From: Collimonas fungivorans
GTDB lineage: Bacteria; Pseudomonadota; Gammaproteobacteria; Burkholderiales; Burkholderiaceae_D
Length of the DNA: 48,515 nucleotides
Assembly: GCF_028292705.1 (NCBI RefSeq)
Contig: NZ_JAQGLV010000297.1
Coordinates: forward strand, 1-48,515
Direction: 5' to 3'
How positions within the stretch are numbered: position 1 is the first letter of the stretch; every line of letters starts with the position of its first letter. The translations under genes and the position numbers were made by a program. Positions 1-48,515 of the stretch are shown here, piece by piece. The notes under the pieces are model-generated. The model searched no databases. It was not told the origin of the DNA and saw only the letters and a list, made by a program, of their open reading frames with translations.

Positions 1-825
1 CCCACCGTACTGGCAGCTGTTTTTGGATTGTTGATCGGCAGTTTCCTGAATGTAGTGATTCACAGGCTGCCGATCATGATGCAGCGCGAATCGGATAATT
101 ACGTCGCCCACGAAAGCGGCAAGCCGCTGCCGCACACCGAACGCTACAACTTGGTGGTGCCGCGCTCGGCCTGTCCGCAATGCAAACACCAGATCGGCGC
201 GCTGGAGAATGTGCCGGTGCTGAGTTACCTGGCCTTGCGCGGCAAATGCGCAGCCTGCAAAACCCCCATCTCGATACGCTATCCCCTGGTCGAAGCACTG
301 ACCGGAGCGCTGTCGGCCCTGCTCATCTGGCACTTCGGCAGCGGCTGGGTCGGCCTGGCGACCCTGCTCTTCGTCTATCTGCTGATCGCGATGACATTTA
401 TCGACGCCGATACCCAATTGCTGCCCGACGACCTGACCTTGCCGCTGCTCTGGATAGGCCTGCTGCTGAACCTGTCCGGCCTGTTCGTGCCCTTGCAAGA
501 CGCCGTGATCGGCGCCGCGGCCGGTTACCTGAGCCTGTGGGCGATTTACTGGGCATTCAAACTGCTGACCGGCAAGGAAGGCATGGGCTACGGCGATTTC
601 AAGCTGCTGGCGGCGCTCGGCGCCTGGCTGGGCTGGAAGATGCTGCCCATCATCATCCTGTTTTCATCATTGGTGGGCGCGGTAGTCGGGATCATATTGA
701 TCGTTTTTGCCCGCCGCGGACGCGACAAACCCATCCCCTTCGGCCCCTACCTGGCCGCTGCCGGCCTGCTGGCCCTGCTCTACGGCCAAACAATTCTGGA
801 AACTTATTTCGGTTTTGCTACCTAA
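1..825 (+). CDS. pilD: Type IV prepilin peptidase / N-methyltransferase (5' truncated by window edge)
   Basis: Frame is open from base 1; CPQCKHQI...CAACKTPIS zinc motif, FIDADTQLLPDDLTLPLLW and GYGDFKLLAALGAWLGW motifs of A24 prepilin peptidases. Confidence 0.95.
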   Translation, partial: PTVLAAVFGLLIGSFLNVVIHRLPIMMQRESDNYVAHESGKPLPHTERYNLVVPRSACPQCKHQIGALENVPVLSYLALRGKCAACKTPISIRYPLVEALTGALSALLIWHFGSGWVGLATLLFVYLLIAMTFIDADTQLLPDDLTLPLLWIGLLLNLSGLFVPLQDAVIGAAAGYLSLWAIYWAFKLLTGKEGMGYGDFKLLAALGAWLGWKMLPIIILFSSLVGAVVGIILIVFARRGRDKPIPFGPYLAAAGLLALLYGQTILETYFGFAT

Positions 826-831
826 TACCGT

Positions 832-1485
832 ATGAACCAGCACGATGCGGCTAATCACGACCAGCCAGCGCAAGGCAAGCCCAGATTCAGCGTCGGCCTG
901 ACCGGCGGGATCGGCAGCGGCAAGAGCACCGTCGCCGACATGTTTGCCGAGCGCGGCGCCGCTGTCATCGACACCGATGTCATCGCCCATCAGCTGACGG
1001 CGCCGGACGGCGCCGCCATCGCCCCGCTGGCCGCCGAATTCGGCAGCGCCTTCATCGACGCCAGCGGCGCCATGGACCGGGCCAGGATGCGTGCCCATGT
1101 ATTCTCGGACCCGCAGGCAAAACAGCGCCTGGAAGCTATCCTGCATCCCCTGATCCGGGCCGAAACCGCCCGCGCGGCGCAGCATGTCCAAGGTTTGTAC
1201 CTGATCTTTGTCGTACCACTGCTGATCGAATCCGGCAACTGGAGAGAACGGGTACAGCGCATACTGGTCGTGGATTGCGACGAGCAGATCCAGCTGGAAC
1301 GCGTGATGCAGCGCAATGCAATGACGCCGTCTCAAGTACGGGCCATCATGGCAACCCAAGCCTCCAGGCAGCAACGCCTGCAAGCCGCCGACGATGTGAT
1401 TGTCAATGATGGTGAGCCCGCGGCGCTATTGCCGCAAGTGACGCGATTACACGCGCTATATGAAACATTGAGCCGATCGTTATAA
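832..1485 (+). CDS. coaE: Dephospho-CoA kinase
   Basis: [37 protein letters not shown]-loop; pilD-coaE-zapD-yacG synteny. Confidence 0.96.
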
Positions 1486-1615
1486 TGGTATAAAGCTTTA
1501 TATATCAGACAGAAAGCCTGTCGCTCAATGTTAAAAATAGAGGGGCATTTGTAATTTCTGTTCGCATCGTTCAGAATCATGTCTTATCCGGCTCAAATTT
1601 TTAAGGGATGTCACT

Positions 1616-2371
1616 TTGATCGTCTACGAATATCCTTTCAACGAGCGCATTCGCACCATGTTGCGGCTGGAAGACCTGCATGAAAGATTCGGCTTTTTCG
1701 TGCAGCAGGAAAGCCCGCTGCAACACCATATCGCGCTGTCCACCATTTTCGAAATGCTGGAGGTTGCCGGACGCGCCGATCTGAAGTCGGATTTGCTGCA
1801 AGAACTGGAACGACAAAAACAAACCCTGCTCGGCTTTAAATCCAACCCCAACGTCGCGCCCGACATGCTGGACGCCATCCTGCAGGAGATAGACAGGATC
1901 AGCACGGCGCTGATGGCGACCCAGGGCAAGACCGGCCAGCACATCCGCGATAATGAATGGCTGATGAGTATCCGCGGCCGCACCATCATTCCCGGCGGCG
2001 CCTGTGAATTCGACCTGCCTTCCTACTATGCCTGGCAACAGCACCCCGCCGAACAGCGGTTTGCCGATATCGTCGGCTGGTTCGCGCCGCTGGCGCCATT
2101 GTTCGACGCTATCAGCATCGTATTGCGATTACTGCGAGAAACCGGAAGTTCGGTAAAGATAGACGCACAAAACGGCAGTTATCAGCAAATGCTGCAAGGA
2201 AAGTCTTACCAGATGCTGCGTCTGATCATCGATGAGCAACTGGCGGCGATTCCTGAAATATCCGCCAACAAGTACATGCTGTGGGTGCGCTTTACCACCC
2301 AGGGCGGCGACCTGAAGCCAAAAGCGTATGAGGGCGACGTGCCGTTCGAGCTGACTCTTTGTAATTTTTAA
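1616..2371 (+). CDS. zapD: Cell division protein ZapD (TTG start)
   Basis: [23 protein letters not shown]-terminus typical of ZapD/DUF1342; between coaE and yacG. Confidence 0.95.
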
Positions 2372-2392
2372 ATGTTTTTTGAATAGATTTGT

Positions 2393-2581
2393 ATGACTAC
2401 TACCGTCGATTGCCCGACTTGCGGCATAAAAGTTGAATGGATTGCCGCCAACCGGTTCCGGCCGTTTTGCTCCGAGCGCTGCAAGCAGATCGACCTGGGC
2501 GCCTGGGCCGAAGAGAAATATGCGATTCCGGCGGTCAATCCGCCCGATGAAATCGATGACGACGGCAAGCTGCCGCAATAG
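2393..2581 (+). CDS. yacG: DNA gyrase inhibitor YacG, zinc-binding
   Basis: [10 protein letters not shown]...[24 protein letters not shown]. Confidence 0.96.
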
Positions 2582-2592
2582 CTCGAGCGAGA

Positions 2593-3006
2593 TTAAACGC
2601 TTTCTCGGCGCAATTCGTCCAGCCATTCAATCAAGGGAATCGCCGCCGGCAACAGAGGCTCTACGCCGACGCTGCCTTGCCACGAAAAAGCCTGCCCTTC
2701 CAGGCTTTGCGGCTCACCTTGCCATTCGCGGCTGATGTAGAAATGCAGGCGCACACGCGCATGCGGATAATGATGCTCAATCCCGCACCAGGGCTCGGCG
2801 GAAGCAATTTCAACCCCCAGCTCCTCCATCAGCTCACGCTTGAGCGCGTCGAAAATCGACTCGCCCAACTCGACTTTCCCTCCCGGGAATTCCCAATAAC
2901 CAGCCATGGGCTTACCTTCTGGTCGCTGGCCAAGCAACACATCGCCATTCGGCTTCATCAGGATGCCCACGGCTACATTGACCGGCTCCCGCTCAGGAAG
3001 GCTCAT
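2593..3006 (-). CDS. mutT: MutT-type NUDIX hydrolase (8-oxo-dGTP diphosphatase-like)
   Basis: Nudix box GGKVELGESIFDALKRELMEELGV; start trimmed to ATG at 3006 (MSLPEREPVNVAVGIL), overlapping the upstream gene stop. Confidence 0.93.
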   Translation of the reverse strand: MSLPEREPVNVAVGILMKPNGDVLLGQRPEGKPMAGYWEFPGGKVELGESIFDALKRELMEELGVEIASAEPWCGIEHHYPHARVRLHFYISREWQGEPQSLEGQAFSWQGSVGVEPLLPAAIPLIEWLDELRRESV

Positions 3007-3878
3007 GGCTGGGTCATCCGGCCAGCGTAATCGCGAGCAAACTGCCATGCCACCCGGCCCGAACGCGAGGCCCGTTGCAGGGCCCAGCGCAAGGCATCGC
3101 CGCGCGCTTCGGCAATCTGCTCGGCATTGCAGCCGAAATGGCTGAGCCAATGGCCGACGATGTCCAGGTAATCGTCTTGCTTGAACGGATAAAACGACAC
3201 CCACAGTCCGAAGCGCTCTGAAAGTGAAATCTTTTCTTCGACGGTTTCCCCCGGATGCAAATCGCCGTCCTCGGTGGTTTTATAGCTGGCATTGTCGGAC
3301 ATCCGCTCCGGCAGCAGATGGCGCCGGTTGGAAGTGGCGTAAATCAGCACATTGTCCGATTGCGCCGCGATGCTGCCGTCGAGCGCCACTTTGAGCGCCT
3401 TGTAACCGCTTTCGCCCTCTTCGAACGAAAGGTCGTCGCAAAAAATGATGAAGCGTTCCGGCCGCTCCGCCACCAGGTCGACAATATCCGGCAACGCCGC
3501 CAAATCGTCCTTATCTACTTCGATCAGGCGCAAACCCTGGGGAGCATACTGGTTCAGGCAAGCTTTGATCAGGGACGACTTGCCGGTGCCGCGGGCACCG
3601 GTCAGCAGCACATTGTTGGCCGGCCGGCCATCGACGAACTGGCGCGTATTCTGGTCGATCTGCTGCTTCTGCACTTCGATATTGTGCAGGTCCGACAGCG
3701 CAATATCCGAAATATGGCCGACCGCCTGCAGGTAACCGCCGGCAGATCCGCCGCGATGGCGCCAGCGAAAAGCGGTCGCCGTCTGCCAGTCGGGAGCAGC
3801 CTTGGCCTGCGGCAGGATGGATTCAAGCCGGGCCAGGAGGGCTTCGGCGCGGATCAAGAACTGGTCTAATTGAGTCAT
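3003..3878 (-). CDS. DUF815-family ATPase
   Basis: Walker A GARGTGKSSLIKACL; FIIFCDDLSFEEGE; start trimmed to MTQLDQFLIRAEALLARLE. Confidence 0.92.
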   Translation of the reverse strand: MTQLDQFLIRAEALLARLESILPQAKAAPDWQTATAFRWRHRGGSAGGYLQAVGHISDIALSDLHNIEVQKQQIDQNTRQFVDGRPANNVLLTGARGTGKSSLIKACLNQYAPQGLRLIEVDKDDLAALPDIVDLVAERPERFIIFCDDLSFEEGESGYKALKVALDGSIAAQSDNVLIYATSNRRHLLPERMSDNASYKTTEDGDLHPGETVEEKISLSERFGLWVSFYPFKQDDYLDIVGHWLSHFGCNAEQIAEARGDALRWALQRASRSGRVAWQFARDYAGRMTQP

Positions 3879-4018
3879 GGCTGGTTCGGTGACAAATGGG
3901 ATTTCCCCATTCTGACGCAAAGCAAAACGCTGCTGGGTGAATATTATTTGTCAAAGTAAATTCGCCGCCGTGGCCGACAACCGGCCTCGGACAGCATTTT
4001 TCTCAGGATATTATCGGC

Positions 4019-5257
4019 TCAGGAGCGATAGTCAGCATTGATCGAGACATAGTCATGCGATAAATCGCAAGTCCAGACAGTCGCATCGGCATCGCCGCGC
4101 GCCAGTTGCACCCGCACCGTGATCTCGCTCTGCTTCATGACGCGCTGGCCTTCGGCTTCCTGGTATTCCGGGTTGCGGCCGCCGTTTTTTGCCACCAGGA
4201 CGTCATCCAGGTACAGGTCCAGCTTGCTGACGTCCAGGTCATCGACGCCAGCGTAACCGATTGCCGCCAGGATGCGACCCAGGTTCGGATCGGAAGCGAA
4301 GAAAGCCGTCTTGACCAGCGGCGAGTGGGCGATCGAATAAGCGATCTTGCGGCATTCTGCAACGTTCTGTCCCTGTTCCACGGTGATCGTGATGAACTTG
4401 GTGGCGCCTTCGCCGTCGCGTATGATCATTTGCGCCAGATGCCGGGAAATATCGGTGACGGCGGCCGCCAGCTCCGCATATTCCGGACTGTCGACGCTGC
4501 TCACTTCCAGTTCACCGGCGCCGGTGGCGATCAGCATGAACGAGTCGTTGGTCGAGGTATCGCCGTCGATGGTGATGCAGTTGAACGAACGGTCGGCGGC
4601 CTGGCGCACCATGTGCTCCAGCACCGGCTGCGCCACTTTCGCATCGATCGCCAGGAAACCGAGCATGGTTGCCATGTTCGGCTTGATCATGCCGGCGCCC
4701 TTGCTGATGCCGGACAGCGTCACCGTTTTGCCGGCGATGACCAGGCTGCGTGAAGCAGCCTTTGGCTGGGTATCGGTGGTCATGATAGCCTCGGCGGCAT
4801 TGAACCAGTTGTCGCTTTGCAGGTTCTGTATTGCCTGCGGCAAACCGGCAGTGACGCGCTCCACCGGCAGCGGCTCCAGGATGACGCCAGTCGAAAACGG
4901 CAAGATCTGTGCCGCATGGCAGCCCAGCAGCTCGGCCAGCGCATCACAAGTGGCATTGGCGGCCGCCAGGCCGGCTTCGCCGGTGCCGGCGTTGGCGTTG
5001 CCGGTATTGATCAGCAGCGCGCGGATAGGCTCGCCGGAAATCTCGGCGGCCGCCAGGTGTGCTTTGCTGACCTGCACCGGAGCGGCGCAAAAGCGGTTTT
5101 GCGTGAACACCCCGGCTACCGTCGCCGTCGACGCCAGCTTCATCACCAGCAAATCCTTGCGATTCGCCTTGCGTACGCCGGCTTCAGCATGGCCAAGCTC
5201 GATGCCCGCCACAGGCAGCAGGTCGGCGGCGACAGGAATGGGGGAATTGACGGCCAT
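4019..5257 (-). CDS. argJ: Bifunctional glutamate N-acetyltransferase / amino-acid acetyltransferase ArgJ
   Basis: [36 protein letters not shown] (autoprocessing region), [18 protein letters not shown]. Confidence 0.97.
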
Positions 5258-5410
5258 GAGAATCCTTAACTAGGTATAGATGTTGGCGGCGCTGGTTTGC
5301 CGAGATTAATGGGTGGTTCGCCCGGTCCAGCAGACCGGCAGCTGATCCAGGTGCTTATTTTAAGGGGTATTAAGGCGTATGCGCAGACCATGTGTGCATC
5401 TGCCGCAACA

Positions 5411-5442
5411 AAAGCAAAGGGCGGGTTTCCCCGCCCTGCTTT
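5411..5442 (-). terminator. Rho-independent terminator downstream of secA
   Basis: AGGGCGGG (5418-5425) pairs with CCCGCCCT (5430-5437), followed on - strand by TTGCTTTT; ~25 nt after the secA stop. Confidence 0.8.
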
Positions 5443-5464
5443 AGCTGTTGCCTGCCATTGCCGG

Positions 5465-8224
5465 TTACATCAGCTGGCCGTGGCACTGCTTGTATTTCTT
5501 GCCGCTGCCGCAAGGGCAAGGATCGTTACGGCCGACCTTCGGCACGCTGCTGCCCGGCTGCTGCGATTCATCGCTGTGCGCGGTCGGCGCCAGCAAGGCT
5601 TCCGGCGCGGCGTTCGAATCAAAGTCGGCGTGCTGGTAGTGCACGTTTTCCACATGGGACTGCGCCATTTCTTCTTCGGCAGCAGCAATTTCCTCGCGGT
5701 TTTCGATACGCACCGTCATCACCACCTTGACCACTTCATTCTTGATCAGGTCCAGCATCTGGCCAAACAGTTCGAACGCTTCGCGCTTGTATTCCTGCTT
5801 CGGATTCTTCTGGGCGTAGCCGCGCAGGTGGATCCCCTGGCGCAGATGGTCGAGCGCCGCCAGATGTTCGCGCCAGTGGCTGTCGACGCTTTGCAGCATG
5901 ACGCTGCGCTCGAAGCCGGCGAACGATTCCTTGCCGACGATTTCGGTCTTGGCGTCATAGGTAACGTTGGCGGCAGTCAGCACACGCTCCAGCAGATCCT
6001 CGTCGGTCAGGTTCGGTTCCGATTTCAGCATCTCGCCCAGCGGTACTTCCAGGTGCAGGTCGTTGGCCAGGGCCGTTTCCAGCGCCGGGATATTCCATTG
6101 CTCTTCAAGCGACTCTTCCGGCACATAGGTGCGGAAAGTGTCGTCCAGCACGCCTTCGCGCAGCGACGCCACCGTCTCGGACACGCCTTGCGATTCCAGC
6201 AACTCGTTGCGCTGCTGATAGATCACCTTGCGCTGGTCGTTGGCGACATCGTCATATTCCAGCAGCTGCTTGCGGATATCGAAGTTGCGCGCCTCGACCT
6301 TGCGCTGTGCCGATTCGATCGACCGCGACACAATGCCGGCCTCGATCGGCTCGCCTTCCGGCATTTTCAGCCGGTCCATGATGGCGCGCACGCGGTCGCC
6401 GGCAAAAATGCGCAGCAAGGCGTCGTCCAGCGACAGGTAGAAACGCGAAGAACCCGGATCACCCTGGCGCGCGGCACGGCCGCGCAACTGGTTATCCACC
6501 CGGCGCGATTCATGGCGCTCGGTGCCGATGATATGCAAGCCGCCGGCATTGACCACGTGGTCATGCAGCGATTGCCATTCATCGCCCAGCTTGTCGGAGC
6601 GCAGTTGTTTTTCGGTGTCGCTGAGCGACTCGTCAGCTTCGATGAACTGGATCTGCTTCTCGACATTCCCACCCAGTACGATGTCAGTACCGCGCCCCGC
6701 CATGTTGGTGGCGATAGTGATCGCTTGCGGACGGCCTGCCTGCGCGATGATTTCCGCTTCGCGCGCATGCTGCTTGGCGTTCAGCACGTTGTGCGGCAGC
6801 TTGGCCTTGGTCAGGATCGAGGACAGCAGCTCCGAGTTTTCGATCGAGGTGGTGCCCACCAGCACCGGTTGCCCACGCTCGTAGCAATCCTGGATATCCT
6901 TCAGCATCGCATTGTATTTTTCCTGCGAAGTCTTGTAGACCTGGTCTTGCCGGTCCTTGCGCTGGTTCGGCCGGTTTTGCGGGATCACCACGGTTTCCAG
7001 GCCGTAGATTTCCTGGAATTCGTAAGCTTCGGTATCGGCGGTGCCGGTCATGCCGGCGAGTTTGCCGTACATGCGGAAATAGTTCTGGAAAGTGATCGAG
7101 GCCAGAGTCTGGTTCTCGTTCTGGATCTTGACGCCTTCCTTGGCTTCCACCGCCTGGTGCAAGCCGTCCGACCAGCGGCGGCCGGTCATCATGCGGCCGG
7201 TGAATTCGTCGACGATGACAATTTCGCCGCCCTGCACCACATAGTGCTGGTCCTTGAAGTATAGCGAGTGCGCGCGCAGCGCGGCGTACAGGTGATGGAT
7301 CAGGCTGATGTTGGCGGCGTCGTACAGGGAAGCGCCTTCGGCCAGCAAGCCCATGTCAGTGAGGATCTGCTCGGCCTTTTCATGGCCGGCTTCGGTCAGC
7401 AGCACCTGGTGCGCTTTTTCATCCTTGGTGTAATCGCCGGGCACTTCAACCTTGCCCTTGCCGTCCGGCGTTTCTTCGCCAACCTGCTGGATCAGCAGCG
7501 GCGGCACTTCATTGATCTTGTAATACAGGTCGGTGTGATTTTCAGCCTGGCCGGAAATGATCAGCGGCGTCCGCGCTTCATCGATCAGGATCGAGTCGAC
7601 TTCATCGACGATGGCGAAATTCAGGGTGCGCTGCACGCGGTCGGCAGCGTCGTACACCATGTTGTCGCGCAGATAATCGAAACCGAATTCGTTGTTGGTG
7701 CCGTAGGTGATGTCAGCGCCGTAAGCCACCTGCTTGGCGTCGTGCTCCACCGACGACAGGTTGACCCCGGTCGTCAGGCCCAGCCAGCTATACAAACGTC
7801 CCATCCACTCGGCATCGCGCTGCGCCAGGTAGTCATTGACGGTCACCACGTGCACGCCCTTGCCGGACAGCGCATTCAGGTAAGCCGGCAGGGTCGCCAT
7901 CAGCGTCTTGCCCTCGCCTGTGCCCATTTCGGCGATTTTCCCGTAATGCAACACCATGCCGCCGATCAGCTGCACGTCGAAATGGCGCATTTTCAAGACC
8001 CGCTTGCCGGCCTCGCGGCAAACCGCGAACGCTTCCGGCAGCAAGGCGTCGAGCTTTTCGCCGTCGGCTATGCGCTGCTTGAGCTCCGGCGTTTTCGCCT
8101 GCAGCTCGGCATCGGACAGTTTTTCGAACGCCGGTTCAAGTGCATTAATTTGTCGGACGACTTTTTTATATTGCTTAAGCAGGCGCTGGTTGCGGCTACC
8201 GAAAATCTGGGTCAGTAATGACAT
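5465..8224 (-). CDS. secA: Preprotein translocase ATPase SecA
   Basis: 919 aa; [41 protein letters not shown]-terminal [14 protein letters not shown] zinc domain. Confidence 0.99.
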
Positions 8225-8426
8225 GCTTGGATTCTAAAAAAAGCGCCGGCGGCATTCCGTGGCATCTTGTGGATGGCCCCGAAACCGGGCTGTGGCTAAA
8301 TAAATAATCGGAGAATTTTATCATGCAGTCCCCGACACATTGGGGTTATGCACCAGGAAACAATAGCAAGTTGCGCAAATTGTGCCCGGCATCCGGCCTA
8401 TCCTGCTTGCATTACAACAACATTCA

Positions 8427-9383
8427 TTACTTCCCGGCCAATGTTGCCATCTTGGCCAGGTCGGTGCCGGCGTTCAGGAACTTGCGCGGATCCTGCGCCA
8501 CACCCTTGATTCTTACTTCGAAATGCAGGTGCGGTCCGGTCGAACGCCCGGTAGTGCCGATATCGGCGATATGCTGGCCGCGCTGCACGATGTCGCCCAC
8601 TTTGACAAACAGCCTGGAGGCATGGGCGTAGCGGGTGATGATGTCGTTGCCGTGATCGATATCGAGCATGTTGCCGTATTGCGGATGATATTCGGCCGCG
8701 ATTACCACGCCGGCCGCCGCGGCGACGATGTTGGTGCCGACCGAGGCTGGAAAATCCAGTCCTTCATGAAATGCGCTGCGGCCGGTGAACGGATCGAGCC
8801 GCCAGCCGAAGCTGGAGGAATTGTAGTTGACGTTGACCGGCTGGTTGGTCGGCAGCAGCTTGGACTTGATGCGATCGCTCATGAGTACGGTTTCGACCAC
8901 ATTCAGGTAGTCGGTGCGAAAACCGACGTCGCGCGACATGGCGTCCAGCGCTTGCTGGAATTCGCTCATGCTCATGTCGTGCGAGCGCCGGTCGTACAGG
9001 CTGCTCGATTCGGCGCCGCCGCGTCCCGGCGCTTCCTTGAAATTGAATTCTTCCGGCTTGACCCCGGCCAGGCCCTGGACCCGCTCACCCAAGGCATCCA
9101 GACGCATCAGCTGCGCCTGCATTTCACCGAGCTTGATGGCCATCGCCGCCAGGTTTTCCTTCAGGTACTTGTCTTTATCCTGTACTCCTCCGGCGACAGC
9201 GTTGCCGGCGGCCTTGCCCGCAAACGGCAGGCCGACCGCGTAACGAGCGGTGAGAAAATACAATAATCCGGTCGCCAGCAATACCGCCAGTAAAAAACCG
9301 ACGATCATCAGGGTGATGTGCTTGGCGCCTAAGGTGATGGATTTTGCGCGATTAAAACGCGGGTGCAGCAGAATTACCTGCAT
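8427..9383 (-). CDS. M23-family metallopeptidase with N-terminal TM segment
   Basis: FHEGLDFPASVGTNIVAAAAGVV and GPHLHFEVRIKG (LytM motifs). Confidence 0.93.
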   Translation of the reverse strand: MQVILLHPRFNRAKSITLGAKHITLMIVGFLLAVLLATGLLYFLTARYAVGLPFAGKAAGNAVAGGVQDKDKYLKENLAAMAIKLGEMQAQLMRLDALGERVQGLAGVKPEEFNFKEAPGRGGAESSSLYDRRSHDMSMSEFQQALDAMSRDVGFRTDYLNVVETVLMSDRIKSKLLPTNQPVNVNYNSSSFGWRLDPFTGRSAFHEGLDFPASVGTNIVAAAAGVVIAAEYHPQYGNMLDIDHGNDIITRYAHASRLFVKVGDIVQRGQHIADIGTTGRSTGPHLHFEVRIKGVAQDPRKFLNAGTDLAKMATLAGK

Positions 9384-9437
9384 GGCAGCTCCTGTGACGC
9401 CCTGAGTGGGTCACAGGTGTGATATGGTTTCACCATC

Positions 9438-9938
9438 ATGCGTAGACTCTCACCTTCTTCTTACCGGCCAGCGACAACGGGTTCCAGGCCTCAGACTCAA
9501 AAAGCCGTTGCCGATTTTTTACGGGGAAATGACAAGATGGCGGCTTTGCTGCCCGCTGTCACACGCATGGCAGCGCTGCAAAAACAATGCGCCGCCGAAT
9601 TGCCTGCCATGTTCAGTACCTGCGAAGTATTGCAATGCGAAGCCGGGCAGCTGGTGCTGTCAGCTCCCAATGCAGCTCTGGCAAGCAAATTGAAGCAGCA
9701 ACTGCCACGCCTGCAAAACCAATTGCTGGCAGGAAATTGGCAGATTAATGCAATCCGAATCAAAGTGCAAGTAAGCCAAAACCTAATGAAAGCGCCTGCT
9801 GTCAAGCAGGCACTACTTTCATCCAAAGCTGTATCGGCATTCTCTTCGCTGATGGAAGAACTGGAACCATCGGCTGCCAACGAAGCACTGAAAAATGCTA
9901 TCGCAGCGATGGTCAGGCGCTATAGCGATAAAAAATAA
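9438..9938 (+). CDS. DUF721/DciA-like protein
   Basis: Position between secA-M23 and lpxC and LPAMFSTCEVLQCEAGQLVLSAPNAALASKLKQQLPRL pattern; start uncertain. Confidence 0.72.
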   Translation: MRRLSPSSYRPATTGSRPQTQKAVADFLRGNDKMAALLPAVTRMAALQKQCAAELPAMFSTCEVLQCEAGQLVLSAPNAALASKLKQQLPRLQNQLLAGNWQINAIRIKVQVSQNLMKAPAVKQALLSSKAVSAFSSLMEELEPSAANEALKNAIAAMVRRYSDKK

Positions 9939-9994
9939 ATCGCTGCAGGCGGGGACAAACGCCATCTTGTAAAAATGGCATTATACACAAACAG

Positions 9995-10930
9995 CTAGTT
10001 GAGAGCCCACTCTTGCCCGACCTGGCGCTGATAAGCGCCGGGCGCTTCGGTCAACTCGTCGAAACTGACTACTTCATAGGCATCCGGCTGGGCCAGCAAA
10101 GCGCGCAGCAACTGGTTGTTCAGGCCGTGGCCCGACTTGTGGGCGGTGTAGCTGGCCAGCAGCGGATGGCCGATCAGGTACAGGTCGCCGATGGCGTCCA
10201 GGATCTTGTGGCGGACAAACTCGTTTTCATAACGCAAGCCGTCGCTGTTAAGGATGCGGTACTCATCCATCACGATGGCGTTTTCCAGCGAACCGCCGCG
10301 CGCCAGTCCCAGGCCGCGCATGGTTTCCACATCCTGCATGAAACCGAAAGTGCGCGCGCGCGCCACTTCCTTCACATACGACTGGATGCTGAAATCGACT
10401 TCCGCGGTCTGGCCGGTGCCATCCACCGCAGGGTGGTTGAATTCGATAAAGAACTTCAGCTTGAAACCGTTGCATGGATCGAGCCGCGCCCACTTCTCGC
10501 GGTCGCCTTCGCCTTCACGCACTTCGACGGATTTTTTGATGCGCACGAATTTCTTGGCGGCGTTTTGCTCTTCCAGCCCCGCTTGCTGCAGCAGGAACAC
10601 GAACGACGACGCCGAGCCATCCATGATGGGAATTTCCTCGGCAGTCACGTCGACATACAGGTTATCTATGCCCAGCCCCGAGCAGGCCGACATCAGATGC
10701 TCGATGGTGGAAACCCGCACGCCGTCCTTGACCAGCACCGAGGCCATGCGTGTGTCGCCGACTTCGGTGGCCCTGGCCGGGAAATCGACGGCAGGATCGA
10801 TATCGATACGCCGGAAAACGATGCCGGTATCCACTGCTGCCGGACGCAAAGTCAGCTCGACCTTGGTGCCGGAATGGACGCCAATGCCTGTCGTCTTGAC
10901 AATTCTTTTGATAGTGCGCTGTTTCAACAT
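9995..10930 (-). CDS. lpxC: UDP-3-O-acyl-N-acetylglucosamine deacetylase
   Basis: [59 protein letters not shown]. Confidence 0.99.
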
Positions 10931-11025
10931 GATGACATTATAAGTCTGACTGATAATTATTCTGTAACGATGTGTAGTTATTGTGGGGTAAAAAACACGC
11001 CAGGATGTTTCCTGCCCCGGAACTG

Positions 11026-11049
11026 AAAAACGGCGCCGTTGGCGCCGCC
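11026..11049 (-). terminator. Rho-independent terminator downstream of the peroxiredoxin
   Basis: CGGCGCC (11031-11037) GTT GGCGCCG (11041-11047), followed on - strand by TTTTT. Confidence 0.8.
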
Positions 11050-11073
11050 TTCTTTACCGACAATGACTAGCTT

Positions 11074-11580
11074 TTAGGCCAGTTGCGCCAGCAGGGTTTC
11101 CGCATTGGACACTTCGAACTTGCCGCCCTGCTCCACGTTCAGCTGCTTGACCACGCCGTCGTCGAGCAGCGCCGAAAAACGTTGCGAACGCACGCCCATG
11201 CCGAACTTGCCGAAATCGGCGTCCAGGCCCAGCGCCTTGACGAAATCGGCATTGCCGTCAGCCAGCAAACGCACGATGCCGGTGGCTTTCTGGTCACGGC
11301 CCCAGGCGCCCATGACGAATGCATCGTTGACGGAAACCGCCCAGATTTCATCGACGCCCTTGGCCTTGAATTCCGCCGCGTGCTGGATGTAGCCAGGCAG
11401 ATGCTTGGCGGAGCAGGTCGGCGTGAAAGCGCCCGGCACGGCGAACAAGGCGATTTTCTTGCCCTTGACCAGGTCGCTGACATTGAACGAATTTGGTCCG
11501 AGCGAGCAGCCTTCGGTCTCGGTTTCGATGAATTCTGCTAATTTGCCTTCCGGCAGGCGATCGCCGATCTTGATAGTCAT
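11074..11580 (-). CDS. Prx5-type peroxiredoxin
   Basis: VPGAFTPTCSAKHLPGYI active-site motif; start trimmed to MTIKIGDRLPEGKLAEF. Confidence 0.94.
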   Translation of the reverse strand: MTIKIGDRLPEGKLAEFIETETEGCSLGPNSFNVSDLVKGKKIALFAVPGAFTPTCSAKHLPGYIQHAAEFKAKGVDEIWAVSVNDAFVMGAWGRDQKATGIVRLLADGNADFVKALGLDADFGKFGMGVRSQRFSALLDDGVVKQLNVEQGGKFEVSNAETLLAQLA

Positions 11581-11680
11581 GACTAAGTCCTTGTCTAGGT
11601 GTGGATGCCCTGAAGCCCATGGCGCAACGCTATGGCGCGCGCCGGTATTCCAGAGGCACGGAATGTTGGCGGATGCTACA

Positions 11681-11712
11681 AAAGAAAACGCCGCGCCTTT
11701 CGACGCGGCGTT
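11681..11712 (-). terminator. Rho-independent terminator downstream of ftsZ (end of dcw cluster)
   Basis: AACGCCGCG (11687-11695) pairs with CGCGGCGTT (11704-11712), followed on - strand by TTTTCTTT; ~100 nt past the ftsZ stop. Confidence 0.8.
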
Positions 11713-11812
11713 GAACCCGCAGTATGCCCTGTTCCGCACTTTCATGCAGAATGCCGGCGATGATAGCGAGTATCGGCACCCGCCATCACCATTGGGACAA
11801 AAGAGCCCTGGC

Positions 11813-12988
11813 TTAGTCGGCTTGCTTGCGCAGGAAAGCCGGAATGTCGTAGGTTTCCATGCCGTTCTTTTCCAAAGCCCGCACCGTGTCGGAAGCCGAC
11901 TCGCGACGCCATACCGCCGGCGCCTTCATGCCTTCGAACGACGAGCTGCCATGTCCCACGGACGCCTGGCCGTGCATCATCGGCTCGTTGTGGGTGCCGG
12001 TACGCATCATCGGCGCCTGCACCAGCTGCACGGCCTTGCGCGCACGGCCCAGGCCGGTCGCCACCACGGTGACGCGGATATCGTCGCCCATGGTTTCGTC
12101 GTAGGCGATGCCTTGGGCAATCGAAGCGTCCGGCGCCGCAAACGCACGCACGGTCGCCATGACTTCCTTGATTTCCTTGCCCTTCAGGCTGCGGCTGGCA
12201 GTGACGTTGACCAGCACCCCGCGGGCGCCGGACAGATCGATGCCATCCAGCAGCGGCGAGGCAACCGCCTGCTCGGCCGCCAGGCGTGCGCGATCGACGC
12301 CGGATGCGGTAGCGGTTCCCATCATGGCCTTGCCCTGTTCGCCCATGATGGTCTTGACGTCATTGAAGTCGACGTTGATGTGGCCCGGCACATTGATGAT
12401 TTCGGCGATCCCGGCGACGGCGTTGTTGAGGACGTCGTCGGCGTGCTGCAGCCATTCCATCATGCTGTCGTCTTCATAAATCTCTTCGAGCTTCTCGTTG
12501 AGAATGATGATCAGCGAATCAACATGCTGGGACAGCGCTTCCAGGCCCTCATCGGCGATGTCCATGCACTTCTGGCCTTCGTAGGAGAACGGCTTGGACA
12601 CCACCGCCACCGTCAGCGCGCCCAGTTCCTTGGCGATCTGCGCCACCACCGGCGCAGCGCCGGTGCCGGTGCCGCCGCCCATGCCGGCAGCGATGAACAC
12701 CATGTGCGCGCCGCGCAATGCGTCTTCGATCCGGCCGCGCGATTCCTCGGCCAGCTGACGACCCACCGACGGCTTCATGCCCGCGCCCAGGCCGGTCTCG
12801 CCGATCTGGATCACGTTATGCGCCTTCGATTGCTTGAGCGCCTGCGCATCGGTGTTGGCGGCGATGAACTCCACTCCTGACACACCCTTGTTGATCATAT
12901 GTTGGACCGCATTGCCGCCGGCGCCACCGACGCCGACAACTTTAATCACGGTGCCCAAAGTTGCATTGTCAAGCATATCGATTTCCAT
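11813..12988 (-). CDS. ftsZ: Cell division protein FtsZ
   Basis: GGAGGNAVQHM; tubulin signature GGGTGTGAAPV; C-terminal YDIPAFLRKQAD. Confidence 0.99.
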   Translation of the reverse strand: MEIDMLDNATLGTVIKVVGVGGAGGNAVQHMINKGVSGVEFIAANTDAQALKQSKAHNVIQIGETGLGAGMKPSVGRQLAEESRGRIEDALRGAHMVFIAAGMGGGTGTGAAPVVAQIAKELGALTVAVVSKPFSYEGQKCMDIADEGLEALSQHVDSLIIILNEKLEEIYEDDSMMEWLQHADDVLNNAVAGIAEIINVPGHINVDFNDVKTIMGEQGKAMMGTATASGVDRARLAAEQAVASPLLDGIDLSGARGVLVNVTASRSLKGKEIKEVMATVRAFAAPDASIAQGIAYDETMGDDIRVTVVATGLGRARKAVQLVQAPMMRTGTHNEPMMHGQASVGHGSSSFEGMKAPAVWRRESASDTVRALEKNGMETYDIPAFLRKQAD

Positions 12989-13109
12989 GATATTTCCTCA
13001 TAAAGATGCAGCATTCAGTCAATAGGCATCACGCGGTGTGAGGCCTAGCAACTGACAACTGCGTGTTGCACAAACAACGTTAAAAACAAATTTCGTAAAC
13101 TAAAAAAAG

Positions 13110-14342
13110 CTAGAAATTACCCAGGAACCATTCCTTCATGCGCTGCCAGATCGCTTTCGCCGACCCTTCCTGGCGTGTCACGATATAGCCGCGCAGGTAT
13201 TGCTTCTTCGCTTCCAGCAGCAGGCCCAGCACAGTCGAATAACGCGGGCTACGCACCACGTCGGCCAGCTGGCCGCGGTAGTCCGGCGTTCCCAGCCGTG
13301 CAGGCTTGAGGAAAATATCCTCCGCCAGCTCGATCATGCCGGGCATCATGGCCGAGCCGCCGGTCAGCACCACTCCGCTCGACAACACCTCTTCGTAACC
13401 CGACTCGCGCACCACCTGGTGCACCAGCGCAAACAGCTCTTCGACCCGCGGCTCGATCACCGCCGCCAATGCCTGGCGCGACAGGGTGCGCGGATTGCGG
13501 TCGCCCAGCCCTGGCACTTCCAGCGTCTCGCCCGGATCGGCCAGGATCTGCTTGGCCACGCCGTAGCGCAGTTTGATTTCTTCCGCCTCGTTGGTCGGCG
13601 TACGCAGCGCCATCGCGATGTCGTTGGTGATCTGGTCGCCGGCAATCGGGATCACCGCGGTATGCCGGATCGCGCCTTCGGTGAACACCGCAACGTCGGT
13701 GGTGCCGCCGCCGATATCAACCAGCACCACACCCAGCTCTTTCTCGTCGGGCGTCAGCACCGCATCGGCCGAGGCCATCGGCTGCAAGATCAGGTCCGAC
13801 ACTTCCAGGCCGCAGCGGCGGATGCACTTGACGATGTTCTGCACCGCCGACACCGCGCCGGTCACGATGTGCACCTTGACTTCCAGTCGGATGCCGCTCA
13901 TGCCGATTGGTTCACGCACATCTTCCTGGCTGTCCACAATAAATTCCTGCGGCACCGTATGCAGCAACTGCTGGTCGGTAGGAATGTTGACCGCCTTCGC
14001 CGTTTCTATAACGCGCGAGACGTCGGCCGCGCTGACTTCCTTGTCCTTGATCGCCACCATGCCGCTGGAATTGAAGCTGCGGATATGGCTGCCTGCGATC
14101 CCGGTGTAGACGTTGCGGATCTTGCAGTCGGCCATCAGCTCCGCTTCTTCCAGCGCACGCTGGATGGACTCGACAGTGGCCTCGATGTTCACCACCACGC
14201 CTTTTTTCAGCCCCTTGGACTCAGCCTGGCCCAAGCCGATGACTTCATGGCGCCCGTCGGACAATACCTCGGCTACCACGGCCACCACCTTGGAGGTGCC
14301 GATGTCGAGACCGACGATCAGGTTTTTTGCGTCTTTTGTCAT
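13110..14342 (-). CDS. ftsA: Cell division protein FtsA
   Basis: LIVGLDIGTSKVVAVVAEV; VDIGGGTTDVAVF; start trimmed to MTKDAKNL. Confidence 0.98.
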   Translation of the reverse strand: MTKDAKNLIVGLDIGTSKVVAVVAEVLSDGRHEVIGLGQAESKGLKKGVVVNIEATVESIQRALEEAELMADCKIRNVYTGIAGSHIRSFNSSGMVAIKDKEVSAADVSRVIETAKAVNIPTDQQLLHTVPQEFIVDSQEDVREPIGMSGIRLEVKVHIVTGAVSAVQNIVKCIRRCGLEVSDLILQPMASADAVLTPDEKELGVVLVDIGGGTTDVAVFTEGAIRHTAVIPIAGDQITNDIAMALRTPTNEAEEIKLRYGVAKQILADPGETLEVPGLGDRNPRTLSRQALAAVIEPRVEELFALVHQVVRESGYEEVLSSGVVLTGGSAMMPGMIELAEDIFLKPARLGTPDYRGQLADVVRSPRYSTVLGLLLEAKKQYLRGYIVTRQEGSAKAIWQRMKEWFLGNF

Positions 14343-14352
14343 AGTGTTTCGC

Positions 14353-15120
14353 TTATTTTTTCTTGCTTCCCAATCCGGTCGACAAGCCACTCGCCTTCAG
14401 CGCCAAGCCATTCGGATACCGCATATCTACACTCTCAATCCGGTTCTGCAAACGCGACAGCAGCTGCGGATAAATCTGCACCAGCCGCTCAACACGATCT
14501 TTCAGCGTGCTCTTGTCTTGCTCACGCCCCAACTCCACCGTCATGCCGTTGTCCAGTTTCACGGTCCACGCATAACGGCTCGACAAATCCACCTCTACCG
14601 GGTTCAGCTTCAACGGCGCAAACCATGCCCGAAAATCCGCCAGCCGCGCCGTGACGTCTTTCTCGCTGCCTTTCGGACCTGACAAGCGCAGCAGTTCGCC
14701 GTCTTCCTCCGCCTCGTCCAGGTTGGCGGTAAATAAATCGCCATACACCGACAGCAGGCGGCCGTCATCGTCCCAGGTGGCCAACGGCTGATGCTCTTCA
14801 ATCGTCACGATCAGCGTGTTCGGCCATTCGCGCTGCACCGCCGCCTTGCGCACCCACGGCACCGATTCGAATGCGCTGCGCACCGTATCCAGGTTAGCCG
14901 TGAAAAAGTTGCCCTTGATGCGCGGCAGCGCGCTGGCGCGGACGATCAACGGATTGACGCGCCGCAGCTCGCTCTGCCCCGCACCTTCGATCCTGATCGT
15001 CTTCAGCGTAAACATCGGACGCTGCGCCAGCCACCAGACGCCCGACGCCAACAATGCGAGCGCAGCCAGTCCCAGCAGGGTGCCGGAAATCGCGTTCAAC
15101 ATTTTGATGTCTTGCCACAT
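14353..15120 (-). CDS. ftsQ: Cell division protein FtsQ (POTRA domain)
   Basis: Single TM near N-terminus; FTLKTIRIEG...LPRIKGNFFTANLDTVRSAFESVPWVRKAAVQREWPNTLIVTIEEHQPLATW. Confidence 0.96.
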   Translation of the reverse strand: MWQDIKMLNAISGTLLGLAALALLASGVWWLAQRPMFTLKTIRIEGAGQSELRRVNPLIVRASALPRIKGNFFTANLDTVRSAFESVPWVRKAAVQREWPNTLIVTIEEHQPLATWDDDGRLLSVYGDLFTANLDEAEEDGELLRLSGPKGSEKDVTARLADFRAWFAPLKLNPVEVDLSSRYAWTVKLDNGMTVELGREQDKSTLKDRVERLVQIYPQLLSRLQNRIESVDMRYPNGLALKASGLSTGLGSKKK

Positions 15121-15179
15121 GGTTATCGACTTTATCGCTTGGATCGTTAAGGTTTTCTATTCAGGTTTTTCCACCCGGA

Positions 15180-16190
15180 TCAGTCCGGTTTCCAGTCTGT
15201 CGACGGCTTCAGGTCCAGCGAGGCCGACTTCAGTATTTCCACACACAGGTCTTCGTAGCTCACACCGTCCGCCTTGGCCGCCATCGGCACCAGCGAATGG
15301 CCGGTCATGCCTGGCGAAGTGTTGATCTCCAGCAGGAACGGTTCGTTGTCGGAAGAGCGCAGCATGAAATCGACCCGCGCCCAGCCTTCGCATCCCAGTG
15401 CATTGAAAGCCTGCACCGCCAGCGACTGTATGCGCTGCGTCAGCGCCTCATCCAGGGGCGCCGGACACAGATACTTGGTGTCGTCGGTAAAATATTTATG
15501 CTGATAGTCGTAATTGCCTTCCGGTGCACGAATCTCGACGATAGGCAAAGCCCGCGCATTGCGGCCGGCGCCCAGCACCGGCACCGTCAGCTCGCGGCCG
15601 GTGACAAATTCTTCCGCCAGTACTTTCTCATCGAATTTGGCGCACAAGGCAAAACCTTCGCTCATGTCCGAATAGCCGACCACCTTGCTGATGCCGATAG
15701 TCGATCCTTCATGCGGCGCTTTCAGCATCAATGGCAAACCCAGCACATCCGGCACCTGGCGCAGTTCTTCGCGGGTTGCGCTGTGCGAATCCAGTACGAT
15801 AAAACGCGGCGTCGGCAAACCCATGCTTTGCCAGATGCGCTTGGTCATGACCTTGTCCATGGCAATCGCCGACGCCATCACGCCCGGTCCTGTATAAGGA
15901 ATGCCGAGCTGCTCCAGCGCGCCCTGCAAAGTCCCGTCTTCGCCGTAGCGGCCATGCAGGGCGATGAACACGCGGTCGAATTTCTCCGCCGCCAGTTCGG
16001 CCAGGCTGCGCTCGCGCGTATCAAACAGATAGGCGTCAACGCCATGGCTTTTCAATGCCTTCAGCACGCCGTTGCCGGACATGATGGAAACTTCGCGCTC
16101 GGCCGAACGGCCGCCGAACAGCACTCCGACTTTGCCGAATTGATGACCTGTCTTTTTTTTGCTCATCGTTTCACTCATCGCTGTACTCAT
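15180..16190 (-). CDS. ddl: D-alanine--D-alanine ligase
   Basis: [49 protein letters not shown]. Confidence 0.98.
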
Positions 16191-16192
16191 GA

Positions 16193-17599
16193 CTATTGCT
16201 CTACCAATTGCGCCAGTTTGCCGGGCACGCCGCTGATCGAGCCGGCACCCATCGTCATCACTACATCGCCGTCGCGCACCAGGTTCAGGACTGACGCCGG
16301 CATGTCGTTGATGTCTTCCACAAACACCAGTTCGGCCATGCCCGCCACCCGCAACGCATGCGCCAGGGCGCGTCCGTCGGCGGCAATGATCGGCGCTTCG
16401 CCGGCGGCATACACTTCCGCCAGCACCAGCACATCCACCGTCGACAATACTTTTACGAAATCTTCAAACAGGTCGCGGGTACGGGTGTAGCGGTGCGGCT
16501 GGAATACCAGCACCAGGCGCCGTCCGGGATAAGCGCCGCGCGCTGCCGAAATCGTCGCCGCGGTTTCCACCGGGTGATGGCCATAGTCGTCGACCAGGGC
16601 GAATTCGCCGTTTGGCTTGCCGGCGGCGTCATGCAACTTGATTTCGCCGTAGCGCGTGAAGCGGCGGCCGACGCCGTTGAATTCGATCAGCGCTTGCTGG
16701 ATCGCCGCATCCGCAACCCCCAACTCACGTGCAATCGCAATCGCGGCGCAAGCGTTCTGGACGTTGTGCATGCCCGGCTGGTTCAGGCTGATCGGCATCG
16801 CCACATAACCTTTCTGGATCACGGTGAACTGCATGTGGCCGGCTACCGCCTTGGCGTCGATCGCGCGCACGTCGGCGTCCGCATGGAAACCGTAGGTGGT
16901 GATCAGCTTGGAAATCTGCGGCATGATTTCACGTACGTTGGCGTCGTCCATGCACAGCACCGCGACGCCGTAAAACGGCAGGCGCTGCGTAAACTCGACA
17001 AAAGCCTGCTTCAGCTTGCCGAAATCATGGTCATAGGTATCCATGTGGTCGGCATCGATGTTGGTGATCACTTCGATCACCGGCGACAGGTTCAGGAACG
17101 ACGCATCCGATTCATCGGCCTCGGCCACGATGAAGTCGCCCGAACCCAGCTTGGCGTTGGCGCCAGCGCTGGTCAGACGGCCGCCGATGACGAAAGTCGG
17201 ATCCAGGCCGCCCTGCGCCAGCACGCTCGCCACCAGGCTAGTGGTTGTCGTCTTGCCATGGGTGCCGGCAATCGCGATGCCGCGCTTCAGGCGCATCAGT
17301 TCCGCCAGCATGACCGCGCGCGGCACGATCGGAATGTGCTTCTCGCGCGCAGCGACCACTTCCGGATTGTCCGCCTGCACCGCGGTCGATGTGACGATCG
17401 CGTGCGCCTGCTCGATATTCGCGGCAGCATGGCCGCGGCTGACTTTGGCGCCAAGGCTGACCAGGCGACGGGTCGCGGCGTTATCGCCAAGATCGGAACC
17501 GGAAATCGTATAGCCGAGATTGAGCAGCACCTCCGCGATGCCGCTCATGCCACTACCGCCGATACCGACGAAATGTATGTTTTTTACTTTATGCTTCAT
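16193..17599 (-). CDS. murC: UDP-N-acetylmuramate--L-alanine ligase
   Basis: [48 protein letters not shown]. Confidence 0.99.
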
Positions 17600-17608
17600 G
17601 GTCTTTAC

Positions 17609-18697
17609 TCATTGCGCACCTGCCAATTCTTCGAGGACCTGCGCGATCGCCTGGTTGGCGTCGCGCCGGCCGTTTTCATATGCTGCCTGCGCCATCGTCT
17701 GGCAGTCCTGGCGCGAGATCCGCGTCAGCAACTCGGCCAGGCGCTCTTTGCTCAAGTCTGTCTGCGGCAAATGAATCGCCGCTTTCTGGGTTGCCATCCA
17801 GCGTGCATTGTCGCGCTGGTGCGAAGTGGTCGACGCCACCAGCGGCACCAGCACGCTGGCGACGCCGGCCGCTGTCAGTTCCGAAATCGTGATCGCGCCG
17901 GCGCGGCAAATCACCAGGTCGGCGTCGGCATAACGGCGCGGCATGTCGTCGATGAACGCCACTACCTCCGCTGTCACGCCAGCGGCAGCATAAGCGCTGC
18001 GCAAGGCATCGATATGCTGCTTGCCGGACTGATGCGTGATGCTGGGACGCAGGTCGACCGGAATCAAGGCCAGCGCCGCCGGCAAACAATCGTTGAGCGC
18101 CTTCGCGCCCAGGCTGCCGCCCACCACCAGCAAGCGCAAAGGACCGATGCGGCCGCCGTAACGCTCGGCCGGCAATGGCAGCGCCAGGATTTCCTTGCGC
18201 ACCGGGTTGCCGGTGACCAGCGCCTTGCTTGCGGCTTTGCCAAAATCCGCCGGGAATCCGAACAGCACCCGTTGCGCCAGCGGCGTCAGGGTCTTGTTCG
18301 ACAACAGCAACGCCGCGTCGGCGTTCACCAGCACCAGCGGCACGCCGCGCAAGCGCGCCATCGCTCCGCCCGGCACCGTCACGTAACCGCCCATGCCCAG
18401 CACCACATCGGCCTGGCGCCGGCCCAGGATGCGGAAACAGGCGGGGAAACTGGCCAGCAAGCGCCAGGCGCCGCGCAAGGTATGCGCCAGGCCTTTGCCG
18501 CGCAGGCCGGAGAAGGTGATCTGGTCCATCTCGATGCCGTGCTGCGGCACCAGGTCGCGCTCCATGCCGTGGGTAGTCCCCAGCCAGCTGACTTGCCAGC
18601 CGCGCGCACGCATGGTGTCGGCAATCGCCAGGCCGGGAAATATGTGGCCGCCGGTGCCTGCCGCCATGATCAATAGACGTTTTGTGCTGAGGCTCAT
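17609..18697 (-). CDS. murG: UDP-GlcNAc:undecaprenyl-PP-MurNAc-pentapeptide GlcNAc transferase
   Basis: [58 protein letters not shown]. Confidence 0.98.
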
Positions 18698-19929
18698 GCC
18701 CGTCCCCCGCGCATCAGAACCCGGTTTTCGTAATCGATGCGCAGCAAGATCGCCAGGCCGACGCAATTGATCAGCACCCCGGAGCCGCCGTAGCTCATCA
18801 GCGGCAAGGTCAAGCCCTTGGTCGGCAGCAAACCCAGGTTGACGCCCATGTTGATGAAAGTCTGCACGCCGATCCAGATCCCTATGCCCTTGGCCGTCAA
18901 GCCGGCAAAAGTCTGGTCCATGGCGATCGCCTGGCGGCCGATTTCAAAAGAGCGCTTGATGATCCAGTAAAACAGCATGACCACCACCAGCACGCCGGCA
19001 AATCCCAGTTCTTCGCCGATCACCGCCAGCAGGAAGTCGGTATGCGCTTCCGGCAGGTAATGCAGTTTCTCGACGCTGGCGCCGAGGCCGACGCCGAACA
19101 GTTCGCCGCGGCCGAAGGCGATCAGCGAATGCGACAGCTGATAGGCCTTGCCCAGAGCATTTTCTTCTGCCCACGGATTCAGGTAAGCGAAGATCCGCTC
19201 GCGCCGCCATGGCGACAGCCAGATCACCAGAGTGAACATGCCGGCCAGCATGGCGCCTATGCCGCCGAACCAGACGCCGTTGATCCCGCCCAGGAACAGG
19301 ATGCCCATCGCAATGCAGACGATCACGCCGAGCGCGCCGAGATCCGGCTCCAGCATCAGCAGCAGGCCAACCAGCCCGACCGCGGCGGTCATCGGCAGGA
19401 ATCCCTTGGTCAGCTTGTGCATCACTTCCTGCTTGCGCACCGTATAGTTGGCGGCGTACAGGACAATGAACAGCTTCATCAATTCCGACGGCTGCAGGTT
19501 GAATACGCGGAACGACAGCCAGCGCTTGGCGCCGTTGACGCCGCGCCCCAGGCCCGGCACCAGCACCATCGCCAGCAAGATCAGGGTAATCACGAACAGG
19601 TACGGCGCCCAGCGCTGCCAGGTGGCGATCGGGATGCGGAAGGTCACCAGCCCGGCCAGCAGCGAAACGCCGATGAAAATCGCCTGCCGCACCAGGAAAT
19701 GGCCGTTGGTATAGTTCGAATACTTGGGCGAATCCGGCAGCGCGATCGAGGCCGAATACACCATCACCAGGCCGAACAGCATCAACAGCACGACCACCCA
19801 CACCAGCGGCTGGTCGTACTCCATCATTTTCGAACGCTGGACGCCGGGTTTCTGGCTGTCGAGCGTGCGCGGCCGCGACGGCGCTTGATCCGTCGGCTTG
19901 CCTGAAAATGATGGGAAGGCGAATTTCAT
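18694..19929 (-). CDS. ftsW: Peptidoglycan glycosyltransferase FtsW
   Basis: Multi-TM SEDS protein; [43 protein letters not shown]. Confidence 0.98.
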
Positions 19930-21452
19930 AGCCCAACCTCGCCGCGCGACAAAGCCAGCTCACGTACGGCATCGACGAATACTTGCGCGCGATGGGCGTA
20001 ATTACGGAACATGTCGAAACTGGCGCAAGCCGGCGACAGCAATACCGCATCGCCCGCATGCGCCAATTCGGCGGCGCGCGTCACCGCCTCTCCCAGCGTG
20101 GCGCAATCCACCATGGCGATACCTGCCGCCTGTTTTTCGACCGCGGCGCGGATCACCGGCGCATCGCGGCCAATCAGCAGCAACGCGCGGCCGTAGGTGG
20201 CCAGCGGCGCCGCCAGCGGGGCAAAATCCTGTCCCTTGCCGTCGCCGCCGGCGATCAGCAGCAGGCGGCTGGCATTACCGTCACCATCACAGCCGCGCCC
20301 CAGGCCGTTCAAAGCCGCCACCGTGGCGCCGACATTGGTGCCTTTGCTGTCATCGTAATATTCGACGCCGCCGATCGTCGTCACCAGTTCGACCCGGTGC
20401 GGCTCGCCGTGATACTCGCGCAAGCCGTGCAGCAACGGCGCAAAAGGCAGGTCGATGGCGCGGCACAAGGCCAGCGCGGCCAGCGCGTTGGCGGCATTGT
20501 GGCGGCCACGGATCCGCAGCGCGTCGGCCGGCATCAGGTGTTTTACTGAAACCGGCAGCAAGGCCAGTTGTTCCTTCTTGCTGCGCCGCTTTTCGACACG
20601 TTCCTCTTCGTCGCCCGGCACCGCCACCGACAGCCACTGCATGCCGTTGTCGCTCACCAGGCCGAAACAGTCGCCGTCCAGCGGCTCGTCGAAACCGAAA
20701 CTGATGCTGTTGGCGTTGTTGAACTGCATCGTCAATGGATCGTCGCGATTCAGCACCCGTATCGTATCGGCGCTGAAAATGCGCGCCTTGTCGGCCACAT
20801 AGGATTCCATGTCGCCGTGCCAGTCCAGGTGGTCCTGGGTGATGTTCAGGATGGTTGCAGCATCGGCGTGCAGGTTGCAGGTGGCATGCAGCTGGAAGCT
20901 GGACAGTTCCAGCACCCAGACCTGTGGCAAGGCGTCTTTTTCCAGCGCGCTGCGCAAGACATCCAGCGCCGCCGGGCTGATATTGCCGGCCACCTGCACC
21001 GTCAGGCCGGCGCGCTCGCACAGCAGGCCGGTCAGGCTGGTGACCGTGGTCTTGCCGTTGGTGCCGGTGATGGCAATCACCTTCGGCGTATACGAACGGC
21101 TCTCGCGCAATGCCGCCAGGGCTTGCGCAAATACTTCGATTTCACCCCATACCGGGATGTTGCGGTCAGTCGCCGCCGACAGGATTTCCTTCAGCTCGCC
21201 GGTAGGCGCCAGGCCCGGGCTGGTGACAGCGAAGTCGATGCCGTCCAGCAGGTCGACGGCAAAACCGCCTTCTGCGCCGGAGGCGACGAATTCCACCGCC
21301 GGAATTGCCTGTTGCAGCAGCGGCAGGCGTTCCGGTGCGCTGCGGGTATCCGCCACGCGCAGCGTCGCACCGCAGTGCGCCAGCCACAATGCGGATGCCA
21401 GGCCCGATTCTCCGAGCCCTAATACCAGAACATGTTTACCCGTGTAATCCAT
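19926..21452 (-). CDS. murD: UDP-N-acetylmuramoyl-L-alanine--D-glutamate ligase
   Basis: [54 protein letters not shown]. Confidence 0.98.
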
Positions 21453-21472
21453 TACCGCCGCTTACCTTCCGC

Positions 21473-22642
21473 TTACCTGAGCTTCAGAGTTGAAAGTCCA
21501 AACAGCACCAGCATCATCGAGATGATCCAGAAACGCACCACAACCTGCGTTTCCTTCCAGCCTTTTTGTTCATAGTGATGGTGCAGAGGCGCCATCAGCA
21601 ATACCCGGCGGCCGACGCCGAAACGCTTTTTCGTGTACTTGAAATAGATTACCTGCAACATCACCGACAAAGTCTCTACAACAAAAATACCGCCCATAAT
21701 GAACAGCACGATTTCCTGGCGCACGATCACCGCCACGGTGCCGAGCGCGCCGCCCAAGGCCAGCGCGCCGACATCGCCCATGAAGACCTGGGCTGGATAG
21801 GCGTTGTACCAAAGGAAGGCAAGTCCGGCGCCGGCCATCGCGCCGCAGAAAATCAGCAGTTCGCCCGCGCCCGGGATATGCGGGATCAGCAGGTATTTGG
21901 CGAAAGTCACGTTACCGGTCAGATAGGCGAACAAACCCAGCGCAGCCCCTACCATCACGGTCGGCATGATCGCCAGGCCGTCCAGGCCGTCGGTCAGGTT
22001 GACTGCATTGCTGGTGCCGACGATGACGAAATAAGTCAGGGCCATGAAACCCCAGACCCCCAGCGGATAGCTGATGGTCTTGAAAAACGGCACGATCAGG
22101 TCGGCCTTGGGCGGCAAGTCCAGGCTGAAACCGGACTCGACCCAAGCCACAAACAGATCCCAGACCTGGGTATTGTTCGGCGCCGACACCGAGAACGCCA
22201 GGTAGATCGCCGCCACCACGCCGATCACGGATTGCCAGAAATATTTTTCGCGCGAACGCATGCCGTTCGGATCCTTGTAGACCACCTTGCGGTAATCGTC
22301 GACCCAGCCGATGGTGCCGAAACCCAGCGTCACTACCAGCACGATCCAGACAAAACGGTTGCCCAGGTCGCTCCACAGCAAGGTCGAGATGCCGATCGCA
22401 ATCAAGATCAGTACGCCGCCCATGGTTGGCGTACCGGATTTGATCAAGTGCGTTTGCGGACCGTCGGTGCGCACTGCCTGCCCGACCTTCAGGCGCGCCA
22501 GCATGCGGATCACGCCAGGTCCTGCGATCAGGCCGATCATCAACGCCGTCAACGTCGCGAACACGGCGCGAAAGGTGATGAAGTTGAAGACGCGCAGGAA
22601 ACTGAAATCCTGCTGAAAATTTTGTGCCAGCCATAGCAGCAT
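21473..22642 (-). CDS. mraY: Phospho-MurNAc-pentapeptide-transferase
   Basis: [49 protein letters not shown]; start trimmed to [10 protein letters not shown]. Confidence 0.99.
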
Positions 22643-22643
22643 G

Positions 22644-24062
22644 TTAGTGAGTCCCCTCAGATGTTGTACCGACCAGATGCTGGACAGCACGCTCCATTTT
22701 CATGAAGCGCGACCCTTTGATCAGCACCGTGGTGTCCGGCGTCATGGTCGCATCGAGCGCGGCTAGCAACGCTGCGATGTCGTTAAAGTGTTGTGCCTGC
22801 GGACCGAAGGCGGCGCTGGCGTCAGCCGCCATGTCGCCCAGGGTGAACAGCCGGGCGATGCCGCGCTGCTGTGCATACGCGCCGATTTCCTGGTGGAATT
22901 CGCGTCCTTCGTTGCCGACTTCGCCCATGTCGCCCAGCACCAGCAAACGCGGCGCGGCCGATTGCGCCAGCACATCGATGGCGGCCCGCACCGAATCCGG
23001 ATTGGCGTTGTAGGTGTCGTCGATCACCAGCGCGCCGGCACAGCCGGCTGCTGTCGCCAGCTTGCGTTGCAGGCGGCCGCTGACCGGCGCAAAGGTTTCC
23101 AGGCCGCGCTTGATCGCGGCGACGTCGATGCCGATCGCCAGAGTGCAGGCGATGGCGGCAAGCGCGTTGCGCACATTGTGTTCGCCGGCGGCGGCCAGCT
23201 GCAAAGCGAATATTTGCGGGCCACCCGCGGTGGCGAAGGTAACGATCAGGTCGCTGCCGAAACCATGCGCCGCGCCAGTGTAGCTGCAGCTGACATCGGC
23301 GTCGGCGGTCAGGCCGAAACTGATGCTGCCGGCCTTGCCGGCGGCATAACCGCGCCACAGGCCGGAATACGGATCGTCAGCCGGGAACACCGCAATGCCG
23401 CTGGCCGGCAAGCCGCGTATCACGCTGCCGTTTTCTTCGGCGACCGCGGCGACGCTGGCCATGAACTCCTGGTGCTCGCGCTGGGCGTTGTTGACCAGCG
23501 CTACCGTCGGTTCGGCCAGCGCTGTCAGCAGCGCGATTTCGCCGGGATGGTTCATGCCGAGCTCGATCACGGCAGCCTGGTGGCCGGCCTCCAGCCGCAG
23601 CAAGGTCAGCGGTACGCCGATCTCGTTATTGAAATTGCCGCGCGTCGCCAGCGATTTTTCCGCGCCAAAAGCCGCGACCAGGATCGCGGCGATCATTTCC
23701 TTGACGGTGGTCTTGCCGTTGCTGCCGGTGACCGCAATCAGCGGCAGCGTGAATTGCTGCCGCCAGCGCTGCCCTATCGTACCGAGTGCAACCCGGGTGT
23801 CGCTCACCACCAGCGCCGGCACTGCCAGCGCGGCCAATGTAGCCGGTGTGCGTTCCACCACCACCGCGGCCGCACCTTGGGCGATCACCTGGTCCAGGAA
23901 ATCGTGGGCGTCGAAACGCTCGCCGCGCAAGGCGACAAACACGCAGCCTGGCGTCACCGCACGGCTGTCCGTGCACAAGCCGTTGACCACGACCTGGTCC
24001 TGGCCGGCGCCAACCGAAGGTAATCCCAGCCACGCTTGCAATTGCGACAATGAGACGTTCAT
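22644..24062 (-). CDS. murF: UDP-MurNAc-tripeptide--D-alanyl-D-alanine ligase
   Basis: [47 protein letters not shown]. Confidence 0.98.
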
Positions 24063-25591
24063 GCAGCGCCGCCTTTCATCGTGGCCCGCGCAGCCAGCGC
24101 CAGCGCAGTATGGTCGGCATCTAGAAACGGCAATTTCTTTCCTTTTATTTCCTGATAAGTTTCATGTCCTTTGCCCGCCAGCAAGACCACATCGGCCTTG
24201 GCCGCGTGGCGCACCGCCCACAAGATCGCTGCAGCGCGGTCTTCCAGCGCCTGCGCGGCCTGCGGCGCTTTCATCCCGGCCAGGATCTGGCCGATGATGA
24301 GGCTTGGCTCTTCGCTGCGTGGGTTGTCGCTGGTGACGATGACGTGATCTGCGAGTTCCGCCACGGCGCCCATCTGCGGCCGCTTGCCGGGATCGCGATC
24401 GCCGCCGCAACCGAATACGCACCACAGCTCGCCGTTGCGCTGCTGCGCTACTTGCCGCAGGGTATTCAATGTTTTGTCCAGCGCATCAGGAGTATGTGCA
24501 TAATCGATCACTATCAGCGGCGCGTCCTGGCCGCCGAACTGCTGCATTCGACCCGGCACGGCAACCAACAGTTCAATCGCATGCAGCGCAGCATCCCAGG
24601 CCGCGCCTTTAGCCAGCAGCACGCCGAGGATGCCCAGTGCATTGCTGACATTAAACTGCCCTACCAGCTGGGTCTTGACCAGCGCCGAACCGAAAGGCGA
24701 ATCGAGGTGGAACGCCGTGCCGGTCGCATTGGTGCGGATCGCCGAGGCGCGCAGCACCGGAACGCCGGCCGCGTCCACTTCCTCGCAGGTATAGCCGATC
24801 ACCGGAATCGCTGGTTGCTTCTGCTGCAAATGATCAATCAAGCGCAAGCCCATGGCGTCGTCGAGATTGATCACCGCCTGCTGCAATCCGGGCCAGTCGA
24901 ACAACATACGCTTGGCGGCTTCATAGTGCTGTTCGTCGCCGTGGTAGTCCAGGTGATCGCGCGTGAAATTGGTGAACAGGGCGATGTCGACATGCATGCC
25001 GTTCAGGCGCCCTTGTTCCAGCCCGATCGAGGAAGCTTCGATCGCCAGCGCCACTACTCCTTGCCGGCGCATGTTGCTCAGCGCCTGCTGCAACAGCAGT
25101 GCATCGGGCGTGGTGTTGCCGGTTTCCTCGAACTCGCCGCGCTCGCCTTGCGTATAGATTCCTGTGCCCAGGGTGCCGATCACGCCGGTCACCTGGCCCA
25201 GGTGCGACAGCGCATGGCCCAGCCATTGGGTGCAAGAGGTCTTGCCATTGGTGCCGGTGACGGCAACCACCAGCATGTCTTTGTCTGCCTGGTCGTAATA
25301 GCCGTGCGCGATCTGGCCGCTGAGCCGCTTGAGTCCGCTCACTGCGCGATGGGCGACGCGCCATGCCGTATCCCAGGCAAATTTTTCCTTCTCGTACAAC
25401 ACTGCGGACGCGCCGTTCTCCAGCGCCTGTGCAATATAGGCGCGGCCGTCCGCGGCATCGCCGGGATAGGCGAAAAACACGTCGCCGGCTTTCACCTTGC
25501 GCGAGTCAGACACCAGCTCCGCGCCGGCCGGGGCGACGCTGTCCAGCCACTGCTGGATTTCCGGCAATTGCTGTAGCTTAGGCTTTGTCAC
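24059..25591 (-). CDS. murE: UDP-MurNAc-L-alanyl-D-glutamate--2,6-diaminopimelate ligase
   Basis: VVAVTGTNGKTSCTQWL; DYAHTPDALDKTLNTLR; TSDNPRSEEP (Dap-recognition DNPR). Confidence 0.98.
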   Translation of the reverse strand: MTKPKLQQLPEIQQWLDSVAPAGAELVSDSRKVKAGDVFFAYPGDAADGRAYIAQALENGASAVLYEKEKFAWDTAWRVAHRAVSGLKRLSGQIAHGYYDQADKDMLVVAVTGTNGKTSCTQWLGHALSHLGQVTGVIGTLGTGIYTQGERGEFEETGNTTPDALLLQQALSNMRRQGVVALAIEASSIGLEQGRLNGMHVDIALFTNFTRDHLDYHGDEQHYEAAKRMLFDWPGLQQAVINLDDAMGLRLIDHLQQKQPAIPVIGYTCEEVDAAGVPVLRASAIRTNATGTAFHLDSPFGSALVKTQLVGQFNVSNALGILGVLLAKGAAWDAALHAIELLVAVPGRMQQFGGQDAPLIVIDYAHTPDALDKTLNTLRQVAQQRNGELWCVFGCGGDRDPGKRPQMGAVAELADHVIVTSDNPRSEEPSLIIGQILAGMKAPQAAQALEDRAAAILWAVRHAAKADVVLLAGKGHETYQEIKGKKLPFLDADHTALALAARATMKGGAA

Positions 25592-27369
25592 AAGCCCTCC
25601 TGCGGACCGTCGGTCGGGATGATGATGTCGGTGACGCTGGAATCGGGCGGCACGTTCAACGCCCGCAAGGCGTTTGCCGCAACCGTCGCGAACACCGGTG
25701 CCGCGACGTCGCCGCCAAAGTGCGAGCCGACGCTAGGCTCGTCCACCATGACCGCAATGATCAGGCGCGGATCGGAAGCCGGCGCAAACCCGACGAAATC
25801 GGCGATATATTTTTTGACGTATTTGCCGCCTTCGATCTTGTAGGCGGTGCCGGTCTTGCCGCCCACGCGGTAGCCTGGAACCTGCGCCTTAGGTGCGGTG
25901 CCGCCCGGCGCGGTAACCCGCTCCAGCATGGCGCGCATGGTCAGCGCGGTCTTTTCCGACACCACGCGCTGGCCGACCGGAGGTTCGCTGACCTTCTGGA
26001 ACGACAGCGGGATCAGGTCGCCGTTGCGGGCAAAGATCGTGTAGGCATGCGCCATCTGGATCAGCGATACCGAGATGCCGTGGCCGTAGCTCATGGTGGC
26101 CTGTTCGATAGGCCGCCACGATTTGAACGGACGCACGCGGCCGGCGACAGCACCGGGGAAGCCGAATTTCGGCTGCTGGCCAAGGCCGACCGTGGTGAAC
26201 ATCTCCCACATTTCCTCGGCCGGCATTTGCAGCGCGATCTTGGCGGTGCCGATATTCGACGACTTCTGGATGATCTGGGCGACGCTCATGTTCCACACCG
26301 GATGCGGATGGGAGTCGCCCACGGTCGCGGTGCCGATCGTCATCTTGTCGGGAACCTGGAACGTGGTGGTGGCCTGCACCCGGTTGGTGTCGAGCGCGAG
26401 CGCCACGGTAAACGGCTTGAGCGTCGAGCCCGGCTCGAAGGTGTCGGTCATGACGCGGTTGCGCAGCTGCGCGCCGGTCAGCACCGAGCGGTCGTTCGGG
26501 TTGTAGCTGGGCAGGTTGGCCAGCGCCAGCACTTCGCCGGTCTTGGCGTCGACCACCACGATGCCGCCGGCCTTGGCCTTGCTCTTGGCCACCGCTTCTT
26601 TCAGCTGGGTAAACGCGATGTACTGGATCTTGCTGTCGATCGACAGCACCAGGTCCTTGCCGTCATGCGGTTCCTTGACCGCCTCGATATCCTCGACGAT
26701 GCGGCCGAGCCGGTCCTTGATCACGCGCCGGCTGCCGGTGGTGCCAGCCAGGTTTTTCTGTTGCGACAGCTCCATGCCGTCCTGGCCGGCATCTTCCACA
26801 TTGGTGAAACCGACCACGTGCGCCATCACCTCGCCTTCCGGGTAGAAGCGCTTGTATTCCTTGCGGGTCTCGATGCCGTCGATGCCAAGCTTGATGATCT
26901 GGTCCGACACATCTTGCTCGACCTGGCGCTTGAGGTAGACGAAATTGCGGTCGGAATCGAGTTTCTTGCTGAGTTCGGCATAGCTCATGTCGAGCAGCTT
27001 CGCCAAGGCCTGCAGCTTCTCTTTCGGCGCCGCCTGCACATCCTCAGGAATGGCCCAGATCGCCTTCACCGGCACTGACGACGCCAGTACCTGGCCGTTG
27101 CGGTCGGTGATCTTGCCACGCGTGGCCGGCAGCTCCAGCGTGCGCGCATAGCGCGACGCACCCTGCTTTTGCAGGAAGTCGGTGGAAATCCCTTGCAGCC
27201 ACAATGCCCGCACAATCAGCGCCAGGAACGCGGCGAACATGGCGAACAGCACCACCCGCGAGCGCCAGACAGGCAGCTTGACCTTGAGCATCGGGCTGGC
27301 CGAAAACGGCACTCCCTTGCCGGCGGCAATCCGTCCTGCGTGGGAGCTGCGCGGGGGATTGCGCGTCAT
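25588..27369 (-). CDS. ftsI: Peptidoglycan D,D-transpeptidase FtsI (PBP3)
   Basis: FEPGSTLKPFTVALAL (SxxK), SSNIGTAKIAL (SxN), VGGKTGTAYKIEGG (KTG). Confidence 0.98.
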   Translation of the reverse strand: MTRNPPRSSHAGRIAAGKGVPFSASPMLKVKLPVWRSRVVLFAMFAAFLALIVRALWLQGISTDFLQKQGASRYARTLELPATRGKITDRNGQVLASSVPVKAIWAIPEDVQAAPKEKLQALAKLLDMSYAELSKKLDSDRNFVYLKRQVEQDVSDQIIKLGIDGIETRKEYKRFYPEGEVMAHVVGFTNVEDAGQDGMELSQQKNLAGTTGSRRVIKDRLGRIVEDIEAVKEPHDGKDLVLSIDSKIQYIAFTQLKEAVAKSKAKAGGIVVVDAKTGEVLALANLPSYNPNDRSVLTGAQLRNRVMTDTFEPGSTLKPFTVALALDTNRVQATTTFQVPDKMTIGTATVGDSHPHPVWNMSVAQIIQKSSNIGTAKIALQMPAEEMWEMFTTVGLGQQPKFGFPGAVAGRVRPFKSWRPIEQATMSYGHGISVSLIQMAHAYTIFARNGDLIPLSFQKVSEPPVGQRVVSEKTALTMRAMLERVTAPGGTAPKAQVPGYRVGGKTGTAYKIEGGKYVKKYIADFVGFAPASDPRLIIAVMVDEPSVGSHFGGDVAAPVFATVAANALRALNVPPDSSVTDIIIPTDGPQEGL

Positions 27370-27638
27370 TTTTCCCCCACCGTCAGATATTGGGTGCGGG
27401 CAGCGGTCAGCGGCACCATGTTCAGGTCGCGCGTGGCGCTGGCTTCAATCCTGGCGTTCTTGCCCAGCGTCGACTGGTCGAGCTGCAACTGGGCCCATTC
27501 GATATCGAGCTGGCGCGACTGGCTGGCCGCCCGTTCCAGCTCGATGAACAGCTGGCGCGCCTGGTACTGCGCGTTGACCAGCGCCAGTGCGCACAACACC
27601 AGCGCCAGCGCCAGGACAAAATTGAGGCGCCCGCTCAC
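27366..27638 (-). CDS. ftsL: Cell division protein FtsL
   Basis: 90 aa bitopic protein between rsmH and fts[52 protein letters not shown]. Confidence 0.93.
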
Positions 27639-28609
27639 GGCTGGACTCCGGCAGGCAGGGTAGTGGCCAGGCGCTCGCCGACCCGCATGATGGCGGAACG
27701 CGCGCGTGGATTGTCGGCCACTTCGGTATCGGATGGCTTGACCCGTGCCACCAGCTTCAATTCCGGCTGCGGCAGGTCAACGGCGCGAATCGGCAGGCGA
27801 CGGTCGGGCTGCGGCAGCCTGGCTTTGGAAGCCATGAACTGCTTGACGATCCGATCTTCCAGCGAATGAAAGCTGATCACGACTAATCTCCCTTGCTGGG
27901 CCATCTGCCGAAATGCCTGATCCAGTACTATCTCGAGTTCTTCAAGCTCTTGATTGATGAAAATCCGTATAGCCTGAAAGGTACGAGTGGCCGGGTCTTT
28001 GCCTTTCTCACGGGTCTTGACGGCGTTTGCCACGATCTGGGCAAGCTGTCGTGTGCCAGTAATGGGCTGGACTGTCCGGCCAGCAACAATCGCCTTTGCA
28101 ATCTGAACAGCAAACCGTTCTTCCCCATAATCACGTACCACCTTTCCGATTGTTTGTTCATCTGCGACTGCCAGCCAGGCCGCTGCCGACATGCCGCGCG
28201 TCGTATCCATGCGCATGTCGAGCGGGCCGTCGGCGCGGAAACTGAATCCGCGGCTGGCGTCGTCCACCTGCGGCGACGAGATGCCCAGGTCCAGCAACAC
28301 CCCGTCGACTTGTTGAATGCCTCTTTCCTGCAATGCCTGCGCCATCGTCGCAAAGCTGTCGTGCACGATCTCGAAACGCGGATCGGCTATCTCGGCCGCA
28401 GTAGCGATCGCCTGCGGATCCTTGTCGAAAGCAATCAGGCGGCCGCGCGGCCCCAGGCTCTGCAGGATCTTGCGGCTATGGCCGCCACGCCCGAAAGTGC
28501 CGTCGACATAAATGCCGTCCGCACGCGTACCGGTAATCGCCAACGCACTGACAGCCTCATCCAATAACACGGTGCGGTGCTGGAACTCGGGCACCACTGG
28601 TTCACTCAT
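27635..28609 (-). CDS. rsmH: 16S rRNA m4C1402 methyltransferase RsmH
   Basis: [61 protein letters not shown]. Confidence 0.98.
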
Positions 28610-28619
28610 GGCAGGCCCG

Positions 28620-29048
28620 TCAGAACGAAAAATTGCTTAACACTTCGGGCATGCCAGCCGCAACTGCTTGCGACTCGCTCTCGGCCAGCTTGGCCGCATC
28701 CCAAATCTCGAAATGGCTTCCCATGCCCAGCAGCATCACCTCGCGCGTCAGGCCGACGGCCGAACGCAGCTCAGGCGCCACCAGGATCCGGCCGGCCGAA
28801 TCCAGCTCGACGTCGGAGGCATTGCCCAGGAAAATCCGCTGCCAGGCGCGCGCCGACATCGGCCAAGCCGCGATCTGTTCGCGGTGGCTTTCCCAGGTCG
28901 GGCGCGGAAACAGCAGCAGGCAGCCGTGCGGGTGCTTGGTCAGCGTCAAGCGCCCCTCGCACTGGACGGTGAGCGCGTCACGATGCTTGGACGGCACTGC
29001 CATCCGCCCTTTCGCATCGAGATTTAATGCTGACGCACCCTGAAACAC
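28620..29048 (-). CDS. mraZ: Transcriptional regulator MraZ
   Basis: [43 protein letters not shown]; first gene of dcw cluster. Confidence 0.97.
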
Positions 29049-29103
29049 CGCACACGCTCCTTAATTTAATCTTGAAAAAATTCTCTGGCGGCATGTAAAA
29101 ATG

Positions 29104-29138
29104 CCCCACAAAAAAACACTTTTCCACACTTCCACCCA
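29104..29138 (-). promoter_or_regulatory. Candidate MraZ-box array (four units at exact 10-bp period)
   Basis: - strand TGGGTggaagTGTGGaaaagTGTTTttttgTGGGG; outer units match the TGGGN MraZ box, inner units are degenerate. Confidence 0.6.
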
Positions 29139-29166
29139 CTTTAGAGGATGCACTATTCTAGGTCAA
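29138..29166 (-). promoter_or_regulatory. Predicted sigma70-type promoter for mraZ/dcw cluster
   Basis: - strand TTGACC (29161-29166), 17 nt spacer, TAAAGT (29138-29143). Confidence 0.6.
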
Positions 29167-29538
29167 GCCATTTAGCTGCCGGCAATTGCAAAATACTCGA
29201 GTAAAGTCAATGACTTAGCGCGGGTATCTAACAATCGACCGAGAATGTTCTTACATTGAATTACTAAATAAATGAAGGACTTAGCGCGACATGTAAATGT
29301 CAGCTCTTAGATATACACATGTGTTTGCCACGATTTTGCCGAAACAAAGGTTCACAATTGAACGAGCCTTCCTACATGCAAAATGAGACAAATCGCAGAT
29401 AAAGCGGGGAGTAGGCGGCTTGATAGCGCGCAATGAACTGCTGCAGATGACGGAATAGAATGAAACCCTGCTGTAACAACAGAAACCAACCTCGAACAAT
29501 GCACCACAATCGGGAACACAGCGGACACCGATAGCGGC

Positions 29539-30081
29539 TCAACCTACCAGCCGGCCGCCGCGCACCCGCAAACCCTTTTTCGCAAGATCCGGCGCCAGCG
29601 CACTCAGGTGCGCCAGCGCGTCGCCGCTGTGAGCATGGCAGATCGCTACCGCCAGCGCATCGGCGGCGTCGGTGCCCGGCAAGCCGGGCAACTGCAGCAG
29701 CCGCTGCACCATGTCCTGCACTTGCTGCTTTTGCGCCTTGCCATGGCCGGCCACCGCCTGCTTGATCTGCAGCGCGGTATATTCAGCTACCGGCAAATCC
29801 GCGCTGACCAAAGCGCAAATCGCCGCGCCGCGGGCTTGCCCGAGCAGCAGCGTCGATTGCGGATTGACGTTGACGAAGACTTTTTCGATCGCCGAACAAT
29901 CCGGCGCATAGGTGCGGATGACCTCCGAAACGCTGGCCAGGATCACCTTCAGGCGCTGCGGCAGATCGGCGTCCGGGGTCTTGATGGTGCCCGACGCGAT
30001 ATAGCTGAGCTTGTTGCCCTGCTTGTCGATGACGCCAAAACCGGTGGTCCGCAGACCGGGGTCGATACCGAGGATTTTCAT
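29539..30081 (-). CDS. ruvC: Crossover junction endodeoxyribonuclease RuvC
   Basis: [54 protein letters not shown]. Confidence 0.98.
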
Positions 30082-30118
30082 ATAACCAGACGATGACCGA
30101 AGCGCCGGTCGCTGCTAC

Positions 30119-31696
30119 TTAGTGACGGAAGTGGCGGGTGCCGGTGAGCAGCATGACCACGCCATGTTCGTCGGCCGCATCGATCACTTCCTGGTCGCGC
30201 ATCGAACCGCCCGGCTGCACCACGCAAGTGGCACCGGCGTCGACCACCACATCCAGGCCGTCGCGGAACGGGAAAAACGCATCCGAAGCCACCGCCGAAC
30301 CGACCAGCGACAAACCTGCATTCTGCGCCTTGATCGAAGCGATGCGGGCGGAATCGACCCGGCTCATCTGGCCGGCGCCGACGCCCAGCGTCATGCCGTT
30401 ACCGCAAAACACGATAGCGTTCGACTTGACGAACTTGGCGACGCGCCAGGCAAACATCAGGTCCTGCAGCTGCTGCTGGGTCGGCTGCTTCTTGCTCACC
30501 ACTTTCAGCTCGCTCAGGGCGACGTTGCGCGCATCCGGCGATTGCACCAGCAAACCGCCGCCGACGCGTTTGAAATCGTGCTGGTTGATGGCCGCATTTG
30601 CCCCATTGACCAAGGGGATTTCCAGCAAGCGTACATTCTGCTTGGCGGCGAACACCTGCTTGACTTGCTCAGTAAAGGACGGTGCGATGATCACTTCAAC
30701 GAACTGCTTGGCGACTGCCTCAGCCGCGTTGCCGTCAAGCTCCTGGTTAAAGGCAATGATGCCGCCAAAAGCCGAAGTCGGATCGGTCTGCAACGCCTTG
30801 CTATACGCTTCCAGCGGATTGTTGCCGATCGCGACGCCGCAAGGATTGGCGTGCTTGATGATGACGCAGGCGGTTTCGCTGAAAGTCTTGACGCATTCCC
30901 AGGCCGCATCGGCATCGGCGATATTGTTGTAAGACAGTTCCTTGCCTTGCAGCTGTCTGTAATTAGCCAGCGCGCCTTCGACATGACGGGTATCGCGGTA
31001 AAACGCCGCCGACTGGTGCGGATTCTCGCCGTAACGCATTTCCTGCACTTTTTCGAAATGCAGGTTCAGTGTCTCCGGATAGGCGCTGCGGGTAGCGTGC
31101 TGCTTGTCTTCGCCCAGCGACGTGAAATAGTTGGTGATGGCGCCATCGTACTGGGCGGTATGGGCGAACACCTTCTTCGCCAAAGCAAACTTGGTGCCGT
31201 AGCCGACTTCACCGTCGTGCGCCTTCAGCTCGGCCAGCACGCCGGCGTAATCGCTGGGATCGCACAGCACAATCACATCCTTATGGTTCTTGGCCGACGA
31301 GCGCAGCATGGCCGGGCCGCCGATGTCGATATTCTCGATCGCATCCTCCAGCGAACACTGCTCCTTGGCGATGGTCTGCTGGAACGGGTAGAGATTGACC
31401 ACCACCATGTCGATCAGCGGGATCTGGTGCTGCGCCAGGGCCGCGACATGCTCAGGGAAATCGCGGCGCGCCAGGATGCCGCCGTGCACTTTCGGATGCA
31501 GGGTCTTGACGCGGCCATCGAGCATTTCCGGGAAGCCGGTGTAATCCGCCACTTCGGTGACCTTGATGCCGTTATCGGCCAGCAGCTTGGCGGTGCCGCC
31601 CGTCGACAGAATATTCACGCCCAGCGCCGACAACTCTTTTGCGAAATCAAGTATCCCGGTTTTGTCGGATACGGAAATGAGGGCTTGTTTAATCAT
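30119..31696 (-). CDS. purH: Bifunctional AICAR transformylase / IMP cyclohydrolase
   Basis: [35 protein letters not shown]-type motif; [22 protein letters not shown]. Confidence 0.99.
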
Positions 31697-31823
31697 GATG
31701 AAAACTCTGGAAGGGAAGGAAAACGGATAAATACATCATTGGCGGGAAACACTGCCTCCTTGGGCGAGGACGGCAGCTTGCTGTCAGTTTCTGGCTTGGC
31801 GCCGCTGATCCTTGGACTGCCTG

Positions 31824-32057
31824 CTACAAAAGACCGTGCTGCTGCAATTTCTTGCGCAGGGTGTTGCGATTGATGCCCAGCATTTCCGCCGCATGCGACT
31901 GGTTGCCTTCGGCGCGCGCGATCACGGCTTCCAGCACCGGCTTTTCGACCGTGGAAATCACCATGTCATACACATTCGACGGCGGCTGCTCGCCCAGGTC
32001 CTTGAAATATTTTTCAAGGCTTTGCTTCACCACGTCTTGGATACTTTCTTTGCTCAT
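31824..32057 (-). CDS. fis: Fis-family nucleoid-associated DNA-binding protein
   Basis: 77 aa; EGNQSHAAEMLGINRNTLRKKLQQHGLL HTH; dusB-fis linkage. Confidence 0.96.
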   Translation of the reverse strand: MSKESIQDVVKQSLEKYFKDLGEQPPSNVYDMVISTVEKPVLEAVIARAEGNQSHAAEMLGINRNTLRKKLQQHGLL

Positions 32058-32178
32058 TCTTTTTTACTGTTCTTTTTTTAGGATTCAGGCAATTCCATCA
32101 GCGTTCGGTCTATGGCGTCATGCTCACCTGATGCCCGCCTGCCGGGAAATTCCTGATTCTGTTTCTTGTTGATCTGAT

Positions 32179-33225
32179 TCAGGCCGCCAGCATCTGCTCG
32201 GCCACACCGTATTGTAACCGCTCCCCAAACGCAAACTGCGATTCGAAGAAGCTATTTACTGCGGCCAGCTGCTGGCCGCAATCTTCCAGCAGGTTCATGC
32301 GTTGCCGAAATGCCTCGCCGCCGGGCAAATCGCGCACATACCAGCCGATATGCTTGCGGGCGGTGCGCACCCCCAGGTAATCGCCATAAAATCCGTAATG
32401 CGCCCGCAGGTGTTCATCCATCAGCTGTTGCACTTCCGTCACCAGCGGCGCCGGCAAATATTCTCCGGTGCGCAAATAGTGCTCGATCTCGCGGAAAATC
32501 CATGGCCGGCCCTGCGCTGCGCGCCCCACCATGATGGCGTCGGCCTTGGTGTACTCCAGCACTTGCCGTGCTTTTTCGGGCGTCGTGATGTCGCCGTTGG
32601 CCACCACCGGGATCGTGACCGCTGCCTTGACCGCGGCAATGGTCTGGTATTCGGCATCGCCGCTATAGCCGTCCGCGCGCGTGCGGCCATGCAAGGTCAG
32701 CATGGCGATGCCGCTGGCTTGCGCCAGCCGCGCGATATTCAAGGCGTTCTTGTTGAGGCGGTCCCAGCCGGTGCGGAATTTCAGCGTGACCGGCACGTCG
32801 ACCGCGTTCACCACCGTTTCCAGGATCTTCGCCACCAGTTGCTCATTTTGCAACAAAGCCGAGCCACACCAGCTGTTGCACACTTTCTTGACTGGGCACC
32901 CCATGTTGATGTCGATGATTTGCGCACCGTGGTCGACATTGTATTTTGCGCACTCTGCCAGCATCAGCGGATCGGCGCCGGCGATCTGCACCGCCCGCGG
33001 CTCCATCTCGCCATCGTGGTTGATGCGGCGCGAGGTCTTCTCGGTCTGCCACAAGCGTGGATTGGAGGCCGCCATTTCCGACACCGCATAGCCGGCGCCC
33101 AGCTCTTTGCAGAGCTGCCGGAACGGTCTGTCCGTGACGCCCGCCATGGGCGCCACAAAGACGTTGTTACGTAGGAAATAAGGGCCAATATTCACGACGG
33201 CGTCACTGACTCGAGATGGAATCAC
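32179..33225 (-). CDS. dusB: tRNA-dihydrouridine synthase B (likely GTG start)
   Basis: FVAPMAGVTDRPFRQLCKELGAGYAVSEM; DINMGCPVKKVCNSWCGSALLQNE; VANGDITTPEKA. Confidence 0.97.
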   Translation of the reverse strand: MIPSRVSDAVVNIGPYFLRNNVFVAPMAGVTDRPFRQLCKELGAGYAVSEMAASNPRLWQTEKTSRRINHDGEMEPRAVQIAGADPLMLAECAKYNVDHGAQIIDINMGCPVKKVCNSWCGSALLQNEQLVAKILETVVNAVDVPVTLKFRTGWDRLNKNALNIARLAQASGIAMLTLHGRTRADGYSGDAEYQTIAAVKAAVTIPVVANGDITTPEKARQVLEYTKADAIMVGRAAQGRPWIFREIEHYLRTGEYLPAPLVTEVQQLMDEHLRAHYGFYGDYLGVRTARKHIGWYVRDLPGGEAFRQRMNLLEDCGQQLAAVNSFFESQFAFGERLQYGVAEQMLAA

Positions 33226-33280
33226 AAGGGGAAAGGCGTCATTTTATCCCGATTGCCAAGGCAAGCGGGGTTTTGCGCAA

Positions 33281-34417
33281 TCAAAGTTCGTCTTCGGCCG
33301 AGGTGCTGGAGCTGCGCAGATGCTGGGTGGCGTAGTGGATCAGCTCATCCAGGCCGCGGCCGTCGGCGCCGTAAGTGGCCACTCCTATCGACAACGCGAG
33401 CCGGATCGACCAGTTTTCGATGTTGACCGGATGGTGCTTGAAATGGCCGAGGAAAGTCTCGGCCAGGTTATCGGCATCGACTGTGTCGGTAGCCGGCAAC
33501 ACATACAGGAATTCGGTGGCGTTCCAGCGTCCGCCGCTGTCGGTCTTGCGCAGCTGCGCGCCGGTATCCTTGGCGAACGCCGCCAGGATATTGTCGGCCA
33601 CCGCCCAGCCGTACAGGTCGTTGATCTTGTGGAAATCGTCCAGCTGGCAATACAAGATGGACAACGGCGACTCGTCGATAACGGTGGCGGCCACCGCTTC
33701 TTCATAGACGTGCACGATACGGCGCCGGGTCAGCAAGCCGGTCAGCGAATCAAGCTGCGCCTGGCGCGTGAGCAGGTGCGACAGGTTGGACTGCTTCCAG
33801 ATCACTTCGCAGACATGGCCGAAAGCCTGGAACGAGGCAAACCCGGTTTCCGAAAAATAATCTTCGCTGTCGGCGTAAAACACCATCATGCCGTGCATGC
33901 GGGCTTTTTCCGAACGCAGCGGTATGGCCAGCGCGGCCTTGGCCGAGCAACGCTCGGGGTGCGCTTGCCACGGGGTAAACAGGGCATGGAAATCGCTGTC
34001 GTGGCCAGCCTCCCAATCGGCGACCTGGGCAAACGGCGCAACGTAGTCGAAACAATCCTTGGCCAGTTGCCAGTTATCCGACTCGCCCAGCGCCTTGCCG
34101 ACAATCGCCGCCGGCTTGATGGTCGCTTCCGAATCGTCCTGGCAGAAACCTACCCACACCAGCCGGATATGCGGACTGGCAGGCAGGATCATCTGGCACA
34201 GGCGCTTGACGCTTTCGCGGCCGCTATAGGCCTGGGGCAGAGTTTGCAGCAGCTGATGCAATACGCCGACCAGCGCCAGCTGCTCATCGTTCAGCGCCGG
34301 CGCCGGTGTTGTCGTGGCGGGCGCACTCTGTTTCCCCGCGGCCGCATCAACCACTTCGGCCAACGGCACAGGATCAGCGGCACGCTGAGCCCAGGAGGGA
34401 AAGAGATTAAGTTTCAT
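33281..34417 (-). CDS. GAF-like + degenerate GGDEF domain protein; predicted catalytically inactive, I-site retained
   Basis: DSLTGLLTRRRIVHVYEEA, LDDFHKINDLYGWAVADNIL give the GGDEF fold; active-site motif reads NATEF (33509-33523); RKTD (33539-33550) exactly five residues upstream; GAF assignment of N-terminal half is inferred. Confidence 0.85.
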   Translation of the reverse strand: MKLNLFPSWAQRAADPVPLAEVVDAAAGKQSAPATTTPAPALNDEQLALVGVLHQLLQTLPQAYSGRESVKRLCQMILPASPHIRLVWVGFCQDDSEATIKPAAIVGKALGESDNWQLAKDCFDYVAPFAQVADWEAGHDSDFHALFTPWQAHPERCSAKAALAIPLRSEKARMHGMMVFYADSEDYFSETGFASFQAFGHVCEVIWKQSNLSHLLTRQAQLDSLTGLLTRRRIVHVYEEAVAATVIDESPLSILYCQLDDFHKINDLYGWAVADNILAAFAKDTGAQLRKTDSGGRWNATEFLYVLPATDTVDADNLAETFLGHFKHHPVNIENWSIRLALSIGVATYGADGRGLDELIHYATQHLRSSSTSAEDEL

Positions 34418-34443
34418 GCTGGCAGTCCCGCTGTTGTTTTAAT

Positions 34444-34457
34444 TCTTGCTAGCAAGA
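34444..34457. promoter_or_regulatory. 14-bp perfect palindrome TCTTGCTAGCAAGA upstream of the degenerate GGDEF gene (candidate operator)
   Basis: Perfect inverted repeat 27 bp upstream of the start codon at 34417. Confidence 0.35.
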
Positions 34458-34592
34458 TTAGCACAAGCACGCTGCTTTTATCGCAACTGTTTTTGCAAGA
34501 GCTTATACAGATTTATAGCGATTTCCGGGACTTGCCGCGAAAGCCCAACATAAGCGGAAAAACGCCGGCGGCATCAATGTTGCAAACAGCGC

Positions 34593-35264
34593 TTATTGAT
34601 CGATTTCGTCCAGCGACAAGGCGTCCAGGTGCGCCACGTCGGCCCAGCCGTCCACCCGCAACGGTTGCGGCCATTCCGGGTTCCAGCTCAGGCGGTTGAT
34701 GCTGGCATTGAAAATATCGCAACTGCGCGCCTGAGCCAAAGGCAGCTTGTGGGCAAAACGGTAGATGCAGTCGAGCACGCCGCCGTGTGTGACTACCGCA
34801 ATCCGACACAAATTCGGACGCAAATCGCCCGGCGCCAGCAAAGCCGACAAGGCCGCCACCACCCTTGCGTAGAATTCGCGCATGGTTTCCGCCACGTGCT
34901 GGCCGGCCGGATAACGGACATCGACAGCGCGCGCCATCAGCGCCGCATAGGCTTCAGGAAAATGTTCGGCCGCTTCCGGATAACGCAAGCCTTCCAGCGC
35001 GCCGTAGCAACGCTCCCGCAATCCGGTTTCGAGGCGCAAGGCCATGCCGCGCGCTTCGGCCAAAGGCGCGGCGGTTTGTTGTGCACGCTGCAGGTCGCTG
35101 CAAAAAACGGCGTCCAGGGCGAGGCCGTCCAGGCTGCGCGCCAACGCGAGCGCCTGGCGCCGGCCGGCCGGATTGAGCGGGATGTCCAGGTGGCCTTGCA
35201 GGCGACGCTCGAGGTTCCAGTCGGTTTCGCCGTGGCGTATCAGCAGGATTTCGGTAGTTGACAT
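34593..35264 (-). CDS. Histidine phosphatase (phosphoglycerate mutase-like) family protein
   Basis: EILLIRHGETDWNLERRLQGHLDIPLNPAGRRQA; VTHGGVLDCIYRF. Confidence 0.94.
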   Translation of the reverse strand: MSTTEILLIRHGETDWNLERRLQGHLDIPLNPAGRRQALALARSLDGLALDAVFCSDLQRAQQTAAPLAEARGMALRLETGLRERCYGALEGLRYPEAAEHFPEAYAALMARAVDVRYPAGQHVAETMREFYARVVAALSALLAPGDLRPNLCRIAVVTHGGVLDCIYRFAHKLPLAQARSCDIFNASINRLSWNPEWPQPLRVDGWADVAHLDALSLDEIDQ

Positions 35265-35286
35265 GGGCTTTCTGCAGGGCTGGCGC

Positions 35287-35922
35287 TTACAAGGCGGGGT
35301 TCAGGGTATACAGGCTGACGATCGAGGTCTCGGCCAGGATGTGTCCGCGCATCGCCGCCAGCGCTTGCTGCCCGGTGAACTTGCCGTCCACCGGCAAGCG
35401 CGCGATGTCCAACGCGTACACGGTGAAAACATAGCGGTGCACGGTCTCGTCGTTCCATGGCGGGCACGGACCGTCGTAGCCGAAATAATCGCCGCTCATC
35501 GCGGCGTCGCCGGCAAACCAGCCAGTGTAGTCGTTCAGGCCGTGGCGCGCGCCGGGGATCGGGCTGCCGTAAATTTCCGGGCCCGGCTTGCCGCGCGAGA
35601 TGACGCGGTCGCTGAAGGTTCCGGCTTCAATCGACGTCGCATGCGGCGGCAGGTCGACCAGCACCCAGTGGAAAAAATCGACGCGCGGCAGCTCGGCCGG
35701 CACCGTCTTGCCTTCCTGGTTGACATCGTCGCCGCGCGACGGCACATCGGGATCGCAGCAGATCAGCGCCAGCGATTTGGTGCCGGCCGGCGGTTCGCCC
35801 CAGCCCAGGTGCGGGTTGTGGTTGGCGGACAAGGTGACGTGGGTCTCGGGATGCACTACCGCGAAAGCAAATTCGCCGGGGATATAGGCACCGTCGTTGA
35901 AAGAATGGCTCCAGAGGTTCAC
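35287..35922 (-). CDS. YbhB/YbcL family PEBP (Raf kinase inhibitor-like) protein; probable GTG start at 35922
   Basis: DVPSRGDDVNQEGKTVP; DFFHWVLVDLPP; YDGPCPPWNDETVHRYVFTVYALD. Confidence 0.92.
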   Translation of the reverse strand: MNLWSHSFNDGAYIPGEFAFAVVHPETHVTLSANHNPHLGWGEPPAGTKSLALICCDPDVPSRGDDVNQEGKTVPAELPRVDFFHWVLVDLPPHATSIEAGTFSDRVISRGKPGPEIYGSPIPGARHGLNDYTGWFAGDAAMSGDYFGYDGPCPPWNDETVHRYVFTVYALDIARLPVDGKFTGQQALAAMRGHILAETSIVSLYTLNPAL

Positions 35923-35973
35923 GGTAAGCTCCTGTCGTAAAGTTGTCAGGCTACAGCAAAAGCGGATTACCCG

Positions 35974-36071
35974 GGACTTATGCAAAACTGTTCCAGCAAG
36001 GCACGACGACGAAGACAGTACGGCGTACGGCTAGGAGGAGTAACGCCGCTGGGGCAGTTTTGCGTAAGTCC
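35974..36071. repeat. 98-bp palindromic element with 24-bp imperfect terminal inverted repeats (MITE/REP-like candidate)
   Basis: GGACTTATGCAAAACTGTTCCAGC (35974-35997) vs reverse complement of 36048-36071 GGACTTACGCAAAACTGCCCCAGC, 21/24 identical; nested GGCGT/ACGCC arms inside. Confidence 0.75.
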
Positions 36072-36073
36072 TT

Positions 36074-36532
36074 TTACGCTTTGGCGGCCGGCGGTTTTAC
36101 CTGCAGCCAGAAGGTCACCGGGCCGTCATTGGTCAAAGACACTTTCATGTCGGCGCCAAAACGGCCGGTCGCGACCTGCTTGTGCCGGCTTGCGGCCTGG
36201 CTGGAGAAATAATCGAACAGGCGGCGCCCTTCTTCCGGCGCCGCCGCCGGCGTGAACGAAGGCCGGGTGCCGGACTGGGTATCCGCCGCCAGCGTGAATT
36301 GCGGCACCAGCAGCAGGCCGCCGCCGATGTCGCTCAGGCTGCGGTTCATCTTGCCGGCGTCGTCGGCGAACACGCGATAAGACAGCAACTTGGCCAGCAG
36401 CGCGTCCGCTTCCTTTTCACGATCGCCGCGCTCGGCGCACAGCAGCACCATCAGGCCGCCATCGATGGCGCCGACCGTGACGCCGTCCACCACCACGCTG
36501 GCGTGGCTGACTCGCTGCAGCAGGCCGATCAT
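36074..36532 (-). CDS. dtd: D-aminoacyl-tRNA deacylase
   Basis: [71 protein letters not shown]. Confidence 0.97.
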
Positions 36533-37800
36533 GCGGTCAAGGTTACCCGGGCGAACTTGCGCTTGCCAACCTGTATCACGAAGGTGGCGGCGTCGACTTT
36601 CAAACCCTTGTCGCTGACCACCGCGCCGTCGATCCGCACCCCGCCCTGCTCCACCATGCGCAGCGCTTCCGAGGTCGATGGGCAAAGATTGGCTTGTTTC
36701 AGCAGCTGGCCGATGCCCAGCGGCGCGCCGCTCAGCGTCAGTTCAGGAATGTCGTCCGGGATGCCGCCCTTGGCGCGGTTGTTGAAGTCGCTCAAGGCGT
36801 CTTCCGCCGCTTGCTGGTTGTGGAAGCGCGCCACGATTTCCTGCGCCAGCGCAACCTTGATGTCGCGCGGATTCTGGCCGCCTTCGACTTGCGCCTTGTA
36901 GCCGGCGATCTGCGCCAGCGACTTGAACGACAGCAGCTCGTAGTAACGCCACATCATGACGTCGGAAATGCTCATGACCTTGGCGAACATGGTGTTGGCC
37001 GGCTCGGTGATGCCAATGTAGTTGCCCTTGGACTTGGACATCTTTTCGACGCCGTCCAGGCCTTCCAGCAGCGGCATGGTCAGGATGCATTGCGGTTCCT
37101 GGCCGTAATCCTTCTGCAGCTCGCGGCCGACCAGCAGGTTGAATTTCTGGTCGGTGCCGCCCAGTTCCAGGTCGGACTCCAGCGCCACCGAATCGTAGCC
37201 CTGCATCAGCGGGTACAGCAGTTCGTGCACCGAGATCGGGGTGCCGGCCTTGTAACGCTTGGTGAAATCCTCGCGCTCCAGGATCCGCGCCACCGTGTAT
37301 TTCGCCGACAGCTGGATCATGCCGCGCGCGCCCAGCTTGTCCGACCATTCCGAGTTGTAGCGGATTTCCGTGCGCGCCGGATCCAGCACCAGGCTGGCCT
37401 GGGCGAAATAGGTCTTGGCGTTTTCTTCGATCTGTTCGCGGGTAAGCGGCGGCCGCGTCACGTTGCGCCCCGACGGATCGCCGATCATCGAGGTAAAGTC
37501 GCCGATCAGGAAAATCACGTTGTGGCCGAGATCCTGCAGCTGCCGCATCTTGTTCAGCACCACCGTATGGCCGAGGTGCAGGTCGGGCGCGGTCGGGTCC
37601 AGGCCCAGCTTGATGCGCAAGGGTTTGCCGCTTTGCTCGGAGCGCTGCAGCTTGCGCGCAAAGTCGCTCTCGATCAGCAGTTCGTCGACGCCGCGCTTGG
37701 TGATCGCCAGCGCCTCCTGGGTCCGGTCCGACAGGACCAGGGGGGTGTTTTCAACAGCAGCGGCTGCCTTCGGTGATGCGTTTTGAGAATCGTGAGCCAT
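36529..37800 (-). CDS. tyrS: Tyrosyl-tRNA synthetase
   Basis: [41 protein letters not shown]; start trimmed to [12 protein letters not shown]. Confidence 0.98.
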
Positions 37801-38034
37801 ATAGGGAATAAAAATCCAGCGAAAATGAAATCTGAAAAGCTGCGCTTGTGCCGGCACTGGACGGCAAGGGCGGACAAAAAAACGCATACAAAGGGTTACG
37901 AGAAAATCAGACTAGTCCTACAACCGCCCAAGATACCCTAAGGTATAATCCCTGATCCTTTTAACCCGCCGCAAGTCGTTCAATCAAACAACAACACAAG
38001 AATCGGTAGCAAACGGCAAATTTTAACGTATTGC

Positions 38035-39441
38035 ATGTCTCTCAAAGATAAAATCATCAACTTGCGGTCCAGTATCAAGCCGTTTTTCAAGCAGATACCA
38101 GCCCGGGTCTATGCTTGTTTTGCTGATTCCACGCCTAAAAGCCGTATTGTCTCCGCTTCGGCCGTGTTGCTGACCCTGGTTGCTTTTGGCGCGGCCGGTG
38201 TTGCTCCGCTGCCAATGGATCCTGACGAAGTGTCGGTGAAAGCGATTTCCGCCGAACTGGAATTGCCCAGCCTTAGTGAACAGATCGCAAAACTTGAAGC
38301 TCAGCAACAACTTTATGTTGCCGAAGACAAGATGCGCGCCGGCGACACGCTGGCGACCTTGCTGACCCGGCTTGGCGTAGACGACGACCAGGCCAGCAAT
38401 TTCATCAAGTCGGACCGCCGCGCACGCGCCGTGCTGCGCCTCAAGACCGGCACCACGGTGCAGGCGCAGACCAGCAATGACGGCGTACTGCAGATGCTGC
38501 GCGCGACGATTGCCGACGGCGACGATACTCCGACCAATCTGCTGATCCACCGCGACGGCGACAAGTTTACCGTCAGCGAGGAAAGCGCCACGGTTGAACG
38601 GCGCGTCGAAATGCATACCGGGGTGATCCGCTCCTCGCTGTTCGCCGCCACCGATGCCGCCGATATCCCCGACAGCGTGGCCTCGCAAATCGTCGCCATG
38701 TTCGGCACCAACATCAATTTTGCTTCCGACCTGAAACGCGGCGACCATTTTAATGTCGCCTATGAAACATTCTGGCAGAACGGCCAGTTCCTGCGCGCCG
38801 GACGCATCCTGGCCGGCGAATTCGTGAACGGCGGCAAGCCGTTCCAGGCAGTCTGGTTTGACGAACCAGCCAGCGGCCAGGGCGGCTACTACGGTTTCGA
38901 CGGCAAATCGCTGAAAAAGGCCTTCTTGAAATCGCCGCTGACCTTTACCCGCATTTCTTCCGGCTTCTCGATGCGCGTGCACCCTATCCTGGGCAAGTGG
39001 AAAAAGCATACCGGCGTCGACTTTGCCGCCGCCACGGGTACGCCCATCCATGCCACCGCCGACGGCGTGATCGACTTTGCCGGCGTTGAAAGCGGCTACG
39101 GCAACGTGGTCATCATCAAGCACGATAGCAAATATTCAACGGTGTATGCGCACATGAGCCGTTTTGCGCCGACCTCGCGCAAGGGCGGCAAGGTCAGCCA
39201 GGGCGATGTCATCGGCTACGTCGGCATGACCGGCTGGGCGACCGGCCCCCACCTGCATTACGAGTTCCGGGTCGCCAACGAGCCGCGCGATCCGATGTCG
39301 GTGGTAGTGCCTACCGCCAGCCCGCTGGCCGGGGTCGAGCTGGAGCGCTTCAAGACGGTTGCGGCCGATATCACCCATCGTTTTAACCTGCTGAGCGGCG
39401 AAACAGCTGCTGCGCCAGCCACCAAGCTGGCGTCAAAATAA
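38035..39441 (+). CDS. M23 family peptidoglycan metallopeptidase (OapA/LysM-like N-terminal region)
   Basis: SGFSMRVHPILGKWKKHTGVDFAAATGTPIHATADGVIDFAG; GPHLHYEFRVANEPRDPM. Confidence 0.96.
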   Translation: MSLKDKIINLRSSIKPFFKQIPARVYACFADSTPKSRIVSASAVLLTLVAFGAAGVAPLPMDPDEVSVKAISAELELPSLSEQIAKLEAQQQLYVAEDKMRAGDTLATLLTRLGVDDDQASNFIKSDRRARAVLRLKTGTTVQAQTSNDGVLQMLRATIADGDDTPTNLLIHRDGDKFTVSEESATVERRVEMHTGVIRSSLFAATDAADIPDSVASQIVAMFGTNINFASDLKRGDHFNVAYETFWQNGQFLRAGRILAGEFVNGGKPFQAVWFDEPASGQGGYYGFDGKSLKKAFLKSPLTFTRISSGFSMRVHPILGKWKKHTGVDFAAATGTPIHATADGVIDFAGVESGYGNVVIIKHDSKYSTVYAHMSRFAPTSRKGGKVSQGDVIGYVGMTGWATGPHLHYEFRVANEPRDPMSVVVPTASPLAGVELERFKTVAADITHRFNLLSGETAAAPATKLASK

Positions 39442-39549
39442 ATTTCCGGCATGCCTGGAGTTTGCTGAACTCATTTGCTGAATTCAGAATAAACTTAAAA
39501 CCGTTGTCGAGTCGCTAGTAAAATCAGCTGATCTCACAACGGTTTTATT

Positions 39550-40707
39550 ATGTCCACTCCAACTACCCAAAGCGGCTTGTTCATCGGCCTGATGTCCGGC
39601 ACCAGCCTGGATGGCGTCGATGGCGTCATCGCAGCATTTCCCAGCGCCCCGGTGCAGCATCCGGTAGCCACCCTGGCCTCGGCCTACATGCCGTTTTCAG
39701 CTTCGCTGCGCGCCGAACTGATGGCGCTGCAAACCGCCGGCCAGGATGAGATCGAACGCGAAGCGCTGGTCGCCAATACCCTGAGTTCGCATTACGCTGC
39801 TTGCGTCGAGCGCCTGCTGGCAGATGCCGGTTTGCGGCCAGACCAGATCCGCGCCATCGGCGTCCACGGCCAGACCATCAGGCATCGGCCCGAACTGGGT
39901 TTTACGCGCCAGGCCAACAACCCGGCGCTGCTGGCCGAGCTGACCGGGATCGACGTCATCGCCGATTTCCGCAGCCGCGACATCGCCGCCGGCGGCCAGG
40001 GCGCGCCGCTGGTGCCGGCTTTCCACCAGGCTGTGTTCGCCGATCCGGAACAAACCCGGGTGGTGGTAAATATCGGCGGCATCGCCAACATCAGCGTATT
40101 GCATGGCCAGGCGACGCCGGGCCAGAGCCGCGACGTCATCGGCTTCGATACCGGGCCGGGCAATGTCCTGATGGATTTATGGATCAAGCGCCATCACGGC
40201 AAGGACTATGATGAGAACGGCTTGTGGGCGGCCAGCGGCCAGCCGGCGCCGGCCTTGCTCGACGCCATGCGCAAGGAAGATTATTTTGCCGCGGCGCCGC
40301 CCAAAAGCACCGGGCGCGACCTGTTCCACGAAGCCTGGCTGGCGCGCCATCTCGGCAGTTTGCCGCAACTTGCCGCCGCCGACGTGCAGGCCACGCTGGC
40401 GCTGCTGACCGCCACTACCATCGCCGACGCGATCGCACAGCATGCGCCGACGGCGCAAACCGTGTATGTCTGCGGCGGCGGCGCTTATAACCCGTACCTG
40501 ATGCAGCAGCTGGCGCAAGCGCTGCAAAACCGCCAGCTGGCGGCAGCCGTGCAATCTACCGAAGCGCTCGGCATTGCTCCCAACCATGTCGAGGCAGTGG
40601 CTTTCGCCTGGCTGGCGCTGCGTTTTGACCAGCGCCAGCCAGGCAACCTGCCGCTGGTGACCGGGGCACGCGGCTTACGGATCCTGGGGGCGCTGTATCC
40701 GGCCTGA
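39550..40707 (+). CDS. anmK: Anhydro-N-acetylmuramic acid kinase
   Basis: [60 protein letters not shown]. Confidence 0.98.
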
Positions 40708-40756
40708 GGGCATCCTGCCGGAAACGCAATCGGCAACGGGCAATAAGCAGACAATA

Positions 40757-40795
40757 AAAAAGGACGCCCAAGGATTTCTCCCCGGCGTCCTTTTT
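40757..40795. terminator. Bidirectional Rho-independent terminator between convergent anmK and erpA
   Basis: AAAAAGGACGCC (40757-40768) pairs with GGCGTCCTTTTT (40784-40795). Confidence 0.9.
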
Positions 40796-40828
40796 CAAGA
40801 GCCGCGTGTTGCTTACGTAATTACTTGA

Positions 40829-41191
40829 TCAAGCCGAGAAAGAAGAACCGCAACCGCAGGTAGTCGTCGCATTCGGATTCTTGATCACGAATTGCGCGCC
40901 TTCCAGGTCGTCCTTGTAGTCGATTTCAGCGCCGACCAGGTATTGATAGCTCATCGAATCGATCAGCAGCTGCACACCGTTCTTGCTCATGGTGGTGTCG
41001 TCTTCGTTGACGATTTCATCGAAGGTGAATCCGTACTGGAAACCGGAGCAACCGCCACCCTGCACGAAAACGCGCAATTTGAGGTCTGGATTGCCTTCTT
41101 CTTCGATCAGCTGCGCAACCTTGGCGGCGGCGCTATCGGTAAACACGATCGGCGAGGCGACTACATCTTGAATTTCAGCGACAGCATTCAT
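40829..41191 (-). CDS. erpA: Iron-sulfur cluster insertion protein ErpA
   Basis: A-type carrier cysteines [12 protein letters not shown] and TTCGCGSSF. Confidence 0.96.
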
Positions 41192-41266
41192 TTTTGGCTC
41201 CTGCGGGGTACATACAATACTGCATTATAGGCGCTTGCTCGGATTCATGCCGGCCAGCCCCAAATC

Positions 41267-41662
41267 TTAGGCAGATTGCGACATGGCAAGTTTCAGCACC
41301 GGCTCAGCCACATTCTGTTCATGGGTCAGTTTGCCGCTTACCAGGGCGCCGCTGTGCATTTCCAGCGCCTTGTAATTGACATCACCGGTTATGCGGGCTT
41401 TCGGCTGCAATTCAAGCAGTTCGGCGGAATAAACATTGCCGCTGATCTCACCGTTGACCACCAGGTGGGCGACCCGCACGTCGCCTTCCACCTTGGCGCT
41501 CTCGGAAATCACCAGGACGCTGGTTTCGCCAGGCTCCGCCACTACATTGCCTTTCACATTGCCGTCGATGCGCAGACCGCCCTTGAAGTGGACATCGCCC
41601 TCGATGCTGGTCGACGAACCAATCAAGCTATCGATAGTGCTCTTTGCTTTACGGTTGAACAT
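41267..41662 (-). CDS. Bactofilin family cytoskeletal protein
   Basis: STSIEGDVHFKGGLRIDGNVKGNVV...VISESAKVEGDVRVAHLVVNGEISGNV beta-helical repeat. Confidence 0.95.
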   Translation of the reverse strand: MFNRKAKSTIDSLIGSSTSIEGDVHFKGGLRIDGNVKGNVVAEPGETSVLVISESAKVEGDVRVAHLVVNGEISGNVYSAELLELQPKARITGDVNYKALEMHSGALVSGKLTHEQNVAEPVLKLAMSQSA

Positions 41663-41675
41663 GATGTTTCCTTTT

Positions 41676-42410
41676 TTACAAATTAGAGGTTTGCTGCGCC
41701 CGCATCTGGCCCTTTTCCATGACCTTGGCCTGAATCGCCTTGACCACGGCGCCTTCCGGCAAAGTCAGTTCAGCCTCGACGCGCTGGTAATACTTGAAAT
41801 CCAGCTGGGACGCGGTCTTTTCTGCAGCCGTGGCGCTGGCGCCCGGGAAAATCAGCACCGTGCTTTTACCCGCCACTGTCGCAGTCACCAATAGTTGCAC
41901 ATTTCCAACAAAATTGGCACCTTTGCCGCCCTGCATGATCAACATTCGATAGCGCAATTGTGTAGGCGTCAACAATTCGGCAGTCAGGCGCTGGATGGTG
42001 ATGCCCTGGCTGCCTGTCGCATTCGGCAGCAGCCCCTCGAAAAACGCCAGGTCCTCTTTCAGCTTGGCATTCTCGGTTTCCAGCACCTTGATCTGCTGGC
42101 CCAACTGCTCCTGCGCCGCTTTCTCGATATTGAGCCGGCTTTCGGCGGCATTGACGGTGCTCGAGAAACGATCCCGCTCCGCCGTCAAGACGCCCACTTT
42201 TTCATTGAGGTCGGCCAGCTGCTGTTTGCTGACCACCGGGCTGTGGCCGGTGAAATCGCGCCCGAGGTCATATATCCACAGTGCGATCGCGCCGCCAAAA
42301 CCCAGCACCAGCACCAGGAAAAGCGCTTTCAGCGGCCACGGGTAATGGCTCTTCACCGTCATCTTCGGCGCCGAAATCGACATGCGCCGAACCCACAATT
42401 TATACTTCAT
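41676..42410 (-). CDS. Conserved hypothetical membrane protein with single TM and coiled coil (DUF6776-like)
   Basis: One TM (ALFLVLVLGFGGAIALWIY) then heptad-rich LNEKVGVLTAERDRFSSTVNAAESRLNIEKAAQEQLGQQIKVLETENAKLKEDL; family name is from recollection of context. Confidence 0.75.
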   Translation of the reverse strand: MKYKLWVRRMSISAPKMTVKSHYPWPLKALFLVLVLGFGGAIALWIYDLGRDFTGHSPVVSKQQLADLNEKVGVLTAERDRFSSTVNAAESRLNIEKAAQEQLGQQIKVLETENAKLKEDLAFFEGLLPNATGSQGITIQRLTAELLTPTQLRYRMLIMQGGKGANFVGNVQLLVTATVAGKSTVLIFPGASATAAEKTASQLDFKYYQRVEAELTLPEGAVVKAIQAKVMEKGQMRAQQTSNL

Positions 42411-42446
42411 CGCTGCCGGCTCGGCCGCTCAAAAAGACGCATGGCG

Positions 42447-43484
42447 TCATGGCATGACCGGCACGTGCAGCAAGCCGGTAGTCTCTTCCAGGCCGAACAT
42501 CAGGTTCATGCATTGCACTGCCTGGCCGGCCGAGCCTTTGACCAGGTTGTCCTGCACCACCAGCACCACCACGGTGTCGCCATTGTCGGGACGATGCAAG
42601 GCGATCCGCAACATGTTCGATGCACGGGTGGAACGGGTTTCCGGATGCGAGCCGAACGGCATCACATCGACAAACGGCTCATCCTTGTAGGCATCTTCAA
42701 ACAGCGCCTGCAAGGCCGCGTTGTCGATATCCTTGGTCAGGCGCGCGTAGATGGTCGAATGCATGCCGCGGATCATCGGCACCAGATGCGGCGTAAACAA
42801 CAGGCCGACTTTCTGGTCGGTCAGCTTGCCGAGCTGCTCCAGCGTTTCCGGCGTATGCCGATGGCCGGATACGCCATAAGCCTTGAAATTGTCGCTGGCT
42901 TCCGAGAACAGCATGCCGATTTCCGTCTTGCGGCCGCCGCCGGATACCCCCGATTTGCAATCGGCGATCAGGTGCGAAGCGTCAATCACGTCGGCTTTCA
43001 GCAACGGCGCCAGGCCGAGCTGCATGGTGGTCGGATAACAACCCGGATTGCCGATGATGCGCGCGTCCTTGATGGCGGCGCGGTTCAGCTCCGGCAAACC
43101 ATATACGGCTTCCTTCAGCAGCTCGGGGCAGCCGTGCGGCATCTTGTACCATTTCTCGAACACCGCGGTGTCCTGCAGGCGGAAATCGGCGGCCAGGTCG
43201 ATCACCTTGACGCCGGCTTCCAGCAGCTCGGGCGTCTGCGCCATGGCGACGCCGTGCGGGGTGGCGAAGAACACCACGTCGCAGTCGGTCAGGCGGGCTT
43301 TTTCAGGTGCGGAAAACGCCAGCGCAACGCGGCCGCGCAAAGACGGGTACATGTCGGCAATCGGCATGCCGTCTTCCTTGCGCGAAGTCACCGCCTGCAG
43401 CTGCGCATGCGGATGGGTCGCCAGCAAACGCAGCAACTCGACGCCTGTATAACCCGTACCACCCACAATCCCGACTTTGATCAT
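42447..43484 (-). CDS. argC: N-acetyl-gamma-glutamyl-phosphate reductase
   Basis: [43 protein letters not shown]; start trimmed to ATG at 43484. Confidence 0.97.
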
Positions 43485-43741
43485 CTTTTTTCCTTGCATG
43501 GAGCTGTATATTTTTTCCACCCGGCTTTCAAACCCGATATGAAAACAATACGATGTTGGACCCGGTGTTTTGGGTAAATTGCCGCCAAGAGCTGGCTATT
43601 TTATCAGCCAATGAATCGTTAGGGCGGCTTAACATTGAAATCGGAAATACCTTGCAGGCACAGGCGCTGCAGCGCGTTTCCCAATGTTACCTTTTGATAA
43701 AGAGCGCAACGGACAACGCAAAAAACCGGCAGCAAATGGCA

Positions 43742-43773
43742 AAAAGCCGCCAGGCGCAAACCTGGCGGCTTTT
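43742..43773. terminator. Strong Rho-independent terminator downstream of rpsI
   Basis: AAAAGCCGCCAGG (43742-43754) pairs with CCTGGCGGCTTTT (43761-43773). Confidence 0.9.
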
Positions 43774-43793
43774 CGATATTCTGAAAGCGTAGA

Positions 43794-44186
43794 TTAGCGC
43801 TTGGAGAATTGTTTTGCGCGGCGAGCCTTGCGCAGACCGACCTTCTTACGTTCAACTTCACGTGCATCACGTGTAACGAAGCCGGCTTTGGACAGCTCCG
43901 GTTTCAAAGTTGCATCGTAGTCGATCAGTGCACGAGTGATGCCGTGGCGAACTGCGCCAGCCTGGCCGGATTCACCGCCGCCGCTGACATTGACCTTGAT
44001 GTCGAAAGTTTCGACATGGTTGGTCAGTTCCAGTGGCTGGCGAATCACCATCAGGCCGGTTTCGCGCGAAAAATATTCATTCGCTGGCTTGCCGTTGACG
44101 ACGATTTGGCCGGAGCCTGACTTGATGAAGACGCGAGCCACTGCACTCTTGCGACGGCCGGTTCCGTAATTGTAGTTACCGATCAT
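43794..44186 (-). CDS. rpsI: 30S ribosomal protein S9
   Basis: [28 protein letters not shown]...C-terminal [18 protein letters not shown]. Confidence 0.99.
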
Positions 44187-44195
44187 GTCTATTCC

Positions 44196-44624
44196 TTAGA
44201 GTTCAAGTGCTTTAGGTTGCTGCGCGGTGTGCGGATGGCTGCCATCTGCGTACACTTTGAGCTTCTTGATCATGGCGTAGCCAAGCGGACCCTTAGGCAG
44301 CATGCCCTTGACCGCTTTTTCCAGCGCACGACCTGGAAAACGCTGTTGCATTTTCTGGAAATTTGTTTCGTAGATGCCGCCTGGGTAACCGGAGTGACGG
44401 AAATACGTCTTGTCGGTTGCCTTGGCGCCAGTGACGCGCAGTTTACCTGCGTTGATGACGACGATGAAATCGCCGGTATCAACGTGAGGAGTAAATTCGG
44501 GTTTGTGTTTGCCGCGCAGTCGGAGTGCCACTTCGCTGGCAACACGTCCGAGGACTTTGTCCGTCGCGTCAATCACGAACCAATCACGCTGGACTTCATG
44601 GCCCTTAGCGGAAAAAGTTTTCAT
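44196..44624 (-). CDS. rplM: 50S ribosomal protein L13
   Basis: [45 protein letters not shown]. Confidence 0.99.
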
Positions 44625-44884
44625 GTTGACTTCCTAACTAGTTTAATTCGCTCAAATGGTGGTTCCGCCGCTATCGAAAAACCGGCTTTTAGACCGGAGC
44701 ATCGTCCTGCATCAGCGACAGACTCTTCCTTGTTATCTTTTCCTGAGCAAACGGAAAAGCCGTAAATTATAGCCTTTTCAAGGACTTGGCGTCAAACCGA
44801 TTGAAAAAAATGGCCGTTTGCGCTATGGGATGTTGTAAATGCGGTTGTAAACAGGGCGGTAAACACCTGCAACCGCTCCTGCAG

Positions 44885-44990
44885 ATAAAAGAAAACCCGA
44901 ACTGCGCTGTGGCGTCGGGTTTAAATCCACTCCTGTGGAGGGGTGGAGGAGACATGGCGTTAATTGCCGAGAATCAATCTCGCAACGGTT
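44885..44990 (-). ncRNA. Candidate small RNA (~105 nt) between rplM and osmC: hairpin, CU-rich hairpin, terminator
   Basis: - strand hairpin CGAGA-ttgat-TCTCG (44968-44982), CU-rich CTCCTCCACCCCTCC, second stem CCACCCCT/AGGAGTGG, terminator AAACCCGA...TCGGGTTTTCTTTT (44922 down to ~44884). Confidence 0.6.
44893..44922 (-). terminator. Rho-independent terminator of the candidate sRNA
   Basis: AAACCCGA (44893-44900) pairs with TCGGGTTT (44915-44922); - strand U tract TTTTCTTTT. Confidence 0.75.
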
Positions 44991-44996
44991 AGATTG

Positions 44997-45025
44997 ATAT
45001 TAGCAAACAGAATTGTGCATCGCAA
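44997..45025 (-). promoter_or_regulatory. Predicted sigma70 promoter for the candidate sRNA
   Basis: - strand TTGCGA (45020-45025), 17 nt spacer, TAATAT (44997-45002). Confidence 0.6.
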
Positions 45026-45155
45026 GGTAGAGAATCGAGGTTTTTAGTAAAAATTTACGGTTTAATTTTCTTTTGTGCAACAAAAGCCAGCTAAACCGGG
45101 TCCGCCAAGAGCAGTTAGAATATGACGACACAATTCACCACCCTCACGAGATCAT

Positions 45156-45602
45156 ATGGAATGCACTGTTCGCTGGACCGGCTCGTCCGGCATGACGTTT
45201 TTGGCAGAAACCGGCTCCGGCCACATTTTGACGATGGATGGCGCGCCGGACGGCGGCGGCCGCGACCTGGCGCCGCGGCCGATGGAAGTGGTGCTGGCCG
45301 GCACCGGCGGCTGCACTGCTTATGACGTAGTGCTGATCCTGCGCAAAAGCCGCCAGGATATCCGCGGCTGCGACGTCACGCTGAAATCGGAACGGGCGGA
45401 GACAGAGCCTAAGGTATTCACCAAGATCCATTTCCACTTCACCGTACGCGGCCGCAACCTGAAGCCCAACCTGGTGGAACGCGCGATCAAGCTGTCGCAT
45501 GAAAAATACTGCTCGGCCTCGATCATGCTGGAAAAAACCGCTGTAATCACCCACTCCTTCGACATCGTCGACGACCTGGCGGAAACCGCAATCGAAGCCT
45601 AG
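45156..45602 (+). CDS. OsmC family protein
   Basis: MDGAPDGGGRDLAPRPMEVVLAGTGGCTAYDVVLILRKSRQ. Confidence 0.94.
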   Translation: MECTVRWTGSSGMTFLAETGSGHILTMDGAPDGGGRDLAPRPMEVVLAGTGGCTAYDVVLILRKSRQDIRGCDVTLKSERAETEPKVFTKIHFHFTVRGRNLKPNLVERAIKLSHEKYCSASIMLEKTAVITHSFDIVDDLAETAIEA

Positions 45603-45606
45603 TGCT

Positions 45607-46233
45607 TCAGATATGGTAGGCGACTGTCGTCATCACTTTCGACATCGCCTGCATCACTTTTTGCACCGGACGCGGCATTTCAGCCGCCCCCAACGAACGC
45701 GCCGCCGCGCCATGGGCGATTTCATCGTCGCGCATCTGCTCGACGATGGCGCGCGACTTGGCGTCCTGCAGCGGCAATTGTTCCAGGTGGCTGCTGAGGT
45801 GCGCTTCAACCTGGCGCTCGGTTTCCGATACAAAACTCAGGCTGCGCACATCGCCCAGGCGCGCCGCCAGCGTTCCCAGCGCATAGGAACCGGCATACCA
45901 CAGCGGATTGAGCAAGCTGACGTGCGAACCCAGTTCGCGCAAGCGTTCTGCGGTCCAGGCCAGGTGGTCTTCCTCTTCCCTGCCCGCTGCGGCGAATTGC
46001 TGCTTGATCGGATCGCCCTGGGCGAAACGGCCCTGGGCGTCATACAGCGCCTGGGCGCAGACTTCACCGACATGGTTGACCCGCATCAGGCCGGCGCTGT
46101 GACGCTGCTCGGCCGCATCCAGCACGCCGTCGGCAGCCAGCAGCGCCGGATTCGGGCGCGAAGCCGAAGCCTGCCCGGTGATCACCCGCAAGGCGTTGTC
46201 GAAATCGGCGATGGCTCTGTCCAGGAATAGCAT
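45607..46233 (-). CDS. coq7: 2-polyprenyl-3-methyl-6-methoxy-1,4-benzoquinone monooxygenase
   Basis: Di-iron motifs [47 protein letters not shown] at 46233 chosen over upstream GTG. Confidence 0.95.
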
Positions 46234-46294
46234 GCGAAGAATCACTTTTAAAATTAACTAGGTGGATTTTATCAGGCCGGCCTCATTTGCCGCG

Positions 46295-47116
46295 TCATTT
46301 GCCGCGCTTTGGGCGAAACACCGCAGCATCAGCATAGAAGGCCTGGTCCTGGCCGCTACTCCAGCCCGGCACGCCCAGCACCGGCAACGGCGTCAGGCGC
46401 CCGATCAGCGCATCCGGCTGCGCCAGTTCGGCGGCAACGCGCTGATCAATCCAGCCGCGCTTGGCTTCATCGGTCAGCGCGAAATAAGATTCCGGCACGC
46501 CAAGCACCAGGGTATGCGCGGTAATCGCCTTGTATGGCTGCACCAGTTTTTCCAGCAAGGCGTGGCCGAACAGCCAGACTTCGGCATCGCCGCCAAACAT
46601 GTGGCCTTGATCGACAAACACTTGCTGCCATTGGTGCTGGCGCAAGGCTACGCTCAGCGACTGCCCCGTGGCGTTATCCGGCACCAGCAGCAAAGCGGCA
46701 TTTTCATCAAAGATGGTGGCGGCATCGCGCGCTGCGCCGCGCGGCTTGCTGCTGCCGGAGACGGTGCCGGCCTTGGCCAGCTCGGCAGCCTGCAACACAT
46801 TCAGGCGCGCCTTGATGGCCGGGAACGATAGCCAGACCAGGGCATTCAGGAAATCGTGGAGGTTGTCGCGGGTCGGCACTTTGCCGCTGCTGCCAATGAA
46901 TGCTTCGTAAGCGGTCGCCGGCGGCAGTTCGGCCTGCGCCACAAAACTGACCGGCAAACCCTGGTAATTGCGGATGCCGCGCTCCTGGGCAAGCGCATTC
47001 AAGACCAGCCGCCAATTATCGGAAACTGCGGCAACGGCGCTCAGGCGCTGGCCGAGAATACGGAACGGCTTAAGCCAGGGTTGTGACCAATCGATGAGGG
47101 CGGCGGGAGTAGGCAT
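46295..47116 (-). CDS. DUF3025 domain-containing protein
   Basis: NDWRLVLNALAQ-type N-terminus (here SDNWRLVLNALAQ), DNLHDFLNALVWLSFPAIKARLNVLQ. Confidence 0.88.
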   Translation of the reverse strand: MPTPAALIDWSQPWLKPFRILGQRLSAVAAVSDNWRLVLNALAQERGIRNYQGLPVSFVAQAELPPATAYEAFIGSSGKVPTRDNLHDFLNALVWLSFPAIKARLNVLQAAELAKAGTVSGSSKPRGAARDAATIFDENAALLLVPDNATGQSLSVALRQHQWQQVFVDQGHMFGGDAEVWLFGHALLEKLVQPYKAITAHTLVLGVPESYFALTDEAKRGWIDQRVAAELAQPDALIGRLTPLPVLGVPGWSSGQDQAFYADAAVFRPKRGK

Positions 47117-47148
47117 TTGCCGCGCATTTTACCTTGCGCGCAAGCGGT

Positions 47149-47253
47149 TCAGCCCACAACCCGCTGCAAATTCTCCTGGCCGAGATCGGCGCAACCCTCG
47201 GCGAAAGCATCGGCGCAACGCACTACTTCGCATATGCTCCAGGCCGGCGTCAC
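47149..47253 (-). CDS. Possible 34-aa small ORF coupled to the nrtD-like gene via GTGA overlap
   Basis: Reads (V/M)[36 protein letters not shown] start overlaps the upstream TGA; no homology evidence. Confidence 0.25.
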
Positions 47254-48062
47254 GCCGCTTGCGCTGCCGGATGCGCTTGTTTGCGGTACAGGAATTCCAG
47301 CACCGAAGTGCGGTACTCGGCATACAAAGGGTCCTGCGCCAGCGCCACCCGTTCGCGCGGCCGCGCCAGCCGCACCTGCACGATGTCGCCGATGGTGGCG
47401 GCGGGACCGTTGGTCATCATCACGATGCGGTCCGACAGCAGCACGGCTTCGTCGACATCGTGGGTCACCATCACTACCGTCGATCCGGTCTTGGCGACGA
47501 TCTTCAGCAACTCGTCCTGCAGATGGGCGCGGGTCAAGGCGTCCAGTGCGCCGAACGGTTCATCCATCAGCAATACCTTGGGCTCCATCGCCAAAGCGCG
47601 AGCGATGCCGACCCGCTGCTTCATGCCGCCGGAAATTTCATGCGGACGCTTCTGCCCGGCCGCGGTCAGCCCCACCATCGCCAATGCGGCCTTGGTGCGC
47701 TCCTTCAAGGCGCTCTTGTTTTCGGTAGCGGCAAACACGCGCTCGACGCCGAGATAAATGTTTTCGTGGCAGGTCAGCCAGGGCAGCAGAGAATGGTTCT
47801 GGAACACCACCGCCCGTTCCGGCGACGGTCCGCCGATTTCACGGCCGGCGCAAATCAGCACGCCATCGCTCGGCAGCAGCAAACCGGCGATCAGGTTCAG
47901 CAGGGTCGACTTGCCGCAGCCCGAATGGCCGATCAAGGTCACGAATTCGCCCTTGCGCACGGTCAGGTTGATATCGCGCAGTGCGTGAAACTGGCCTTTG
48001 CTGGTGCTGAACACCATTTCAGCCTGGTGGATATCGATGAATTTGGCGTCGCGTTGTTCCAT
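47250..48062 (-). CDS. ABC transporter ATP-binding protein, nitrate/sulfonate/taurine type (NrtD-like)
   Basis: Walker [17 protein letters not shown], signature [15 protein letters not shown], Walker [13 protein letters not shown]. Confidence 0.94.
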
Positions 48063-48087
48063 GTTGTCCTCGGCCTCAGTTAGTCAG

Positions 48088-48515
48088 TTAGTTCGCTACC
48101 TGCTCATAGGTAAATGCCTTGGCCAGCGCCACCAGCAATTGCTCCAGCAACAGGCCGACCACGCCGATCACCACGATGGCGATGATAATGTGCGGCACGT
48201 TCAGATTGTTCCATTCATCCCAGACCCAGAAACCGATGCCGACGCCGCCGGTCAGCATTTCGGCGGCGACGATCACCAGCCAGGCGGTGCCGATCGCCAG
48301 CCGCACGCCGGTCAGCATGTACGGCAATACAGAAGGGAACAGGATCTTGGTGATGATTTTCCATTCCGACAGGTTCAGTACGCGCGCGACGTTCATGTAA
48401 TCCTGCGGCACCCGCTGCACGCCGACCGCGGTGTTGATGATCATCGGCCAGATCGAGCAGATGAAGATCGACCAGATCGCCGCCGGATTGGCCGACTTGA
48501 ACACCAGCAGGCCGA
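48088..48515 (-). CDS. ABC transporter permease, NrtB-like (5' end cut by window edge)
   Basis: Frame open to window end; LPYMLTGVRLAIGTAWLVIVAAEMLTGGVGIGFWVWDEWNNLN permease EAA-region pattern. Confidence 0.92.
   Translation of the reverse strand, partial: GLLVFKSANPAAIWSIFICSIWPMIINTAVGVQRVPQDYMNVARVLNLSEWKIITKILFPSVLPYMLTGVRLAIGTAWLVIVAAEMLTGGVGIGFWVWDEWNNLNVPHIIIAIVVIGVVGLLLEQLLVALAKAFTYEQVAN

Follow-up and report, generated by a model that had tools for sequence, protein, structure and literature searches.

A Collimonas fungivorans member of the RF02278 small RNA family between rplM and osmC, with a conserved PhaR-type site at its promoter

Introduction

The best described counterpart of the RNA considered here is NcS27 of Burkholderia cenocepacia J2315, a 92-nt RNA with a mapped transcription start site (PMC5688073), whose minus-strand gene is flanked by BCAL3348a and BCAL3349 (PMC4603805). 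BCAL3348 has been named as a ribosomal protein gene (PMC5688073) and BCAL3349 is a plus-strand gene of around 423 bp after re-annotation (PMC4603805). NcS27 levels rise in biofilm, on starvation and in glucose medium, and its leader is cleaved to leave a short form; over-expression slows growth while antisense to the CU-rich end has the opposite effect (PMC5688073). A second well-studied RNA, S17 of Bordetella pertussis, depends on Hfq, is shortened by RNase E cleavage from its 190-nt form to one of 67 nt, and represses BP2158 through pairing that was proven with compensating mutations; 27 nt of S17, including the 5' seed, are conserved order-wide (PMC11722255). Closer in taxonomy, Hsnc059, Hsnc063, Hsnc086 and Hsnc107 are listed among the expressed sRNAs of Herbaspirillum seropedicae (PMC7011215). 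These four, of lengths 93-115 nt, share both the Rfam family (RF02278) and the bacterial family of the Collimonas RNA.

Small RNAs have also been tied to carbon storage. MmgR (alpha-r8) of Sinorhizobium meliloti is Hfq-dependent and is negatively controlled at the level of transcription by AniA (PhaR), and riboregulation of PHB in Cupriavidus necator was described as undeciphered in a 2021 review (PMC8401924). Here we describe a locus in the window, by which we mean the whole 48.5-kb stretch of Collimonas DNA analysed, at which an RF02278 RNA and a PhaR-type promoter site are found together.

Results and Discussion

The sRNA gene and its parts

The original prediction placed a promoter, a hairpin, a CU-rich stretch and a terminator between rplM and osmC, and all of these are indeed present in the sequence at those positions. 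The features of the locus are as follows.

44886-44990, minus strand: sRNA gene, primary transcript of about 105 nt from the promoter and terminator positions, its start near 44990 placed from the promoter
44887-44954, minus strand: RF02278 core of about 67 nt (cmscan, fold z), the probable processed 'double-hairpin' form
45013-45025, minus strand: TTGCGATGCACAA, conserved operator-like site of which the -35 box is a part, matching the core of the PhbF/PhaR motif
45025-45020, minus strand: -35 hexamer TTGCGA, with a 17-nt spacer to the -10 box
44997-45002, minus strand: -10 box TAATAT, preceded by TGC (extended -10), aligning with TATAAT/TATATT of relatives
44963-44986, minus strand: 5' leader hairpin (TTGCGAGA...TCTCGGCAA) from folding, expected to be removed by processing
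from 44954, minus strand: CU-rich TGTCTCCTCCACCCCTCC
44945-44954, minus strand: seed UGUCUCCUCC, anti-Shine-Dalgarno, equivalent to 'Site 1' of S17, nearly invariant in orthologs and in copies across the order
44926-44947, minus strand: hairpin 1 with the second CU-rich stretch, whose inner CCU pairs with AGG so that the stretch is partly closed
44886-44922, minus strand: intrinsic terminator, hairpin 44922-44893 and T-run to 44886
44766-44795, minus strand: separate rplM promoter (TTGACG-18-TATAAT), from the promoter scan
44196-44624, minus strand: rplM (ribosomal protein L13, Pfam PF00572), downstream neighbour
45156-45602, plus strand: osmC-like gene (Pfam PF02566), divergent neighbour

By consensus alone the sRNA promoter is weak, with 8 of 12 hexamer positions matching, a score under the threshold of the promoter scan. 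Simple promoter and terminator scans of the window accordingly list neither the sRNA promoter nor its terminator, the latter having been missed because its loop is long. It is thus homology and conservation that carry the case for the gene. In the orthologs, the promoter, the CU-rich stretch and the two hairpins are all conserved. The fold is also more stable than expected of its composition: the 105-nt RNA yields a z of -3.07, with 1 of 200 shuffles equally stable, and the 70-nt form a z of -4.00, with 0 of 200. The pairing described earlier between the CU-rich segment and AGGAGTGG, in 7 of 8 positions, is correct.

A 62-amino-acid frame does exist from the ATG at 44955, and would speak for a small protein gene or a dual-function RNA. 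It runs through the terminator, however, and relatives differ both in the base that precedes TGTCTCC and in the length of what follows. Since the frame is not conserved, the small protein was rejected and we consider a coding role scarcely credible; the earlier statement that no convincing coding sequence lies between promoter and terminator holds.

Membership and spread of the RF02278 family

Whether the RNA corresponds to an existing Rfam family had been left undecided, and cmscan of the whole window gives a clear answer. RF02278 (Betaproteobacteria_toxic_sRNA, 'double-hairpin RNA') matches positions 44887-44954 of the minus strand at 53.5 bits (E = 4.7e-8) against a curated gathering cut-off of 50 bits, over the full length of the model (1-64), and it is the sole Rfam family above cut-off in the window. 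The features of the family, namely two hairpins, a CU-rich 5' seed and a terminator with a U-run, are all seen in the window RNA. The sRNA is real but is no new RNA: it is a local copy of a known betaproteobacterial family. Identities as anti-hemB, ar14 and SpF01 were rejected on Rfam scores far under cut-off, that of anti-hemB (RF02837) being 17.6 bits against a cut-off of 49.5.

The family is widespread among relatives, occurring in 47 of 60 of them and in 128 of 200 genomes of the order, with none in 14 control genomes. The host genome (4.5 Mb in 418 contigs) contains nine matches, eight of them above cut-off, and close relatives with full-size genomes contain 9-14 copies; RF02278 is multi-copy in most of the host's bacterial family. 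Among 24 diverse copies, at least one compensatory change is seen in 8 of 13 consensus pairs, and in 5 of 7 pairs of the terminator stem. The first eleven bases, seven of which precede the stem, are nearly invariant among the same copies. The second CU-rich stretch, partly closed by inner pairing in Collimonas, forms an open CUCCUCC loop in most relatives.

The copies are often clustered. On one contig of the host genome three lie within 4 kb (11177-11241, 11540-11607 and 15111-15177), one relative has three exactly 185 nt apart, and another has five within 15 kb. Local duplication therefore seems to expand the family in Oxalobacteraceae.

The family name raises the question of whether the RNA is the toxin of a toxin-antitoxin pair. 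Family members are toxic on a cloning vector in E. coli according to work cited in PMC4603805, and the slowing of growth by over-expressed NcS27 (PMC5688073) points the same way, yet growth inhibition is to be expected from any over-produced anti-Shine-Dalgarno RNA. No conserved partner, whether RNA or protein, was seen next to the sRNA, the family has many chromosomal copies, and the window copy lies in conserved synteny. Furthermore, S17 is non-toxic in E. coli (PMC11722255), and toxicity is therefore no defining activity of the family. A toxin is thus a very improbable reading of the window RNA.

The locus between rplM and osmC and its orthology with NcS27

We compared 110 loci around the OsmC gene, in 101 of which rplM is also present. 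Flanked by rplM and osmC and oriented like rplM, the RNA is found in Collimonas, Herbaspirillum, Undibacterium, Glaciimonas, Paraburkholderia, Caballeronia, Ralstonia and other genera, a synteny shared across many Oxalobacteraceae and Burkholderiaceae. In Paraburkholderia orthologs a leader hairpin is visible that differs in sequence. The intergenic gap measures 390-840 nt where the RNA is present.

Position upstream of rplM on the same strand, at every intact locus, is also what would be expected of an attenuated, cis-regulatory 5' leader of rplM, and BCAL3348 of B. cenocepacia likewise has a short 5' UTR transcript (PMC5688073). This reading, raised as a reservation when the RNA was predicted, is nevertheless improbable. 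A strong rplM promoter (TTGACG-18-TATAAT at 44795-44766) lies downstream of the sRNA terminator; many relatives, Massilia relatives, Janthinobacterium and Oxalicibacterium among them, keep both rplM and osmC without the RNA, in a gap of mostly 180-330 nt; and other RF02278 copies lie elsewhere in the genome. The separate promoter and the loci lacking the RNA led us to reject the leader.

The arrangement between rplM and osmC is the same as that published for NcS27 in J2315, and from this shared arrangement we take the window RNA to be the NcS27 ortholog. What is added to the known family is a new member, one whose ortholog has already been characterised. The two RNAs share synteny, the order of leader, seed, hairpin and terminator, and a similar size (NcS27 measures 92 nt before its leader is cleaved off). 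They differ in that the second CU-rich stretch is partly paired in Collimonas, unlike in most relatives, and in genomic copy number, nine in the Collimonas genome, compared with four in J2315 and between three and five in other Burkholderia. With S17, to which the RNA is likened by published description, it has in common the 5' seed and, by prediction, removal of a leader to give a 67-nt form and target classes comprising transporters and catabolism, whereas S17 has a longer primary transcript (190 nt) and is BvgA-controlled. The best explanation of the feature as a whole, and one we hold with high confidence, is that it is the Collimonas ortholog of NcS27 in RF02278, a probably Hfq-assisted anti-Shine-Dalgarno sRNA that would lower translation of uptake genes.

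Proposed mode of action and seed-matched ribosome sites

Expression, processing, use of Hfq and repression by the window RNA would follow from the behaviour of its relatives. A sigma-70 promoter is predicted to drive an RNA of about 105 nt ending at its own terminator. Leaderless RF02278 paralogs start at TGTCTCC, while the window copy, from the position of its promoter, has a leader; in S17 the cleaving enzyme is RNase E, and similar cleavage probably takes the leader hairpin off the window RNA, leaving about 67 nt with UGUCUCCUCC free at the 5' end. With Hfq, this seed could pair with Shine-Dalgarno regions of mRNAs encoding mainly transporters, porins and catabolic enzymes, and the pairing would reduce translation of these mRNAs during slow growth or under carbon excess. 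As originally suggested, our best reading is a riboregulator that acts in trans and has an anti-Shine-Dalgarno stretch. Members of the family are expressed, and one of them, S17, depends on Hfq and represses its target by proven pairing.

The seed-complementary heptamer GGAGACA occurs 1-7 bases before an ATG at 83 places in the genome, compared to 4 for the reversed pattern, an excess to be expected of any ribosome site. The first 30 of the 83 places by contig order were taken. At 21 of them the gene has a Pfam match, and 13 of the 21 encode transporters, solute-binding proteins or porins, as against 3 of 22 control genes, from unrelated stretches, having another GGAG site (Fisher p = 0.0016, from a small sample whose functional classes were assigned once the hits were known). 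The enrichment agrees with the published target classes, although GGAGACA may be preferred in uptake genes for other reasons. The complement of the full 10-nt seed, GGAGGAGACA, was rejected as a target finder: outside the sRNA genes it has a single genome site, before a very short frame. Pairing must therefore be shorter, and its specificity is uncertain.

The conserved promoter site and PhaR

The original prediction took TTGCGA as a -35 box. The box is present and conserved, but it is only the start of a longer operator-like site, TTGC[N]3GCA[N][N]A, which had been overlooked. The pattern TTGCN3GCANNA is kept at the promoter in 32 of 35 orthologs, most often as TTGCRNYGCACAA, and 31 of the 32 site-bearing orthologs have a -10 box behind it, separated by a 17-nt spacer (by 16 nt in two cases); in the row for the window another hexamer, at spacer 15, scored equally, TAATAT at 17 being present.

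PhbF, the PhaR of H. seropedicae, has a footprint-supported motif TG[N]TGC[N]3GCAA (PMC3206438). Read on the other strand this motif is TTGC[N]3GCA[N]CA, whose core TTGC[N]3GCA is found in the window at 45025-45013. The full motif is absent from the window promoter, which has GCACAA and hence one outer mismatch. PhaR itself is encoded in the host genome (PF07879, 106.7 bits). The 13-base pattern TTGCRNYGCACAA is found there in two places, 80-136 nt ahead of a phasin reading frame, and these phasin-gene sites carry the same one-mismatch variant as the window site; a related palindrome, TTGCAATGCAA, precedes phaR. Exact PhbF-type sites are present at -35 in the RF02278 copies without a leader from Burkholderia, Paraburkholderia and Ralstonia (for example TTGCGTCGCATCA, TTGCAATGCACCA, TTGCAACGCAACA).

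Searching the whole genome with a loose pattern (TTGCNNNGCACMA) gave 74 hits and was discarded as unspecific, most of the sites examined lying inside genes; others near gene starts precede sbcB-like, AraC-type, OmpR-type and DUF3683/FAD genes, with no clear PHB theme. We therefore give weight only to the -35 position, the phasin context and a comparison across genomes. For the latter, a strict site, TTGCRNYGCANMA, was sought within 130 nt upstream of those RF02278 copies listed among the better matches, and PhaR was recognised as PF07879. Among 90 order-mates the site is present in 31 of 63 genomes with PhaR and in 1 of 27 without (Fisher 2e-5), counts that ignore the relatedness of the genomes and the clustering of PhaR loss in certain families. 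By copy, the figures are 31 of 76 from PhaR genomes and 1 of 35 from genomes lacking it, with 0.13 sites expected per 76 copies from dinucleotide shuffles. The one PhaR-less exception is a genome of 85% completeness, and the sampled members of its family do have PhaR.

PhaR control of the sRNA promoter is accordingly put forward as a hypothesis from sequence comparison, and it would not extend to every copy. The strict site is absent in 45 of the 76 copies from PhaR genomes, several whole families among them, and from the other examined copies of the host genome; control by PhaR is therefore proposed for the window copy and many others, not for all.

These absences, in more than half of the copies in PhaR genomes, are also what would be seen if the conserved site served another regulator or were merely a strong -35 context, as is the one mismatch between GCACAA of the orthologs and GCA[N]CA of the PhbF motif read in that direction. 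We nevertheless think such an explanation rather unlikely, given that conservation over 13 bases goes beyond a -35 box, that the TTGCRNYGCACAA pattern is doubled before the host phasin gene, that the Burkholderia, Paraburkholderia and Ralstonia paralogs have exact PhbF-type sites at -35, and that presence of the site follows PhaR across genomes.

A possible carbon-storage circuit

On balance we favour, with some reserve, a circuit in which many Burkholderiales RF02278 sRNAs belong to the PhaR regulon: PHB granules would titrate PhaR off the DNA, the sRNA would be switched on, and uptake of carbon and amino acids would be shut down through masking of GGAGACA-type sites. If this is true, carbon storage feeds back on nutrient import through RNA, and the rise of RF02278 RNAs in glucose medium, for which no regulator is known, would be explained. 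With a regulator named and its binding site known, the question of RF02278 control would also become directly testable, and PHB-producing betaproteobacteria would gain a storage-linked sRNA circuit like that of MmgR and AniA in S. meliloti. MmgR, an Hfq-dependent sRNA of a carbon-storage circuit, is a precedent for the one proposed; it differs in RNA family and bacterial class and in affecting phasins, and the PhaR link of RF02278 is by comparison only inferred. The conserved PhaR-type site in the promoter of an RF02278 sRNA looks new: no link between PhaR and the family was found in the literature open to full-text search, and we make no claim to priority.

Promoters of other RF02278 copies show further variety. 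In small genomes (around 2 Mb) of one family a single copy is kept, and its -35 position coincides exactly with a PhaR-type site. In many genomes that lack PhaR, the copies have in common an AT-rich promoter (AATATTAGATAATnCTnATAAC) where the operator would stand, which suggests that promoter replacement accompanied PhaR loss. A different motif (approximately AATAnCTGnTATnnnnnnnATAAA) is found 40-70 nt upstream of the RNA in many leaderless paralogs, whose -10 box is TATAGT, and this is perhaps the site of a second regulator of the family. Finally, in one genome an RF02278 copy (2180464-2180529) lies around 1 kb from the phaR gene (2181468-2181647).
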